A stretch of 64,000 bases of DNA from an uncultured Flavobacteriaceae bacterium (GTDB lineage: Bacteria; Bacteroidota; Bacteroidia; Flavobacteriales; Flavobacteriaceae), in contig CANMSA010000001.1 in NCBI GenBank assembly GCA_947500385.1, positions 62,001 through 126,000 of the forward strand, read 5' to 3'. A model generated the notes under the pieces. That model worked only from the letters and a program-made list of their open reading frames with translations. It was not told the DNA's origin and ran no database searches. Positions 1 through 64,000 of this stretch are shown here, piece by piece. The position numbers and the translations under genes were made by a program. Within the stretch, counting starts at the first letter, position 1, and the number at the start of each line of letters is the position of its first letter.

Positions 1-58
1 GCCAAAAGAAAATATAAGTAGAAACAAATGGCCAATTCAAAAAAATAAATACAGATCC

Positions 59-1531
59 ATGAATAAAATCTTAGTTGCCAATCGTGGTGAAATAGCCTTG
101 CGCATTATGAAGACGGCGCGAAAAATGGGAATAAAAACGGTGGCTGTTTACTCCGACGTCGACCGTCATTCGCCTCATGTAAAATATGCCGATGAAGCCG
201 TTTTATTGGGCAATGCACCTTCTTCCGAATCCTACCTGGTCATGGAGAAAGTGATCGATGCCGCCAAGACTACCGGTGCAGAGGGTATCCATCCGGGCTA
301 TGGCTTTCTAAGCGAAAATGCGGACTTCGCACAAATGGTCTCAGATAAGGGGCTGATTTTTATCGGTCCAAAACCGCATGCCATAAAAGTGATGGGAAAT
401 AAGCTAGCGGCAAAAGAAACGGTAAAGGACTATAACATTCCAATGGTTCCGGGTATCGAGGAAGCTATTACCGATGTGGCCCTTGCCAAAAAAATAGCCA
501 ATGAAATCGGGTTTCCCATCTTGATCAAAGCAGCCGCCGGTGGTGGCGGAAAAGGCATGCGCGTTGTTGACAAACAGGAGGAGTTGGCAGAACAAATGGA
601 GCGTGCCATCAGTGAAGCGGTCGCCGCCTTTGGAGACGGTTCGGTCTTCATAGAAAAATATGTGGGCTCGCCAAGGCATATCGAAATTCAGGTTTTGGCG
701 GATACCCATGGGAACATCGTACATCTTTTTGAACGGGAATGTAGCGTGCAACGCCGGCATCAAAAAGTAGTTGAAGAAGCTCCTTCGGCGGTACTCACCC
801 CCGAAATACGACAAAAAATGGGCGAGGCTGCGGTGAAAGTGGCCAAGGCCTGCGACTATGTCGGTGCAGGTACGGTCGAATTTCTACTCGATGAAAACAA
901 AAATTTTTACTTTTTGGAAATGAATACCCGCTTGCAAGTAGAGCATCCGGTCTCGGAACTTATTTCCGGAATTGATTTGGTAGAACAGCAAATTAAAGTG
1001 GCCAGGGGAGAAAAACTGCCATTCACCCAAAACGACCTAACGATTAAAGGCCATGCGCTAGAAGTGCGGGTGTATGCGGAAGACCCCTTGGAAAACTTTA
1101 TGCCGAGTATTGGGAAACTAGCTACCTATAAAAGACCGAAAGGCCAAGGCATTCGATTGGATGATGGGTTTGAAGAAGGCATGGAAGTCCCGATCTATTA
1201 CGATCCCATGTTGTCGAAATTGATTACCTATGGAAAAACAAGGGAAGAAGCCATTCAACTAATGATTACGGCCATAGACGATTATACCATCGAAGGGGTC
1301 TCGACTACCCTGCCATTTGGAAAGTTTGTTTGCGAACACCAAGCATTTAGGTCGGGGGATTTTGACACGCATTTTGTCAAAAACTATTACTCGCCGGAAA
1401 AAATAACAACCCAATATGAAACGGAAAAAGAAATTGCCGCCCTGGTAGGGTTACAACTCTATTTAGCGAACAAGAAAAAAATGAGTGACACGAAAGCAAC
1501 CGATTCAAACTGGCAAAACAACCGCCTTTAG
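59..1531 (+). CDS. accC: Biotin carboxylase subunit of an acyl-CoA (probably propionyl-CoA) carboxylase
   Basis: This cytoplasmic subunit carboxylates biotin on a carrier protein using ATP and bicarbonate. The N-terminal domain opens with the family start NKILVANRGEIA. The ATP-grasp glycine loop AAAGGGGKGMRVV lies near residues 158-170 and the catalytic stretch MNTRLQVEHPVSE at 288-300. At 490 residues it has no C-terminal biotinyl domain, unlike fused propionyl-CoA carboxylase alpha chains, so a separate carrier is needed and none is visible. The next gene is the carboxyltransferase and the mutase genes follow, which favours propionyl-CoA as substrate. The frame stays open upstream to base 2, but ATG 59 matches the family start. 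Confidence 0.93.
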   Translation: MNKILVANRGEIALRIMKTARKMGIKTVAVYSDVDRHSPHVKYADEAVLLGNAPSSESYLVMEKVIDAAKTTGAEGIHPGYGFLSENADFAQMVSDKGLIFIGPKPHAIKVMGNKLAAKETVKDYNIPMVPGIEEAITDVALAKKIANEIGFPILIKAAAGGGGKGMRVVDKQEELAEQMERAISEAVAAFGDGSVFIEKYVGSPRHIEIQVLADTHGNIVHLFERECSVQRRHQKVVEEAPSAVLTPEIRQKMGEAAVKVAKACDYVGAGTVEFLLDENKNFYFLEMNTRLQVEHPVSELISGIDLVEQQIKVARGEKLPFTQNDLTIKGHALEVRVYAEDPLENFMPSIGKLATYKRPKGQGIRLDDGFEEGMEVPIYYDPMLSKLITYGKTREEAIQLMITAIDDYTIEGVSTTLPFGKFVCEHQAFRSGDFDTHFVKNYYSPEKITTQYETEKEIAALVGLQLYLANKKKMSDTKATDSNWQNNRL

Positions 1532-1558
1532 GAAAGGCAATTTTAGTGAAAAGGAAGT

Positions 1559-3100
1559 ATGAAAGACAACAAACAATTATTGGAAAACAAGCGTGCCGAA
1601 GCCAATTTGGGTGGTGGTCAAGCACGTATTGATAAGCAGCATTCAAAAGGAAAGCTGACCGCCCGGGAACGTGTTCATTTTTTGTTAGACGAAGGTTCTT
1701 TTGAAGAAATGGGGGCCTTGGTTACCCACCGTACCAAAGATTTTGGAATGGAAAAACAGGTGTTCTATGGGGATGGCGTGGTCACGGGATACGGAACCAT
1801 TAACGGAAGACAAGTATGTGTTTTTGCCCAAGATTTTACCGTATTTGGGGGTGCTTTGTCTGAGACCCATGCCGAAAAAATTTGTAAAGTGATGGATATG
1901 GCCATGAAAATCGGGGTGCCCGTGATCGGTTTGAACGATAGTGGTGGCGCCCGTATTCAGGAGGGAGTACGCTCTTTGGGTGGCTATGCGGATATTTTTC
2001 ACAGGAATGTAATGGCCTCAGGGGTCATACCACAAATTTCGGCCATTATGGGACCTTGCGCGGGAGGTGCGGTGTATTCCCCGGCGATGACCGATTTTAC
2101 GTTGATGGTGGAAAATTCAAGCTATATGTTCGTCACCGGGCCCAACGTTGTGAAAACGGTTACCAATGAAGAAGTCACCTCCGAAGAACTGGGCGGGGCA
2201 TCGACCCATGCTACCAAATCGGGTGTCACCCATTTGACCGCGGCGAATGATATGGAATGTATCCGGCAAATAAAGCAAATGATCGGTTACATGCCGCAAA
2301 ACTGCGAGAACAGTCCCACGGATATGCCCTATACACTATCGGATGAAGTGCGCGATGTGTTAGAAGACATCGTTCCTGAAAACGCAAATCAACCCTACGA
2401 TATGCGCCATGTGATCAACGGAATTATTGATGAGGAGACCTTCTTTGAAATACACAAGGATTATGCGGAGAACATCGTCGTCGGTTTTGCCCGTTTAGCG
2501 GGCAAGAGTATTGGCATTGTCGCCAACCAGCCCATAAGCCTTGCAGGGGTATTGGACGTCGACAGCTCAAAAAAAGCGGCCCGATTTACACGCTTTTGCG
2601 ATTGTTTCAACATCCCTTTGCTCGTCTTGGTCGATGTTCCAGGTTTCTTACCAGGAACAGATCAAGAATGGAACGGTATCATTACCAATGGGGCCAAGCT
2701 GCTTTACGCCCTCAGCGAAGCGACCGTTCCCAAAGTAACCGTAATCACACGAAAAGCATATGGTGGTGCCTATGATGTAATGAATTCAAAACATATTGGG
2801 GCCGACTTGAATTATGCATGGCCAGGGGCTGAGATTGCAGTGATGGGCGCCAAAGGTGCGAGCGAGATTATCTTTAGAAAAGAAATAAATGCTGCCAAAG
2901 ATTCCGCAGCAAAACTAGCGGAAAAAGAAGCGGAGTATGCCGAAAAATTCGCAAACCCCTATAGCGCTGCGGAAAGAGGTTTTATTGATGAAGTGATCCA
3001 TCCTAAAAACACCCGAAGAAAACTGATCAAGGCCTATACGCTGCTTCAGAACAAAGTAGCTACCTTACCAAAGAAAAAGCACGGGAATATTCCCTTATAA
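1559..3100 (+). CDS. pccB: Acyl-CoA (propionyl-CoA) carboxylase, carboxyltransferase subunit
   Basis: Transfers the carboxyl group from carboxybiotin to an acyl-CoA, probably giving methylmalonyl-CoA from propionyl-CoA. At 513 residues it has the usual length of PccB/AccD-type beta subunits with two crotonase-like halves. [19 protein letters not shown] and [12 protein letters not shown] in the N half, and [16 protein letters not shown] and [12 protein letters not shown] in the C half, are family signatures for CoA and biotin binding. It lies 27 bases after the biotin carboxylase and 9 bases before the mutase small subunit, so one operon is likely. Propionyl-CoA specificity is inferred from the mutase neighbours, not from active-site residues. 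Confidence 0.92.
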
Positions 3101-3109
3101 ACCGAAGAA

Positions 3110-4480
3110 ATGAGCAAGATTTCGTTATTTGACGAGTTTTCTCCCGTTTCTGAAAAGGAATGGAAGACTAAAATACAGTTCGACCTAAAGGGGGGCGACT
3201 ATAACGAAATTTTAGTATGGGAATCGCCGGAAGGCATCAAAGTAAAACCTTTTTACCATCAAGACTCCGCTGTTGATGTTCCAAAGATTAAAAGAGATCA
3301 AGCCACATGGGCCGTTGGGCAACACATCTACGCCGGCAGCGCCCAATCTGCAAACGCCAAAGCATTGGCCGCACTTCAAAAAGGGGCCGAAAGCCTTTCC
3401 TTTAGTATACCATCGCCCGATATCGTCTTTTCAGAACTGCTTAAAAACATACCCCTCAACAATACCCCCGTGTATCTTAACTGCGCGTTTCTCTCCGAAA
3501 AGTACTTTAAATCCGTTTCCGATTTTGCCGGAGCTTCCATTTCAAATATCTTCTTTGATTTAGATTGCATCGGTCGACTGGCACGCACAGGTAATTGGTT
3601 TGAAAATTGGAAAGACGATTTTAATGTCTTGGGACAGGTACTGAAACAGCCCAATACAAAGGTACTTTCAGTAGATGCAACACTGTACCAAAACGCCGGT
3701 GCCAATAGGGTACAACAACTGGCGTATTCCTTGGCCCATGCGAACGAATATCTAAATAGCTTTGCAACAACGAATACCAAAGAGTTTGCCGTTCATTTCA
3801 AAGTTGCCGTTGGGTCAAATTACTTTTTTGAGATTGCAAAAATCAGAGCCTTGCGATGGTTATGGAAAACATTGGCCAAAGAATATGGGGTGGCTGCCAA
3901 CTGCCATATTTCTGCCGTTCCAAGCAAACGAAACAAAACCCTGTACGATTACAACACCAATATGTTGCGCACCACCACCGAATGCATGGCCGCTGTGCTA
4001 GGGGGTGCAGACATGGTTCTCAACCTTCCCTATGATGCCATCTACCACAAAGACAATGAATTTGGGGAACGAATTTCCCTCAACCAACTATTACTCTTAA
4101 AAAACGAAAGTTACTTTCATACGGTTGCCAGCGCTGCTGATGGGGCATATTATATTGAAGCAGTCACAAAACAATTGGCCGAAAAAGCACTGTTGGTTTT
4201 CAAATCTGTTGAAAGTGGCGGGGGATTTTTAAGTCAATTAAAAAGTCATACCATCCAGAAAAAAATACAAGAAAGCGCCAAAAAGGAACAAGTAAAATTT
4301 GATAATGGCACAACGGTATTGGTCGGGACCAATAAGTATCAAAACACCTCCGATAAAATGAAAGAGGCTATTGAGTTATATCCCTTTCTAAAAACAAAAG
4401 TGCGTAAAACGCTCATACCACCTATCCATGAAAAAAGGCTTGCCGAGGAGCTTGAACAAAATCGTTTGAATGATGAGTAG
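3110..4480 (+). CDS. mutA: Methylmalonyl-CoA mutase, small (beta) subunit
   Basis: Non-catalytic partner of the B12-dependent mutase that interconverts methylmalonyl-CoA and succinyl-CoA. It has 456 residues and aligns by eye with the barrel part of the large subunit (for example [13 protein letters not shown], and [18 protein letters not shown] against the [18 protein letters not shown] of MutB). It ends after the barrel and has no C-terminal cobalamin-binding domain. Longer actinobacterial small subunits keep a degenerate copy of that domain; the short form seems usual in flavobacteria. Its end overlaps the start of mutB by 11 bases, consistent with coupled translation. Confidence 0.92.
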
Positions 4481-6647
4481 GAAAAACGTACAGCATATCT
4501 CCTTGGAAAATGGCCCGGGTTCTACTACGAAAACCAAAGAGCACAAACCTACATCGCAACCGGTGCAAACAGCGGAGGGTATTGGACTAAAATCGGCCTA
4601 CGACCCGTCGGACATTCTTGAAACCGAACACTTGAATTTTGCCGCGGGCATCCCTCCCTACCTGCGTGGCCCCTACTCCACGATGTACGTGCGCAGGCCT
4701 TGGACCATTCGCCAGTACGCCGGTTTTTCTACAGCGGAAGAAAGCAACGCCTTTTACAGGCGAAATTTAAAAGGAGGACAAAAAGGACTTTCGGTCGCCT
4801 TTGACCTTCCCACACATCGCGGGTACGATAGCGACCATGAACGCGTGGTAGGCGATGTAGGCAAGGCGGGAGTCGCCATAGATTCTGTGGAGGATATGAA
4901 AGTGCTATTCGATGGCATACCCTTGGATAAAATGTCGGTATCAATGACTATGAACGGCGCCGTATTGCCTATCATGGCCTTTTATATTGTTGCGGCACAA
5001 GAACAGGGTGTTGCGCTCGACCAATTGGCCGGAACCATCCAAAACGATATTTTGAAAGAATTCATGGTGCGGAACACCTATATCTACCCACCAAAACCGT
5101 CGATGCAATTGGTGGCCGATATTTTTGAGTACACCAGTAAGTTTATGCCAAAATTTAATAGTATCAGTATCTCTGGCTATCACATGCACGAAGCCGGTGC
5201 CTCGGCAGATATTGAACTTGCCTATACCTTGGCAGATGGACTGGAGTATATCAAGACTGGATTAAAAGCTGGACTAAAAATCGATGATTTTGCGCCGCGT
5301 TTATCCTTCTTTTGGGGTATTGGAATGAACCATTTTATGGAAATTGCCAAAATGCGTGCGGCACGGATGCTTTGGGCCAAACTGGTCAAACAATTCGACC
5401 CGCAGTCCGCCAAATCCCTCGCATTGCGAACCCATTGCCAAACAAGCGGATGGAGCCTTACCGAACAAGATCCCTTTAACAATGTGGCCCGTACTACCAT
5501 CGAAGCCACGGCTGCCATCTTGGGGGGCACCCAAAGCTTGCATACCAACGCTTTGGATGAAGCCATTGCGCTTCCCACAGATTTCTCTGCAAGAATTGCG
5601 CGCGAGACACAAATTTTCCTTCAGGAAGAAACCCACATTACCAAGACCGTAGACCCATGGGCGGGAAGTTACTATGTAGAATATTTGACAGACCAATTGG
5701 CTCACAAAGCTTGGCAATTGATCCAAGAGGTGGAGGATTTGGGCGGAATGACCAAAGCCATTGAAGCAGGCATTCCCAAGATGCGTATCGAAGAGGCCGC
5801 AGCCAAAAAACAAGCCCGAATCGATAGTGGTTCCGATGTAATTGTGGGTGTCAACAAATATCAGCTAGAAGAAGAAGATGCACTACATATATTAGAGGTT
5901 GATAACGAAGAGGTACGCAAGCAACAATTGGAACGTTTGGCGATCACCAAGGACAAACGTAACGAAAACGCCGTAAAGGGATGTTTAAAAAAGCTTACCG
6001 AAGCTGCACGCATTAAAATGAATACCCCGCAATCTGCCAATGATTCCCATAATTTAGTAGCTTTAGCTGTAGAAGCAGCTAGGGAAAGGGCCACCTTAGG
6101 AGAAATCAGCAGTGCCTTGGAAGAGGTATTCGGCCGTCACAAAGCTGTCATAAATTCGTTTTCAGGCGTGTATTCGAAAGAAATCAAGGACGATAAGAGT
6201 TTTAAGAAAGCGCAGGCAATGACCGATAGATTTGCCGAGCAAGAAGGTCGCAGACCGCGGATCATGATCGCAAAAATGGGACAGGATGGCCATGATCGAG
6301 GTGCCAAGGTAGTGGCGACCGGTTATGCAGACCTGGGCTTTGATGTAGACATTGGCCCTTTGTTTCAAACGCCGGAAGAAGCGGCCATCCAAGCCGTGGA
6401 GAACGATGTGCACATGCTAGGCGTTTCCTCGCTGGCAGCGGGCCATAAGACTTTGGTACCGCGCGTAATCGAAGAGTTAAAAAAACACGGTCGGGAAGAC
6501 ATAGTGGTCATCGTTGGGGGGGTAATACCTAAACAAGATTATCAATTTCTATTCGATGCAGGAGCGGTGGCGATATTTGGGCCCGGAACTAAAATTAGTG
6601 AAGCAGCGATCGAAATATTGGAGATCTTCTTGGAAGATTCTCAGTAA
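4470..6647 (+). CDS. mutB: Methylmalonyl-CoA mutase, large (catalytic alpha) subunit
   Basis: Adenosylcobalamin-dependent isomerase linking propionate, odd-chain fatty acid and branched amino acid breakdown to the TCA cycle. Of 725 residues, about the first 570 form the substrate barrel ([20 protein letters not shown] near the start). The C-terminal B12 domain carries GQDGHDRG, the DxHxxG motif with His608 as lower cobalt ligand, followed by a GVSSLAAGH stretch and IVGGVIP. Two adjacent ATGs (4470, 4473) could start it. The epimerase and the MeaB/ArgK-type chaperone GTPase are not in the window. It converges on the HxlR gene with a gap of only 5 bases and no visible terminator. Confidence 0.96.
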
Positions 6648-6652
6648 ACAAC

Positions 6653-7027
6653 TTATTCTTTGGTCAACAATTCGCCCTTTTCTTCTGCATGGGCTATCCC
6701 CCAGTTGGTAATTGCTTGAATAACCGGAATAAGGCTCTTTCCAAAATCGGTCAACGTATATTCGACTCGAATGGGGGGTTTATCGCCAAAAACTTTTCGG
6801 GCAATTAAACCGTCTTGTTGAAGCGCTTTCAGCTGAATACTCAGCATTTTTTCGGTAATATCGGGTATAAGACGTTTCATGTCGGAAAATCGGGTGGCAC
6901 CATGTCTCAAATACCACAACACCACACATTTCCACTTACCTCCGATATAGCGCATCGTCACGTTTGTTCCGCAATGAAAGATCGTATCATGCAGCTTATA
7001 TACTTTTTCTGTACCATCTAAAATCAT
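6653..7027 (-). CDS. HxlR-family winged-helix transcriptional regulator
   Basis: A 124-residue DNA-binding protein with the HxlR signature: YIGGKWKCVVLWYL near residues 28-41, then RFSDMKRLIPDITEKMLSIQ, the recognition region, and a wing around RVEYTLTDFGKSL. HxlR proteins are dimeric regulators, often of redox or electrophile responses and often of a divergent neighbour. It is divergent from the small membrane protein at 7131 with about 100 bases between them, so that gene is the likeliest target. One cysteine (in the FHCGTNVT segment) precedes the winged helix and could be sensory; this is a guess. The ligand is unknown. Confidence 0.9.
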   Translation of the reverse strand: MILDGTEKVYKLHDTIFHCGTNVTMRYIGGKWKCVVLWYLRHGATRFSDMKRLIPDITEKMLSIQLKALQQDGLIARKVFGDKPPIRVEYTLTDFGKSLIPVIQAITNWGIAHAEEKGELLTKE

Positions 7028-7130
7028 ATCAAAAAATTAAACTGTCATGATCGACAGGTATTGCGTAGCAAATATAATCAATTTATCTTTATACTGTAAA
7101 AAGTATAGTTCATGTAAAAGATATATTAAA

Positions 7131-7364
7131 ATGAATGAAATTTGGATCGACAGTATCGGATACATAGCCTTGTTTATTAACCTATATTCAATGTCGGTAA
7201 AAGGGGAATACCCCCTACGGCTGCTATCGGCCATTGCCAATTGTATTTATATAGGATATGGCTTTTTAATCGCCTCCACTCCCATAATGGTCGGTTGCAT
7301 CATCGCCGTGGGACTACATTTACATCGATTATATCAATTAAAAACCACTGTACGCTATGACTAA
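7131..7364 (+). CDS. Small membrane protein, SemiSWEET/YgjV-like
   Basis: A 77-residue protein with about three hydrophobic helices. The pattern GYIALFINLYSMSVKGEYP, then LLSAIANCIYIGYGFLIAS, then TPIMVGCIIAVGLHL resembles SemiSWEET sugar transporters and YgjV-type proteins, where one three-helix unit dimerises. I chose ATG 7131: an upstream extension adds 28 residues of low-complexity AT-rich reading and has no matching family start. Its end overlaps the following acetyltransferase by 8 bases. Transport function and substrate are inference only. Confidence 0.6.
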   Translation: MNEIWIDSIGYIALFINLYSMSVKGEYPLRLLSAIANCIYIGYGFLIASTPIMVGCIIAVGLHLHRLYQLKTTVRYD

Positions 7365-7884
7365 AATTAGAATCGCTACGGGCTCGGATGCCGAAATCAT
7401 TGCCTTGCTGGGCCGTGTCACCTTTACTGAAACTTTTGGTGACCTCTTCGAGGCAAAAGAAGACCTTAGAACGTATCTAAATCAAACATTTTCAGTCAAA
7501 AAAATACTTCGAGGGCTTCAAAAACCAGAGAATGTTTTTTATATCGCCTTTGTCGATGATCTTCCCGTTGGTTATGCCAAACTAAAGCTGAACTCACCTT
7601 CTAGTTTTGCCCCATCTACACCAAGTGCTCAACTTCAAAAAATATACGTGCTCCATGATTTTTTAGGAATGAAAATAGGGCTCGAACTGCAAAACCAATT
7701 AATACAGAAAGCGATTGCATCGAAATACAAGACAATCTGGCTATCCGTTTATGAAGAAAACGCCAGGGCCATTACCTTTTACAAAAAAAACGATTTCAAA
7801 GAAATTGGCACATACGATTTTACCATCGGACGATACTGCTTTAACTTTATTGCGATGCTAAAAAATCTGAACGATGCTAAATGA
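7357..7884 (+). CDS. GNAT-family N-acetyltransferase
   Basis: A 175-residue protein with the GNAT fold. A beta strand KIYVLHDFLGMKIGLELQNQ marks the acetyl-CoA pyrophosphate-binding segment (about residues 90-110). The C-terminal ENARAITFYKKNDFKEIG is the usual helix and strand that close the fold. The N terminus IRIATGSDAEIIALL is typical of RimI-like members. It overlaps the small membrane protein gene by 8 bases, so the two are probably cotranscribed. The substrate cannot be told from sequence; amines, amino acids and protein N termini are all possible. Confidence 0.88.
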   Translation: MTKIRIATGSDAEIIALLGRVTFTETFGDLFEAKEDLRTYLNQTFSVKKILRGLQKPENVFYIAFVDDLPVGYAKLKLNSPSSFAPSTPSAQLQKIYVLHDFLGMKIGLELQNQLIQKAIASKYKTIWLSVYEENARAITFYKKNDFKEIGTYDFTIGRYCFNFIAMLKNLNDAK

Positions 7885-7948
7885 CAATTTCCGAAGGAAA
7901 ATTTACTTGTAAAATGAAAACAAGTTTTACCCTTCCAAAAAAGCGTGT

Positions 7949-7956
7949 TATATTTG
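7949..7956 (+). promoter_or_regulatory. -7 box (TAnnTTTG) of the tRNA-Leu promoter
   Basis: TATATTTG fits the Bacteroidota -7 consensus TAnnTTTG exactly. It lies 17 bases before the mature tRNA 5' end, giving a short precursor leader. No clean TTG -33 element sits 17-23 bases upstream, so this rests on the -7 box and its position. Confidence 0.5.
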
Positions 7957-7973
7957 CCCACCTCATAAGAAAC

Positions 7974-8057
7974 GCGCACGTGGCGGAATTGGTAGACGCG
8001 CTAGCTTGAGGGGCTAGTGGCCATTAGGCCGTGGAAGTTCGAGTCTTCTCGTGCGCA
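7974..8057 (+). tRNA. tRNA-Leu (anticodon GAG)
   Basis: The cloverleaf can be drawn by eye. The 7-bp acceptor stem pairs GCGCACG (7974-7980) with CGTGCGC (8050-8056), with discriminator A8057. The D arm contains AATTGGTAGACGC. The anticodon stem CTAGC/GCTAG encloses loop TTGAGGG, so the anticodon is GAG. A long variable arm (TGGCCATTAGGCC) marks class II, as expected for leucine. The T arm has loop TTCGAGT. CCA is not encoded. A terminator hairpin begins 6 bases after the discriminator. Confidence 0.97.
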
Positions 8058-8062
8058 CTAAA

Positions 8063-8091
8063 AGACCGTCTTGAAGACGGTCTCTTTTTTT
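8063..8091 (+). terminator. Rho-independent terminator of tRNA-Leu / leader hairpin of GIY-YIG copy 1
   Basis: Stem AGACCGTC (8063-8070), loop TTGAA, stem GACGGTCT (8076-8083), then C and seven T (8085-8091). The T tract ends directly against the ATG of the GIY-YIG ORF at 8092. Confidence 0.88.
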
Positions 8092-8343
8092 ATGACATAC
8101 TATACATACATCCTGTATTCCAAAAAATTCGATACCTTTTACAAAGGACAGACCAACAATATCCGGGAAAGACTTGCCAGACATAACGCGGGCAAGGAAA
8201 AAGCAACGGCGCCATATAGACCCTGGGAGCTTGTTTGGTACACCTCAAAACCTACCCGTGGGGAAGCCTTCAAATTGGAACGCAAATTGAAAAACCTTTC
8301 AAAGGAGAGAACACGGGACTTCATAAAAAAGTACAGCAAATAA
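8092..8343 (+). CDS. GIY-YIG nuclease family protein, copy 1
   Basis: An 83-residue single-domain GIY-YIG protein of the UPF0213/YhbQ type. YYTYILYSKKF corresponds to the GIY strand and FYKGQTNNIRERLARHN to the YIG strand and the following arginine helix. GEAFKLERKLKNLS supplies the conserved glutamate region. I chose ATG 8092 because it matches family N termini; an in-frame TTG at 8071 would lie inside the terminator hairpin. There is no promoter or ribosome-binding site between the T tract and the ATG, so expression would depend on read-through from the tRNA. It is the first of three tandem copies. The DNA target and role are unknown. Confidence 0.85.
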   Translation: MTYYTYILYSKKFDTFYKGQTNNIRERLARHNAGKEKATAPYRPWELVWYTSKPTRGEAFKLERKLKNLSKERTRDFIKKYSK

Positions 8344-8401
8344 TGCATACCTCGATGGCCGCTAGAAAATTCGAGCCAAGACGCAACGAAGTTGGTCTAG
8401 G

Positions 8402-8422
8402 TCAAGACCGCGAGCGTCTTGA
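8402..8422 (+). repeat. Second hairpin of repeat unit 1
   Basis: TCAAGAC (8402-8408), loop CGCGAGC, GTCTTGA (8416-8422): a perfect 7-bp inverted repeat. It sits immediately before the copied tRNA 3' end and has no T tract, so it is not a typical terminator. Confidence 0.7.
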
Positions 8423-8441
8423 TCTTCTCATGCGCACTAAA

Positions 8442-8470
8442 AGACCGTCTTGAAGACGGTCTCTTTTTTT
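8442..8470 (+). terminator. Terminator hairpin, repeat unit 2
   Basis: Identical to the hairpin at 8063-8091, one repeat period downstream. It again abuts the ATG of a GIY-YIG ORF and would stop transcripts coming from copy 1. Confidence 0.85.
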
Positions 8471-8722
8471 ATGACATACTATACATACATCCTGTATTCC
8501 AAAAAATTCGATACCTTTTACAAAGGACAGACCAACAATATCCGGGAAAGACTTGCCAGACATAACGCGGGCAAGGAAAAAGCAACGGCGCCATATAGAC
8601 CCTGGGAGCTTGTTTGGTACACCTCAAAACCTACCCGTGGGGAAGCCTTCAAATTGGAACGCAAATTGAAAAACCTTTCAAAGGAGAGAACACGGGACTT
8701 CATAAAAAAGTACAGCAAATAA
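8471..8722 (+). CDS. GIY-YIG nuclease family protein, copy 2
   Basis: The second copy encodes the same 83 residues as the ORF at 8092, with the same hairpin arrangement before its ATG. I saw no amino-acid difference between copies 1 and 2. That could reflect recent duplication or gene conversion. Function as for copy 1: a small GIY-YIG domain of unknown target. Confidence 0.85.
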   Translation: MTYYTYILYSKKFDTFYKGQTNNIRERLARHNAGKEKATAPYRPWELVWYTSKPTRGEAFKLERKLKNLSKERTRDFIKKYSK

Positions 8723-8780
8723 TGCATACCTCGATGGCCGCTAGAAAATTCGAGCCAAGACGCAACGAAGTTGGTCTAGG

Positions 8781-8801
8781 TCAAGACCGCGAGCGTCTTG
8801 A
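8781..8801 (+). repeat. Second hairpin of repeat unit 2
   Basis: The same TCAAGAC / GTCTTGA inverted repeat with a CGCGAGC loop as at 8402-8422, just before the third copy of the tRNA 3' end. Confidence 0.7.
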
Positions 8802-8820
8802 TCTTCTCGTGCGCACTAAA

Positions 8821-8849
8821 AGACCGTCTTGAAGACGGTCTCTTTTTTT
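8821..8849 (+). terminator. Terminator hairpin, repeat unit 3
   Basis: Third copy of the AGACCGTC/GACGGTCT hairpin with its T tract, directly before the truncated GIY-YIG ORF. Confidence 0.85.
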
Positions 8850-8975
8850 ATGACATACTATACATACATCCTGTATTCCAAAAAATTCGATACCTTTTAC
8901 AAAGGACAGACCAACAATATCCGGGAGAGACTTGCCAGACATAACGCGGGCAAGGAAAAAGCAACGGCGCCATAA
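8850..8975 (+). pseudogene. Truncated GIY-YIG ORF, copy 3
   Basis: The reading matches copies 1 and 2 for 41 codons through AGKEKATAP, then meets TAA at 8973-8975 where similarity to the repeat stops. It keeps the GIY and YIG strands but loses the glutamate-bearing helix, so it is unlikely to be active. One base differs in the shared part (gggaGaga against gggaAaga), which keeps arginine. The break marks the right end of the tandem array. Confidence 0.8.
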
Positions 8976-9055
8976 AGGCCACAAGTGCTATTTTTCTTAG
9001 TAAAAACCATTATTTCCTAAATTTTTACCGAAAATGGGGCAGAAACGCACAGTAT

Positions 9056-9074
9056 AACGCAAAATTTTAACGTT
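9056..9074. promoter_or_regulatory. Imperfect dyad upstream of the MerR gene, candidate operator
   Basis: The dyad reads AACG-CA-AAA-T-TTT-AA-CGTT: 7 of the 9 base positions on each arm pair across the centre at 9065. It lies 6-24 bases before the -35-like CTGACA of the merR promoter. The regulator's own product is the likeliest ligand; this is inference. Confidence 0.4.
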
Positions 9075-9079
9075 CCATA

Positions 9080-9111
9080 CTGACAACTCACTAGGGAATA
9101 TCGTAAATTTG
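9080..9111 (+). promoter_or_regulatory. Promoter of the merR-carotenoid operon
   Basis: The -7 box TAAATTTG (9104-9111) fits TAnnTTTG. CTGACA (9080-9085), 18 bases before it, is one base off TTGACA. The predicted start at about 9116 gives a 17-base leader to ATG 9133. Confidence 0.5.
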
Positions 9112-9132
9112 TTCAACCATTTTGGAAAAAAG

Positions 9133-10035
9133 ATGAACAACGTAAAGAAATTCTTTAGTATTAGAGATTTGGAAAACCTTTCAGGAATCAAAGCGCATAC
9201 CATTCGTATATGGGAAAAACGGTACGATCTTTTGTCTCCTGAACGTACGGAAACCAATATTCGAAACTATAGTTTGGCTAGCTTACAAAAGCTTTTGAAT
9301 ATTACGATGTTGTATCGAAATGGATATAAGATATCTAAAATAGCCCGCATCAAAGAACAGGACATTCCCTATATGGTGAAGGAGATTGTGGCTAAGAACA
9401 GTGTGAAGAATCACGCAATCAACGCTTTTAAATTGGCGATGATCAATTTTGACCAGACGCTTTTTATCAATACGTATAACAGCCTACTTTCCGAACGTTC
9501 ATTTCGAGAAATCTTCAGTGAGGTATTTATTCCGCTTCTAAATGAATTGGGACTTTTATGGCAGACCGATACCATTAGTCCGGCTCATGAGCACTTTGTT
9601 ACAGGATTGATCAAACAAAAAATACAAACCAATACCGAAAAACTTCAGCATTTGGAACCAACGAAGACCGACAAGGTTTTTGTGCCCTTTTTGCCTGAAA
9701 ATGAAATCCATGAAATCGGCCTTCTATATGTAAACTATGAAATTGTGTTGAGGGGCTATAAATCAATCTACCTTGGCCAAACCATTCCTTTGGAAAACTT
9801 GAAGGATGTAATGAAGTACTATGATAATCTTCATTTTATATCGTATTTCACCGTGGTACCCACAAAGGATCAGGTACATAAGTATGTGGAGGCTTTCAGT
9901 AAAATTGCCCAAGAAAACAACTTAACCTCAAAGTTGTGGATATTAGGGAGACAAAATCAATATCTAGAGCAGGAAGAACTCCCGGCCTGCGTACGTACCT
10001 TTAATTCTATTGAGCGAATTGTAGAGGAGCTCTAA
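9133..10035 (+). CDS. MerR-family regulator with cobalamin-binding domain (CarH/LitR-like photoreceptor)
   Basis: A 300-residue regulator. Residues 7-75 form the MerR winged helix (FSIRDLENLSGIKAHTIRIW). Residues 85-165 look like the helical cap of B12-sensing regulators and contain W143 followed nine residues later by E153-H154, the Wx9EH signature of light-sensing CarH/LitR proteins. Residues 180-300 resemble a cobalamin-binding Rossmann domain with E191-I-H193-E-I-G196 (ExHxxG). In known CarH proteins, dark adenosylcobalamin-bound tetramers repress carotenoid genes and light breaks the complex. The late glycine motif is weak (ILGRQ). It is 26 bases upstream of crtI and leads the operon. 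I chose ATG 9133 over TTG 9109, which lies in the -7 box. Confidence 0.88.
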   Translation: MNNVKKFFSIRDLENLSGIKAHTIRIWEKRYDLLSPERTETNIRNYSLASLQKLLNITMLYRNGYKISKIARIKEQDIPYMVKEIVAKNSVKNHAINAFKLAMINFDQTLFINTYNSLLSERSFREIFSEVFIPLLNELGLLWQTDTISPAHEHFVTGLIKQKIQTNTEKLQHLEPTKTDKVFVPFLPENEIHEIGLLYVNYEIVLRGYKSIYLGQTIPLENLKDVMKYYDNLHFISYFTVVPTKDQVHKYVEAFSKIAQENNLTSKLWILGRQNQYLEQEELPACVRTFNSIERIVEEL

Positions 10036-10061
10036 ATTCTCTTCCCAAACCAACATTTGAA

Positions 10062-11519
10062 ATGACCAAAAAGGTAGCGATTATAGGTTCCGGCTTCTCT
10101 TCTCTTTCCGCCGCTTGTTATCTGGCCCAAGCTGGATATAAGGTAACGGTTTATGAGAAAAACAATACCCTTGGCGGACGATGTCGCCAGTTTATAAAAG
10201 AAGGGTTTACTTTCGACATAGGTCCAAGTTGGTACTGGATGCCCGATATTTTTGATAAGTTCTTTGCAGATTTTGGCAAGAAACGTTCGGATTATTACAC
10301 CTTGGACAAATTAAGTCCCGCCTATAAAATATTCTTTGCGGACGATGTGATTACCGTTGGTGATAGCATGGAAAAAATATGTGTTGAATTCGAGCGTATC
10401 GAAAAAGGAAGTGCCAAACACCTGCGCAAGTTTATTTCACAGGCCCAAGAAAATTATGATATCGCCATCAATAAAGTAGTGCTACGGCCAGGTATTTCTC
10501 CTTTTGAGTTGGTGACACCCGAAACCGTTACCAGGGTAGACCAATTTTTTAAGACTATTAGCGGACAGGTAAGGAAGCGGTTCAAAAATCCTAAACTGGT
10601 TTCAACCCTTGAATTTCCTGTTTTATTTCTTGGAGCCAAACCCAGCAAAACCCCTTCTTTTTATAGTTTTATGAACTATGCCGATTTTGGTCTTGGCACA
10701 TGGCATCCCCGGGGAGGAATGTACGAAATCGTCAAAGCGATGCAAGCGCTTGCCTTGGAATTGAATGTTACCATCAAAACAAATAGTGCGGTCGAAAAAA
10801 TCGTAGTGAATCAAGGGAAAACCACCGGTATTCAAGTTAAAGGAAACCGAATTGATACCGATTATGTATTGAGCGGCGCCGACTATCATCATTCTGAAAC
10901 CCTGTTAGACGCTAGTTACAGGCAATATTCAGAAGCGTATTGGGCGAAAAAGACATTTGCCCCCTCTTCCCTCCTTTTTTATATCGGGTTCGAAAAGAAG
11001 CTCAAAAATATCGAACATCATAATCTCTTTTTCGATACCAATTTTGAGCGCCATGCCGCCGAAATCTATGATGCGCCTCAGTGGCCTACAGACCCCTTGT
11101 TTTATGTTAATTTCCCTTCTGTTACCGATGCCTCAATGGCTCCCGAGGGGTGTGAAACCGGTTTTTTCCTAGTGCCCATTGCTCCTGACTTGGAAGATAC
11201 ACCAGAATTAAGAAATCAATATCTTGAACTAATTTTGGCAAGATTCGAAGAACGCACCGATCAAGAAGTAAAAAATAGTATTATATTTAAAGAGTCCTTT
11301 TGCGTAAACGATTTCGTTGAAGAGTATAATTCTTATAAGGGAAACGCATACGGAATGGCCAATACATTGCTCCAAACGGCCTTTTTAAGACCAAGTCTTA
11401 AGAGTAAAAAAGTAAAGAATTTGTTCTTTACCGGGCAGCTTACCGTACCTGGGCCAGGAGTACCACCTTCACTAATTTCTGGAAAATTAGTGGCTGAACT
11501 AATTGTAAAAAACACCTAG
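10062..11519 (+). CDS. crtI: Phytoene desaturase
   Basis: An FAD-dependent desaturase of 485 residues that converts phytoene to lycopene in bacterial carotenoid synthesis. The dinucleotide-binding GSGFSSLSAACYLAQAG is at residues 8-24, followed by VYEKNNTLGGRC. The C-terminal CrtI signature region is NLFFTGQLTVPGPGVPPSL. It precedes phytoene synthase by 3 bases in the same operon. A second CrtI-family enzyme is encoded at 12815. The one coupled to crtB is usually the phytoene desaturase, so I assign the names this way round. Confidence 0.93.
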   Translation: MTKKVAIIGSGFSSLSAACYLAQAGYKVTVYEKNNTLGGRCRQFIKEGFTFDIGPSWYWMPDIFDKFFADFGKKRSDYYTLDKLSPAYKIFFADDVITVGDSMEKICVEFERIEKGSAKHLRKFISQAQENYDIAINKVVLRPGISPFELVTPETVTRVDQFFKTISGQVRKRFKNPKLVSTLEFPVLFLGAKPSKTPSFYSFMNYADFGLGTWHPRGGMYEIVKAMQALALELNVTIKTNSAVEKIVVNQGKTTGIQVKGNRIDTDYVLSGADYHHSETLLDASYRQYSEAYWAKKTFAPSSLLFYIGFEKKLKNIEHHNLFFDTNFERHAAEIYDAPQWPTDPLFYVNFPSVTDASMAPEGCETGFFLVPIAPDLEDTPELRNQYLELILARFEERTDQEVKNSIIFKESFCVNDFVEEYNSYKGNAYGMANTLLQTAFLRPSLKSKKVKNLFFTGQLTVPGPGVPPSLISGKLVAELIVKNT

Positions 11520-11522
11520 ATT

Positions 11523-12362
11523 ATGAAAGCTATTTTCGACGATGTTTCGTATCAATGCAGTAGACTTGTAACGGAGTCTTATAGCACTTCGTTTGCTTTG
11601 GCAACGAAAATGCTAGGCAGCTCTATCAGAGGAGATATTTACAATATCTATGGATTTGTGCGATTTGCCGATGAAATAGTGGATAGTTTTCACGGCTATG
11701 ACAAAGAGGTGTTGTTCGCGAATTTTGAAAAGGAATTGGAAGACGCTTTTACACAGAAAATAAGTCTCAACCCGATTTTGAACTCATTTCAACATACCTT
11801 TCATAAATATGATATTCCGCGACACTTGGTAGATTCGTTCATGAAAAGCATGAAAATGGACTTGCACAAAACCATCTACCATACCGATGAAGAGTACAAG
11901 GAATATATTTATGGATCGGCCGATGTAGTAGGTCTTATGTGCCTGAAAGTTTTTGTAAAAGGAGATGTGGAACGATACGAAGAACTGAAGCAATCGGCTA
12001 TGTCTTTGGGTTCCGCCTTTCAGAAAGTGAATTTTTTAAGAGATTTGAAAGCAGATTTTGAAGGATTGAACCGTACCTATTTCCCAAACACCAATCTGAT
12101 GGAATTGGACGAAAATTCCAAGAGCAAGATCGTCAGTGAAATACAGGCAGATTTCGCTTTGGGGTATGAAGGTATAGAGCAACTGCCCAACGAGGCTAAA
12201 TTTGGGGTTTACACCGCCTACAAGTATTATAGCAAGTTATTGCAAAAGCTTCAAAATACACCTCCACTTGAAATTAAAAACGCACGTATACGTGTTCCAA
12301 ACTACCAAAAATTTGGTCTTTTGGCAAAGTCCTATGTCAACTATAAATTGAATTTGGTATAA
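11523..12362 (+). CDS. crtB: Phytoene synthase
   Basis: Condenses two geranylgeranyl diphosphates to phytoene, the first committed carotenoid step. It has 279 residues with the squalene/phytoene synthase fold. The first Mg-binding region is GFVRFADEIVDSF (near residue 45) and the second is NFLRDLKADFEGLNRTYFP (near 175-193), with the DxxxD pattern. Its stop TAA shares one base with the ATG of crtZ. GGPP synthase is not in the window. Confidence 0.94.
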   Translation: MKAIFDDVSYQCSRLVTESYSTSFALATKMLGSSIRGDIYNIYGFVRFADEIVDSFHGYDKEVLFANFEKELEDAFTQKISLNPILNSFQHTFHKYDIPRHLVDSFMKSMKMDLHKTIYHTDEEYKEYIYGSADVVGLMCLKVFVKGDVERYEELKQSAMSLGSAFQKVNFLRDLKADFEGLNRTYFPNTNLMELDENSKSKIVSEIQADFALGYEGIEQLPNEAKFGVYTAYKYYSKLLQKLQNTPPLEIKNARIRVPNYQKFGLLAKSYVNYKLNLV

Positions 12363-12811
12363 TGAAGATTGTACTTTGGATCGTACTATTCCTAGGGGTT
12401 TTTTTAATTATGGAATTTATGGCGTGGTTTACCCATAAGTATATCATGCATGGTTTTTTATGGAGCCTCCACAAAGATCACCACCACAAAGACCATGATT
12501 CATGGTTTGAGCGCAATGATGCCTTTTTTATATTTTATGCCGTCGTGAGCATGTCTTTCATCATGCTCGGCGCGAGAACCGATTTTTGGTATGGTTGGCC
12601 TATCGGGTTTGGTATCATGGCCTATGGGGCCGCATATTTTTTAGTACATGACATTTTCATTCATCAGCGATTTAAACTTTTTAGAAATGCCAATCATTGG
12701 TATGCCAAAGGGGTACGCAGGGCCCATAAGATGCACCACAAACATTTGGGGAAGGGAGATGGCGAATGCTTCGGGATGCTTTTTGTCCCTTTTAAATATT
12801 TCAAAAAGTAG
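12362..12811 (+). CDS. crtZ: Beta-carotene 3-hydroxylase
   Basis: A 149-residue membrane di-iron hydroxylase that adds 3-OH groups to beta-ionone rings. It belongs to the fatty acid hydroxylase/sterol desaturase superfamily with its histidine boxes: HKYIMHG, HKDHHHKDHD, HDIFIHQ and RRAHKMHHKH. Four hydrophobic stretches fit the family. It acts on a cyclised carotenoid, so a lycopene cyclase must exist elsewhere in the genome. It overlaps crtB by one base and lies 3 bases before the next desaturase. Confidence 0.93.
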   Translation: MKIVLWIVLFLGVFLIMEFMAWFTHKYIMHGFLWSLHKDHHHKDHDSWFERNDAFFIFYAVVSMSFIMLGARTDFWYGWPIGFGIMAYGAAYFLVHDIFIHQRFKLFRNANHWYAKGVRRAHKMHHKHLGKGDGECFGMLFVPFKYFKK

Positions 12812-14928
<2,117 letters not shown>

Positions 14929-15017
14929 TCATTCTAAAAAACCATCTATTCCTTTGTATACCTCAAGCAAGTAGTGAGGGCTGCGGCCGTAACGCCATTC
15001 TTGATATTTAGTAAGGG

Positions 15018-15584
15018 CTAATCTTCCAGTAAACGATCTAAAAGGATCCTTGTGCGCTCCCCATTCCAATCGGCGACTCCGATTTTCTTTAGGATTATCG
15101 TACCGTTCGTATCTATGATATAGGAAGCGGGTATCGATTTTGAGGCCAACTGAGCAGGAGTGGCACTTTTTTCAAAATAAATTGGTAAGGGTGTTTTGTT
15201 TTCCCTTACAAAGCGAAGGACCTTCTGAGCATCGTCATTTGCCACAAACACAAAGGCTACCTGATCTGCATAATCATGATAAAGTTTCTCAAAACTGGGC
15301 ATTTCAGCAATACAGGGAGGACACCAGGTGGCCCAGAAATTTAACACCACTACCTTCCCATTAAAAACATTGAAGTCAACCGGCTCCCCTTCCAGTCCCT
15401 CCAATTTCCAATCGTTGTTTACAAGCACCGTTTGTTCTACCCCCTTCAACTCGGAAGGACTGGATGAGAATAAACGCGCAAAAAACACCTTCACATGAAA
15501 CCCTACAGGTGTGAAAAGAAAAGCCACCAAAAGTACAACCCAAAATAGGTTTCCAATTATTTTTTTGGGAGGATTCATTTTCAT
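15018..15584 (-). CDS. TlpA-like thioredoxin-family protein (CPPC)
   Basis: A 188-residue membrane-anchored thioredoxin-fold protein. One N-terminal transmembrane helix (about residues 11-27) places the domain in the periplasm. The active site NFWATWCPPCIAEMP has both cysteines (C88, C91), as in TlpA/ResA reductases. The cis-proline region is PASYIID. It is downstream of a paralogue at 15581 with a 4-base ATGA overlap, so they are translated together. Role: probably a thiol-disulfide exchange protein; the partner is unknown. Confidence 0.87.
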   Translation of the reverse strand: MKMNPPKKIIGNLFWVVLLVAFLFTPVGFHVKVFFARLFSSSPSELKGVEQTVLVNNDWKLEGLEGEPVDFNVFNGKVVVLNFWATWCPPCIAEMPSFEKLYHDYADQVAFVFVANDDAQKVLRFVRENKTPLPIYFEKSATPAQLASKSIPASYIIDTNGTIILKKIGVADWNGERTRILLDRLLED

Positions 15585-16135
15585 TGGGCAAGCAACTCAT
15601 CTAAAAGGGTGCGCACGGCCTGGGTATCCCAATTAGAAATATCATCTGCTCGCACGGCAATGTTCCCTTTTTTATCAATGATATAGGAAGAAGGTACCGG
15701 TGCCGTTTCTACGGGACTTGGTGAACCGATAATCAAGTAGGTAACGGGAAATGTAAATTTTTTCTGAAGCATATATTCTTCCACGGGAGGCCGTTCTTCA
15801 TTGGTAATCAAGTAGAAATCAACACGATCTCCATAATCATTATACAAGGCTTGGATTCCTTTCAATTCGGCCGCGCACGGCAGGCGCCATGAGGCCCAAA
15901 AATTAATAAAAATGACCTTGCCTTTTGACTTTTCGAAACTAAAAAAGTTCCAATCGGCATCTTTCAATTGCCAGTCATAGTTTGCGAGGGTTTTTCTATG
16001 CTCCGTCTGGACGATTTCGGGGGAAAATGAAAAAATTTGATTCAGCCAAACCTTGCAATGATACCCAAGTGGCGTCAGGAACAAAGCCAGTACAAGACCA
16101 ATTACCAGTAAAGTAACAATGGAACTCTTTTTCAT
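15581..16135 (-). CDS. TlpA-like thioredoxin-family protein with degenerate active site (RLPC)
   Basis: A 184-residue paralogue of the gene at 15018, with the same membrane-anchored layout (helix at residues 5-22). The active-site stretch is NFWASWRLPCAAE: Arg84 stands where the nucleophilic cysteine belongs and only C87 remains. The Arg codon is CGC, one transition from Cys TGC. PSSYIIDKKGNIA keeps the cis-proline region. Without the first cysteine normal dithiol reductase chemistry is not possible, so it may act as a chaperone, form mixed disulfides, or be decaying. The frame is intact. Confidence 0.85.
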   Translation of the reverse strand: MKKSSIVTLLVIGLVLALFLTPLGYHCKVWLNQIFSFSPEIVQTEHRKTLANYDWQLKDADWNFFSFEKSKGKVIFINFWASWRLPCAAELKGIQALYNDYGDRVDFYLITNEERPPVEEYMLQKKFTFPVTYLIIGSPSPVETAPVPSSYIIDKKGNIAVRADDISNWDTQAVRTLLDELLAQ

Positions 16136-16152
16136 AATACAGTGTCAAAACT

Positions 16153-16184
16153 AAAAAACTCCCATGAAATCATGGGAGTTTTTT
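16153..16184 (-). terminator. Terminator downstream of aconitase
   Basis: Stem ACTCCCATG (16158-16166) pairs with CATGGGAGT (16171-16179) around loop AAAT, flanked by A and T runs so it could work in both directions. It lies just past the aconitase stop, and separates that gene from the thioredoxin pair. Confidence 0.9.
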
Positions 16185-16204
16185 CAAACTATTTGGAACG
16201 TGCC

Positions 16205-18478
16205 TTAGGCAGCATTTTCTCTTTTGATCACATTTAGCGCAGAACCCTCGCGGTACCATCCGATCTGGGCTTCGTTATAGGTATGGTTCGCTAAAATGGT
16301 ATCCGTACTCCCATCGGCATGCACGACGTCGATCGTCAATGGTTTTCCAGGTGCAAATTCAGCGATATCGACAAAATTGAAGGTATCATCTTCTTGTATC
16401 AAATCATAATCGCTCTCATTCGCAAAAGTAAGTCCAAGCATCCCTTGTTTCTTCAAGTTCGTTTCGTGTATACGGGCGAAAGACTTCACCAAAACGGCCG
16501 CAACCCCTAAATGTCGAGGCTCCATAGCAGCATGTTCACGCGAAGAACCCTCACCGTAGTTATGATCTCCGACGACGATGGTCCGCACCCCGGCCGCCTT
16601 ATAGGCACGAGCCGCATCCGGTACTCCCGAAAACTCGCCGGTGAGTTGATTTTTTATAAAGTTGGTTTTCTTGCCAAAGGCATTCACCGCACCAATGAGA
16701 CAATTGTTCGATATATTATCTAAATGTCCTCTAAAGCGCAACCATGGTCCGGCCATTGAAATATGGTCCGTTGTACATTTTCCAAAAGCTTTTATCAGTA
16801 ATTTTACACCTTGCAGGCTCGAGTCTTCGATGGGTGTAAAGGGTTCCAACAACTGCAACCGCTCCGAATCGGGACTTACTTTTACAACGGTCCCTGAACC
16901 ATCCTCGTCGGGTGCTAAAAAACCAGCGTCTTCCACCTCAAAACCTTTTGGGGGCAACTCCCACCCTGTTGGTTCATCAAATCGCACCTCTTCCCCATTC
17001 TCATTGATCAAGGTATCGGTAAGCGGGTTAAAGTCCAAACGACCTGCGACCGCGATTGCGGCGGTAAGTTCGGGAGAAGCCACGAAGGCGTGTGTATTCG
17101 GGTTTCCATCGGCCCGTTTGGCAAAATTTCTATTGAAAGAATGTACAATACTGTTTTTTGGTGCATTCTTAGGGTCGCTATACCTGGCCCATTGCCCAAT
17201 ACATGGTCCACAGGCGTTCGTAAATATCTTGGCGTCCAGTTTTTCAAAAACGTCTAAAATCCCATCGCGCTCGGCGGTATATCTTACCTGTTCGGAACCA
17301 GGGTTAATACCAAGTTCCGCCTTCATTTTGATTCCTTTGTCCAAGGCTTGTTGTGCAATAGATGCTGCCCGGGTCAAATCTTCGTAGGAAGAGTTGGTAC
17401 AAGAACCTATCAGTCCCCATTCAACCTGGATCGGCCAGTCATTTTTGGTAGCTTTCTCGGTCATCTCAGCGCCAACAGCTGTAGAAAGATCCGGTGTAAA
17501 CGGGCCGTTCAATAAGGGACCCAATTCTGATAAATTAATTTCAATTACTTGATCAAAATACGTTTCCGGGTCGGCATATACGGCATCATCGGCGGTCAAG
17601 TGTTCTTTTACGGCATTCGCAGCATCGGCCACATCGGCACGGTCGGTAGCTCGCAAGTAGCGCTCCATCGATTCGTCGTAGCCGAAAGTCGAAGTCGTTG
17701 CACCTATTTCGGCACCCATATTGCAAATGGTCCCTTTTCCTGTACAGGAGAGTGCTTTTGCCCCTGGTCCAAAATACTCCACAATGGCCCCGGTTCCTCC
17801 TTTAACCGTTAATATTTCGGCTACTTTTAGGATAACGTCCTTGGGGGCGGTCCAGCCCGAAATGGTGCCGGTTAACTTCACTCCTATCAATTTTGGGAAT
17901 TTCAACTCCCATGCCATACCGGCCATTACATCAACTGCATCGGCACCTCCTACACCAATGGCGACCATTCCCAATCCGCCTGCATTCACGGTATGTGAAT
18001 CGGTACCGATCATCATTCCCCCGGGAAAGGCATAATTTTCCAAAACCACCTGGTGTATGATACCTGCACCCGGTTTCCAAAAACCTATTCCATACTTATT
18101 GGAAACAGACTCCAAAAAGTCAAAGACCTCGGCACTGGTATTGTTCGCAGATTTTAAATCTGCCGCCGCCCCACTCTTCGCCTGGATCAAGTGATCACAA
18201 TGTACGGTGGTAGGTACCGCCACTTTAGGCTTGCCCGCTTGCATAAACTGAAGCAAGGCCATTTGGGCCGTTGCATCTTGACAGGCGATACGATCCGGTG
18301 CAAAATCTACATAGTCCTTTCCTCTTTCAAAAGCTGTGGAAGGACTTCCATCCCACAAATGGGAATATAAAATTTTCTCGGAAAGGGTAAGAGGTCGTCC
18401 GACTATTTCTCGGGCTTTATCTACCCTTTCAGCCATCTTGGCGTAAACCCCTTTGATCATATCGATGTCAAATGCCAT
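16205..18478 (-). CDS. acn: Aconitate hydratase, mitochondrial type
   Basis: TCA-cycle enzyme converting citrate to isocitrate with a 4Fe-4S cluster. It has 757 residues, the length of the mitochondrial-type aconitase, shorter than AcnA (about 890). Cluster cysteines are in [11 protein letters not shown] and [11 protein letters not shown]. The C-terminal swivel domain has [15 protein letters not shown], with the active-site serine/arginine region. Mitochondrial-type aconitases in Bacteroidota are known. It is transcribed alone, ending in a strong hairpin. Confidence 0.95.
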
Positions 18479-18600
18479 TCTATACGTTGTTTTAAGTTAC
18501 TTGAATTCCGTAAAATTAAGAAAATACGGAGGGTTAATAAAATTTTTGAAGTGCGAAAGCTATTATTTGATGGAATAAGTGGTTCGTAGGGTAAACGGTT

Positions 18601-18732
18601 TCAAACAACACAAGAAAACAGTATCAAAAATGCGAATATTACAAGTATTCCCAATCCAGATAAATTAGCAGAAAAGCCGCTCTTTCCCAAACCCACTAAA
18701 ATTAACCTGTTGCCCAATGCATAAGGTGTCAT
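18601..18732 (-). CDS. Possible 43-residue membrane peptide
   Basis: A short open frame starting 7 bases after the stop of the gene at 18740, on the same strand. It reads MTPYALGNRLILVGLGKSG and ends in a hydrophobic helix (LGILVIFAFLILFSCVV). Tight spacing and a good transmembrane segment support it; length and lack of homology evidence do not. It resembles no family I recognise. Confidence 0.35.
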   Translation of the reverse strand: MTPYALGNRLILVGLGKSGFSANLSGLGILVIFAFLILFSCVV

Positions 18733-18739
18733 ATCGGGC

Positions 18740-19096
18740 TTAATCAACATTGGTAAAAAGACTATCCTTAAAAATAGTATACTTTTTTACAGATTTACTC
18801 CCCCGATACCGAACTGTGAGCTTATAGTGGACCGAATCGGACGGTTGCCCACCGGTATGATTTACCAAGTGTTTCATGGGATGGTGATATGGGTAGGAAA
18901 CCGAATCATGCCCCTTAACCGAGCTTTCTAATATGCTTTCAGAAGAATACATGGTCGGAAAGGGTTGCAGCAGCGCCCATTCGACATAGTGCATGTCATG
19001 CATAAACCGATCCACATACATTTTTTTAGGACGAAACAATGCCAACAATGTATAGACGGCCAAACCAAGGTAAACTGCTCTTCTTACATATTTCAT
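18740..19096 (-). CDS. Hypothetical protein with N-terminal membrane segment
   Basis: A 118-residue protein. Residues 6-22 (RAVYLGLAVYTLLALF) form one membrane segment or uncleaved signal. The rest is polar and histidine-rich (HPMKHLVNHTGG), ending in a strand-like SVHYKLTVRYRGSKSVKKY. I do not recognise the family. It overlaps the membrane protein upstream (19093) by a 4-base ATGA, so the two probably work together. Confidence 0.7.
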   Translation of the reverse strand: MKYVRRAVYLGLAVYTLLALFRPKKMYVDRFMHDMHYVEWALLQPFPTMYSSESILESSVKGHDSVSYPYHHPMKHLVNHTGGQPSDSVHYKLTVRYRGSKSVKKYTIFKDSLFTNVD

Positions 19097-20043
19097 TTGC
19101 GAGAAAAAATTTGTCTTTTTAATTTAAACAGTGGTGATAAAAAGGCGATCATGGCAACGCGTGAAACAATCTCTACCCAACAATCAAAACCATAAAATCG
19201 CGTACCATATTCATTTTGGGCTTGCAGTACCCCCCCCTTTTGTGACATCACATTTTCAGGGTTGTCGGTAACCGGTGCCTTCTTGATCGTTTCCAGCTTG
19301 ATCGTATCGATTTTCAATAAATCGAAAAGTTGATATACAAGGCTTGCGGTTCCTTTATCTTCATCGAAGTACAGGGTCAATCGGCTTTTTTCCAACGAAT
19401 CGATGGCTAAAAATGTCAAGGCCATCCCTAAAATAGGCAATGTGAGCATTAAAATGGACAAATCTGTGATTGCCCAACTCATTCCTGCCAATATGATAAT
19501 CGTAACCAAACATGCTATTCCGGAAGGCAGCAAAAAAGAAACCGCCATTAAGAACTCTCCCATGATAACCAAAGGAGCGGTTGATATTTTTCTTAGATGT
19601 ACAATATTCTGTAGTTGCTCACCCGACCACCATCCGGGCGTTAATTTACCCATTGCGGCTCCAAAAAAAATAAAGCTAACGAACAATCTTCCTAAAAATA
19701 CAGAATGGTTCTTGTCTTTCACAAACAGCCATAAAAACAAATAAAAGGCAACCACCAAATCCGCTCTTCCAAACACAAGGGGATGAATAAGAAGAATGGC
19801 ACAGATGACCAGCCCTACGAAGTATGCCAATTTAAGCCGAACAAACACCAATACGCCAAGAATCAAATATGGGAAACCCATTTTCAATTCCGTTATGTAC
19901 CGTGGAAAAAAAGAATTTTTGACAGGCGTATCCTCGAACAAACCAGGAACCAACTCCCCCAAGTTAACGAAAACCGCACCTAGGAACAATACAGCAACAA
20001 TGCTTAGTGGATCATTGACCAAACGAGACAATATTCTTTCCAT
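19093..20043 (-). CDS. DoxX-like multi-pass membrane protein with a C-terminal, cysteine-less DUF393-like segment
   Basis: 316 residues. About the first 220 form some seven to eight hydrophobic helices of DoxX/HTTM type (GKLTPGWWSGEQLQNI between helices). The C-terminal part LTLYFDEDKGTASLVYQLFDLLK, split here from RFYGFDCWVEIVSR, has the shape of a DCC/DUF393 thiol-oxidoreductase, where the motif is normally DGDCGxC. Here it reads DEDKGTA with both cysteines gone. Fusion of the two domain types is known in the family; loss of the motif is unusual. Start at ATG 20043. Function unknown. Confidence 0.7.
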   Translation of the reverse strand: MERILSRLVNDPLSIVAVLFLGAVFVNLGELVPGLFEDTPVKNSFFPRYITELKMGFPYLILGVLVFVRLKLAYFVGLVICAILLIHPLVFGRADLVVAFYLFLWLFVKDKNHSVFLGRLFVSFIFFGAAMGKLTPGWWSGEQLQNIVHLRKISTAPLVIMGEFLMAVSFLLPSGIACLVTIIILAGMSWAITDLSILMLTLPILGMALTFLAIDSLEKSRLTLYFDEDKGTASLVYQLFDLLKIDTIKLETIKKAPVTDNPENVMSQKGGVLQAQNEYGTRFYGFDCWVEIVSRVAMIAFLSPLFKLKRQIFSRK

Positions 20044-20204
20044 TGGGTACCTACATTGTATTGCCTACCTTTTGAATTCAGTAAAGAGGATAGTGCTCTT
20101 TTTTGCCGGTAAACTAATTTAGTAATAAAAGTATTGTACAGAAAGTAAAAGCATCGAATACTTACCTCGGAATTATAAGAACAAGTCATACCATAGGAAA
20201 GCGT

Positions 20205-20960
20205 TTATTTACAAACCCTTCCCATTTTCATGAAAATTGGAAATCGAATCGCTCTTGCTGTTTCAGCACCCCACACTTTAGACAGTTGCTCTATGAATTC
20301 CGGTACTGGGTTTTTATGCCCATTCTTTTCCATGTAATGCCGTACGCTTGACCAAGAATTGAAATACCCTTGCAAATGCTGTAAGCCCCAACATACGTTA
20401 ATGGCGAGGTCCTTTGGGGTTTGAAGCAACTCAAAGGGAAATGGTATTGCCTCATAGGCAGTATCAATATGCCCTCTTTCCGAATCCCAATAAGGGCCTA
20501 TTTCCTTAAGGTAAAACTCATCTATCAGGGCATCAATTGTGGGGTTGATGCGCAGCAAACCGTATCCCCAGATACCAAGGATGGCATTATTTTTCGCAAC
20601 CCTTTTCACTTCTTGGTTAAAAGCGTCGAAATCGAACCAGTGTGCCGCCTGGGCCACGGTAATCAAATCAAAGGTATTCTCTTCAAAATGTGTGCTCTCC
20701 GCCCGCTCTATGGTGTATGAAATATTCGCCTTAGTACTTGCGCTATTTATTTGAGACGCGCTCAGATCAGTGGCGCAAACCGCCTCAAAATATTCGGAGA
20801 GCACCATTGCAACCTGACCGTTGCCCGTGCCACAATCCCAACAGCGGTCGGTATTCGCAACATGGCGTAACAATTCCTGATACAGTTTATTCGGATAGGT
20901 TGGTCGAAATTTCTTGTAGACGTCGGCCTGTTTCGAAAAGTTGTCCAACGCTTTTTTCAT
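20205..20960 (-). CDS. Class I SAM-dependent methyltransferase
   Basis: 251 residues. The SAM-binding motif I is WDCGTGNGQVA (about residues 40-50), motif II around CATDLSASQI, and the post-motif VAQAAHWFDFDAF is typical of the Methyltransf_11 group related to trans-aconitate methyltransferases. The N-terminal FSKQADVYKKFRPTYPNKLY also fits that group. It starts 15 bases after the stop of moxR on the same strand and may be read from that operon. The substrate is unknown; closeness to aconitase is suggestive only. Confidence 0.87.
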   Translation of the reverse strand: MKKALDNFSKQADVYKKFRPTYPNKLYQELLRHVANTDRCWDCGTGNGQVAMVLSEYFEAVCATDLSASQINSASTKANISYTIERAESTHFEENTFDLITVAQAAHWFDFDAFNQEVKRVAKNNAILGIWGYGLLRINPTIDALIDEFYLKEIGPYWDSERGHIDTAYEAIPFPFELLQTPKDLAINVCWGLQHLQGYFNSWSSVRHYMEKNGHKNPVPEFIEQLSKVWGAETARAIRFPIFMKMGRVCK

Positions 20961-20975
20961 ACCGAGCTGTCCCTA

Positions 20976-21929
20976 TTAAAGCAGTTCCCCGATGAGCTGT
21001 TCTTCGGAAATACCCTCCGCTTCCGCCTTGTAGTTTTTTATAATACGGTGCCGTAAAATACCCATGGCCACAGCCTTTACATCTTCAATGTCGGGCGAAA
21101 ATTTTCCGTTCACGGCGGCATGCGCCTTTGCGCCCATTACCAAATTTTGAGAAGCACGTGGGCCCGCGCCCCAATCGATATATTGTTTTACAAAATCGGT
21201 CGCCGTCTCAAGGTTCGGCCTTGTAGCGTTGACCAAGCGAACCGCATATTCCACCACATTGTCGGGTACGGGAATACGCCTAACAAGTTGTTGTACTTCT
21301 AAAATCTCCGCTGCACTAAACAAGGTGTTTACGGTGGGCACACTTGCATCGGTCGTTGACTTGACCACTTGAATTTCTTCCGCAACAGAGGGGTATTTTA
21401 ATTCTATTGCGAACATAAACCGATCCAACTGCGCTTCGGGCAAGGGGTACGTACCTTCTTGCTCGATAGGGTTTTGTGTGGCCAATACGAAATAGGGTAA
21501 GGAAAGTTTGTGTTGTTTTCCAGCAATGGTCACGGCTCTTTCCTGCATGGCCTCCAATAAGGCCGCTTGCGTTTTGGGAGGCGTTCTATTGATTTCATCG
21601 GCTAAGATGATATTGGAAAAAATAGGGCCTTTAATGAATTTAAAACTCCTCGTTTGATCCAAGACCTCGCTTCCTAAAATATCACTTGGCATTAAATCGG
21701 GCGTAAACTGTATGCGTTTAAAATCGAGTCCCAATGTTTGGGCAATGGTATTGACCATTAAGGTCTTGGCAAGCCCGGGAACACCGATCAAGAGCGAATG
21801 GCCACCTGTATAAATCGACAGTAAAATTTGGTCGATCACCTCATGCTGGCCCACGATCACCTTGGCAATTTCCTGTTTTAACGCTTGATGTTTTTCTACT
21901 AAATTTTTAATTGCAGTGACGTCCGACAT
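20976..21929 (-). CDS. MoxR-family AAA+ ATPase
   Basis: 317 residues of a MoxR-type ATPase, thought to act as chaperones or metal-insertion factors for partner proteins. Walker A is GVPGLAKT (residues 49-56), Walker B region ILADEINRTPP, sensor region FVLATQNPIEQEGTYPLPEAQ. I chose ATG 21929: it starts one base after the stop of the upstream folding protein, while the longer frame (21962) would overlap that gene by 32 bases. The usual DUF58 and von Willebrand partners are not present downstream. Confidence 0.92.
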   Translation of the reverse strand: MSDVTAIKNLVEKHQALKQEIAKVIVGQHEVIDQILLSIYTGGHSLLIGVPGLAKTLMVNTIAQTLGLDFKRIQFTPDLMPSDILGSEVLDQTRSFKFIKGPIFSNIILADEINRTPPKTQAALLEAMQERAVTIAGKQHKLSLPYFVLATQNPIEQEGTYPLPEAQLDRFMFAIELKYPSVAEEIQVVKSTTDASVPTVNTLFSAAEILEVQQLVRRIPVPDNVVEYAVRLVNATRPNLETATDFVKQYIDWGAGPRASQNLVMGAKAHAAVNGKFSPDIEDVKAVAMGILRHRIIKNYKAEAEGISEEQLIGELL

Positions 21930-21930
21930 A

Positions 21931-23373
21931 TTATTCCTTAACCCAGTTATTAGCGAATTCACAATCTTTTCGAGAATCGTTCACACTTATGTAGGTATCT
22001 TCAATGTGTTTGTCCATCCACTTTTTAATTGCTTTGTACTGCTTTTCCGTTTTGGCCAATTGCTGAATCTTGATATAGTCTTTTGAAAAATCGGCCGGGT
22101 GCTCGTCGTACCGATTGGTTACTTGTAATAGCTTATAAGAAGGTCCGCCCCCTCGCTCATCTTGTTCTAAGATGGGGTTCGAGATTTCATCGTCCTTGAG
22201 GTTTCTCACCTGATTGTAAAGCGTCGGGTCCATTTTGGTAAGCTCAAAGCGAGAATCAAAATTAATCGGGTTTCGCAATTGCCCACCATCAAACTTGGTT
22301 TCTTCTTCATCCGAAAAGTTCAGTGCCGCTTCCGCAAACGTATACTTCCCATCTAATATTTGCCGGCGAATACTATCGAGTTCCGTCTTGGCATTTTCAA
22401 GGGCTTCCTTCGAAATTTCCGGCTGAATCAATATATGGCGCACATCGCGCTCTTGACCACGAATTTTCTCAATAAACATAATATGGTACCCGAACATCGT
22501 TTCGAAGGGTTCTGAAACCTGCCCTTCGTTCAGACTAAAGGCGATATCCTTAAATTCCTTCACGTAGCCCGATTTTTTGGTAATCCCCTCAATGAGTCCT
22601 CCTTTTGATTTGGTGGGCCCTTGGGAATACAGAATCGCCTTCACACTAAAGCTCGCATCGTTATCGACGACATCCGCACGAATCTTGTTTAACTTATCAA
22701 TAACGGTCTGTATCTCGGCCTTTGTAGCTGTCGGTTGTTTTACAATTTGCGCAATTTCCAATTCCGCACCGAAAACGGGGCGTTCATTCTCCGGTATCTT
22801 GTTAAAAAACTGTCGCACTTCTTCCGGTGTTATCTCAATTTCAGAAACAATTTCTTGCTGCATCTTTTCCGATAGCATACGCAGCTTGTTTATCTTGTAG
22901 AGTTCTTCCCGAAAACTAACTTCATCTGCCTTTTTGTAATAGCGAAGTACTTTCTGCATCGAACCTATTTGCTGCACCAGCGATTGCAGTTGCCGCTCTC
23001 CAGTTGCATTTACTTCGTCGTCCGAAACCAAAATACTGTCCTGTACTGCTTGGTGTGCATACAAACGATCTTCCATTAATTTTCCCAAGAGACCACATCG
23101 TGTAATATCTTCAATAGAGGCTCCTTGACTTCGAAGATCGATCAACGTCTTTTCGATATCAGACTCTAAAATTACATAATCACCGACCACAGCAGCGATA
23201 CCATCTAACTTAACACGTTTAAATGCCTGTACGGTATCTTTTTGGATATTCGTATCAGCTTCCACCAGCATTTCCGGCGCTTCTATCTGTGTATCTGGTA
23301 TACTGTCGTTTTCTTGTGCCGAGATCGCAATTGAAAGTAACAGTAAACAAACTAAAACAATGTTATTCTTCAT
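21931..23373 (-). CDS. surA: SurA-like periplasmic peptidyl-prolyl isomerase
   Basis: An exported folding factor for outer-membrane proteins. From ATG 23373 the N terminus is a clear signal peptide (KNNIVLVCLLLLSIAISAQ). A SurA N-terminal chaperone domain follows (GIAAVVGDYVILESDIE), then two parvulin domains: one around SKGGLIEG...GYHIMFIEKI and one around VRHILIQP...FDGGQLRNPI. About 480 residues. Longer starts at 23382 or 23415 only add a prefix to the signal. It overlaps the lipoprotein gene upstream by 11 bases and is followed by moxR. Confidence 0.9.
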   Translation of the reverse strand: MKNNIVLVCLLLLSIAISAQENDSIPDTQIEAPEMLVEADTNIQKDTVQAFKRVKLDGIAAVVGDYVILESDIEKTLIDLRSQGASIEDITRCGLLGKLMEDRLYAHQAVQDSILVSDDEVNATGERQLQSLVQQIGSMQKVLRYYKKADEVSFREELYKINKLRMLSEKMQQEIVSEIEITPEEVRQFFNKIPENERPVFGAELEIAQIVKQPTATKAEIQTVIDKLNKIRADVVDNDASFSVKAILYSQGPTKSKGGLIEGITKKSGYVKEFKDIAFSLNEGQVSEPFETMFGYHIMFIEKIRGQERDVRHILIQPEISKEALENAKTELDSIRRQILDGKYTFAEAALNFSDEEETKFDGGQLRNPINFDSRFELTKMDPTLYNQVRNLKDDEISNPILEQDERGGGPSYKLLQVTNRYDEHPADFSKDYIKIQQLAKTEKQYKAIKKWMDKHIEDTYISVNDSRKDCEFANNWVKE

Positions 23374-24259
23374 CCTGAGCATATACTTCAAAATCTTTGT
23401 CCTTAATGGCCTCATCTATAATTTCTGTTTCAAGTTTTCGTATGTAGTCTAACCTTCTACGACTTAGTAGCACCTGTTTTAGGGTAGGTTCAATGTAGGA
23501 AAGTGGCGCTATATCATTGGCTTTTAAAACATTGGTAATCTTGGCCAAATATACCCCCTTTGCATCCTCCATCTCAAAAAATTGTGATTTTTTTAAGTAA
23601 CGTTCTTCGTTTTTACGGGTAAGCGGCGGTATTTCCTCAATAACTCTCGCAGCCTGAATCCAAAGAGAATCATTGAAATGGAGCTTGTTAAACTGTACCC
23701 CGATCGAATCAAGGTAACTAATATCGTCTTCATTAAAGCGTTTTAACTTTTTAATGACTTCGTTTTTGTTCAAAAATTGTTTCGGTAGGGCTACATAACG
23801 CAACTGCAATACTTTCTCCTTAAGCCGAAAATTTTGCTTCTCCGAATCATAAAAGGCTTCTAACTGTGCTGTGTTTACCAAGGAGTCGGCACCCTGCGCA
23901 ACCAACGCTTCCTTGTAAGCCCTGGTATACAGATCGGTTCGGTAATTACTGACCAAGTGATCAAACTCGCTCAGTTTGTCTTCCGGTAAATTGATTTTGG
24001 CCTTGGTAAGCAAAAGCTGTTTGGAGGCCCAATTATTTATGAAGTTCGTTACAAAGGAAACACTATCCTCTTTGGATATACCCTTAGTAAGCAACGGTGC
24101 CACATCCGACTTATACAAATACACCTCCCCTACACGGGCCAAGGGTTCTTGGTCGGTCTGTTTTGAAAACACTCCTTCACAAGACGAAAAAATCAGGATA
24201 GCCAAAAGGAATACTCCTGCGCACAAAAGGGATGGACGTTGAATCCTTGAAAATCGCAT
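23363..24259 (-). CDS. Peptidyl-prolyl isomerase-like (SurA/PrsA-type) lipoprotein
   Basis: 298 residues. From ATG 24259 a lipoprotein signal is clear: hydrophobic LLCAGVFLLAILIFSSC with the lipid-bearing Cys. The body resembles the N-terminal chaperone half of SurA/PrsA (VGEVYLYKSDVAPLL, then a helical region with KLSEFDHLVSNYRTDLYTRAY). I see no convincing catalytic parvulin domain, so it may be chaperone-only. First gene of the operon with surA and moxR. A promoter predicts that its mRNA starts at the ATG. Confidence 0.8.
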   Translation of the reverse strand: MRFSRIQRPSLLCAGVFLLAILIFSSCEGVFSKQTDQEPLARVGEVYLYKSDVAPLLTKGISKEDSVSFVTNFINNWASKQLLLTKAKINLPEDKLSEFDHLVSNYRTDLYTRAYKEALVAQGADSLVNTAQLEAFYDSEKQNFRLKEKVLQLRYVALPKQFLNKNEVIKKLKRFNEDDISYLDSIGVQFNKLHFNDSLWIQAARVIEEIPPLTRKNEERYLKKSQFFEMEDAKGVYLAKITNVLKANDIAPLSYIEPTLKQVLLSRRRLDYIRKLETEIIDEAIKDKDFEVYAQDEE

Positions 24260-24263
24260 CTTG

Positions 24264-24293
24264 CAAAAATAGTAATTACGGCATGTTAACCAA
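24264..24293 (-). promoter_or_regulatory. Promoter of the surA-moxR operon (possible leaderless start)
   Basis: On the minus strand, TTG (24293-24291), a 19-base spacer and TATTTTTG (24271-24264) match the flavobacterial consensus exactly. The predicted start is at about 24259, the A of the start codon. Confidence 0.7.
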
Positions 24294-24442
24294 ATTGATG
24301 TCTCATTCGTTAACAGATTTTTACCATAACCATAGCACAAGGTAGCATAATTTAGTACTTTCGTTTGTCGGTGTTATTCCCTTCCCGAATTATAGTACCT
24401 TGCAAAAAAGACCCTCTAAACCGCTCAACTATCAAAAAGAAC

Positions 24443-24682
24443 ATGGATCGAAAGCTAAAACTCATATGGGATTTTAAAGGACCGTCCGCTTCCCAAACGG
24501 CAGCGCACCATGAAAAACATCTGAAGGAGTTTATCGTATTGGAAGGGTTACCATTAAATATCACCGGCCACACCGATTTACACGATATGCATAGCATCGC
24601 ATTTATGGTAGTACCGGAGTCCAAAATGATTCCGGTTCGGGATGCCCTTAAACCGCATAGAGGTGAAGTATATGAAGAATGA
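24443..24682 (+). CDS. Small conserved-looking hypothetical protein
   Basis: A 79-residue cytosolic protein beginning DRKLKLIWDFKGPSASQTA and rich in histidine (AHHEKHLKEF, GHTDLHDMHS). It has no signal or membrane segment. ATG 24443 gives a natural N terminus; a longer frame from 24365 adds an implausible basic prefix. It overlaps the serine hydrolase by 11 bases, so it is probably cotranscribed. The layout recalls small flavobacterial proteins of unknown function, but I cannot name a family. Confidence 0.7.
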   Translation: MDRKLKLIWDFKGPSASQTAAHHEKHLKEFIVLEGLPLNITGHTDLHDMHSIAFMVVPESKMIPVRDALKPHRGEVYEE

Positions 24683-25850
24683 AATCGCGAAAATGATAAC
24701 ACAGTATAAAAACGGCCTGTTCAGGGGGCTGGCGTTTGCCATGATCACCGCTCTCCCCTATGGTTGTAATGAAGCAGAAAAAATAACCGACCCGTTATCC
24801 TTCGTGCTGGCGTCGCAGAACGAGGCCATTCGAAAAGTAATGGATAGTGTGGCCACCTACGAACTTCAAATTCGCTATACACAAATTGATCGAAGAAATG
24901 ATCGTATTCTTTTTACCGACTACGATTTTCAAGTAAACGATCAAAATTATTTTTATCCTGCGAGTACTGTCAAATTTCCTACGGCGGTCTTGGCCTTGGA
25001 ACGACTTAACCAAACCGATAGCTTGCAAAAAGAGACCTTGTTTTATGTAGAAGGCGATAGCGTTGAGACCACCTTTGCCGAAAATGTTTCGAGAATATTC
25101 GCGGTGAGCGATAATGATGCCAACAACCGACTGCTAGAGTTTTTAGGGCAAGATGCCATTAACGATGCTCTGCGGAGAAAGGGTATTACGCCTGTGCGCA
25201 TATCCCATCGCTTGGGATACCATACCGACGATGTTACGACCACACCGTTGATTATTTACCTGAATGATAGTACAACAGGCACCACTGCCCCCACCATCAA
25301 CAAAGTCCCAAAAGCCCTCTCCTTAAATTCGATTACAAAAGGAGTTGGTTTTTATAGTGATGGTGAGCTCATACGGGAACCTTTTGATTTCAGTCTGAAA
25401 AACTACTATCCCATAGAAGCGCAACACCAGGTCTTAAAACGGGTGATTTTCCCTCAAAACTTCACACCAGACCAACGTTTTGATTTGAGCGATATACAGC
25501 GGGAATTTCTGTTAAAGACCATGCATACCTTACCAAAAGAGGTGGGCTACGACCCTGAGACATACTATGACAGTTATTGTAAATTCTTCATGTACGGGGA
25601 CACAAAAGAAGCGATTCCGGACCATATCAAAATATACAATAAGGTAGGCTTTGCCTATGGCACCCTTACCGATTGTGCCTACATATCGGATACTAAAAAC
25701 AATATTGACTTCTTGATTACGGCGACCATTTTAGTGAACAAAGATGGTGTTTTCAACGACGATGTATATGAGTATGATGAAATAGGCATCCCCTTTCTTG
25801 CTGCCCTTGGGCGCGAGTTGTATGCTTATGAATTAAACCGAAAAAAGTAA
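24672..25850 (+). CDS. Serine hydrolase of the class A beta-lactamase/DD-peptidase fold
   Basis: 392 residues, exported. The hydrophobic N terminus ends near Cys32 (ALPYGC), a possible but non-standard lipobox. The SxxK catalytic motif is S98-T-V-K101 (FYPASTVKFPTAVL) and an SDN motif lies at 146-148 (AVSDNDANNRLLEFLG). The KTG box is replaced by KVG (YNKVGFAYG), so true beta-lactamase activity is uncertain. A rare AGGTGA Shine-Dalgarno-like sequence precedes ATG 24672 and decides the start. The first gene after it encodes an SRPBCC protein. Confidence 0.85.
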   Translation: MKNEIAKMITQYKNGLFRGLAFAMITALPYGCNEAEKITDPLSFVLASQNEAIRKVMDSVATYELQIRYTQIDRRNDRILFTDYDFQVNDQNYFYPASTVKFPTAVLALERLNQTDSLQKETLFYVEGDSVETTFAENVSRIFAVSDNDANNRLLEFLGQDAINDALRRKGITPVRISHRLGYHTDDVTTTPLIIYLNDSTTGTTAPTINKVPKALSLNSITKGVGFYSDGELIREPFDFSLKNYYPIEAQHQVLKRVIFPQNFTPDQRFDLSDIQREFLLKTMHTLPKEVGYDPETYYDSYCKFFMYGDTKEAIPDHIKIYNKVGFAYGTLTDCAYISDTKNNIDFLITATILVNKDGVFNDDVYEYDEIGIPFLAALGRELYAYELNRKK

Positions 25851-25854
25851 GAAC

Positions 25855-26370
25855 ATGGGCGAGATACGTTTTGATTGTTTCCTTAAGAAAATTCATATCA
25901 AGGCACCGCTGGATCGGATCTATGCTAGTTGGGTAACGACGGAAGGCTTAACCGCTTGGTTTTTGAGCAGTGCTACCTTTACCAAACCAGATGGCACCAA
26001 AAGAGCCGTTGATGAGCTGGTCGAACAAGGCGACCGCTACGATTGGAAATGGCACAATTGGGATGAAAGGGAAACCGGTAAAATACTGGAAGCGAATGGG
26101 CATGACTTCATTAAATTCTCTTTTGGAGAAACCAGTAATGTAGCCGTACGACTTACCGATCATGGCGATTCGGTCCTGGTGGCTTTGCTACAAGATGAAA
26201 TTCCTATCGATGAAACCAACACCTACCACGTGTTTTATGGCTGCAGTAATGGGTGGACGTTTTGGCTTACGAACCTAAAGGCTTATCTGGAACATGGAAT
26301 TTTACTGAATGAAACCTCCGTAGATCTGCGCGATGATCCCTTCGCAGGTTTCGAATATGTGAATATTTAA
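25855..26370 (+). CDS. SRPBCC/AHSA1-like domain protein
   Basis: 171 residues with the START/Bet v1-like pattern: IHIKAPLDRIYASWVTTEGLTAWF at the N terminus (split here from the ligand-pocket strand), GDRYDWKWHNWDERETGKI in the middle, and a C-terminal helix around GWTFWLTNLKAYLEHG. Members bind hydrophobic ligands or assist Hsp90-like chaperones; no role is known here. It lies 4 bases after the serine hydrolase and 5 before beta-galactosidase, so it is in the same operon. Confidence 0.85.
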   Translation: MGEIRFDCFLKKIHIKAPLDRIYASWVTTEGLTAWFLSSATFTKPDGTKRAVDELVEQGDRYDWKWHNWDERETGKILEANGHDFIKFSFGETSNVAVRLTDHGDSVLVALLQDEIPIDETNTYHVFYGCSNGWTFWLTNLKAYLEHGILLNETSVDLRDDPFAGFEYVNI

Positions 26371-26375
26371 TTTAG

Positions 26376-29372
<2,997 letters not shown>

Positions 29373-29387
29373 CTTAAAACCCACCCT

Positions 29388-30959
29388 ATGGAAAGTACCA
29401 TTTCAAACATTGATATTGGCATTGTTATCGGCTATTTTTTACTGGTACTGTTTATCGGACTTTGGATTTCAAGAAAGACGAAAACGGGGGAAGATCTGTT
29501 TTTAGGCGGCCGTACCTTCGGGTGGGGTGTTATTGGGCTTTCGCTGTTCGCTTCCAACATCTCGGGATCTACGATCGTAGGGTTGGCGGGGGCCGCATAT
29601 ACCACGGGCATCGTAAACTCCGTATATGAATGGATGTCGGGCCTGCCACTGATCATTGCAGCTTTGATTTTTATTCCACTGTACCTTCGTAGCCGTATCA
29701 CCACTATTCCTGAATTTCTACAATTGCGCTTTGATAGAAGATCACAAAAGTTTTTCTCTATCGTGACCATTTTCAGCACGATCATGATCGAGACAGCAGG
29801 AGCGCTTTATGCGGGAAGCCTGGTGCTACAAACTTTTTTTCCCGATTTGATTATGTGGCAAACCGCCCTTGTTCTGGCCATTATTGCCGGAATTTACACC
29901 GCAGGCGGGGGCCTAAAAGCGGTAGTATATACCGATGCGATACAAGCCGTTATACTCATTTTGGGGTGCAGTATCATTACCTGGATTCTTTTTGGAAAAT
30001 TGGACTACGATTGGTCGCGGGTGGTGGCCTCTGCTCCCGAGGGACATTTTTCGGTGGTGCAGCCCATCGATGATGATGGGCTTCCTTGGCCGGGTCTTCT
30101 AATGGGGGTGCCATTCCTTGGTTTTTGGTATTGGTCTACCAACCAATACATTTTTCAACGTGTTTTGGGTGCCCGCGATATGAAACAGGCACGCTGGGGT
30201 GTTGTATTTGCAGGTTTTTTAAAAATTATACCCTTGTTCATCATGGTTATACCAGGGGCTATGGCCATTAGCCTCTTTCCTGATATTGCCAATGGCGATG
30301 CGGTCTTCCCCACCTTGGTCACCAAAGTATTGCCAGTAGGTTTGATCGGCTTGGTCCTTGCCGGGGTTATTTCAGCCATTATGTCGAGCGTTGATTCCGC
30401 CTTGAATTCCTCCTCAACCCTATTGGTCATCGATTTTATCAAACCCCGAAAAAAAGAGATTACAGAAAAAGAGGTGGTTAAGTATGGTCGTATTTCAACC
30501 TTGATTTTCATGGTCGTTGCAGCGCTTTGGGCCCCACAGATTCAGAATTTCACCGGACTGTGGGATTATTTACAACAGATGTTTTCTATCATTGTTCCGC
30601 CAGTTGCCGTTATCTTCCTAGTAGGTGTTTTTTATAAGCGCGGAAATGGGGATGGTGCCTTCTGGACCTTGGTTTTAGGAACCCTTGCAGGTATTGCCCT
30701 GTTTGTATTGGAACAGTTTGATCTTTGGCATTTGCACTACACCATCAATGTAGGGCTTATGATTTTATTTTCTACCGTTATCTTTGTGATAGTAAGCAGT
30801 CTCACACCTGCTCCCGATCAAGACAAAATAAAATTATTGACATACCGACCTGAATTAATCACCGATGGTTTCGAAAACGTACCTTGGTACCAAAATTACC
30901 GCTATCAAATTGTCGTATTGGTACTGTTGATCGTATGGATACTGATTTGGTTATGGTAA
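29388..30959 (+). CDS. Sodium/solute symporter (SSS family, probably sugar)
   Basis: 523 residues with about 13-14 transmembrane helices. SRKTKTGEDLFLGGRTFGWG after the first helix, SNISGSTIVGLAGAAY, and SAIMSSVDSALNSSSTL (a sodium-site serine region) are SSS signatures. The length and last helix resemble SglT-type sugar transporters. Because it follows lacZ by 15 bases, galactose or a galactoside is the likely cargo; this is inference. Confidence 0.9.
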   Translation: MESTISNIDIGIVIGYFLLVLFIGLWISRKTKTGEDLFLGGRTFGWGVIGLSLFASNISGSTIVGLAGAAYTTGIVNSVYEWMSGLPLIIAALIFIPLYLRSRITTIPEFLQLRFDRRSQKFFSIVTIFSTIMIETAGALYAGSLVLQTFFPDLIMWQTALVLAIIAGIYTAGGGLKAVVYTDAIQAVILILGCSIITWILFGKLDYDWSRVVASAPEGHFSVVQPIDDDGLPWPGLLMGVPFLGFWYWSTNQYIFQRVLGARDMKQARWGVVFAGFLKIIPLFIMVIPGAMAISLFPDIANGDAVFPTLVTKVLPVGLIGLVLAGVISAIMSSVDSALNSSSTLLVIDFIKPRKKEITEKEVVKYGRISTLIFMVVAALWAPQIQNFTGLWDYLQQMFSIIVPPVAVIFLVGVFYKRGNGDGAFWTLVLGTLAGIALFVLEQFDLWHLHYTINVGLMILFSTVIFVIVSSLTPAPDQDKIKLLTYRPELITDGFENVPWYQNYRYQIVVLVLLIVWILIWLW

Positions 30960-30992
30960 GCACACAACCGAGAAAGCCACTAAAAGAATACA

Positions 30993-31715
30993 ATGCCAAC
31001 TAGAATTAATAAATACCTCAGCGAGGTCGGGTATTGCTCCCGAAGAGCTGCCGACAAACTTATTGAACAAGGTAGGGTAACCATTAACGGGAAGGTGCCC
31101 GAAATGGGCACCAAAATAGTAGCGGGAGATGAAGTAAGGGTCGATGGAAAACGCATCTCGAGCTCCGATGAAAAACCGGTCTATCTTGCTTTTAACAAAC
31201 CGATCGGAATTGTTTGCACTACGGATACCGGCGTTGAAAAGGACAATATAATCGACTACATCAACTACCCGAAACGTATTTTTCCGATTGGCCGATTGGA
31301 CAAACCCAGTGAGGGGTTGATATTTTTGACCAACGATGGTGATATTGTCAACAAAATACTGAGGGCCCGTAACCATCATGAAAAAGAATATGTCGTATCG
31401 GTCAATAAACCGATCACCCAATCTTTTTTACAAAGAATGCGCAGCGGGGTCCCTATTTTGGATACCGTTACCCGTGAATGTGAAGTAGAACAGTTAGACA
31501 CGCGGCAGTTCAAAATTATTCTCACACAAGGCCTTAATAGGCAAATTCGAAGAATGTGCGAATACTTGGAGTATAAGGTAACCCGCCTGAAACGAGTTCG
31601 CATTATGAATATACGGTTAGATATTCCTGTGGGGCAATGGCGAGATTTAACGGAGACCGAATTAAAGGAGATCAAACGCTTGGTGGCCGATTCATCCAAA
31701 ACACATAACGGCTAA
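30993..31715 (+). CDS. rluF: 23S rRNA pseudouridine synthase, RluF-like
   Basis: 240 residues. An S4 RNA-binding domain ([20 protein letters not shown], residues 5-24) is followed by the RsuA-type catalytic domain with Asp103 in [36 protein letters not shown] is the C-terminal motif. KPSEGL and the C-terminal stretch fit the RluF branch, which modifies the region near helix 74. It starts 33 bases after the symporter and may be read from the same transcript. Confidence 0.88.
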
Positions 31716-31796
31716 GGTTTCCTACCTAACCGACCAAGGCGTTCTATTTTTCACTACCTTCTGGTTTCCCATACGAATGAATATCTTAGTGTACTT

Positions 31797-33173
31797 ATGA
31801 AAAAAATGGTGTTTTTTTTACCTGTCCTGCTATTAATTCCCCCAAAGCTTTACAATCAAAACAAGGCCGGCAAAGATAGGCTGCCCAATATCATACACAT
31901 TTTTGCGGATGATCTCGGGTATGGAGATTTGGAATGTTTTGGAGCGACCGATATCAAAACCCCTAACATTGATCGGTTGGCGCAAGAAGGCATGAAATTC
32001 ACTTCTTTTTATTCCGCTTCCTCGGTATGCAGTCCGTCTCGCGCGGCTCTTCTTACAGGGCGATACCCACAACGAATGGGCATCAATCAGGTATTCTTTC
32101 CCGAGAGTTTTACGGGAATGCCATCCGAGGAGATTACCATCGCAGAAATACTAAAGCAACAATCGTACGCCACGGGTATCGTTGGTAAATGGCACCTTGG
32201 GCATCGCGAAAAATTTCTACCATTGCAGCAAGGCTTTGACAGCTATTTCGGTATTCCCTATAGCAATGATATGGAGAGTGTGGTGTATTTGCGAAATAAT
32301 GAGGTGGAAAGTTTCTCGGTTGATCAGCGCTATACCACCCGTACCTATACCGAAGAGGCTTTGCATTTTATAGAACGGAACAGCGAGCGTCCTTTTTTTC
32401 TGTACTTGGCGCATACCATGCCGCATGTACCCTTGTATGTTTCCGAAAAATTCAAGGGCTCTTCAGAGAGAGGTCTATACGGCGATGTCATACAAGAATT
32501 GGATTGGAGTGTAGGAGAAGTGCTTAAAAAATTAGAAGCCAAAGGCCTACTGGAAAACACCTTGGTCATTTTCTCCAGTGATAACGGCCCTTGGTTGGTA
32601 ATGGAGGACCATGGAGGTTCTGCAGGTCCTTTACGCGAAGGGAAGCAATATACTTTTGAGGGAGGAATGCGGGTGCCCACCTTGGCCATGTGGAAAGGAA
32701 AGATTGTTCCTGGCAGCGTTTTTGAAGACTTGGCCACTCAAATGGATTGGCTTCCGACTATTGCCTCGCTCACGGGTACAGAAATCCCAAAAGACAGACC
32801 GATCGATGGCAAAGACATCGCTCCGGTGCTCCTGGGGACCGGAGATCGCCAAGACGACTCTTTTCTATTCTTTTCCGGAGCCGAACTTCAAGGGTACCGA
32901 AAAGGGGATTGGAAGGTTAAAAACGCATACGCCGGTTTCGATGGCAACCAATGGGTCAAAAAAGTGGCACCGCATGATTCATTATTGATTCATTTAAAAA
33001 AAGATATTGGGGAACAACAGAATCTATACCGGTCACAAAAAGATAGGGCCAGGATATTATTTTCGGAAATGCATAAGGAGTTAAAAAAAATGGGGCCGCT
33101 ACCACCCTCACAAGTGGTGAGGAGAGGAGAGGACAATAGTCATTTCACATACCTCGAAGGAAAAGAAAAGTAA
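31797..33173 (+). CDS. Sulfatase (family S1, formylglycine dependent)
   Basis: 458 residues, exported: MVFFLPVLLLIPP near the start is a signal. ADDLGYGDLECFG gives metal-binding aspartates and C78 in SSVCSPSRAALLTG is the CxPSR cysteine converted to formylglycine. KWHLGH and SSDNGP complete the active site. It hydrolyses sulfate esters, probably from algal polysaccharides. No formylglycine-generating or radical-SAM maturase is in the window. It lies near lacZ but with an 81-base gap after rluF, so it may be a separate unit. Confidence 0.92.
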   Translation: MKKMVFFLPVLLLIPPKLYNQNKAGKDRLPNIIHIFADDLGYGDLECFGATDIKTPNIDRLAQEGMKFTSFYSASSVCSPSRAALLTGRYPQRMGINQVFFPESFTGMPSEEITIAEILKQQSYATGIVGKWHLGHREKFLPLQQGFDSYFGIPYSNDMESVVYLRNNEVESFSVDQRYTTRTYTEEALHFIERNSERPFFLYLAHTMPHVPLYVSEKFKGSSERGLYGDVIQELDWSVGEVLKKLEAKGLLENTLVIFSSDNGPWLVMEDHGGSAGPLREGKQYTFEGGMRVPTLAMWKGKIVPGSVFEDLATQMDWLPTIASLTGTEIPKDRPIDGKDIAPVLLGTGDRQDDSFLFFSGAELQGYRKGDWKVKNAYAGFDGNQWVKKVAPHDSLLIHLKKDIGEQQNLYRSQKDRARILFSEMHKELKKMGPLPPSQVVRRGEDNSHFTYLEGKEK

Positions 33174-33246
33174 GCAGCTTTATCGAAGAATTGTGCACAA
33201 AAACCATCTCCCTACACTAAGAGACAAGCATGCTTCTTTCAAAAAG

Positions 33247-33254
33247 TATCTTTG
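33247..33254 (+). promoter_or_regulatory. -7 box before the AraC-type gene
   Basis: TATCTTTG matches TAnnTTTG. A predicted start at about 33259 leaves a leader of only about 9 bases before ATG 33268. No TTG element is visible at the usual distance. Confidence 0.4.
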
Positions 33255-33267
33255 AAAAAAAAGTTTT

Positions 33268-34374
33268 ATGGATTTTATCATCCTATTATTTTTGTGTTTC
33301 GTGTTTCTCGGACTTTGTTTGTCGATCTTGTTTTTGCTTAAAAAAAAAGGAGATCGTTTCGCAAACCGCGTTCTGGCACTGTACACCTTTCTCTTCGCTA
33401 CCGAACTATTGAACAACGCCCTTCGATGGTCTGGAGGGATCAAAGAAGCGCTCTTTATCCATTTTAACTTGGCCCACTTTCCTCTTTGGACGGTTTACGG
33501 CCCATTATTATTTATTTACGTTCGCAGGGTCGTCACCGATAAAGGATTGCAATGGAAAGATATCCTGTTTCTGATACCCACTGTGGCTATTATCGCCACC
33601 TTGGCCCCATTTTATGCCATGGGAACCGAGCAAAAAGTAGCCGTAGTGAACCAAGGTATGGAGTTCAGCTACATTCCGTGGCCTAGTTATGGTATTTGGA
33701 TAGTGATAGCACTCTTGTTCTTTTATGCTTTTTTTACCTATTTCAGTTTTTGGCGCAATAAAAAAGTGGGGTACCGTGAAAATCGCTGGATGAAATGGTT
33801 TGTCGGCGCTTATTTTGGGTTCGCCCTTATGTTCACCCTCTACATCACCCTTACCTGGTTTGGAATCATGCATCCTAAATACGACTACTTTGTTGACATT
33901 GTCATCGTGTTTTTTATAGCCATGCTTTCCTTTTTCGGTTTTGTACAACCAGAGGTTTTCGAAGGCAAGTCATTGCAAAAAGTATTGCCTTTTATTAAAT
34001 ATCAAAAAACAGGTCTATCAGACGCATTATCGCTCGAAATGAAGAAAAAATTACTGCGTATCATGGAATCTGAGCAACCCTATTTGAACAATGAATTACG
34101 TTTAGATGATCTCTCGCGTTTAATGAACCTATCTAGGAACCATACTTCCCAGATCATTAATGAACACTTTAACCTTTCGTTTTTCGATTTCATCAACAAA
34201 TACCGAGTTAAAGAGGCGAAAAACCTACTGATGAACAATGTCGTCAATGGCCTTACCATGACCCAAATAGCCTATGATGTAGGTTTCAACAACCGGGCAT
34301 CTTTTTACAAGGCGTTTAAAAAATTTACAGAAGCCACGCCCAGTGTTTACAGAGAACAGGCCAACGCCTCCTAG
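33268..34374 (+). CDS. Membrane-anchored AraC-family transcriptional regulator
   Basis: 368 residues. About the first 230 hold seven hydrophobic helices (FIILLFLCFVFLGLCLSILF first, then helices near residues 45, 70, 100, 140, 180 and 210). Residues 255-365 are an AraC-type double helix-turn-helix: LDDLSRLMNLSRNHTSQIIN and then MTQIAYDVGFNNRASFYKAF, the classic second signature. Such membrane-AraC fusions are common in Bacteroidota and presumably sense a signal at the membrane. It lies downstream of the sulfatase and may control it. Confidence 0.9.
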   Translation: MDFIILLFLCFVFLGLCLSILFLLKKKGDRFANRVLALYTFLFATELLNNALRWSGGIKEALFIHFNLAHFPLWTVYGPLLFIYVRRVVTDKGLQWKDILFLIPTVAIIATLAPFYAMGTEQKVAVVNQGMEFSYIPWPSYGIWIVIALLFFYAFFTYFSFWRNKKVGYRENRWMKWFVGAYFGFALMFTLYITLTWFGIMHPKYDYFVDIVIVFFIAMLSFFGFVQPEVFEGKSLQKVLPFIKYQKTGLSDALSLEMKKKLLRIMESEQPYLNNELRLDDLSRLMNLSRNHTSQIINEHFNLSFFDFINKYRVKEAKNLLMNNVVNGLTMTQIAYDVGFNNRASFYKAFKKFTEATPSVYREQANAS

Positions 34375-34466
34375 TTTTTTTCATAAAAAATGTAAAGGTT
34401 TACAAGAAGAGACAACTAGTCTTCACCGTGGTCTTAATTTCATGAAACAACAAAAAACGAGATTTC

Positions 34467-35006
34467 ATGAAAAAAATATTAGGGAGTTTTTTAATACTAT
34501 GCTTTGCGCTGTCATGCATAAGCGAAACCAAACAAAGTGCGCCTAAAGAAGTGAATGATAATACCCTGTTGGGTTCTTGGGATATGAAGAGGATTGAATG
34601 GATTACGGCCGATACCGTATATACCATTGAGAAGGCCCAACCGGGTATTTTTATGGTCACGCCCACCCGCTATAGCATTATTTGGACCCCTACCCAAGAA
34701 CCGAGAAAGGCCTTCGAAAAACTGTCCGCACCTACCGATGAGGAGATTATTGCCGGCTTCAGGTCGGTCGTATTCAATGCTGGCACCTACGTACGTACCG
34801 ATAGCACATTGACCACGGAGGCCCATATCGCCAAAGTGCCTGGCTTTGAAGGAGGTATTCAATACTACGACTATCAATTGTCGGCAGATACCTTATCACT
34901 CACCATGTTTGATGAAACCTATCCCGATGGTAGCAAACCGGATTGGGCCGGAACATGGAAAACACGTTTTATCATGAAACGCATTTCAACCGAAAAAACA
35001 CCATGA
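34467..35006 (+). CDS. Lipocalin-like lipoprotein of unknown function
   Basis: 179 residues. A lipoprotein signal (KKILGSFLILCFALSC) is followed by LLGSWDMKRIEWITADTVYT and a series of beta strands (TPTRYSIIWTP, GGIQYYDYQLSADTLSLTMF, GTWKTRFIMKRI). This resembles the small lipocalin-like domains of Bacteroidota. Ligand unknown. Its end overlaps the peptidase gene by a 4-base ATGA. Confidence 0.72.
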   Translation: MKKILGSFLILCFALSCISETKQSAPKEVNDNTLLGSWDMKRIEWITADTVYTIEKAQPGIFMVTPTRYSIIWTPTQEPRKAFEKLSAPTDEEIIAGFRSVVFNAGTYVRTDSTLTTEAHIAKVPGFEGGIQYYDYQLSADTLSLTMFDETYPDGSKPDWAGTWKTRFIMKRISTEKTP

Positions 35007-35650
35007 AAAATTTAGCCCCTTTAGTAGTTTTGTTTGGAATCCTATTATTCTTACCCCAGTGCAGCAAAGATGACACACGGGACATAAGAAGGCCAGGGTC
35101 TAAAAATACCGTAGACACTTCATCATCGGGTAGCTGCGGAGAAGCGCAATACGATCCTTGGGAAACCTCACGGTATGTATTACCCTATCCGGTGGGCACC
35201 CAATATACCGTTAACCTCAGTCACTGTGGTGGCTCGTATCATAGCGAAGGGCAGCCCGATCAATACGCGATCGATTTTGCCATGCCCATCGGCACACAGA
35301 TCACGGCTTCTAGGGACGGGCAAGTGGTATTTGTAGAAGAGTCCGGTGAGGATGGTTCATTTCCCAACAATTTGGTAATCGTTCAGCATTCAGATGGCTC
35401 CTACGCGCAGTACATGCATTTAACACAGAACGGTGCCGAAGTGACGGTCGGGGAATTTGTATCACAAGGAGATCCAATAGGTCTAAGCGGAAACACCGGT
35501 TTGGCGGGTTATCCCCATTTGCATTTCGTAGCGACCAAAAAAGGTTCGTTCAAATACCCGTATGTTTCGTTCCCCACCACCTTTAAAAATACATTTGCCA
35601 ATGAACGCAGTTTGCTACCCCAAACGGTCTACCCTGCACAACCCTATTAA
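35003..35650 (+). CDS. M23-family metallopeptidase, lipoprotein
   Basis: 215 residues from ATG 35003, which overlaps the previous stop. The signal LVVLFGILLFLPQC ends in a lipidation Cys. The LytM/M23 domain carries QYAIDFAMPIGTQITASRDG, IVQHSDGSYAQYMHL and AGYPHLHF, which together hold the zinc ligands H, D and H. M23 enzymes cut peptidoglycan cross-links, but many with this layout are endopeptidases of unknown target. A longer frame from 34943 would overlap the lipoprotein gene by 64 bases. Confidence 0.88.
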   Translation: MKNLAPLVVLFGILLFLPQCSKDDTRDIRRPGSKNTVDTSSSGSCGEAQYDPWETSRYVLPYPVGTQYTVNLSHCGGSYHSEGQPDQYAIDFAMPIGTQITASRDGQVVFVEESGEDGSFPNNLVIVQHSDGSYAQYMHLTQNGAEVTVGEFVSQGDPIGLSGNTGLAGYPHLHFVATKKGSFKYPYVSFPTTFKNTFANERSLLPQTVYPAQPY

Positions 35651-35728
35651 CAATAGAAAATTAACAGGTAAATACCTTAAAATTTAGTATTTTAGAGAGG
35701 TATTTGCAACAAACAGAAGCAATTAGAT

Positions 35729-37054
35729 ATGAAACACGTCAGACTTTTACACAGAAAATCCTACTTCATGGCACTCCTAGTACTGTGCCTGTGGGGGGTA
35801 CCGAATATGATGCAGGCTGCGGCCTTTTTTCAGGATGTACAAGCAACGACTTCCTTTAATCAATACAAAGGGAAGGTGATGGACAGGGATACTAAAAAAC
35901 CCTTGGTATTCGCGACCCTGACCTTAGAAAACACCAATATCAGTACGATCAGTAATACCGAAGGAGAATTCGCCCTTAAGATCCCCAAAGAAGTGACCTC
36001 GGGAAATGTAGTGGTCTCTTTTTTGGGCTACAAAACCGTTACCGTACCTCTTTCGCAATTTACACCTGATGATAATCGCATTCGGATGGAAGTATCCGTA
36101 ATGGAACTTTCCGAGGTGAATCTGACCATTCCAAAAGACGCCAAGAATTTGGTCAAGGAGACCTTGCGAAAAAAAGGGGAAAATTACTTTGATGACCCGA
36201 CGCTCATGACGGCTTTTTATCGGGAGACCATCAAACGACGTAGAAAGAATGTTTCGCTCTCCGAAGCGGTCGTGAATATCTACAAAAGTCCATACGACTC
36301 CGAACGCAAAGATGCGGTTCAGTTGTACAAAGCACGCAAAAGCACGGACTACTCCCGTTTGGATACCGTTGCCCTTAAACTTCAAGGCGGGCCTTTCAAC
36401 GCGCTCTTTGTAGATATCATAAAATACCCCGAATACATCTTTACGGAAGAATCCATTGAATACTACAATTTCAGTTTTTCGCAATCTACCCGCGTGAACA
36501 ACAAGCTCTTATATGTGATAGATTTCAAACAAAAAAGGGGAATTGACGAGCCACTGTATGAAGGGAAATTATACATAGACGCCGACAACAAAATTTTGAC
36601 CAGTGCCATTTACACCCTCAATATCACCGACCGTGAAAAAGCGGCCCGCCTGTTCGTGCGAAAAAAACCTGCACAGGCGTCGGTGTGGCCCACAGAAGTT
36701 GCCTATCGAGTAGATTACAGAGAACGCGACGGACGATGGTACTACGGGTATAGCAATGTGTTGCTAGAATTTAAAGTTAACTGGAAGAAAAAGCTCTTTA
36801 ACTCGGTATACAGCATGACCTGTGAAATGGCGGTTACCGATTGGGAAAAAAACACTCAAGGCACGACCCCCAAGTCAAAAGACCGTATGCGATCCTCTAT
36901 CATTCTGAACGATGAGGCGGTCGGTTTTTCTGATCCGGATTTCTGGGGCGAGTACAACATCATTGAACCCGAAAAATCGATTGAGTCTGCTATCAAAAAA
37001 ATACAACGTCAATTAAGACGGTCTAAAAACCAAGGAGGTACTTCCGCACGGTAA
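35729..37054 (+). CDS. Surface protein with carboxypeptidase-like regulatory domain
   Basis: 441 residues. After a signal (YFMALLVLCLWGVPNMMQAA) residues 45-125 form a CarboxypepD_reg-like beta-sandwich (YKGKVMDRDTKKPLVFATLT, VSFLGYKTVTVPL), as found on TonB-linked and T9SS proteins. The remaining 300 residues are a beta-rich region found on many flavobacterial proteins of unknown role. No TonB plug or T9SS sorting domain is visible. A strong terminator follows. Confidence 0.8.
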   Translation: MKHVRLLHRKSYFMALLVLCLWGVPNMMQAAAFFQDVQATTSFNQYKGKVMDRDTKKPLVFATLTLENTNISTISNTEGEFALKIPKEVTSGNVVVSFLGYKTVTVPLSQFTPDDNRIRMEVSVMELSEVNLTIPKDAKNLVKETLRKKGENYFDDPTLMTAFYRETIKRRRKNVSLSEAVVNIYKSPYDSERKDAVQLYKARKSTDYSRLDTVALKLQGGPFNALFVDIIKYPEYIFTEESIEYYNFSFSQSTRVNNKLLYVIDFKQKRGIDEPLYEGKLYIDADNKILTSAIYTLNITDREKAARLFVRKKPAQASVWPTEVAYRVDYRERDGRWYYGYSNVLLEFKVNWKKKLFNSVYSMTCEMAVTDWEKNTQGTTPKSKDRMRSSIILNDEAVGFSDPDFWGEYNIIEPEKSIESAIKKIQRQLRRSKNQGGTSAR

Positions 37055-37082
37055 GAGCGCCATGTTCCTTAAAATTTGAGAT

Positions 37083-37118
37083 TGCGATACGAATTAACTT
37101 TGTATCGCAGTTTTTTTT
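37083..37118 (+). terminator. Terminator after the surface protein
   Basis: TGCGATAC (37083-37090) pairs with GTATCGCA (37102-37109) around an 11-base loop, then G and eight T. The rest of 37055-37365 holds no gene I can support. Confidence 0.85.
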
Positions 37119-37365
37119 GATATTCCATTCGTCCCTGCAAATACCTTTCCCAAAACGCACCGACCCCTTCGTACCGCTTCTCGGAAAATTTGCAGTATCC
37201 TCCCCATTTTCAGGGGGGTATAATTTCCCTGAAACCTTCGTGTAATTCAATCTTTAAAGAATGAATCTTTGTATTCGACAACGAACTCGTGCACCATACC
37301 AATAAATTGACCGTATTGTCGTTTAATTTTTAACATGAGCATAACAACCAATTAAAATTCTACAA

Positions 37366-38538
37366 ATGAAAAACGTATTACCAAGGTTTCAGCGGCCGTT
37401 AAATGGAATTAGCGAACCGCGAACAGAGGTATCTCATTGGGACAAGGCAATGGATGCCTATGATGCAAAAAAATTTCGCATGGCCCTGCTTGAGACCATC
37501 AATTATATGAATTCTACCATTCTTGCGGGAAAAGATACGAGTGGGGATATCAACTTCGTTCAGAACCAAGGTTCTGCGGAAATACAAGTTCGTATTGAAC
37601 AAGAAACCTTTTCTGTAAAGGCTCCCTTTCTAAAAATTACAGATGCTACGAATAAGGTGGCACTGTATCGAAAAGTAGCGGAAATCAATTTTGCTCCCTT
37701 GACCCTATCCCAAATTCATTTACGAGGAGAAGAGCTTTGGTTCGAATTTTCGTCACCCGTGGCATTGTGCCAACCTTATAAGGTATATGATGTTATTCGC
37801 GAAATATCGGTCTTTGCCGATGATTATGATGATGATTTTGTAGAAAAATACAAAGCAGATTTTTATCAGGAGCCGAACACCCAACCGCTTACCGGGGATG
37901 AAGCCGAGAAGGTATGGCAACAGATTAACGATATTTTAGAAGATTACAAAAACTATACTGCTTTTTTCAAGGAAAAAAGATGGAATGACTTTCAATGGGA
38001 TATTACCGTTATATCCTTATTAAAAATTGTTAACATGCCCTATACTCACGGCACCTTGCGCACGAAATTGCAGGAGTATGTGAACAATATGTTCAACAAC
38101 AGTATTGATTTTCATCACCGAATCGACAAGGGTACCAACTTCATGCAGGAATTGTGTGCCAGGTCGCGCGAAGATTTCCTAAAGGATATGTACCATGCGG
38201 ATGCCTTTATCTCGTTAAAGTGGCGGAGTTCGGTACAAATTCTTCAGGATGAAGTAAAGCGTTTTGAAAATACGGTCAATTCGTATGTAAAGAACAATGA
38301 CAACTTTTCGCTCTGTTATTATTTGCAGTTCAATTTTCTGTATATGCTCTACAATTTTAATGTGGAGGAGCATCAGAAAAATGCCATTTACAGTGTTTTG
38401 GAAGACGTCAGTGGTTTGGAGCCAAACATGGCCGCCCCCAAACTCTTGAAAGTATACCATGCCTTTTTAGACGGCAAGGATCATATGAACGTTGCCAGCA
38501 CAAAAGGAAAAGGTTTTTTTGCAAAACTCTTTGGATAA
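37366..38538 (+). CDS. Hypothetical cytosolic protein linked to the trypsin-like protease
   Basis: 390 residues, no signal peptide and no membrane helix. It begins with short basic residues and KAMDAYDAKKFRMALLETIN, a mixed region until about residue 190, then mostly alpha-helical, with low cysteine content. The C-terminal half (LQDEVKRFENTVNSYVKNND) may be coiled coil. I recognise no domain. The 19-base gap to the protease gene makes a functional pair probable. The end FFAKLFG is amphipathic and could be a docking tail. Confidence 0.7.
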   Translation: MKNVLPRFQRPLNGISEPRTEVSHWDKAMDAYDAKKFRMALLETINYMNSTILAGKDTSGDINFVQNQGSAEIQVRIEQETFSVKAPFLKITDATNKVALYRKVAEINFAPLTLSQIHLRGEELWFEFSSPVALCQPYKVYDVIREISVFADDYDDDFVEKYKADFYQEPNTQPLTGDEAEKVWQQINDILEDYKNYTAFFKEKRWNDFQWDITVISLLKIVNMPYTHGTLRTKLQEYVNNMFNNSIDFHHRIDKGTNFMQELCARSREDFLKDMYHADAFISLKWRSSVQILQDEVKRFENTVNSYVKNNDNFSLCYYLQFNFLYMLYNFNVEEHQKNAIYSVLEDVSGLEPNMAAPKLLKVYHAFLDGKDHMNVASTKGKGFFAKLFG

Positions 38539-38557
38539 TCAATAATACTATAACCCT

Positions 38558-39628
38558 ATGGAACATATAAATAAATCAGTTTTTAAAATAATCACGGCTT
38601 CAGGTACCGGTAGTGGATTCGTTGTGAGCGGAAAAAACCACGTGATCACCAATTACCATGTAATCAAAGGTGAAAAGACGGTTGCGGTCGAAGACCATAA
38701 AAAAGATAGATATGTCGCCAAGGTCGTCATGGCGAACCCGGAAGTAGATTTGGCTTTTCTTCATATTGAAGGTTTTGAAAATACCGAAACCAGCATTACC
38801 CTAGATCCGGCCGTACAGGTTGCCAATACCCAAAAAGTATACATCAATGGGTATCCTTTCGGAATGCCCTATACCATTACGGAAGGAATAGTTTCTTCGG
38901 TACATCAACCCATGGGGCAACGGCACTACATACAGACCGATGCCGCGGTAAACCCAGGAAACTCAGGTGGTCCCATGCTAAATGAAAAAGGGAACCTCAT
39001 CGGAGTAACCACCTCAAAATTCACCAACGCGGACAATGTGGGCTTCGGAATAAAGCATGTAGATCTGATTAAAGAAATTACAGACTACACTCATGTAGAC
39101 GATACCTACCATGTAAAGTGTAACTCGTGCGACACCTATATGATTCAGAAAGCTGAATTCTGTAGCAACTGTGGCAACAATATGGATATCTCTATTTGGG
39201 AGGAATTTGAAAAAAGCCACTTTGCCAATTTTGTCGAGGAGGCCTTGAGCGAACTGGGAATGAACCCGGTTATCGGCAGAGCAGGCAAGGATTTTTGGGA
39301 ATTTCATCAAGGAAGTGCCCTTATTCGCATTTTCGTATTTAAACGTGATTATTTGGTAGCTACTTCTCCCATGAACAATTTACCAAAAACGGGTCTCAAA
39401 GAACTAATGGAGTACTTATTGGAAGACAAGGTGAGTCCGTACACCCTGGGTGTACACGAAAACAAAATATTCCTTTCGTACCGCACACACCTTTCGGATA
39501 TCTTTACAGATGCTGCTTCGACAATTAAAGAAAATATCAAAAATTTGGCTTTAAAAGCCGATGATTTGGACAACTTCTTTATGGACACCTATGGTTGTGA
39601 AATGTCTATGGAAGCCAAAGAGGTGTAA
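38558..39628 (+). CDS. Cytosolic trypsin-like serine protease with zinc ribbon and YbjN-like C-terminal domain
   Basis: 356 residues, no export signal. Residues 1-175 are a HtrA-like trypsin fold with an intact triad: H34 (TNYHVI), D64 (DLAFL), S136 (VNPGNSGGPM). Residues 188-205 form a zinc ribbon CxxC-x10-CxxC (C188, C191, C202, C205). Residues 210-345 resemble a YbjN / type III chaperone-like sandwich (SALIRIFVFKRDYLVATSPM). There is no PDZ domain, unlike HtrA. Its partner is the gene just upstream. Intracellular location suggests a role in signalling, toxin-like control or quality control, unknown. Confidence 0.82.
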   Translation: MEHINKSVFKIITASGTGSGFVVSGKNHVITNYHVIKGEKTVAVEDHKKDRYVAKVVMANPEVDLAFLHIEGFENTETSITLDPAVQVANTQKVYINGYPFGMPYTITEGIVSSVHQPMGQRHYIQTDAAVNPGNSGGPMLNEKGNLIGVTTSKFTNADNVGFGIKHVDLIKEITDYTHVDDTYHVKCNSCDTYMIQKAEFCSNCGNNMDISIWEEFEKSHFANFVEEALSELGMNPVIGRAGKDFWEFHQGSALIRIFVFKRDYLVATSPMNNLPKTGLKELMEYLLEDKVSPYTLGVHENKIFLSYRTHLSDIFTDAASTIKENIKNLALKADDLDNFFMDTYGCEMSMEAKEV

Positions 39629-39646
39629 TAGAAATCACTATTCATT

Positions 39647-39678
39647 AAAAACGCCCTGTAGTTCTACAGGGCGTTTTT
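39647..39678. terminator. Terminator after the protease gene
   Basis: CGCCCTGTAG (39652-39661), loop TT, CTACAGGGCG (39664-39673), flanked by five A and five T, so it could end transcripts from both sides. Confidence 0.9.
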
Positions 39679-39704
39679 GTTTGGGCATAAAGTTCTGCCG
39701 ATGG

Positions 39705-39845
39705 CTACTTGTGATGTTTAGAATTCTTTCCAAACGTTCTCTTATAGAAATTAATCAACAATAACAATACCATTAAAAAAGCTACTATTCCTATCAGATA
39801 GAAAAAGATATGCCTAGCCGAAATATAATCTAATAGAAGTAGCAT
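39705..39845 (-). CDS. Possible 46-residue membrane peptide
   Basis: An open frame in the 333-base gap 39629-39961, reading LLLLDYISARHIFFYLIG then IVAFLMVLLLLINFYKRTF and a basic tail. It would place one transmembrane segment with a positive end, a believable small membrane protein. There is no recognised family and no clear promoter; the rest of the gap is empty apart from two terminators. Confidence 0.35.
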   Translation of the reverse strand: MLLLLDYISARHIFFYLIGIVAFLMVLLLLINFYKRTFGKNSKHHK

Positions 39846-39874
39846 ACATTTACATGATTAAAGAAAGTACCCTA

Positions 39875-39906
39875 GAAAAAACCAAGGCAAGCATGACTTA
39901 CCTTGG
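39875..39906 (-). terminator. Terminator of the exported three-gene cluster
   Basis: On the minus strand CCAAGG (39906-39901), then an imperfect stem and loop, CCTTGG (39887-39882), then six T. It lies 56 bases past the end of the 1111-residue protein. Confidence 0.75.
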
Positions 39907-39961
39907 CTTCAAGGATGCAACACATTACTGACAGGATTGCACTTAAAACCAAGATAATTTA

Positions 39962-42900
39962 CTACTGCGTCATCGTATTTTGCATACCAGCTATTATGGC
40001 AGTTTGTACTTCATCGCAGTTTGTAATAGAAAAGTCAATGACCGCTCCTATGGCGGCATCAAAACCAACGGTAAGGTCTATTGCACTAGTTGCTTTTACC
40101 GTTAATTTTCCATTAGCTTCAACCGTATTTCCCGTCAAGACCGTTTCTCCGGCCAGAGTTACTTCTTTATTAAAAATAGTTGCATAGGAGGCTTGCGATT
40201 CCTCGCAAAAAGAGCTAAAATCAATAGCGGCCATGATATTTTCTTCAATAAAATAGTCTTTTCGCAACAGAATGGTGTTAAATGCTCCCACCCTGTGCAA
40301 TCGAAACTCTTCAGTATTATTAGACTCGCTGTCCGCCGAGGTGGCCGTATAATCAAAAAAAAGTTCTACTGAACTCCCTACCGCTATGGCCGGCACATCG
40401 AACTTGGCAACGTCAAAATACAAGGCCTCTTCCGTGGTAGAAGTTGTCAGTACATAAGTTTCAGGGGCCAGTATACCATTGGTCGTATTGGTAAGCGTTA
40501 TTTTACCCTCGCTACCGACCCCCAACATTAACGTATTTGGTTTTAACGAAAAGCCTACATTGGAAAATTCAAGAGTGGGTGCCAATTCAGCTGCCGTTTT
40601 TGTTGTCGTACCGGTATTTTTGGTGGCCTCTTCTTGGCTAATAGGAAATCCTGAGAGGGTCAACGGATTCCATCGAATCATCGCCTGGGAAGCATTGAAG
40701 GCAATGTTTTTCCCATCCCCTGTGTCGGTTTTAAAAAAGTATTCGCTCGATACCATAGTATGGGTAGAATAGGAAACAGTTTCCTTGGCCATTAAGCCTT
40801 CACTTTCCAGAGCACCGGTATCGATCAAGTCCTGAAAGCCTGGGACAATCGTTTCCATATCGGGACGTTCCAAAACCTGTTTCTTGTAGAAATCGGCCAT
40901 TGCCAATGGCAATAATAATTCGTTATACGCGTCGTACGCCTGGTTGCCCCCGGATTTCATCCTTTCGGAAAGATGTTGTTTTGCAAGCATTAACTGTTCT
41001 TGTAACCAAACAATGTACCCGGCATCGATCAAACCATCGCCATTGAGATCTTGGGCCCATGTATCCAAAATTAACTGTAACTCACTTTCATCGAGTACGA
41101 CCCCCAGATCGGCTTTTAAATCCTTGTCCATATCCGTCCCCAGCGAAAGACGAGCAGAGGTCAATACAATGTCAATATTGTAATGGGTATTGTTCAATGC
41201 CAAAGCGGCTTTACCTTGATGGTCCTCTACAGGTATTGTAGGGGTAATGGATAATTCGAAATTAAATTGGGGCGCTAAAAAAATGGAGCCGTCTACAATG
41301 CCGTTTTCGGTTTGGTAGAAGTCTGTTAGCTTTCTTAAAATACGGGCATACGCATTGGGGTCCTTATTTTGCAACATCTGCATCCAGACCTGGGTGGTGT
41401 TCAGGTCCTCTACGCTATTGTTCAGGTGCGACAATAGCTGTTGCTTGGCCGCCAATGCAGCCATATACGTACGTTGCAAAAGCTCGATCTGAGCGGCATT
41501 TACCTCTTTTTGATCCAAGAGCAGGCCCTGCTCCCCATTTGGAATGGTCAATGCTTGAAGAAACATCTTTTGTGTTTGTTTTTCATTGCCAAGGCCAAGA
41601 TCTGCCATGAGCAGGCTCAGAAAATTTGGTTGGTACAGGAATTCTTCTGTTATCAGCACATTGGGTATCTGAAATGTTTTCCCAGGAGCATATGATTTAT
41701 TGGAAAAGTCACAACTGCAACCGCCTCGGGTACAGAGGCAAGCGGCCCTTCCTCCGTTACCGCCGCCTCCGGTATCATCATCGAAACCGCCACCATCTGG
41801 CCGGTCTACGGGAAGGTCGTCGTCGTTACTGCCACCTGAACCGCCCCCGCTTCCCCTACCGCCTACAAAATCGATGCTGAAAATATTTTCTGTAAGCGTT
41901 TCTATCTCTATCCCATTTTCCATGGCATAGTTTTTCATGAAATCTATAGTAAGTGGTGCGAACCGAATATTGGGGTTGGAAGAAACTCCAAGCCCTAAGG
42001 GGAGGTCTTCCCCATTGAACAAGCGGGTATTAAGGGCATTGGCTTCGGCATCCAAGGCATTATAATCAATCGTCAACCATTCCGCATGGCGTGCTCTGCT
42101 TGATTCATCCCAACCTTCTATTCGAAGCTTTAAGTTGGCATCCGTTTTACTGACTTTCCCGTTGTACTCCCACTCGCGATCGTCGTTCCTCTCAACCAAA
42201 ACACCTCCATATTTGAAATTGTTTACAGCGGAATTGGTGAAATCTTCACTAAATCCTTTGTCGTTGCCAGGAACTTTTGTAACTGATTTTACTTTGTTCA
42301 GTGGCTTCGAAGAGGTTCCCTTTGGGGAAAGAATTCCCGTCAATTCTCTAAACGCATTTATTCGATCCACTTGAACAGTTCCTGTAACGCCTTCCAAAAG
42401 TGCGGACGCGTCTTCATTTTGATTAACATCTATACCAAAAGTTCTTTGTTCGGCTTCATAGCCCTGTTCGTTGGCAAATTCATTGTATAGATCTTCCAGT
42501 TCCGTGGCGAAATTAATACCCCCAGCAGCCCCCGTACGGTCAAAAAACTCAATAAAAGCTTCTATCACCTCTCCCGATTCTCCAATTATAGGTAAATCAT
42601 CGTAAAGGAATCTCAGATCTGTAAGTCCGTCTGAAAGTTCTGAAAGGTCGGGAAGTGCGATTACGTTGTTCCAATTAAAATTGGCATAGCCAAGTTTAGC
42701 AGTCTTACCGCCAATAAAAATAGAAGGATTCACCGCCTGTCCCTTGGCATCCAAATTTAACTCGGCACCGGGACGCGCTATGCCTTTAAAAACATTTGAT
42801 ATCACAGGAATAGGTACTTCGGCCCTGAAAATATCACGACTCTTATTGAAAAAACCATCGTCAGGAATTTCATTTCCAGTTGCATCAAAGAATTTTACAT

Positions 42901-43297
42901 CGTCCGGCGCGTCGTTATTCAACACTTTGTTCTGCACGGCGTATGCCGTTCTGGAAAGTGCAATAATCTCAGGGGTAGCGTTTATTCCGCCCTCATACCG
43001 TTCAAAGAACTGCTGTATGTCCGGAGTGTTTAAATCTCCTTCAAAAGCGATACCGTTTCTGCCATCATCAAACAAGTAGATAACACTATTGCCCTTTCTA
43101 TATCGTACACCATCTCCCAACACCCCTTCGGATGTGACATTACGGAAGCCAAAATCAATCCGATAGGCTGCATTTTGAAAATACTCAAAAATAGGCCCCC
43201 TAGGGTTATCCTGTGCCCTAAGTGTTTGGAGCGACCAGAGGGAAAATACAAAAATAAACAGCATTCGTATAAATTGTATGTTTTTCATAACGTCCAA
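39962..43297 (-). CDS. Large exported protein of unknown function
   Basis: 1111 residues. A signal peptide (MLFIFVFSLWSLQTLRAQ) precedes about 450 residues of mixed content. Residues 478-519 are a Gly/Asp-rich linker, followed at 520-529 by C-L-C-T-R-G-G-C-S-C, four cysteines in ten residues. Residues 545-930 are helical with one EF-hand-like loop (DLNGDGLIDA, about 750-759). The last 180 residues are beta-rich (ANGKLTVKATSAIDLTVGF) like the stacked-strand modules of Bacteroidota surface proteins. No T9SS sorting domain. It follows the mini T9SS gene by 3 bases. Function unknown. Confidence 0.8.
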   Translation of the reverse strand: MDVMKNIQFIRMLFIFVFSLWSLQTLRAQDNPRGPIFEYFQNAAYRIDFGFRNVTSEGVLGDGVRYRKGNSVIYLFDDGRNGIAFEGDLNTPDIQQFFERYEGGINATPEIIALSRTAYAVQNKVLNNDAPDDVKFFDATGNEIPDDGFFNKSRDIFRAEVPIPVISNVFKGIARPGAELNLDAKGQAVNPSIFIGGKTAKLGYANFNWNNVIALPDLSELSDGLTDLRFLYDDLPIIGESGEVIEAFIEFFDRTGAAGGINFATELEDLYNEFANEQGYEAEQRTFGIDVNQNEDASALLEGVTGTVQVDRINAFRELTGILSPKGTSSKPLNKVKSVTKVPGNDKGFSEDFTNSAVNNFKYGGVLVERNDDREWEYNGKVSKTDANLKLRIEGWDESSRARHAEWLTIDYNALDAEANALNTRLFNGEDLPLGLGVSSNPNIRFAPLTIDFMKNYAMENGIEIETLTENIFSIDFVGGRGSGGGSGGSNDDDLPVDRPDGGGFDDDTGGGGNGGRAACLCTRGGCSCDFSNKSYAPGKTFQIPNVLITEEFLYQPNFLSLLMADLGLGNEKQTQKMFLQALTIPNGEQGLLLDQKEVNAAQIELLQRTYMAALAAKQQLLSHLNNSVEDLNTTQVWMQMLQNKDPNAYARILRKLTDFYQTENGIVDGSIFLAPQFNFELSITPTIPVEDHQGKAALALNNTHYNIDIVLTSARLSLGTDMDKDLKADLGVVLDESELQLILDTWAQDLNGDGLIDAGYIVWLQEQLMLAKQHLSERMKSGGNQAYDAYNELLLPLAMADFYKKQVLERPDMETIVPGFQDLIDTGALESEGLMAKETVSYSTHTMVSSEYFFKTDTGDGKNIAFNASQAMIRWNPLTLSGFPISQEEATKNTGTTTKTAAELAPTLEFSNVGFSLKPNTLMLGVGSEGKITLTNTTNGILAPETYVLTTSTTEEALYFDVAKFDVPAIAVGSSVELFFDYTATSADSESNNTEEFRLHRVGAFNTILLRKDYFIEENIMAAIDFSSFCEESQASYATIFNKEVTLAGETVLTGNTVEANGKLTVKATSAIDLTVGFDAAIGAVIDFSITNCDEVQTAIIAGMQNTMTQ

Positions 43298-43300
43298 GTT

Positions 43301-43747
43301 TTAATTCTTAATAATTTTTTTACTGATCTGTTTCCCATTTTCCAATTGAACCACGGCGATATACATTCCGCTCGGTAACCGCGCTACGTCATAGGTGGCG
43401 TTAAAGGTGGTACCGGCCATTTGGCGCACGGGCACCCTTGCTCCCGACATGGTATACAGGTAGAGTTCCGAAATAGCGCTCTTATTGGAGGTAGCTACAT
43501 TCAATTCCGCTATAGTGGGGTTCGGGTACACGGTCAGTTCCAAGGTCTCTGCCACTTCGTCCAAAACGGCTTCCAATACGTACACTACTTCCAAAGTCTC
43601 CAATTCCATGGAAATGGCATCTCCGGGGCGTACTTCATACCGTTTATCGGCGTCTTGCGCATGGGTAATTGCACCCATAAAAAGCATCGCGATCAAAACG
43701 GTGTTTGCGAGGGGCTTTATTTCACTAAAAGAGTATCTATTTTTCAT
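43301..43747 (-). CDS. Short exported protein with T9SS type A sorting domain
   Basis: 148 residues. A signal peptide ends near THAQ (residue 31). Only about 39 residues remain before the T9SS C-terminal domain: LTVYPNPTIAELNVA, LYTMSGARV, YDVARLPSGMYIAVV and terminal GKQISKKIIKN are the classic CTD. This domain sends cargo across the outer membrane and is then cut off, so almost no cargo would remain. It starts 26 bases after the coiled-coil protein gene and ends 3 bases before the large protein, so the three form one operon. Confidence 0.85.
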   Translation of the reverse strand: MKNRYSFSEIKPLANTVLIAMLFMGAITHAQDADKRYEVRPGDAISMELETLEVVYVLEAVLDEVAETLELTVYPNPTIAELNVATSNKSAISELYLYTMSGARVPVRQMAGTTFNATYDVARLPSGMYIAVVQLENGKQISKKIIKN

Positions 43748-43773
43748 CTGTCTGTTTTATATGGTCCCTTTTA

Positions 43774-44751
43774 TTAGTGTGTCATTGCGTTCACCTTGGC
43801 TACCAAAGCCTCCAATCGTGCCTCTTGGGCGGCGATTTTCTTTTCCTGCGCAATCGTGTACAAGGTAAGCTCCTCTACCTTTTCCAAAAGGGCCTTATTG
43901 ATCATGGCCACATCAAAACCTTCTTCTTTGGCAACCTGTGCGGCCGAAGGCACATTGGGCAAATGCTTATTGGCGGTGATAAAATCCTCTACCTCACTTA
44001 ATGGGCGTAGGTTATAGTCGTTCGCAAAGACATAATCGGGCCAATTGTCAACGGTCTGTATTTTCATGCCCGTGGCGATTGCCCGCCCGTTTACGGCAAA
44101 CTTGTAACCGTTCGGTAAATTTCCGGTATTGACCGTGAAACCGGCACCACGGACCGCCAGCGCATTATCTTGCTCCAAAATGATACGGGCATCGTAATCT
44201 TCCGAAGTGGGGCCGGAGTTGTTTTTAAAATCAATGTACGGTGTATTCCCTGTACGTAGTTCAATACTGTGATTTGCCCCATCGCTGCCAAAGCGCGACT
44301 GGCGGTTGGTATCGTTACCACTGCCACGAACTACAAATTGTTTATCCGTTTTAACGTTACCATTTACATGAAAACGTTCATCCGGGTTCGCTTTGAACAC
44401 ACCAATATTACCATCGTAGGTCATATACATAAGAAGTCTTCCCCCGGTTAAGGGGTTGTCGGAATCGTACCGTCTCCATGCTAGATTGTTTCCTTCCTGA
44501 CGCGCAAAAAACACACTGTTTACCGAATTACTTGCGCTTCTAGCATCAAATAACAAGTGTGGACTATTACTGCCGCTACTCGTGTTTTTAAGTTTTAAAC
44601 CAAGATTGCCCGAAGGACGCTGAATAGTGATAAATTGATTTTGGGTTTGGGCCTGCGAAGTTAGCATAGCCATACATGCAAGCATTAAAGTAAGACAAAG
44701 TGCTACTCTATTACTAACTGATTTTTCTGTTTTGTGTTTTGCTGATTTCAT
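43774..44751 (-). CDS. Exported tail-fibre-like protein with C-terminal coiled coil
   Basis: 325 residues. Signal (VALCLTLMLACMAMLTSQAQ), then beta-rich sequence with repeated short strands (GGRLLMYMTYDGNIGVF, NPDERFHVNGNVKTD). The C-terminal region YNLRPLSEVEDFITANKHLP, VPSAAQVAKEEGFDVAMIN, and a heptad segment (EKVEELTLYTIAQEKKIAAQ) is a pattern I have often seen in Bacteroidota exported proteins: an adhesin-like stalk ending in a coiled coil. It resembles phage tail-spike layouts, but no phage genes are nearby. First gene of the exported operon. Confidence 0.78.
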   Translation of the reverse strand: MKSAKHKTEKSVSNRVALCLTLMLACMAMLTSQAQTQNQFITIQRPSGNLGLKLKNTSSGSNSPHLLFDARSASNSVNSVFFARQEGNNLAWRRYDSDNPLTGGRLLMYMTYDGNIGVFKANPDERFHVNGNVKTDKQFVVRGSGNDTNRQSRFGSDGANHSIELRTGNTPYIDFKNNSGPTSEDYDARIILEQDNALAVRGAGFTVNTGNLPNGYKFAVNGRAIATGMKIQTVDNWPDYVFANDYNLRPLSEVEDFITANKHLPNVPSAAQVAKEEGFDVAMINKALLEKVEELTLYTIAQEKKIAAQEARLEALVAKVNAMTH

Positions 44752-44945
44752 AATCTTTTAATTTAAATTCCAACAACTGTTTTTGTTCGAACCAAAGATT
44801 GTTGTAAAAAACACTGAAAATCAACTATTTGTAATGAGAAACAAAGATGTGTAAGCAATGACAAGGTTTTGGGACAATCAACAATCTTCTTGTATTTCGT
44901 CCCAAAAAGAATAGGGTTCGCAATAAAATGAAGGGAGTAGTGTAT

Positions 44946-45764
44946 TTATTTGATCAAAGTATCCAAAACGCTGATTACCCCATCGCGTTTGCTTCTGGAC
45001 ACGGGCAGGCGAAGGTCATGCGCCCTAAAATGCACTTTAGCGTTGTTCGCATTCCCTGAAATTTTCTCCACATGCATCAGGTTTACAATAAAAGACTTAT
45101 GGGTACGTACAATATAGTTGTACGGTATTTGCTGTTCCACGCTCTTAAGGGTAAGACGTAAAACTGTTTGTTTTATGCCTGTAGAGGTCGCAACGTAAAA
45201 CTCGGAGTAGTTTTCACTGGATTTAATGTATAGCAATTCATCGGTAGGGAGGGTCAGGTGTTCGCTAAGTAAATCCCCCTTGATATTCAAATATTCCTGA
45301 GCTGTTTTGGGGGTATTTATTGGCACCCCCCCGAGCGTTGATGTCCGAGTAAGGTCAATCCGAGAAACAACTACTAGCGCAAGAAGCACTACCAGCAGAT
45401 CCAGGGTTACAAAAACCAATGACTTTCCGCTCGAATAGGGAAGGTTGTATTGTAAGGTGTAAACACTCATTTTTGCTGCCGACAGACTTATCACCAAAAC
45501 CAATAAGAGTAAAAAATGGCCTTTTGCATCTGCCTGTTTTTTGTAAAAAGGCTCGAACAATTCCGGTAGTATAAACACCAGCGTTATACATACTGATAAG
45601 ACGGTCAGTGAAAAAATTGCCAATTGTAAAAGGTAGATACCTTCATCTATTCTAATCCAGGATAAAAAATCCATTAGCAGCACGCATACCACGGTAAATA
45701 GCAACAGTGACATTGTAAAATAGACTTTTCTACGGTAGGTTGCAGTAAAAATTTTAGTGTTCAA
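44946..45764 (-). CDS. LytTR-family DNA-binding membrane regulator
   Basis: 272 residues. The N half has four hydrophobic helices (VYFTMSLLLFTVVCVLLM first). Residues 165-270 form a LytTR DNA-binding domain: TDELLYIKSSENYSEFYVA, VLRLTLKSVEQQIPYNYIVR, THKSFIVNLMHVEKI, and a final DLRLPVSRSKRDGVISVL. LytTR proteins usually regulate exoproteins and surface genes by binding direct repeats. There is no receiver domain. It lies 27 bases after a TPR membrane protein, the probable sensor partner, and about 190 bases before the exported operon, which is the obvious candidate target. Confidence 0.9.
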   Translation of the reverse strand: MNTKIFTATYRRKVYFTMSLLLFTVVCVLLMDFLSWIRIDEGIYLLQLAIFSLTVLSVCITLVFILPELFEPFYKKQADAKGHFLLLLVLVISLSAAKMSVYTLQYNLPYSSGKSLVFVTLDLLVVLLALVVVSRIDLTRTSTLGGVPINTPKTAQEYLNIKGDLLSEHLTLPTDELLYIKSSENYSEFYVATSTGIKQTVLRLTLKSVEQQIPYNYIVRTHKSFIVNLMHVEKISGNANNAKVHFRAHDLRLPVSRSKRDGVISVLDTLIK

Positions 45765-45791
45765 ATCGCTCGGTTGGTGGTTATTGGTTGA

Positions 45792-47084
45792 TCAGCTTGT
45801 TACACTCATTGGTTTTTTTCGGCTCCGCAACGCCAATAAAATGAGTAATTGCAGACCAAGAAAACCCAAAATAGCCAAAACGATATTATTGGATTTTTTG
45901 TACAAGGCCTCCCTAAAATCGAAAAGCTCTGCCTGCTCATCGAATTGCCTTGCATACTTCTCCTCGACGAGTGCTTTTGTATCTTGCTGTTTTTCTTGGG
46001 CTATCCTTAAATCAAGGGATAAGCTTTTAAATTTTAATATGTTCGCAGTATCCTTTTTTAGAGTATAAAGTTCAATCAGGTGTTCGCAGGCCTCTTTCGC
46101 TTGTTCCGCAAACAGTGAAAGTTGGGCATCTTCCAAGGTTTTGACTAAAATTTTTTCGGCCAAATCCAGTTTTCCCATTTTCATTAAGATGAGACCCCTA
46201 ATCACGTTGTTACTGCTTATTGCATCGCGATTATTCGCCTTTTCCAACTGTTTCAATGCAGCATCCAAGGTGCTAAGGGAACTATCATACTTCTGCTGAT
46301 CGAACTCAATTTCTGCTTTTAGTGTTTGAACTTGGCCAAGGCTATTGTCGTTTTCTTGCGCCCTATTCATAGCAGAGGCACTGTCTACATAAGCGGTTGC
46401 GACCTCATATTCCCCCAGTTGATGACATGCGTGAGCAATATTGCCATACAGTAAAGCTATAATGCGCTTTTCCTTTAGTTTCTTCATAGCCGTCAAAGAT
46501 TTGAGGTATTGGTCTTTTGCATACATGGGATCATCATTCTCGAAATGCACATTTGCCTTGGATATGTAGACTACTGCAAGTGATCTCATGGTCTTAACTG
46601 TCTTAAATATCTGTTCCGATTTCTCATAATACTTCATTGCCAATGAAAAATAACTAAGGGAAGCATAAAGATTACCAATATTTAAGTATATTTTTCCAAG
46701 CTGTTCCTGGAGAAAAAGGGGTTGTTCTTCGGCAGTCTTTTTGGCCATCTCCATTTTGAGCATGTTCAACGCTTCAAATGAATATTTCAGGGATTCATTA
46801 AAATTCCCGGTAGTGCGATATAAGGTGCCTAAATCTATCTTTAAGTTTACCTTACCCGCAATATACCTGATACTATCAGCGATTGCCAAGGCCTCATGCA
46901 CCAATTCAAAAGCTCTTTTCGGGTTATTCCTAGCGTACTTCTTATGTTCTTTGCGAAGTGAATCTACTTTTTGTTGCAGGCTCGTCTTTGTTATCGAATC
47001 TCCTTTAACATCATTGGAAAAGAGATTTGTTGACAATAGAAGAAAAAACAGAAATACGAATATTCTGAAACAATTAAAAGACAT
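45792..47084 (-). CDS. TPR-repeat membrane protein, probable sensor partner of the LytTR regulator
   Basis: 430 residues. Signal (FRIFVFLFFLLLSTNLFS), then about eight TPR units between residues 50 and 350 (for example YASLSYFSLAMKYYEKSEQI and NNRDAISSNNVIRGLILMKM), then coiled coil and one C-terminal transmembrane helix (NNIVLAILGFLGLQLLILLA) with a short basic tail RSRKK. The layout matches the periplasmic sensory half of Bacteroidota TPR regulators, with the output domain on the neighbouring gene. It probably binds a periplasmic signal and contacts LytTR through the membrane; this is inference. Confidence 0.85.
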   Translation of the reverse strand: MSFNCFRIFVFLFFLLLSTNLFSNDVKGDSITKTSLQQKVDSLRKEHKKYARNNPKRAFELVHEALAIADSIRYIAGKVNLKIDLGTLYRTTGNFNESLKYSFEALNMLKMEMAKKTAEEQPLFLQEQLGKIYLNIGNLYASLSYFSLAMKYYEKSEQIFKTVKTMRSLAVVYISKANVHFENDDPMYAKDQYLKSLTAMKKLKEKRIIALLYGNIAHACHQLGEYEVATAYVDSASAMNRAQENDNSLGQVQTLKAEIEFDQQKYDSSLSTLDAALKQLEKANNRDAISSNNVIRGLILMKMGKLDLAEKILVKTLEDAQLSLFAEQAKEACEHLIELYTLKKDTANILKFKSLSLDLRIAQEKQQDTKALVEEKYARQFDEQAELFDFREALYKKSNNIVLAILGFLGLQLLILLALRSRKKPMSVTS

Positions 47085-47349
47085 TGGTTCTGTTGGCTAT
47101 GGGTTTTTCACAAGATACTAAAAAGAGATAGACTACGATCAATAAGCCGTCAATATGAAGGTCTATACCGTTGGAATGAAGTCTATATCGGACAATCACT
47201 ATGGGCCTTCAACAACAACAATAAACAATAGCAAATGAAACTAAATAGTTGCTCTTTTTGAACTGCAAGGCCATACATCGCCTAATAAACGTCGGGGCTT
47301 TTTGATTCTTTAAAAATTGTACATTCATCTTTAGACAATCTACCATGCC

Positions 47350-49563
47350 CTAATTCGCTACCTCACTAGTGAATTTCAAGCGGTATAAGCGCAATTCCTC
47401 ATCATCATAGTCCCCGTCGAACTCGGCCATCGCCGTTTCAATATCGTCGGTTTCCGCTTCCAAAAAGTAATCGTGTATCTCTTCTTGTTGGTCTTCATCG
47501 AACAATTCATCGATCCAATACCCGATATCCAATTTGGTGCCACTAAATACGATCTGTTCCATTTCCTTGATCAATTCCCCTAATTCTATCCCTTTTGCGG
47601 AGGCAATATCATCCAAAGGCAACTTTCTATCGACATTTTGAATAATATAGAGCTTCAGTGCAGAATTCGCGCCGGTAGTTTTTACCACCAAATCATCTGG
47701 TCGAATGATCTCGTTTTCCTCCACATATTTTTCAATAAATGCGATAAAGGGTTTCCCATACTTTTTGGCTTTTCCTTCCCCTACTCCATAAATGTTCTGC
47801 AACTCCACCTGCGATATGGGATATTTCAAGGCCATATCATTTAAGGAAGGGTCCTGAAACACAACAAAGGGCGGTACCCCCAACTTATCGGCCTGCTTTT
47901 TTCGCAAATCCTTTAATTGTTTCAACAACCGGGCATCGCTAACACCTGCGTTTTTAGCAGCGCTGACGATCGCATCATTTTTAGAATCACTGTACTCATG
48001 ATCTTTGGTCATTAGAAAAGAAACGGGGTTTTTTAGGTATTCTTTACCCTTTTCAGTAACATGTAATACCCCATAACGTTCAATTTCCTTATGTAAAAGA
48101 CCAGCTACCAATACCTGCCGTATCAAAGCCATCCAATAGCTTTTATCTTTGTCGGCCCCAATTCCAAACACCGGCTTTTCATTGGTCTTGTGCGAGGTCA
48201 TCATGGCATTTACTTTCCCGACCAAGGTTTTGACTATTTCTTTGGATTTGAACTTCTCGTTGGTCGCTTGTACCACTTTTAGCAGTTTCCCTACATTCTC
48301 TTGCGCTTCTTCTTTTTCTTTTGGGTTTCTCTTATTATCATCCATATCGGCACCGGCACCGTTTACATCATCAAACTCCTCTCCAAAATAATGCAGTATG
48401 AATTTTCTTCGCGACATGGACGTTTCGGCGTATCCCACCACTTCTTGCAACAACGCATTTCCAATCTCCTGTTCCGCGACCGGCTTGCCCGACATAAATT
48501 TTTCAAGCTTCTCGATATCCTTGTATGCATAGAAGGCCAAGCAATGCCCTTCGCCGCCATCACGGCCGGCGCGTCCCGTTTCTTGGTAATAGCTTTCGAT
48601 ACTTTTAGGAATATCGTGATGAATTACAAAACGTACATCGGGTTTATCGATTCCCATACCGAACGCAATAGTCGCAACCACGACATCCACATCTTGCATC
48701 AGAAACATATCTTGGTACTTAGAACGGGTCTTGGCATCAAAGCCGGCATGATAGGGCACTGCACTCACCCCATTTACTTGCAATACCTGGGATAGCTCCT
48801 CCACTCTTTTTCTACTTAGGCAATACACAATCCCCGACTTTCCGGCATTCTTTTTGACAAATCGGATAATATCGGCATCTACATCGGCTGTTTTGGGCCG
48901 TACCTCATAGAATAGATTAGGCCTATTGAACGATTCCTTAAAAAGTCTGGCGTCACCAATACCAAGGTTTTTTACGATATCCTCCTGTACTTTCGGAGTC
49001 GCAGTGGCGGTCAAGGCAATGATCGGGATATCGCTTCCGAGCCGGTTTACAATAGCTCTCAAATTGCGATACTCCGGCCTAAAATCATGTCCCCATTCTG
49101 AGATACAATGCGCCTCGTCTACCGCTAAGAAGGATATTTTGACCGTTTGCAAGAAATCAACATATTCTTGCTTGGTCAAAGATTCTGGCGCTACATACAG
49201 CAATTTCGTTACTCCGCAAGTAATATCTTGCATGACCGTTTTTACCTCTGATTTGTTCAAGGAGGAATTCAGCACATGGGCAATGCCGTTTTCAGAGGAA
49301 ATACCGCGAATGGCATCTACCTGGTTTTTCATGAGGGCGATCAGCGGGGAGACCACGATCGCGGTGCCTTCCTGCATCAATGCCGGGAGCTGGTAACAAA
49401 GGGATTTGCCGCCACCGGTCGGCATAATTACAAAGGTGTTTTTCCGATTCAGGATGTGCTGTACCACATCTTTCTGAAGACCTTTAAAAGTAGAAAAACC
49501 GAAGTAGTGTTTAAGAGGAGCGTGTAAATCGGTTTCTTTCAAAGCTGTACCATCATTTTTCAT
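47350..49563 (-). CDS. recQ: ATP-dependent DNA helicase RecQ
   Basis: 737 residues of a 3'-5' helicase for recombination and repair. Walker A FVIMPTGGGKSLCYQLP, DEAH box AVDEAHCISEWGHDFRPEY, motif IV region YCLSRKRVEEL, motif VI QETGRAGRDG. The RQC zinc-binding cysteines are missing: near residues 380-400 the sequence is TSMSRRKFILHYFGEEF then VNGAGADMDDN where four Cys are usual. The HRDC domain is at about 590-660 (LNDMALKYPISQVELQNIYG). A C-terminal acidic tail follows. Divergent from kdsD. Confidence 0.95.
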   Translation of the reverse strand: MKNDGTALKETDLHAPLKHYFGFSTFKGLQKDVVQHILNRKNTFVIMPTGGGKSLCYQLPALMQEGTAIVVSPLIALMKNQVDAIRGISSENGIAHVLNSSLNKSEVKTVMQDITCGVTKLLYVAPESLTKQEYVDFLQTVKISFLAVDEAHCISEWGHDFRPEYRNLRAIVNRLGSDIPIIALTATATPKVQEDIVKNLGIGDARLFKESFNRPNLFYEVRPKTADVDADIIRFVKKNAGKSGIVYCLSRKRVEELSQVLQVNGVSAVPYHAGFDAKTRSKYQDMFLMQDVDVVVATIAFGMGIDKPDVRFVIHHDIPKSIESYYQETGRAGRDGGEGHCLAFYAYKDIEKLEKFMSGKPVAEQEIGNALLQEVVGYAETSMSRRKFILHYFGEEFDDVNGAGADMDDNKRNPKEKEEAQENVGKLLKVVQATNEKFKSKEIVKTLVGKVNAMMTSHKTNEKPVFGIGADKDKSYWMALIRQVLVAGLLHKEIERYGVLHVTEKGKEYLKNPVSFLMTKDHEYSDSKNDAIVSAAKNAGVSDARLLKQLKDLRKKQADKLGVPPFVVFQDPSLNDMALKYPISQVELQNIYGVGEGKAKKYGKPFIAFIEKYVEENEIIRPDDLVVKTTGANSALKLYIIQNVDRKLPLDDIASAKGIELGELIKEMEQIVFSGTKLDIGYWIDELFDEDQQEEIHDYFLEAETDDIETAMAEFDGDYDDEELRLYRLKFTSEVAN

Positions 49564-49665
49564 TTGAGAACTTGGTCTGTCGTATTTTTTTTACTTCCTT
49601 AAGATAGTGATTTCCGAACTCTTTTATGCAGAAATCGGGCCAAATCACTTTATACCGTTTAAAAA

Positions 49666-49694
49666 TTGCGATAAGTTAAGAATGTGTAATTTTG
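49666..49694 (+). promoter_or_regulatory. Promoter of kdsD-tatC operon
   Basis: TTG (49666-49668), 18-base spacer, TAATTTTG (49687-49694): an exact flavobacterial promoter. It lies inside the longest open frame, which supports the later TTG start at 49751. Confidence 0.75.
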
Positions 49695-49750
49695 TACTCT
49701 TAAATATAATACATTCTTTTAGACTAAGATTATCTAATTTATACAATACT

Positions 49751-50716
49751 TTGAACGAACCCAAAGCTATACTTGCCATAGCGAAGAAAACCATCACCAT
49801 GCAGAGTGAGGCGCTTCAACAACTTGCTACTTTGCTCAATGAGGATTTTTCCAAAGCCGTAACTACCATTATCAATTCCCAAGGACGGGTCGTTGTCTCC
49901 GGTATCGGTAAAAGTGCCATCATCGCCTCCAAGATTACGGCTACCTTAAATTCGACCGGTACACCCGCTATCTTTATGCATGCCGGAGATGCCATTCATG
50001 GAGATTTGGGTACCATTCAGGAAAATGATGTGGTTATTTGCATTTCCAAAAGCGGGAATACGCCCGAAATTAAAATGTTGGTGCCCCTGATCAAACGAGG
50101 TAAAAACATCTTGATCGGTATGACGGGCAACCCAAAATCTTTTTTAGGGCTGCAATCAGATTTTATATTGAACACTTTTGTGGACAAGGAGGCCTGCCCT
50201 AATAATCTGGCTCCGACTACAAGCACCACGGCACAAATGGTCATGGGTGATGCCCTGGCCATCTCGTTACTAGAGCTGAAAGGGTTCAGTAGCAAGGATT
50301 TTGCCAAATACCACCCCGGAGGTACTTTGGGAAAACGACTCTACCTCCGGGTAGCGGATATTGTAGCTTCCAATCAAAAACCAGCGGTAACCAGTGATAG
50401 TGATATTAAAAATGTCATTGTTGAAATTTCCGAAAAAATGCTCGGAGCAACCGCCGTGACCGAAAATGGAAGTATTGTAGGGGTGGTCACCGATGGGGAC
50501 GTTCGAAGAATGTTGAACAAATACGACTCGATTAACGGACTAAAAGCGAAAGACATCATGACCCGTTCTCCGCAAACTATCGAAAGTGATGTGCTAGCGC
50601 TTACCGCACTCGAACGCATGCACGAACGGGGCATTTCCCAACTATTGGTGGTCGATAACGAGCAATACCAAGGGGTCGTACATTTACATAACTTGCTTAA
50701 AGAAGGTATTTTATAA
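49751..50716 (+). CDS. kdsD: Arabinose-5-phosphate isomerase (KdsD/KpsF)
   Basis: Interconverts ribulose-5-phosphate and arabinose-5-phosphate, the first step to Kdo for lipopolysaccharide. 321 residues from a TTG start at 49751, the usual family length. SIS domain: VVVSGIGKSAIIASKI, then FMHAGDAIHGDLG and ICISKSGNTPEIK. A CBS pair follows at about 200-320 (GVVTDGDVRRMLNKYD). The open frame runs further up to 49607, but a promoter at 49687 lies inside that part, and the extra residues are not family-like. It shares one base with tatC. Confidence 0.9.
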   Translation: MNEPKAILAIAKKTITMQSEALQQLATLLNEDFSKAVTTIINSQGRVVVSGIGKSAIIASKITATLNSTGTPAIFMHAGDAIHGDLGTIQENDVVICISKSGNTPEIKMLVPLIKRGKNILIGMTGNPKSFLGLQSDFILNTFVDKEACPNNLAPTTSTTAQMVMGDALAISLLELKGFSSKDFAKYHPGGTLGKRLYLRVADIVASNQKPAVTSDSDIKNVIVEISEKMLGATAVTENGSIVGVVTDGDVRRMLNKYDSINGLKAKDIMTRSPQTIESDVLALTALERMHERGISQLLVVDNEQYQGVVHLHNLLKEGIL

Positions 50717-51579
50717 TGGCTACAACAAATACTACCAACCCGAACGAAATGTCGTTCTTAGATCATTTGGAGGAATTGCGATGGCATTTGATCCGATCGG
50801 TTTCAGCCGTTGTTATTATCGGTAGTGTAGCTTTTTTGATGCGAGAGTTTATTTTTGACACGGTACTCTTCGGCCCCAAGAAAATGGATTTTCCTACCTA
50901 TCGCCTGTTTTGTAACATAGCAACCTTCTTTGGATTTGACTCTGATTTTTGTGCTGACGAACTTCCTTTTACGATTCAAAGTAGATTGATGTCGGGGCAG
51001 TTTTCGGCGCATATATGGACCTCTATTTGGGCAGGCTTTATTGTTGGTTTTCCCTATGTTCTGTATGAGGCATGGAAGTTCATTAGTCCGGGTCTTTATG
51101 AAAAGGAACGCAAAAATTCCAAAGGATTTATCGTGATCGCTTCCCTCCTATTTTTTCTTGGGGCGTTGTTCGGATACTACGTGGTCGCCCCGCTATCGAT
51201 CAACTTTTTAGGTACCTATCAGGTAAGTTCAGAGGTGACCAACGAGTTTGATCTGGCCTCGTATGTGGCCACCGTGCGGGCCTCGGTCATTGCTTGCGGA
51301 CTCATATTTGAACTTCCCATTATTGTATACTTCCTCACCAAAGTGGGCTTGGTGACGCCTGAAATTCTAAAAAAATATCGGAAAATATCGTTGGTAGTGG
51401 TTTTGATTCTGGCTGCTGTGATTACCCCACCAGATGTAGCAAGCCAGGTAGTGGTGGCAGTACCTATCTTGGTTTTGTACCAAGTAAGCATCTACATCTC
51501 TCGCCGCGTGCTGAAGAACCAAGCCAAAAAAGAAGCTAAAAAAGCAAGAAAACAAGGAAACGATGTCAAACCCCGTTGA
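50716..51579 (+). CDS. tatC: Twin-arginine translocase subunit TatC
   Basis: Twin-arginine export receptor, 287 residues with six transmembrane helices. MSFLDHLEELRWHLIRSV is the TatC N-terminal signature for signal-peptide binding; SPGLYEKERKNSKGFI and the FELPIIVYFLTKVGLVT stretch are conserved. C-terminal tail is basic. TatA/B are not in the window. It overlaps the following gene by 17 bases. Confidence 0.95.
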   Translation: MATTNTTNPNEMSFLDHLEELRWHLIRSVSAVVIIGSVAFLMREFIFDTVLFGPKKMDFPTYRLFCNIATFFGFDSDFCADELPFTIQSRLMSGQFSAHIWTSIWAGFIVGFPYVLYEAWKFISPGLYEKERKNSKGFIVIASLLFFLGALFGYYVVAPLSINFLGTYQVSSEVTNEFDLASYVATVRASVIACGLIFELPIIVYFLTKVGLVTPEILKKYRKISLVVVLILAAVITPPDVASQVVVAVPILVLYQVSIYISRRVLKNQAKKEAKKARKQGNDVKPR

Positions 51580-51913
51580 AGAATTTAATGACTACCGCCA
51601 GAAGATGAACGAAAAGTTATTGGCAGACAATAACAAGATCATCAAACGTATTTTTAATTTGGATACCAACGCATATGCAGCCGGTGCCCTGGATGTAAAG
51701 ACCAAAGAATTATTAGGGCTAGTGGCCTCTGCCGTTTTGCGCTGCGATGATTGTGTAAAGTACCATTTGGAAACCTGCTTTAAGGAAGGGGCCACCAAAG
51801 AGGAGGTGATGGAAACTATGGGCATTGCGACGCTTGTTGGTGGTACTATAGTAGTGCCCCACCTTCGCAGAGCGTACGAGTTTTGGGAAGCCTTGGAAGC
51901 ACAAGAAGGTTAA
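51563..51913 (+). CDS. Carboxymuconolactone decarboxylase / AhpD-like protein
   Basis: 116 residues of the CMD family, helical trimers often acting on peroxide or aromatic substrates. CDDCVKYHLETCFKEGATKE carries the CxxC-x3-H active-site pattern of AhpD-like members. GIATLVGGTIVVPHLRRAYE closes the fold. It overlaps tatC by 17 bases. Whether it is a disulfide reductase partner here is unknown. Confidence 0.88.
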   Translation: MSNPVEEFNDYRQKMNEKLLADNNKIIKRIFNLDTNAYAAGALDVKTKELLGLVASAVLRCDDCVKYHLETCFKEGATKEEVMETMGIATLVGGTIVVPHLRRAYEFWEALEAQEG

Positions 51914-51951
51914 AAAAACGGTAATAATTTCTCAAAACATATCGTAAAGAG

Positions 51952-51959
51952 TAGTTTTG
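51952..51959 (+). promoter_or_regulatory. -7 box upstream of lptB and its leader ORF
   Basis: TAGTTTTG matches TAnnTTTG. The predicted start, about 51964, is 2 bases before the ATG of a 21-codon leader ORF. No TTG at the usual distance. Confidence 0.45.
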
Positions 51960-51965
51960 ATAACT

Positions 51966-52031
51966 ATGCGTACACCGGTCGAACCGGTTAGGGCAATCCA
52001 AACGAAGCTAGAACTTGACACTATAAAATGA
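51966..52031 (+). CDS. Possible 21-codon leader ORF overlapping lptB (ATGA)
   Basis: Reads [20 protein letters not shown] plus K and stops at TGA 52029-52031, sharing ATGA with lptB. It contains the hairpin ACCGGT (51974-51979), CGA, ACCGGT (51983-51988). It could regulate lptB translation, or could be chance; no homology evidence. Confidence 0.3.
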
Positions 52032-52768
52032 AATTACGGGCCGAAAATATCATGAAAACCTATAGCGGACGACAGGTGGTCCGCGGTATCTCCCTAGAAG
52101 TGAACCAAGGAGAAATCATAGGATTGTTAGGACCCAACGGAGCAGGAAAAACCACCTCGTTCTACATGATCGTAGGCTTGGTAAAACCCAATGGAGGACA
52201 AATTTTTCTTGACAATATGGAGATTACCAAATTCCCCATGTATAAAAGGGCCCAAAATGGTATCGGATACCTGGCGCAAGAAGCTTCCGTTTTTCGCAAG
52301 CTAAGCATCGAAAAAAACATTTTGAGCGTATTGCAGCTTACCAAGTTAAGTAAGAAAGAGCAACTGATGAAAATGGAATCCCTGATAGAGGAGTTTGGTT
52401 TGGGGCACATTCGAAAAAACCGGGGAGACCTCCTTTCCGGGGGTGAGCGAAGGCGTACGGAAATCGCCCGTGCCTTGGCCACGGATCCCAAATTCATTCT
52501 TCTTGACGAACCCTTTGCAGGGGTAGATCCCGTGGCGGTAGAAGATATTCAACGCATCGTGGCACAACTTAAAAACAAAAATATAGGCATTCTGATCACC
52601 GACCATAATGTGCAAGAAACCTTGGCCATTACCGAGCGTTCTTATCTGATGTTCGAAGGCGGTATTTTAAAATCGGGCCATCCAGAAGATTTGGCGGCCG
52701 ATGAAATGGTACGCAAGGTATACCTGGGACAAAACTTTGAACTGCGCAAAAAGAAATTGGATTTCTAG
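52028..52768 (+). CDS. lptB: Lipopolysaccharide export ABC transporter ATPase LptB
   Basis: 246-residue ATPase that powers LPS extraction by LptFG. Walker [21 protein letters not shown], signature [16 protein letters not shown], Walker [14 protein letters not shown], then switch [17 protein letters not shown]. The C-terminal [15 protein letters not shown] lies in the LptB coupling region. LptF/G are elsewhere. Kdo and LPS genes nearby (kdsD) fit. A leader ORF ends in its start codon. Confidence 0.95.
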
Positions 52769-52834
52769 AAGGTCGCGCTTCATTATCCTTCCCATTTTTC
52801 TACACCATCCTGTTCACCAATAGCGCCCTAAATG

Positions 52835-53587
52835 TTATCTGGTCTGTAAATTGTTAATGATAGATGTAACAATGTAAAAGAAGATGATAATCGGTATGGC
52901 CAAATAACGCAAGGTTACCAATAATACCAAACTCACAATAATAAAGGTATAGCGCAAGGCATTTTCTTGAAAACTCCAGTTTTTAAATTTTAAAGCGAAC
53001 AAGGTGATATTTGAATTCAGCAAGTAAGCACTGATCAAGGTAAGGCTGATCAGAAACCATTGGTTCAAGATCAATTCATTTAATAAATCGTTGTGCTGGT
53101 ACATAAGGATCAAGGGAAGCGATAGTATCAATAAGGCATTCGCCGGAGTGGGCAATCCGATAAAAGAGGTAGCTTGGTTTTCGTCAATATTAAACTTGGC
53201 CAACCGATAGGCAGAGGCCAACGTAATTAAAAAACCCACAAAAGGCAAAGGCGTAAACGCACCACCGATCCATAGTACCGATTCGGAAGGGGTGGCCGAA
53301 AATTCTAGATTCCACCCCCCGTTCATAGACATACCCAAAAGTTGAAACATCACGACACCCGGCACCAAACCGCTTGTAATCATATCTGCAAGGGAGTCAA
53401 GCTGCAGGCCCAATTCGCTCCGAACATCCAGTATTCGGGCGGCCAACCCATCGAACCAATCAAAAACAATGCCCATAAAAACGAACAAGGCCGCCAGGTC
53501 TAACTGATTTAATACGGCAAATACGGTCGCAACACAACCACAAAAAACATTTAGCAAGGTTATCAGGTTGGGTATATGGCGTTTCAT
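52835..53587 (-). CDS. pssA: CDP-diacylglycerol-serine O-phosphatidyltransferase
   Basis: Makes phosphatidylserine, precursor of phosphatidylethanolamine. 250 residues with about seven membrane helices. The CDP-alcohol phosphotransferase motif runs FDGLAARILDVRSELGLQLD then SLADMITSG, which supplies the DG..AR..G...D...D pattern. N-terminal IPNLITLLNVFCGC and C-terminal helices fit PssA. It converges with lptB and is divergent from the DUF4105 gene. Confidence 0.93.
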   Translation of the reverse strand: MKRHIPNLITLLNVFCGCVATVFAVLNQLDLAALFVFMGIVFDWFDGLAARILDVRSELGLQLDSLADMITSGLVPGVVMFQLLGMSMNGGWNLEFSATPSESVLWIGGAFTPLPFVGFLITLASAYRLAKFNIDENQATSFIGLPTPANALLILSLPLILMYQHNDLLNELILNQWFLISLTLISAYLLNSNITLFALKFKNWSFQENALRYTFIIVSLVLLVTLRYLAIPIIIFFYIVTSIINNLQTR

Positions 53588-53762
53588 CTATATTCTTTTA
53601 AGTGGTCTTTTATAGCGATCGATTCTCAAACAAACTCCTGCGGCTTCGCTTTACGAAAATGGAGTATGCATCAATCTTATAAAAATAATACAAAAATTTA
53701 TCTAAGTCCTTGGGCATGCATTTTATTCGGATATTTGTCGAACAAGCAACAACGTATTCCAA

Positions 53763-54932
53763 ATGTACATGCGAAAATATCTGTTCATACTTCTTATGGG
53801 CCTTGGGTTGGTGGGTTTTTCCCAAGACTTCAACATTTCCGCCTTAACAAAGGTGAGTATTTTGACCGTTGGTCCCGGGGATGAGCTCAACAGCAAATTC
53901 GGGCATAGTGCCCTACGGGTAAAAGACCCTACCACCAACCTCGACATCGTTTATAACTACGGCATGTTCGATTTCGACACCCCCAATTTTTACATGAAAT
54001 TTACCCGTGGAAAGCTCGATTACAGTTTGGCCAAACAACGGTTCGCCTATTTCTTGAGATCCTATGAAATCGAGCAACGCTGGGTAAAAGAACAGGTGCT
54101 TAGGTTGAATCCCAAAGAGGTGCAGGCCCTGCTACAATTTCTAGAAAACAACCATTTACCCGAAAATAGGTTTTATAAGTATGATTTCTTTTTTGATAAC
54201 TGCACCACACGCCTGCCTGAAGTGTTAAAAACGGTATTAGGGGCCAAACTGACCTTAGACCCCGCCGACGTGGGCGATGAGACCACCTATCGTGATTTGA
54301 TCCATCAAAATTTGGAGCTAAATTCCTGGTCTAATTTTGGGATTGATTTGGCATTAGGGTCGGTAATAGATAAAAAAGGAACTCCTTTTCTTCCCATCAA
54401 TGTGTACGACCAGCTAACAAAATCCAAAATCAATAACGAGGACATCGTTTACAAAGACATTTCCCTTCTACAGGACCACCGTCCCATCAACAATACAAAC
54501 TTTGTAGCGACACCTTTATTTTGGCTAACAGTGTTGTTGATCGTTGTAGCCCTGGTCACGTATTTCGATTTTAAAAAGAAAAAAAGATCTCGATGGCTCG
54601 ATTTTAGTCTATTTTTTATCACCGGTGCCGTAGGACTCCTTATTCTGTTCCTATGGTTCGCGACAGATCATCAAGCAACCAAAACGAATTTCAATGCATT
54701 ATGGGCCTTTGCACCCAATTGGATCGTTGCCTTTTTTATGCTAAAGAAACGACTTCCCGATTGGAGTGCGATCTACTGTTACATCACATTGGGCCTATTG
54801 GTCGTCACTGCTTTTTTATGGATGATAAATATACAAGTGTTTTCGCCTTTGATTGTATTGATCTTAGTAGCTTTGGCGATTCGCTATCTTTTTTTAGCGC
54901 GAACGGCCGCCGTAAACGGAGTGCGCCCATAA
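53763..54932 (+). CDS. DUF4105 (Lnb-type N-terminal domain) membrane protein
   Basis: 389 residues. Signal (KYLFILLMGLGLVGFSQ), then a periplasmic domain with GPGDELNSKFGHSALRV (conserved His) and YDFFFDNCTTRLPEVL (conserved Cys), the DUF4105 pair. Five transmembrane helices follow from about residue 258. This layout matches the Lnb-type proteins proposed as lipoprotein N-acyltransferases in Bacteroides. I rely on memory for that link, so the function is tentative. The start could also be ATG 53769. Confidence 0.8.
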   Translation: MYMRKYLFILLMGLGLVGFSQDFNISALTKVSILTVGPGDELNSKFGHSALRVKDPTTNLDIVYNYGMFDFDTPNFYMKFTRGKLDYSLAKQRFAYFLRSYEIEQRWVKEQVLRLNPKEVQALLQFLENNHLPENRFYKYDFFFDNCTTRLPEVLKTVLGAKLTLDPADVGDETTYRDLIHQNLELNSWSNFGIDLALGSVIDKKGTPFLPINVYDQLTKSKINNEDIVYKDISLLQDHRPINNTNFVATPLFWLTVLLIVVALVTYFDFKKKKRSRWLDFSLFFITGAVGLLILFLWFATDHQATKTNFNALWAFAPNWIVAFFMLKKRLPDWSAIYCYITLGLLVVTAFLWMINIQVFSPLIVLILVALAIRYLFLARTAAVNGVRP

Positions 54933-55007
54933 CTTTTTTTAAGAGGAAGAATTGAGGGCATTCACTTCCTTCGGGTTTGAATCGAAACTTGGACATGAAC
55001 TTGTAAT

Positions 55008-56888
55008 ATGAACCTACTTACCGTTGAAAACATATCAAAATCGTTCGGGGAACGCATGCTGTTCGAACAACTTTCTTTTGGGATCAACAAGGACCAGAAA
55101 ATTGCCCTGATCGCTAAAAACGGGACGGGAAAAACATCCATCTTAAATATCCTATCCGGTGCCGACGCTCCCGATAGCGGAAAGGTCAACTATCGAAAAG
55201 GGATTCGTACCTCCTTCTTGGAGCAAGAGCCCAATTTGGACCCGAAACTCACGATCGAAGAGACAATTTTCGCTTCGGGCAACGAAGTTCTCACGGTCAT
55301 CGCGCGCTATGAGGCGGCTTTGGAAAACCCAGAAGACCAAGACGCGTACCAGAATGCTTTTGAAGACATGGAACGATTTGGCGCTTGGGATTTTGAAACA
55401 CAATACAAGCAAATTTTATCCAAACTGAAGTTAGATGATCTTAGTGTACAAGTAGGCCTGCTTTCGGGAGGGCAAAAAAAACGCATCGCATTGGCCAATG
55501 CCTTGATCAATAGACCTGATCTATTAATTCTCGACGAGCCTACCAACCACTTGGATTTGGAAATGATCGAATGGTTGGAGCATTATTTTGCCAAGGAAAA
55601 TATGACCTTGTTCATGGTAACCCACGATCGCTACTTCCTTGAGCGGGTCTGTAATGAAATCATAGAACTAGACAACGGCACCCTATACCCCTACAAAGGC
55701 AACTACTCCTACTACCTAGAAAAAAAGGAGGCCCGCATGGAACAAGAGGCTACGGAACTGCATAAGTCGAAACAGCTGTTCAAGAAAGAACTTGCCTGGA
55801 TGCGAAGACAACCCAAAGCCAGAACGACGAAATCAAAATCAAGGATCGATGATTTTCAAACGATCAAGGAAAAGGCCGGAAAACGTAGAAACGAGCATGA
55901 GGTACAGCTAGAAATCAATATGGAGCGGGTAGGCAGTAAAATTTTAGAGCTACACAAATTGGTCAAATCCTATCCTGAAAAACCCATCTTGGATAAGTTC
56001 GATTATACCTTTAACAAAGGAGAACGTGTGGGTATTATTGGCAAGAACGGTACCGGCAAATCTACCTTTCTAAATATCATAACGGGCACTGATCGCCCGG
56101 ACAACGGCAAAGTAGTTGTAGGCGATACCATTAAGTTCGGGTATTACACCCAAAAAGGTATTGTGGTAAAAGAAGGTCAAAAAGTAATTGATGTCGTTCG
56201 GGAATTCGGGGATTTTATTCCCTTGATGAAAGGGCGTCAAATCTCGGCCCAGCAGCTATTGGAGCGTTTTCTATTTGACCGAAAAAAACAGTACGATTTT
56301 GTAGACAAGTTAAGCGGCGGAGAACGCAAAAGACTGTATCTCTGTACCGTATTGATCCAGAATCCCAATTTTCTGATTCTCGATGAACCTACCAACGATC
56401 TTGACATCGTAACGCTAAACGTATTGGAAAGTTTTTTATTGGATTTTCCGGGATGTCTTATTGTTGTTTCTCACGATCGGTATTTTATGGACAAGATTGT
56501 AGACCATCTTTTTGTTTTCCGGGGAAATGCGGTTATCGAGGATTTTCCCGGTAATTATTCCGATTTTAGGTCCTACGAAGACAGTGCGATCATCGAGGGT
56601 AGAATCGAGAAGGAAAAACAGCAAGAATCAAGAGCTCCCAAAAAAAATTGGAAGGAGAATTCAACCAAAAGCAAGCTGTCCTATGCAGAACAAAAGGAGC
56701 ACAAACAGCTGGAAAAGGATATCCAAAAGTTGGAATTTAAGAAAGGGGAAATCGAACAACAGTTTGTCTCCGGCGATCTTTCTCCTGAAGATATTGCCGA
56801 ACTCTCCAAGGCTTTAAAAGCGATTACGGATGGTATCGAAACAAAAACCGAACGATGGTTTGAATTATCGGCCATCATGGAGGGATGA
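55008..56888 (+). CDS. ABC-F family ATPase (Uup-like)
   Basis: 626 residues with two ABC domains and no membrane segment. First Walker A KNGTGKTSILNIL, signature LSGGQKKRIALANAL; second Walker A GKNGTGKSTFLNII, signature LSGGERKRLYLC. Linker 240-320 is charged and helical (ELAWMRRQPKARTTKSK). C-terminal coiled coil (KQLEKDIQKLEFKKGEIEQQ). ABC-F proteins act on ribosomes or on DNA recombination intermediates (Uup). The C-terminal coiled coil favours Uup, but not with certainty. Confidence 0.93.
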   Translation: MNLLTVENISKSFGERMLFEQLSFGINKDQKIALIAKNGTGKTSILNILSGADAPDSGKVNYRKGIRTSFLEQEPNLDPKLTIEETIFASGNEVLTVIARYEAALENPEDQDAYQNAFEDMERFGAWDFETQYKQILSKLKLDDLSVQVGLLSGGQKKRIALANALINRPDLLILDEPTNHLDLEMIEWLEHYFAKENMTLFMVTHDRYFLERVCNEIIELDNGTLYPYKGNYSYYLEKKEARMEQEATELHKSKQLFKKELAWMRRQPKARTTKSKSRIDDFQTIKEKAGKRRNEHEVQLEINMERVGSKILELHKLVKSYPEKPILDKFDYTFNKGERVGIIGKNGTGKSTFLNIITGTDRPDNGKVVVGDTIKFGYYTQKGIVVKEGQKVIDVVREFGDFIPLMKGRQISAQQLLERFLFDRKKQYDFVDKLSGGERKRLYLCTVLIQNPNFLILDEPTNDLDIVTLNVLESFLLDFPGCLIVVSHDRYFMDKIVDHLFVFRGNAVIEDFPGNYSDFRSYEDSAIIEGRIEKEKQQESRAPKKNWKENSTKSKLSYAEQKEHKQLEKDIQKLEFKKGEIEQQFVSGDLSPEDIAELSKALKAITDGIETKTERWFELSAIMEG

Positions 56889-56910
56889 TATGGTGACGTA
56901 AGTTATAAAA

Positions 56911-57411
56911 ATGGGGCGCTTACTAAAATACATTCGATTTCTGCTCACCGCTACCAACCACCATGGTGTGCACTCCCCTTTCGTATATAGGTTCGTTACC
57001 GAATGTCTTTATACCCAGGGAGCGCAGCAGCACAAAACTATCGATGTACTTTTTAAGAGTATTGCCTACTTCGAAAGCAAAAGCCTTTGGCTTTCGGCCG
57101 AATATATCGAATACAAAGAAGCGGTGCAAAAAAGGTTTCCTTCGGTTCAATTTGGACAGCCACAGTTCGACCTTGTATTGATCGCCGCAAGCGCCGAACA
57201 GAAAATTTTGGAGCTGCTGGGCGACTCCACGGTACTCCACAATGAAACCATGTTGGTAATAGACCGTATTCATAAAAGTGCAAAGACCACCAACATATGG
57301 CAACAAATGGTCGCTTCCCCAAAGGTACGTGTGAGCATGGATCTTTATTACTGCGGTGTTGTTTTTTTTAGAAAGGAGCAGGTCAAAGAACATTTTAAGA
57401 TTCGAATTTAA
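56911..57411 (+). CDS. Shortened methyltransferase-like protein lacking the SAM-binding core
   Basis: 166 residues. The start IRFLLTATNHHGVHSPFVYR and the end VRVSMDLYYCGVVFFRKEQ, KEHFKIRI look like the ends of a flavobacterial class I methyltransferase family of about 240-260 residues. The glycine-rich SAM-binding motif I and the following strands are not present; the middle reads SIAYFESKSLWLSAEYIEY. The frame is open with no stop, so this looks like an in-frame internal deletion. Comparison to family members is from memory. Probably inactive as a methyltransferase. Confidence 0.65.
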   Translation: MGRLLKYIRFLLTATNHHGVHSPFVYRFVTECLYTQGAQQHKTIDVLFKSIAYFESKSLWLSAEYIEYKEAVQKRFPSVQFGQPQFDLVLIAASAEQKILELLGDSTVLHNETMLVIDRIHKSAKTTNIWQQMVASPKVRVSMDLYYCGVVFFRKEQVKEHFKIRI

Positions 57412-57444
57412 TCCCCTAATTTTAATCATTGAAAGAGCTATAGA

Positions 57445-57585
57445 ATGAACAATACACTTTATATCGTCTTGGGGGGCGTTTTCATGCTCTACCTGATCGT
57501 TACCATTACTACCCGTAGCAAATCGAAACGACGTAAGTCACGAAAGTTCATGCAAGACTATAAACGCAAGGATACGGATGAATGA
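57445..57585 (+). CDS. Small single-pass membrane protein
   Basis: 46 residues: an N-terminal transmembrane helix (LYIVLGGVFMLYLIVTITT), then a very basic tail (RSKSKRRKSRKFMQDYKRKD). The frame is clean and the end sits just before the adenosyltransferase gene. It resembles short flavobacterial open reading frames with a helix and basic tail. Function unknown. Confidence 0.6.
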   Translation: MNNTLYIVLGGVFMLYLIVTITTRSKSKRRKSRKFMQDYKRKDTDE

Positions 57586-57629
57586 ACTTCACCTTTGGCA
57601 GCTACCAGGGTTCAATTTTAAATGACGGA

Positions 57630-58205
57630 ATGAAAATATACACCAAAACAGGGGATAAGGGAACTACCGCATTGTTCGGGGGCACCCGGGTACCAAAACA
57701 TCACATGCGAATTGAAAGCTATGGCACCGTAGACGAGCTAAATTCATGGCTAGGCCTTATTCGGGACCAACAAATCGACGCCCATTCACAAAAGACCCTT
57801 ACCAGTATTCAGGACAAACTTTTTACGGTGGGGGCCATATTGGCCACAGAGCCGAAAAAAGCACTTTTGAAAAATGGCAAGGAACGTCTGAACATCCCTA
57901 AAATCAACGCAACCGATGTTGCTTTTCTAGAAACGGAAATGGATCAAATGGAGGAAAACCTTCCGCCCATGACACATTTTATACTTCCTGGTGGGCATAC
58001 GACCGTGTCATACTGTCACCTAGCGCGAACGGTATGCAGACGGGCCGAACGCATGTCGACCCTTCTTTATGAAAATGAGCCTTTTGAAGACAGTGTTCTG
58101 GTATATCTCAATCGTTTATCCGACTATCTGTTCGTGCTGGCACGAAAGTTGTCTAAAGATTTACAAGCGACTGAAATAAAGTGGATTCCCCAAAAAAATG
58201 GTTAA
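57630..58205 (+). CDS. Cob(I)yrinic acid a,c-diamide / cob(I)alamin adenosyltransferase (PduO type)
   Basis: 191 residues. Makes adenosylcobalamin from ATP and cob(I)alamin. MKIYTKTGDKGTTALFGG is the PduO-type N terminus and ARTVCRRAERMSTLL the conserved active-site helix. I chose ATG 57630 because it matches family starts; an upstream ATG at 57582 adds 16 residues that overlap the previous gene. Its product serves the methylmalonyl-CoA mutase and probably the CarH-like regulator in this window. Confidence 0.92.
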   Translation: MKIYTKTGDKGTTALFGGTRVPKHHMRIESYGTVDELNSWLGLIRDQQIDAHSQKTLTSIQDKLFTVGAILATEPKKALLKNGKERLNIPKINATDVAFLETEMDQMEENLPPMTHFILPGGHTTVSYCHLARTVCRRAERMSTLLYENEPFEDSVLVYLNRLSDYLFVLARKLSKDLQATEIKWIPQKNG

Positions 58206-58285
58206 TAATCTCCTATTTTTTAGCCCTGCACAATATTAAAGAAAAAATTGTGTTGATAAATTACGTGAAATAGTATAAAAAAAGC

Positions 58286-58315
58286 TTGGCTATTTCCTTT
58301 TAAAAATTACTTTTG
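58286..58315 (+). promoter_or_regulatory. Promoter of the DUF2795 gene
   Basis: TTG (58286-58288), 19-base spacer, TACTTTTG (58308-58315) match the flavobacterial consensus exactly. Predicted leader about 22 bases. Confidence 0.75.
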
Positions 58316-58341
58316 CAAAAAATTAAAATCAAACCATCAAC

Positions 58342-58566
58342 ATGTACTGGACATTAGAACTAGCATCCTATTTAAGTGATGCGCCCTGGCCGGCCACCAA
58401 AGACGAATTGATAGACTATTCTATTAGAACCGGTGCGCCTTTAGAGGTCGTAGAAAACCTTCAGTCTATGGAAGAGGAAGGTGGAGAAATTTACGAATCT
58501 ATTGAAGAAATTTGGCCCGACTATCCAACGGAAGAAGACTACCTCTGGAATGAGGACGAATATTAA
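58342..58566 (+). CDS. DUF2795 domain-containing acidic protein
   Basis: 74 residues, small, strongly acidic (many Glu/Asp), no signal peptide or membrane segment. ELIDYSIRTGAPLEVVENLQ then IYESIEEIWPDYPTEEDYLW is the DUF2795 core known from Bacteroidota. It is a single gene with its own strong promoter and terminator. Function unknown. Confidence 0.88.
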   Translation: MYWTLELASYLSDAPWPATKDELIDYSIRTGAPLEVVENLQSMEEEGGEIYESIEEIWPDYPTEEDYLWNEDEY

Positions 58567-58590
58567 TAACGACACCCGAGTGTTGTAAAA

Positions 58591-58614
58591 AGTCTCCATT
58601 GGAGGCTTTTTTTT
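58591..58614 (+). terminator. Terminator after the DUF2795 gene
   Basis: AGTCTCC (58591-58597), ATT, GGAGGCT (58601-58607) with one G-T pair, then seven more T. Confidence 0.8.
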
Positions 58615-58663
58615 ATGGGCTTGTCTTTCGTTTTCTGTAATTTTGGCAGTTCAGGCCGGTATT

Positions 58664-58695
58664 TTGAAGAATTTACAAAACTGGAATACCTTTTG
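58664..58695 (+). promoter_or_regulatory. Candidate promoter before the secA leader ORF
   Basis: TTG (58664-58666), 20-base spacer, TACCTTTTG (58687-58695), one base longer than TAnnTTTG. Alternatively TAATTTTG at 58638-58645 is an exact -7 box but its nearest TTG is only 14 bases away. Either would put the secA leader ORF inside the transcript. Confidence 0.35.
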
Positions 58696-58702
58696 ACATA
58701 CC

Positions 58703-58786
58703 ATGCGCATTACCGTCCTGGAAATTAAAACCGATTCGATGCCGGTCTCGCCCGGCACACCATATAAAACAGCATTCACATTATGA
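58703..58786 (+). CDS. Possible 27-codon leader ORF overlapping secA (ATGA)
   Basis: Reads MRITVLEIKTDSMPVSPGTP and YKTAFTL, with stop TGA 58784-58786 inside the ATGA of secA. Its codons include hairpin TGCCGG (58740-58745) TCTCGC CCGGCA (58752-58757). Could be a regulatory leader peptide; no homology evidence. Confidence 0.3.
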   Translation: MRITVLEIKTDSMPVSPGTPYKTAFTL

Positions 58787-61700
58787 GCTTTTTAAATTCG
58801 ATATTAAAAACCTTTGTCGGAGACAAATCAAAGAAAGATGTCAAAGAACTGCGTCCCTTGGTCGACAAGGTTAAATCGTTCGAAACACAACTAGCACAAT
58901 TAGATCATGACGGGCTTCGGAACAAAACTGTAGCGTTCAAGGATAAGATCATCGCCAATTGCAAGGAAGTCTCGGATAAAATCGCCGCCTTGGAAGAAGA
59001 GGTGAAAGCCTCTACCGATATCGATAAAAACGAGGATCTCTATGCAGAAATCGATAAACTACAAGAACAAGCGTATCGCATTTCAGAGGATACCTTGAAC
59101 GATATCCTTCCAGAAGCGTTCGCGGTAGTCAAGGAAACGGCAAAAAGATTCAAAGAAAATGAAACCCTTACCGTTACCGCGTCCGAATACGATCGGCAAC
59201 TATCGGGAACGAAGGATTATGTTGTCCTTGAGGGCGACAAGGCCGTATGGAGCAATTCCTGGGACGCCGCGGGCAAACAGGTAACTTGGGATATGGTGCA
59301 CTACGATGTACAGCTCATAGGCGGCATTGCCTTGCACCAGGGAAAAATTGCAGAGATGCAAACGGGAGAGGGAAAAACCTTGGTAGCTACCTTACCGCTC
59401 TATCTGAATGCCCTTTCCGGCAAAGGAGCACATTTGGTTACGGTGAACGACTATCTTGCGAAAAGGGATAGTGCCTGGATGGCCCCTATCTTTGAATTTC
59501 ATGGACTTTCGGTGGATTGTATCGATCATCACAGGCCCAATTCAGAAGGGCGCCGTGCAGCCTACAATGCAGATATTACCTATGGTACCAATAACGAGTT
59601 CGGTTTTGATTACCTTCGGGACAATATGGCGCATACACCAAAAGATTTAGTGCAGCGCCCGCATCATTATTCCATTGTAGATGAAGTAGATTCCGTGTTG
59701 GTCGATGATGCCCGTACCCCTTTGATCATCTCTGGCCCTGTACCGGAAGGAGATCGCCATGAATTTAATGAGCTAAAACCTAAAATTAATGATATCGTTC
59801 AAAAGCAGCGACAACACTTGACCGGGGTTTTGGCGGAATCAAAAAAATTGATCGCGGAAGGCAATACCAAAGACGGTGGGTTCCTGTTGCTTCGCGTGCA
59901 CAGGGGATTGCCCAAAAACAAGGCATTTATAAAGTTCTTAAGTGAAGAAGGGGTCAAACAACTGCTTCAAAAGACCGAGAATTTCTACATGCAAGATAAC
60001 AATAGGGAAATGCCGAAGGTAGACGAGGACCTATTGTTCGTCATCGATGAAAAAAACAATCAGATAGAGCTCACCGACCAAGGGGTAGAATACATTTCGG
60101 GAGCGCAGGATAAGGATTTCTTTGTTATGCCCGATATCGGTGGGGAAATCGCAAAAATAGAGAACCAAAATCTGGAGATTGAAAAAGAAGCTGAACTAAA
60201 AGAAGAGCTCTTCAAGGACTTTACGGTTAAAAGCGAACGTATTCACACCATGAGTCAATTACTCAAGGCCTACACACTGTTCGAAAAAGATGTGGAATAT
60301 GTGGTGATGGACAACAAGGTGATGATCGTAGATGAACAAACGGGCCGTATCATGGATGGGCGTCGGTATTCGGATGGGCTTCACCAAGCGATCGAAGCCA
60401 AGGAGAATGTAAAAATTGAAGCCCTTACCCAGACCTTTGCGACCGTTACCCTCCAGAATTACTTTCGGATGTACAAAAAGCTTTCCGGTATGACCGGTAC
60501 GGCAATCACCGAGGCGGGGGAGTTTTGGGAAATATACAAGTTGGACGTAATGGAGATTCCTACCAACCGTCCCATCGCCCGAGACGATCGAAACGATTTG
60601 ATCTATAAGACCAAACGTGAAAAGTACAATGCCATCATTGATGAAGTAACCAACTTGTCACAACAGGGGCGCCCGGTGTTGATAGGTACGACCTCCGTTG
60701 AGATTTCGGAGTTGTTATCGCGCATGCTGGGCATTCGAAAGGTGCCGCACAATGTATTGAATGCAAAGCTGCACAAAAAAGAGGCCGATGTAGTCGCCGA
60801 AGCAGGAAAAGGCGGGGTGGTGACCATCGCGACCAATATGGCGGGCCGTGGTACCGACATTAAACTATCGGACGAAGTAAAAGCTGCTGGCGGATTGGCG
60901 ATCGTAGGCACCGAAAGGCATGATTCAAGACGTGTAGACCGTCAGCTAAGGGGGCGCTCAGGAAGACAGGGAGATCCAGGAAGTTCACAATTCTATGTTT
61001 CGTTGGAAGACAACCTCATGCGATTATTCGGTTCGGACCGTGTCGCTAAGATGATGGACAAGATGGGCTTGGAAGAAGGTGAGGTCATTCAACATTCAAT
61101 GATGACCAAATCCATTGAACGAGCACAGAAAAAGGTAGAGGAAAATAATTTTGGGGTTCGTAAGCGCTTGTTAGAATATGACGATGTGATGAACGCCCAA
61201 AGGGAAGTGGTCTATAAAAGAAGGCGTCATGCCCTACAGGGAGAGCGTTTAAAGGTCGATATCGCGAATATGGTATACGATACCTGCGAAGTGATTGCCG
61301 ACACCAATAAAGCGGCCAACGACTTCAAGAACTTCGAATTTGAACTGATCAAATACTTTTCGATTACCTCCCCTGTTTCGGAAGCCGATTTTGGGCGCAT
61401 GGGTGTGCAGGAAATGGCCAATGTTATTTACAAAACGGCCTTCGAACATTATCAAAGTAAGATTGAACGCAATGCCGAAACCGCTTTCCCGGTGATCAAA
61501 CAGGTATATGAAGACAATTCAAACAAATTTGAACGGATCGTGGTACCCTTTACCGATGGGGTTAAAACCCTAAACGTTGTTACCAACCTGCAAGAAGCTT
61601 ATGAATCGAACGGTAAACAATTGGTCACCGATTTTGAGAAGAACATCACCTTGGCGATCATTGATGATTCATGGAAAACACATCTTCGAAAAATGGATGA

Positions 61701-62145
61701 GTTAAAACAATCCGTGCAACTCGCTGTACACGAACAGAAAGATCCCCTATTGATCTATAAGTTCGAGGCTTTTGAGTTGTTCAAAAGCATGATCGACAAA
61801 GTGAACAAGGAAGTGGTATCGTTCCTTTTCAAAGGAGAATTACCCACTTCGAACCCAAATGAAATATCCGCAGCAAGAGAGGTATCGCGTCCAAAGGAAA
61901 ATTTAAAGACCAGCAAGGAAGAAATTCCGAACAGCGATGAATTGGCCGCAAGAAATAGAGCGGCTGGGCAAACACAACGCCAGCGACCACAGGTGACGGA
62001 AACGATTGTTCGCGAACAACCCAAAATTGGGAGGAATGATCGGGTAACGATCAAAAACATCATGTCGGGCGAAAGCAAGACCTTAAAATACAAGCAGGCA
62101 GAACCTTTGATCCAAAAAGGAGAATGGGTGCTTACAGAGCAGTAA
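58783..62145 (+). CDS. secA: Preprotein translocase ATPase SecA
   Basis: 1120 residues, longer than the about 900 of E. coli. Walker A EMQTGEGKTLVATLPLYL, Walker B region SIVDEVDSVLVDDARTPLI, motif GRGTDIKLS and QLRGRSGRQGDPGSSQF. An insertion of about 130 residues lies in the first half (around residues 325-455: KPKINDIVQKQRQHL). The C terminus lacks the zinc-binding CxC...CH/C motif and ends RVTIKNIMSGESKTLKYKQA instead, as in other Bacteroidota SecA. Start ATG 58783 has no Shine-Dalgarno; a leader ORF ends in it. Confidence 0.96.
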   Translation: MSFLNSILKTFVGDKSKKDVKELRPLVDKVKSFETQLAQLDHDGLRNKTVAFKDKIIANCKEVSDKIAALEEEVKASTDIDKNEDLYAEIDKLQEQAYRISEDTLNDILPEAFAVVKETAKRFKENETLTVTASEYDRQLSGTKDYVVLEGDKAVWSNSWDAAGKQVTWDMVHYDVQLIGGIALHQGKIAEMQTGEGKTLVATLPLYLNALSGKGAHLVTVNDYLAKRDSAWMAPIFEFHGLSVDCIDHHRPNSEGRRAAYNADITYGTNNEFGFDYLRDNMAHTPKDLVQRPHHYSIVDEVDSVLVDDARTPLIISGPVPEGDRHEFNELKPKINDIVQKQRQHLTGVLAESKKLIAEGNTKDGGFLLLRVHRGLPKNKAFIKFLSEEGVKQLLQKTENFYMQDNNREMPKVDEDLLFVIDEKNNQIELTDQGVEYISGAQDKDFFVMPDIGGEIAKIENQNLEIEKEAELKEELFKDFTVKSERIHTMSQLLKAYTLFEKDVEYVVMDNKVMIVDEQTGRIMDGRRYSDGLHQAIEAKENVKIEALTQTFATVTLQNYFRMYKKLSGMTGTAITEAGEFWEIYKLDVMEIPTNRPIARDDRNDLIYKTKREKYNAIIDEVTNLSQQGRPVLIGTTSVEISELLSRMLGIRKVPHNVLNAKLHKKEADVVAEAGKGGVVTIATNMAGRGTDIKLSDEVKAAGGLAIVGTERHDSRRVDRQLRGRSGRQGDPGSSQFYVSLEDNLMRLFGSDRVAKMMDKMGLEEGEVIQHSMMTKSIERAQKKVEENNFGVRKRLLEYDDVMNAQREVVYKRRRHALQGERLKVDIANMVYDTCEVIADTNKAANDFKNFEFELIKYFSITSPVSEADFGRMGVQEMANVIYKTAFEHYQSKIERNAETAFPVIKQVYEDNSNKFERIVVPFTDGVKTLNVVTNLQEAYESNGKQLVTDFEKNITLAIIDDSWKTHLRKMDELKQSVQLAVHEQKDPLLIYKFEAFELFKSMIDKVNKEVVSFLFKGELPTSNPNEISAAREVSRPKENLKTSKEEIPNSDELAARNRAAGQTQRQRPQVTETIVREQPKIGRNDRVTIKNIMSGESKTLKYKQAEPLIQKGEWVLTEQ

Positions 62146-62162
62146 GAAACACTACTCGGTAT

Positions 62163-62196
62163 AAAAACGGCAGCATTTAAATCGCTGCCGTTTTTG
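62163..62196 (+). terminator. Terminator after secA
   Basis: ACGGCAGC (62167-62174), loop ATTTAAATC, GCTGCCGT (62184-62191), flanked by A and T runs. Confidence 0.9.
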
Positions 62197-62364
62197 TTTT
62201 AACGACTCCCTCACTTTTCAATTAAAATGGGCCTTGGGAAGACAATCTATTGTTTTTCTATAGTATTTCTATGCGTTTTATCCAAGGGGGCTATAGAAAT
62301 ATGCTGGGTATAAATTGGATTTTCTAACAAAACATATTTAGCTTTACATAAAACCCGCATAAAC

Positions 62365-63624
62365 TTGAAAACCGACCCTACCAAGGATACCGTTCCTAAA
62401 CAACCGCTTATCGACACTAGCCAGAAATTAGAACAAAGGCTTCGTGACAAGGTACGTTTGGTCTTAAAAGTAAATTATTTCACTTCTATATTTGCGCTCA
62501 TCTTTTTTGTACTCTGTTTGTATGTACTCGACATTAAGACCGTAATCCCGTATGTATTTCTTTCATTCGGAATACTCAATCTAATAAACACCCTTTTATA
62601 TAAGTACCACAAGAACCTCACACTTACGTACAATATCGTATCGATCATGACCCTTGCCGGCGCTATTATCATCACTTTGTTCAGCGGGGGTATCAACAGC
62701 CCGTTTATTTTCGTTTTGGCCCTTATCGTAGTGGCCGGGTACATTACGACCAAATCCTATGGATCGCTCTATCTAAATTTAAACCTGCTGATCATCGTCC
62801 TCATCTATTCGCAAAGCATTGCAGATTTTAGCTTCGTTACCAATGTGGTACCTGAGCAATCCAAAAATCTTTTCGCGCTATTGAGCGTTTTGTTTTCAGT
62901 GTATCTTTTGGGTGGGGTGTTTGGCAAGAACCTATTGAGTTCACACCACAACCTATATAAGACCAAGGATGAGCTTGAAGCCAAGATTACAGAAAAGGAA
63001 ACCTTGTTGAAAGAAGTCCATCACCGGGTAAAAAACAACCTGCAAACGGTATCGAGCCTCCTCAGCCTTCAATCCCGAAACAACCAGGACAAAAAGGTAA
63101 AAGAACTCCTTAAAAGCAGCCAAAATAGGGTTATATCAATGGCCATGGTGCATGAAATGTTGTACATGCGTGAAGATATTGGGAAAATTGAATATAAATC
63201 GTACGTGCAGGAATTGGCCGAATACCTTATTAGATCGATCAAAGGTACCAGCAGTAATATTACGCTCGATATTGATATTCCCGATTTGAAACTGAACATT
63301 GATACGGCCATTCCATTAGGGCTTCTTATCAATGAAGCAGTCACAAATGCCCTAAAATATGGAATTGTAGATGATAGTGAAGGAGAAATATTCATCAAGC
63401 TCAGGAAAGACGACAAAGATGAGTATGTATTGAATATAGGCGATGATGGAGTAGGTTTTGCCGAAGAGGTAAATCATAAAACAACCAAATCGCTGGGGTT
63501 GAAACTCATTCACAATCTAGCCCGTCAATTGCGCGGTTCGATCATACGCGATCTTTCGAAAAAAGGAACCCATTACATCGTAAAGTTCCGCGAAATCAGC
63601 GATCAGATTCCCTCAATGGCATAA
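62365..63624 (+). CDS. Sensor histidine kinase, HisKA_2 (HWE-like) type
   Basis: 419 residues from a TTG start (MKTDPTKDTVPKQ). Five to six hydrophobic helices in the first 190 residues (TSIFALIFFVLCLYVLDIKT first). The phosphoacceptor region KEVHHRVKNNLQTVSSLLSL (His 219 or 220) belongs to HisKA_2. The ATPase domain carries INEAVTNALKYG and IGDDGVGF. No response regulator next to it. TTG is the only start before the first helix, since no in-frame Met occurs until residue 95. A paralogue follows. Confidence 0.88.
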   Translation: MKTDPTKDTVPKQPLIDTSQKLEQRLRDKVRLVLKVNYFTSIFALIFFVLCLYVLDIKTVIPYVFLSFGILNLINTLLYKYHKNLTLTYNIVSIMTLAGAIIITLFSGGINSPFIFVLALIVVAGYITTKSYGSLYLNLNLLIIVLIYSQSIADFSFVTNVVPEQSKNLFALLSVLFSVYLLGGVFGKNLLSSHHNLYKTKDELEAKITEKETLLKEVHHRVKNNLQTVSSLLSLQSRNNQDKKVKELLKSSQNRVISMAMVHEMLYMREDIGKIEYKSYVQELAEYLIRSIKGTSSNITLDIDIPDLKLNIDTAIPLGLLINEAVTNALKYGIVDDSEGEIFIKLRKDDKDEYVLNIGDDGVGFAEEVNHKTTKSLGLKLIHNLARQLRGSIIRDLSKKGTHYIVKFREISDQIPSMA

Positions 63625-63842
63625 AATCAAGGAAAAATCATTTTTCTAGGCCTTTCTTTAACAACTTTCCCGTTTCCATGTTGATTTTATACAGAAACAT
63701 GATTAGATTTACGACAGAATCGACCTACTAGTACCCAACTAGAAAGATTTTTTAGCAATAGTACCCGAATTCGATTCTTCCGCCACCAAATTTTTACACT
63801 CCTGTACAAGGACGAATTGTACCTGCACGGTAAAAAGGTACC

Positions 63843-64000
63843 ATGAAAAATTCCCCGAAGAAACGGTCGAGGGTCGATGATAAGACGCAGCTGTTATTAA
63901 AATTTAATTACGTTTCGGCCTTCCTGAGCCTTGTGTTTGGTTTGGTTTGCTATTTCTCACTTTCAATCTCCGGTGTAATCCCCATTGTTTTTATTTCCTA
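63843..64000 (+). CDS. Sensor histidine kinase paralogue (partial, runs off the window)
   Basis: The first 52 residues are visible. After a basic start, KTQLLLKFNYVSAFLSLVF and GLVCYFSLSISGVIPIVF align by eye with RLVLKVNYFTSIFALIFF and the following residues of the kinase at 62365. It is therefore a tandem paralogue with a 218-base gap. ATG 63843; the rest lies beyond the window. Confidence 0.6.
   Translation, partial: MKNSPKKRSRVDDKTQLLLKFNYVSAFLSLVFGLVCYFSLSISGVIPIVFIS

Follow-up and report, generated by a model that had tools for sequence, protein, structure and literature searches.

Small GIY-YIG nuclease genes paired with partial tRNA copies at tRNA genes of Bacteroidota: a candidate family of selfish, homing-like elements

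When integrative elements take a tRNA gene as their attachment site, insertion restores the tRNA and leaves a displaced part of it behind. The tyrT (rtT) repeats of E. coli are tandem units lying 3' of tRNA-Tyr, each of which opens with the 3' end of the tRNA gene; to our knowledge, they carry no nuclease. Within the GIY-YIG superfamily, SLX1 acts with SLX4 and has further domains. In the T-even phages (T4/T6), SegB is a free-standing GIY-YIG homing endonuclease whose gene occurs together with tRNA genes and is connected with tandem amplification, and the excerpted text of the SegB study reports no isotype preference (PMC13096335). The array described here lies in a 64,000-nucleotide stretch of DNA from an uncultured Flavobacteriaceae bacterium (hereafter the window, meaning that whole stretch) and couples a small GIY-YIG nuclease gene to pieces of its host gene, tRNA-Leu(GAG) (Table 1). 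Its recurrence at many tRNA genes across the phylum suggests a family of selfish elements on tRNA genes that has gone undescribed; searches of the open PMC library gave no description of them among the papers listed.

In the window, direct repeats begin at 8044, 8423 and 8802, with spacings of 379 and 379. The initial annotation had reported three copies at this period; the period holds, but only two copies are complete, the third ending about 172 nt in (8802 to ~8973). A full unit runs from the last 15 nt of the tRNA (8044-8058, where 13 bases had been given) through a terminator-like hairpin and an 83-residue GIY-YIG ORF to a broken piece of the tRNA. As had been proposed, each unit carries part of the tRNA, whose end is repeated in every one, and each copy has the terminator-like hairpin, with arms at 8060-8072/8074-8086 that recur at +379 and +758. 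The GIY-YIG ORF that had been assigned to each unit is whole in units 1 and 2, but unit 3 retains residues 1-49 only. Units 1 and 2 are 100% identical over 300 nt (a rounded value); compared base by base they differ once, at 8051 versus 8430, within the tRNA end.

The broken copy consists of a match to tRNA positions 62-70 split by the 47-nt insert from a match to positions 71-85, and the DNA of 8376-8430 folds better than 200 of 200 shuffles (z -4.1). Because these two pieces flank a hairpin-folding insert, the second hairpin that had been described in every unit is the insert that interrupts another copy of this 3' part of the tRNA, and it is present in units 1 and 2 but not in unit 3. Inspection of the ORFs of the unit found no recombinase, transposase or integrase, in agreement with the initial annotation, and an Rfam search of the window locus matched only the tRNA at E up to 1. 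The copy number in the window is provisional because the source genome is a 123-contig draft. Tandem matches also occur in single-contig genomes (G359, G407, G465 and G305), which argues against assembly artefacts as a general source of such arrays.

Table 1. Parts of the array at tRNA-Leu(GAG), in window coordinates
Feature	Position	Strand	Basis
Intact tRNA-Leu(GAG), host gene of the array	7974..8058	+	ARAGORN; Rfam tRNA 52.8 bits
Unit 1, 379 bp, start inside tRNA T-loop	8044..8422	+	Direct repeat
Unit 1: terminator-like hairpin and T run	8060..8091	+	Inverted repeat; DNA fold of 8058-8095, z -5.4
Unit 1: GIY-YIG nuclease ORF, 83 aa	8092..8343	+	Pfam; structure model, pLDDT 96.9
Unit 1: tRNA positions 62-70 (T-arm, 5' side) in the broken copy	8367..8375	+	Alignment to tRNA
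Unit 1: 47-nt hairpin-forming insert, T-loop of broken tRNA copy	8376..8422	+	Alignment to tRNA; DNA folding
Unit 2, 379 bp	8423..8801	+	Direct repeat
Unit 2: copy of tRNA positions 71-85, one mismatch	8423-8437	+	
Unit 2: terminator	8439-8465	+	
Unit 2: GIY-YIG nuclease ORF, every codon as in unit 1 ORF	8471..8722	+	
Unit 2: insert within broken tRNA copy	8755-8801	+	
Unit 3, truncated: tRNA 3' end copy, terminator, GIY-YIG ORF start	8802..8973	+	
Unit 3: terminator	8818-8844	+	
Unit 3: start of GIY-YIG ORF	from 8850	+	

The window protein, 83 residues long, matches Pfam PF01541 at 60.8 bits against a cut-off of 22.6, and this is the only Pfam domain found in it. A separate DNA-recognition domain is thus lacking in the window protein, and its aligned relatives are 78-104 aa long; together with the differences from SegB in enzyme type, host, anatomy and isotype pattern, this is why the elements are not classed as homing endonucleases. 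Eight columns are invariant in 26 aligned proteins, among them Y6, Y17, G19, R27, H31 and E63, which we take to be the conserved catalytic residues of the GIY-YIG type. The structure model, built from 26 relatives, has a pLDDT of 96.9. By profile and by fold, the nearest solved relatives are UPF0213 proteins and the structure-specific nuclease SLX1, while I-TevI gives only a weak fold match. The window protein is a member of the GIY-YIG superfamily, in its UPF0213/SLX1-like branch; the kinship with homing endonucleases that had been drawn from the GIY-YIG assignment gives way to a closer one with UPF0213/SLX1 junction nucleases, not I-TevI-type homing enzymes. Values of dN/dS lay between 0.05 and 0.26 in seven of 16 pairs, dS being saturated in eight and one pair being identical; in the pairs that could be computed, the ORF is under purifying selection.

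Searching Bacteroidota genomes with a profile made from 26 such proteins (profile A1) turned up many tandem arrays, including some in single-contig assemblies. At E <= 1e-12 the profile matched in 182 of 296 genomes, an upper bound because this threshold also admits UPF0213-like proteins; at most 18 candidates were scored per genome. Across 151 loci, 170 of 218 profile-matching ORFs have their nearest tRNA within 600 nt and on the same strand, although this sample favours the tRNA-linked subfamily because most of its ORFs are the best-scoring part of the genome profile matches. An antisense tRNA is the nearest within 600 nt for none of the 218. By comparison, 0.48% of strand-positions lie that near a same-strand tRNA in 20 arbitrary 20-kb segments of such genomes, a background derived from three tRNAs in 400 kb. 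Each ORF was scored by its nearest tRNA only. The 151-locus count omits L002, L003, L006 and L046-L082 to prevent double counting; it includes L028 and L029, which repeat the arrays of L018 and L020 and are also in the protein tree.

A less biased sample was taken from PF01541 matches in 24 genomes of the class, with 51 of the 54 small ones outside the window genome retained (two second copies in the same locus and one 31-aa fragment were left out). Sixteen of these 51 are tRNA-linked, none of them in antisense. The best scorers against the profile (E <= 1e-16) are linked in 12 of 20 cases; the remaining 31, small GIY-YIG genes with a weaker profile match, are rarely so (4/31), and the unlinked ones are mostly UPF0213-like by eye. 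No tRNA was found in the loci of 11 long GIY-YIG proteins, eight from the 24-genome sample and three from the window genome. These results speak against a general association between GIY-YIG genes and tRNAs, and the contrast of 12/20 with 4/31 and with none of the 11 long proteins marks the linkage as a property of this GIY-YIG subfamily, strong but not universal. Near the eight strong but unlinked ORFs, ARAGORN and Rfam found no tRNA and Rfam no RNA gene; inspection by eye places three of them between tRNA-like fragments (L233, L269, L270) and shows no such fragments at the other five (L235, L253, L255, L256, L274). Occurrences in records labelled Moraniibacteriota (L037) and Chlorobiota (L036) suggest spread beyond Bacteroidota.

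Two arrangements are found. Type A, that of the window, has the intact tRNA upstream of the ORF and a copied 3' part of this tRNA downstream. Type B mirrors it: a copied 5' part comes first, then the ORF, then the intact tRNA. The tRNA 3' end, which had been taken as the target, fits type A units but not those of type B. At several type B loci (L013, L019, L024, L037) the ORF runs into the tRNA, whose TAG near position 8 forms the stop codon. Of the 116 ORFs that lie no more than 170 nt from an intact tRNA, 102 have a copy of the same tRNA on the other side, clearly above shuffled sequence, and 14 have no clear partial copy. The aligned blocks of these copies average 96% identity to the tRNA. 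An ORF with a hairpin-bearing copy is present at many Bacteroidota tRNA loci outside the window, a co-occurrence on which the initial annotation had made its reading depend.

Inserts of at least 10 nt interrupt 66 of the 102 copies and number 81 in total, with 25 of the 50 type A inserts in the T-loop and 23 of the 31 type B inserts in the D-loop. Their stems are longer than those of shuffled sequence (5.33 versus 3.49); 72 of the 81 contain at least one hairpin and nine none, and 48 fold better than at least 57 of 60 shuffles. The other 36 copies lack an insert of this length, and in several of them a tight hairpin replaces the anticodon arm (L098, L156, L157, L142); others are featureless (e.g. 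L092, L170). Under a strict rule, one loop is broken in 63 of the 100 copies that span a whole loop, a rough measure that scores several loop-edge inserts as intact.

Thirteen inserts of 22 nt, found in different loops of Ser, Pro and Cys tRNA copies, form two consecutive hairpins of four pairs each with 3-nt loops. In this set 93.3% of cells are paired, both sides have changed in 16 cells (3.3 in shuffles), and sliding the register gives nothing comparable; the set was drawn from 16 inserts of this length by dropping three single hairpins by eye (L026, L144, L150), which favours the double-hairpin structure. Covariation in these 13 double hairpins is strong: their pairing is retained while their sequence changes. 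At the same tRNA gene, the window and Maribacter polysiphoniae (L030) carry T-loop inserts of 47 and 49 nt that differ in sequence and that the alignment places at different points of the loop.

The nuclease lineages follow the identity of the adjacent tRNA. On a tree of 146 proteins, built from 89 columns and with 58 of its 140 branches open, the adjacent tRNA switches amino acid 41 times, where shuffled labels give 91.4 +/- 2.6 (129 labelled rows, 17 states; 500 shuffles, minimum 84). The anticodon changes 64 times against 104.0, and the side, A or B, 22 times against 30.6. Six labels were set by hand: tmRNA for L165, RNase P for L137 and L139, Asp for L117 and L123, and Asn for L004. Locus pairs with at least 60% protein identity share the amino acid in 75 of 85 cases, where chance gives 11%; 30 of these 75 pairs sit at different anticodons, i.e. 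at different genes, and several differ in side. In one genome (G190), sister ORFs at tRNA-Ser(gct) and tRNA-Ser(gga) are 81% identical. In these comparisons the lineages track the tRNA amino acid while switching anticodon and side, a pattern that fits movement among the genes of one tRNA family better than one-locus descent alone; vertical descent at fixed loci could in part account for the isotype-matched lineages. It may also be observed that, with 41 changes among 17 states, amino-acid labels still change often on the tree.

Other structured RNA genes are occupied as well. At L165 the unit adjoins the tmRNA 3' end, and past the ORF lies a broken copy of that end. At L137, ORF and RNase P RNA gene overlap at the start of the latter, and an inverted copy of the gene's first bases lies upstream; L139 encodes the same protein and gives the same Rfam match. 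As to the earlier question whether copies always sit directly after tRNA or rRNA genes, units do lie beside tRNAs elsewhere, but they are also found upstream of tRNAs and at tmRNA and RNase P, and rRNA is disfavoured as a target, with no rRNA match in 28 loci searched with Rfam. Four ORFs without an intact tRNA adjoin tRNA 3' halves (L004, L095, L117, L123), and near one ORF (L131) no RNA gene or tRNA half was found. Such halves, like empty sites and remnants, were judged by eye on the sequence.

Occupancy varies among close relatives. At the tRNA-Leu(GAG)-MerR locus of ten same-genus genomes, including that of the window, five have no unit (L049, L051, L052, L053, L055), in line with the empty sites that had been looked for in close relatives; a profile search confirmed which of these loci hold GIY-YIG sequence. 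Decayed and ORF-less forms comprise an ORF with an in-frame stop plus a remnant (L050), a remnant only (L048) and ORF-less tandem copies with T-loop hairpins (L054). The contig of L047 starts inside a unit, and M. polysiphoniae has two units at its locus. Where a unit is present, the displaced copy is often broken, but an intact tRNA persists beside the ORF.

In the window genome, the hairpin TCCCGA-n-TCGGGA occurs at 17 places, against one for a control pattern. Eight of the 17 are in or within 100 bp of a tRNA, one of them being the tRNA's own anticodon arm, and among the eight are, by eye, ORF-less copies of the ends of tRNA-Tyr, tRNA-Leu(caa) and tRNA-Cys. After the tRNA-Cys end copy comes, again by eye, the apparent start of a GIY-YIG reading frame. 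Searches with the window protein matched one of 50,697 phage records and two of 72,556 plasmid records, all below 40% identity, and 17 stretches of a viral collection, none confirmed; distant members may be missed in these counts because the window protein alone was the query. With so few matches to the window protein in these three collections, a vehicle of phage or plasmid nature is disfavoured.

We favour, with a probability of about 60%, the reading that the unit is a selfish, homing-like cassette residing on genes for structured RNAs, chiefly tRNAs, and that it rebuilds the tRNA it invades. The cassette comprises a small SLX1/UPF0213-type GIY-YIG nuclease and a piece of the host tRNA. Its nuclease would cut a cognate tRNA gene that is still unoccupied, perhaps while the DNA is single-stranded and forms a hairpin or junction, and repair off the occupied allele would copy the cassette in. 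The carried piece would then rebuild a working tRNA on one side, and the displaced part would remain on the other, its arm often closed off by a hairpin so that it may act neither as a tRNA decoy nor as a fresh target. Repeated tRNA ends could allow tandem amplification of units, which would in turn decay and be lost. Comparison across loci supplies the anatomy, the same-strand linkage, the hairpin-interrupted copies, the match of lineage to tRNA and the changes of anticodon and side, and likewise the polymorphic sites, the decayed and ORF-less forms and the purifying selection; from these we infer cutting, transfer, tRNA rebuilding at invasion and the purpose of the hairpins. Of the selfish and domesticated natures proposed earlier, the selfish one is favoured, with homing-like spread read from the comparison.

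Several observations sit uneasily with homing. The target should still be present in the intact tRNA next to the ORF, which leaves self-protection unexplained, and specificity for a tRNA cannot come from a separate DNA-binding domain, as the protein has none. For eight of the 20 strong relatives no tRNA was found nearby, and the near-lack of phage, plasmid and viral matches to the window protein leaves no vehicle in view. One tentative possibility is a new type of mobile element, whose bare SLX1-type junction nuclease would recognise its target by way of tRNA structure, with the hairpin-armed half-tRNA as a cis-acting partner, as folded DNA or RNA; such an element may home to one tRNA family, rebuild the gene and mobilise ORF-less hairpin-tRNA units.

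Homing is not the only way to relate a nuclease to a broken tRNA. The GIY-YIG protein might cleave one tRNA isotype at a loop, the co-transcribed, hairpin-looped copy being an uncleavable mimic that binds the nuclease, as in a type III toxin-antitoxin system. Such an RNA-level addiction module would account for lineages matched to isotype, for a loop that is interrupted while the aligned blocks stay 96% identical to the tRNA, for the terminator-like hairpin between tRNA and ORF in the window, and for tiny proteins and tandem units. We nevertheless consider it unlikely, as the nearest solved relatives are DNA junction nucleases, a module of this kind has no need for linkage to the intact tRNA itself, ORF-less copies are retained beside tRNAs, and many type B copies hold the tRNA 5' part only. 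Quite unlikely, too, is a nuclease that cuts the hairpin-bearing copies and spares the intact tRNA, driving local tandem amplification or collapse at tRNA loci, perhaps domesticated for tRNA dosage or repair. Cuts restricted to the donor leave the presence at different tRNA genes of the same amino acid unexplained, and patchy, decayed copies speak against a conserved host role, even though this proposal suits the SLX1-like fold, hairpins that conserve pairing and not sequence, ORF-less tandem hairpin units, and the 54 of 68 same-locus ORF pairs that are at least 95% identical (the L018/L028 and L020/L029 arrays being counted twice).

Integrase-driven remnants, such as attachment-site duplications of prophages or ICEs, or replication-slippage duplications with a passenger ORF, seem highly improbable. 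There are tRNA 3' halves without an intact tRNA, and one in the window genome (L224) adjoins an ORF that we take to be tyrosine-recombinase-like. The absence of an integrase from the unit disfavours a prophage or ICE remnant, as do type B copies made of 5' parts; a covarying insert set and the purifying selection on the ORF in computable pairs disfavour plain slippage, and the nearest tRNA within 600 nt is always on the ORF's strand. A classical sequence-specific, free-standing homing endonuclease gene of the SegB type, merely lying beside tRNAs, is very unlikely. In its favour, the GIY-YIG nuclease SegB is likewise free-standing, shows enrichment around phage tRNAs and has been associated with tandem amplification, but in the excerpted text it is reported to favour no isotype, whereas here lineages follow isotype, and loop-hairpin tRNA copies are not mentioned there (PMC13096335). 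The window protein, moreover, has no other Pfam domain and only a weak fold match to I-TevI.

Chromosomal elements in many Bacteroidota genomes thus appear to occupy essential tRNA genes without breaking them. If the homing-like reading is true, bacterial selfish nucleases would have specialised, lineage by lineage, on tRNA families and given rise to non-autonomous derivatives. This raises the question of how an 83-residue catalytic domain picks one tRNA family and spares the adjacent working copy. Genome annotators should note that these elements may be the source of tRNA copies that are truncated or broken, and of breaks between contigs at tRNAs.

Among known systems, the rtT repeats resemble the array in their tandem units starting at a tRNA 3' end, but the window locus gives an Rfam match to tRNA only. 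Integrative elements at tRNA sites differ from the present units, which have no integrase, measure 379 bp in the window and leave copies of 5' as well as 3' tRNA parts that are broken by hairpins. UPF0213 proteins and SLX1 provide the best sequence and fold matches of the window protein. As far as the excerpted study describes it, SegB is the closest precedent, combining a GIY-YIG nuclease with tRNA linkage and tandem amplification; it is phage-borne and has no reported isotype preference, whereas the present elements are on bacterial chromosomes and form isotype-matched lineages (PMC13096335). They also encode a UPF0213/SLX1-type catalytic domain only, carry a partial tRNA copy whose loops are often closed by hairpins, and include ORF-less units. 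These elements share the SegB theme but differ from it in enzyme type, host, anatomy and isotype pattern.

At one locus of the window's own genome (L212), 11 tRNAs identified with ARAGORN lie within less than 2 kb, with broken, hairpin-bearing tRNA copies scattered among them; this cluster may be the tRNA array of an integrated element. At another (L224), a 423-aa ORF, which we take to resemble a tyrosine recombinase, adjoins a tRNA 3' half together with tandem GIY-YIG copies. This arrangement suggests that an integrative element parted the units from their tRNA. Contigs at eight loci (L005, L015, L031, L047, L084, L088, L101 and L106) start or end in or near a unit, suggesting that unit arrays break assemblies.

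In two genomes, G230 (locus L137) and G335 (locus L139), a GIY-YIG ORF lies where the RNase P RNA gene begins. In G230, the ORF overlaps this gene, and the initial bases of the gene are repeated in inverted orientation upstream of the ORF. A diverged GIY-YIG gene (L008) is situated about 280 nt downstream of the tmRNA gene and shares its strand; the sequence following this GIY-YIG gene showed no copy of the tmRNA.

By record title, tRNA-linked members beyond Bacteroidota occur in Chlorobiota (L036) and Moraniibacteriota (L037), the latter located upstream of an intact tRNA-Gln whose 5' part is copied before the ORF. One strong relative by profile score (L235) has no tRNA in its vicinity. Both flanks of its ORF resemble coding sequence by eye, and the ORF perhaps sits in an interrupted gene. 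Among 50,697 phage records searched with the window protein, the sole match was a weak relative (36% identity) in Microcystis phage MaAM05.

Coordinates of features (G000, the window's own genome; C, its contigs)
Feature	Locus	Locus positions	Contig or record positions
tRNA cluster	L212	761-2620	G000:C7:134000-136800
Recombinase-like ORF	L224	4133-5404	G000:C2
Diverged GIY-YIG gene	L008		G000:C1:523957-524121
Strong relative, ORF (oriented)	L235	864-1136	
Phage relative			MW495066.1:145552-145782
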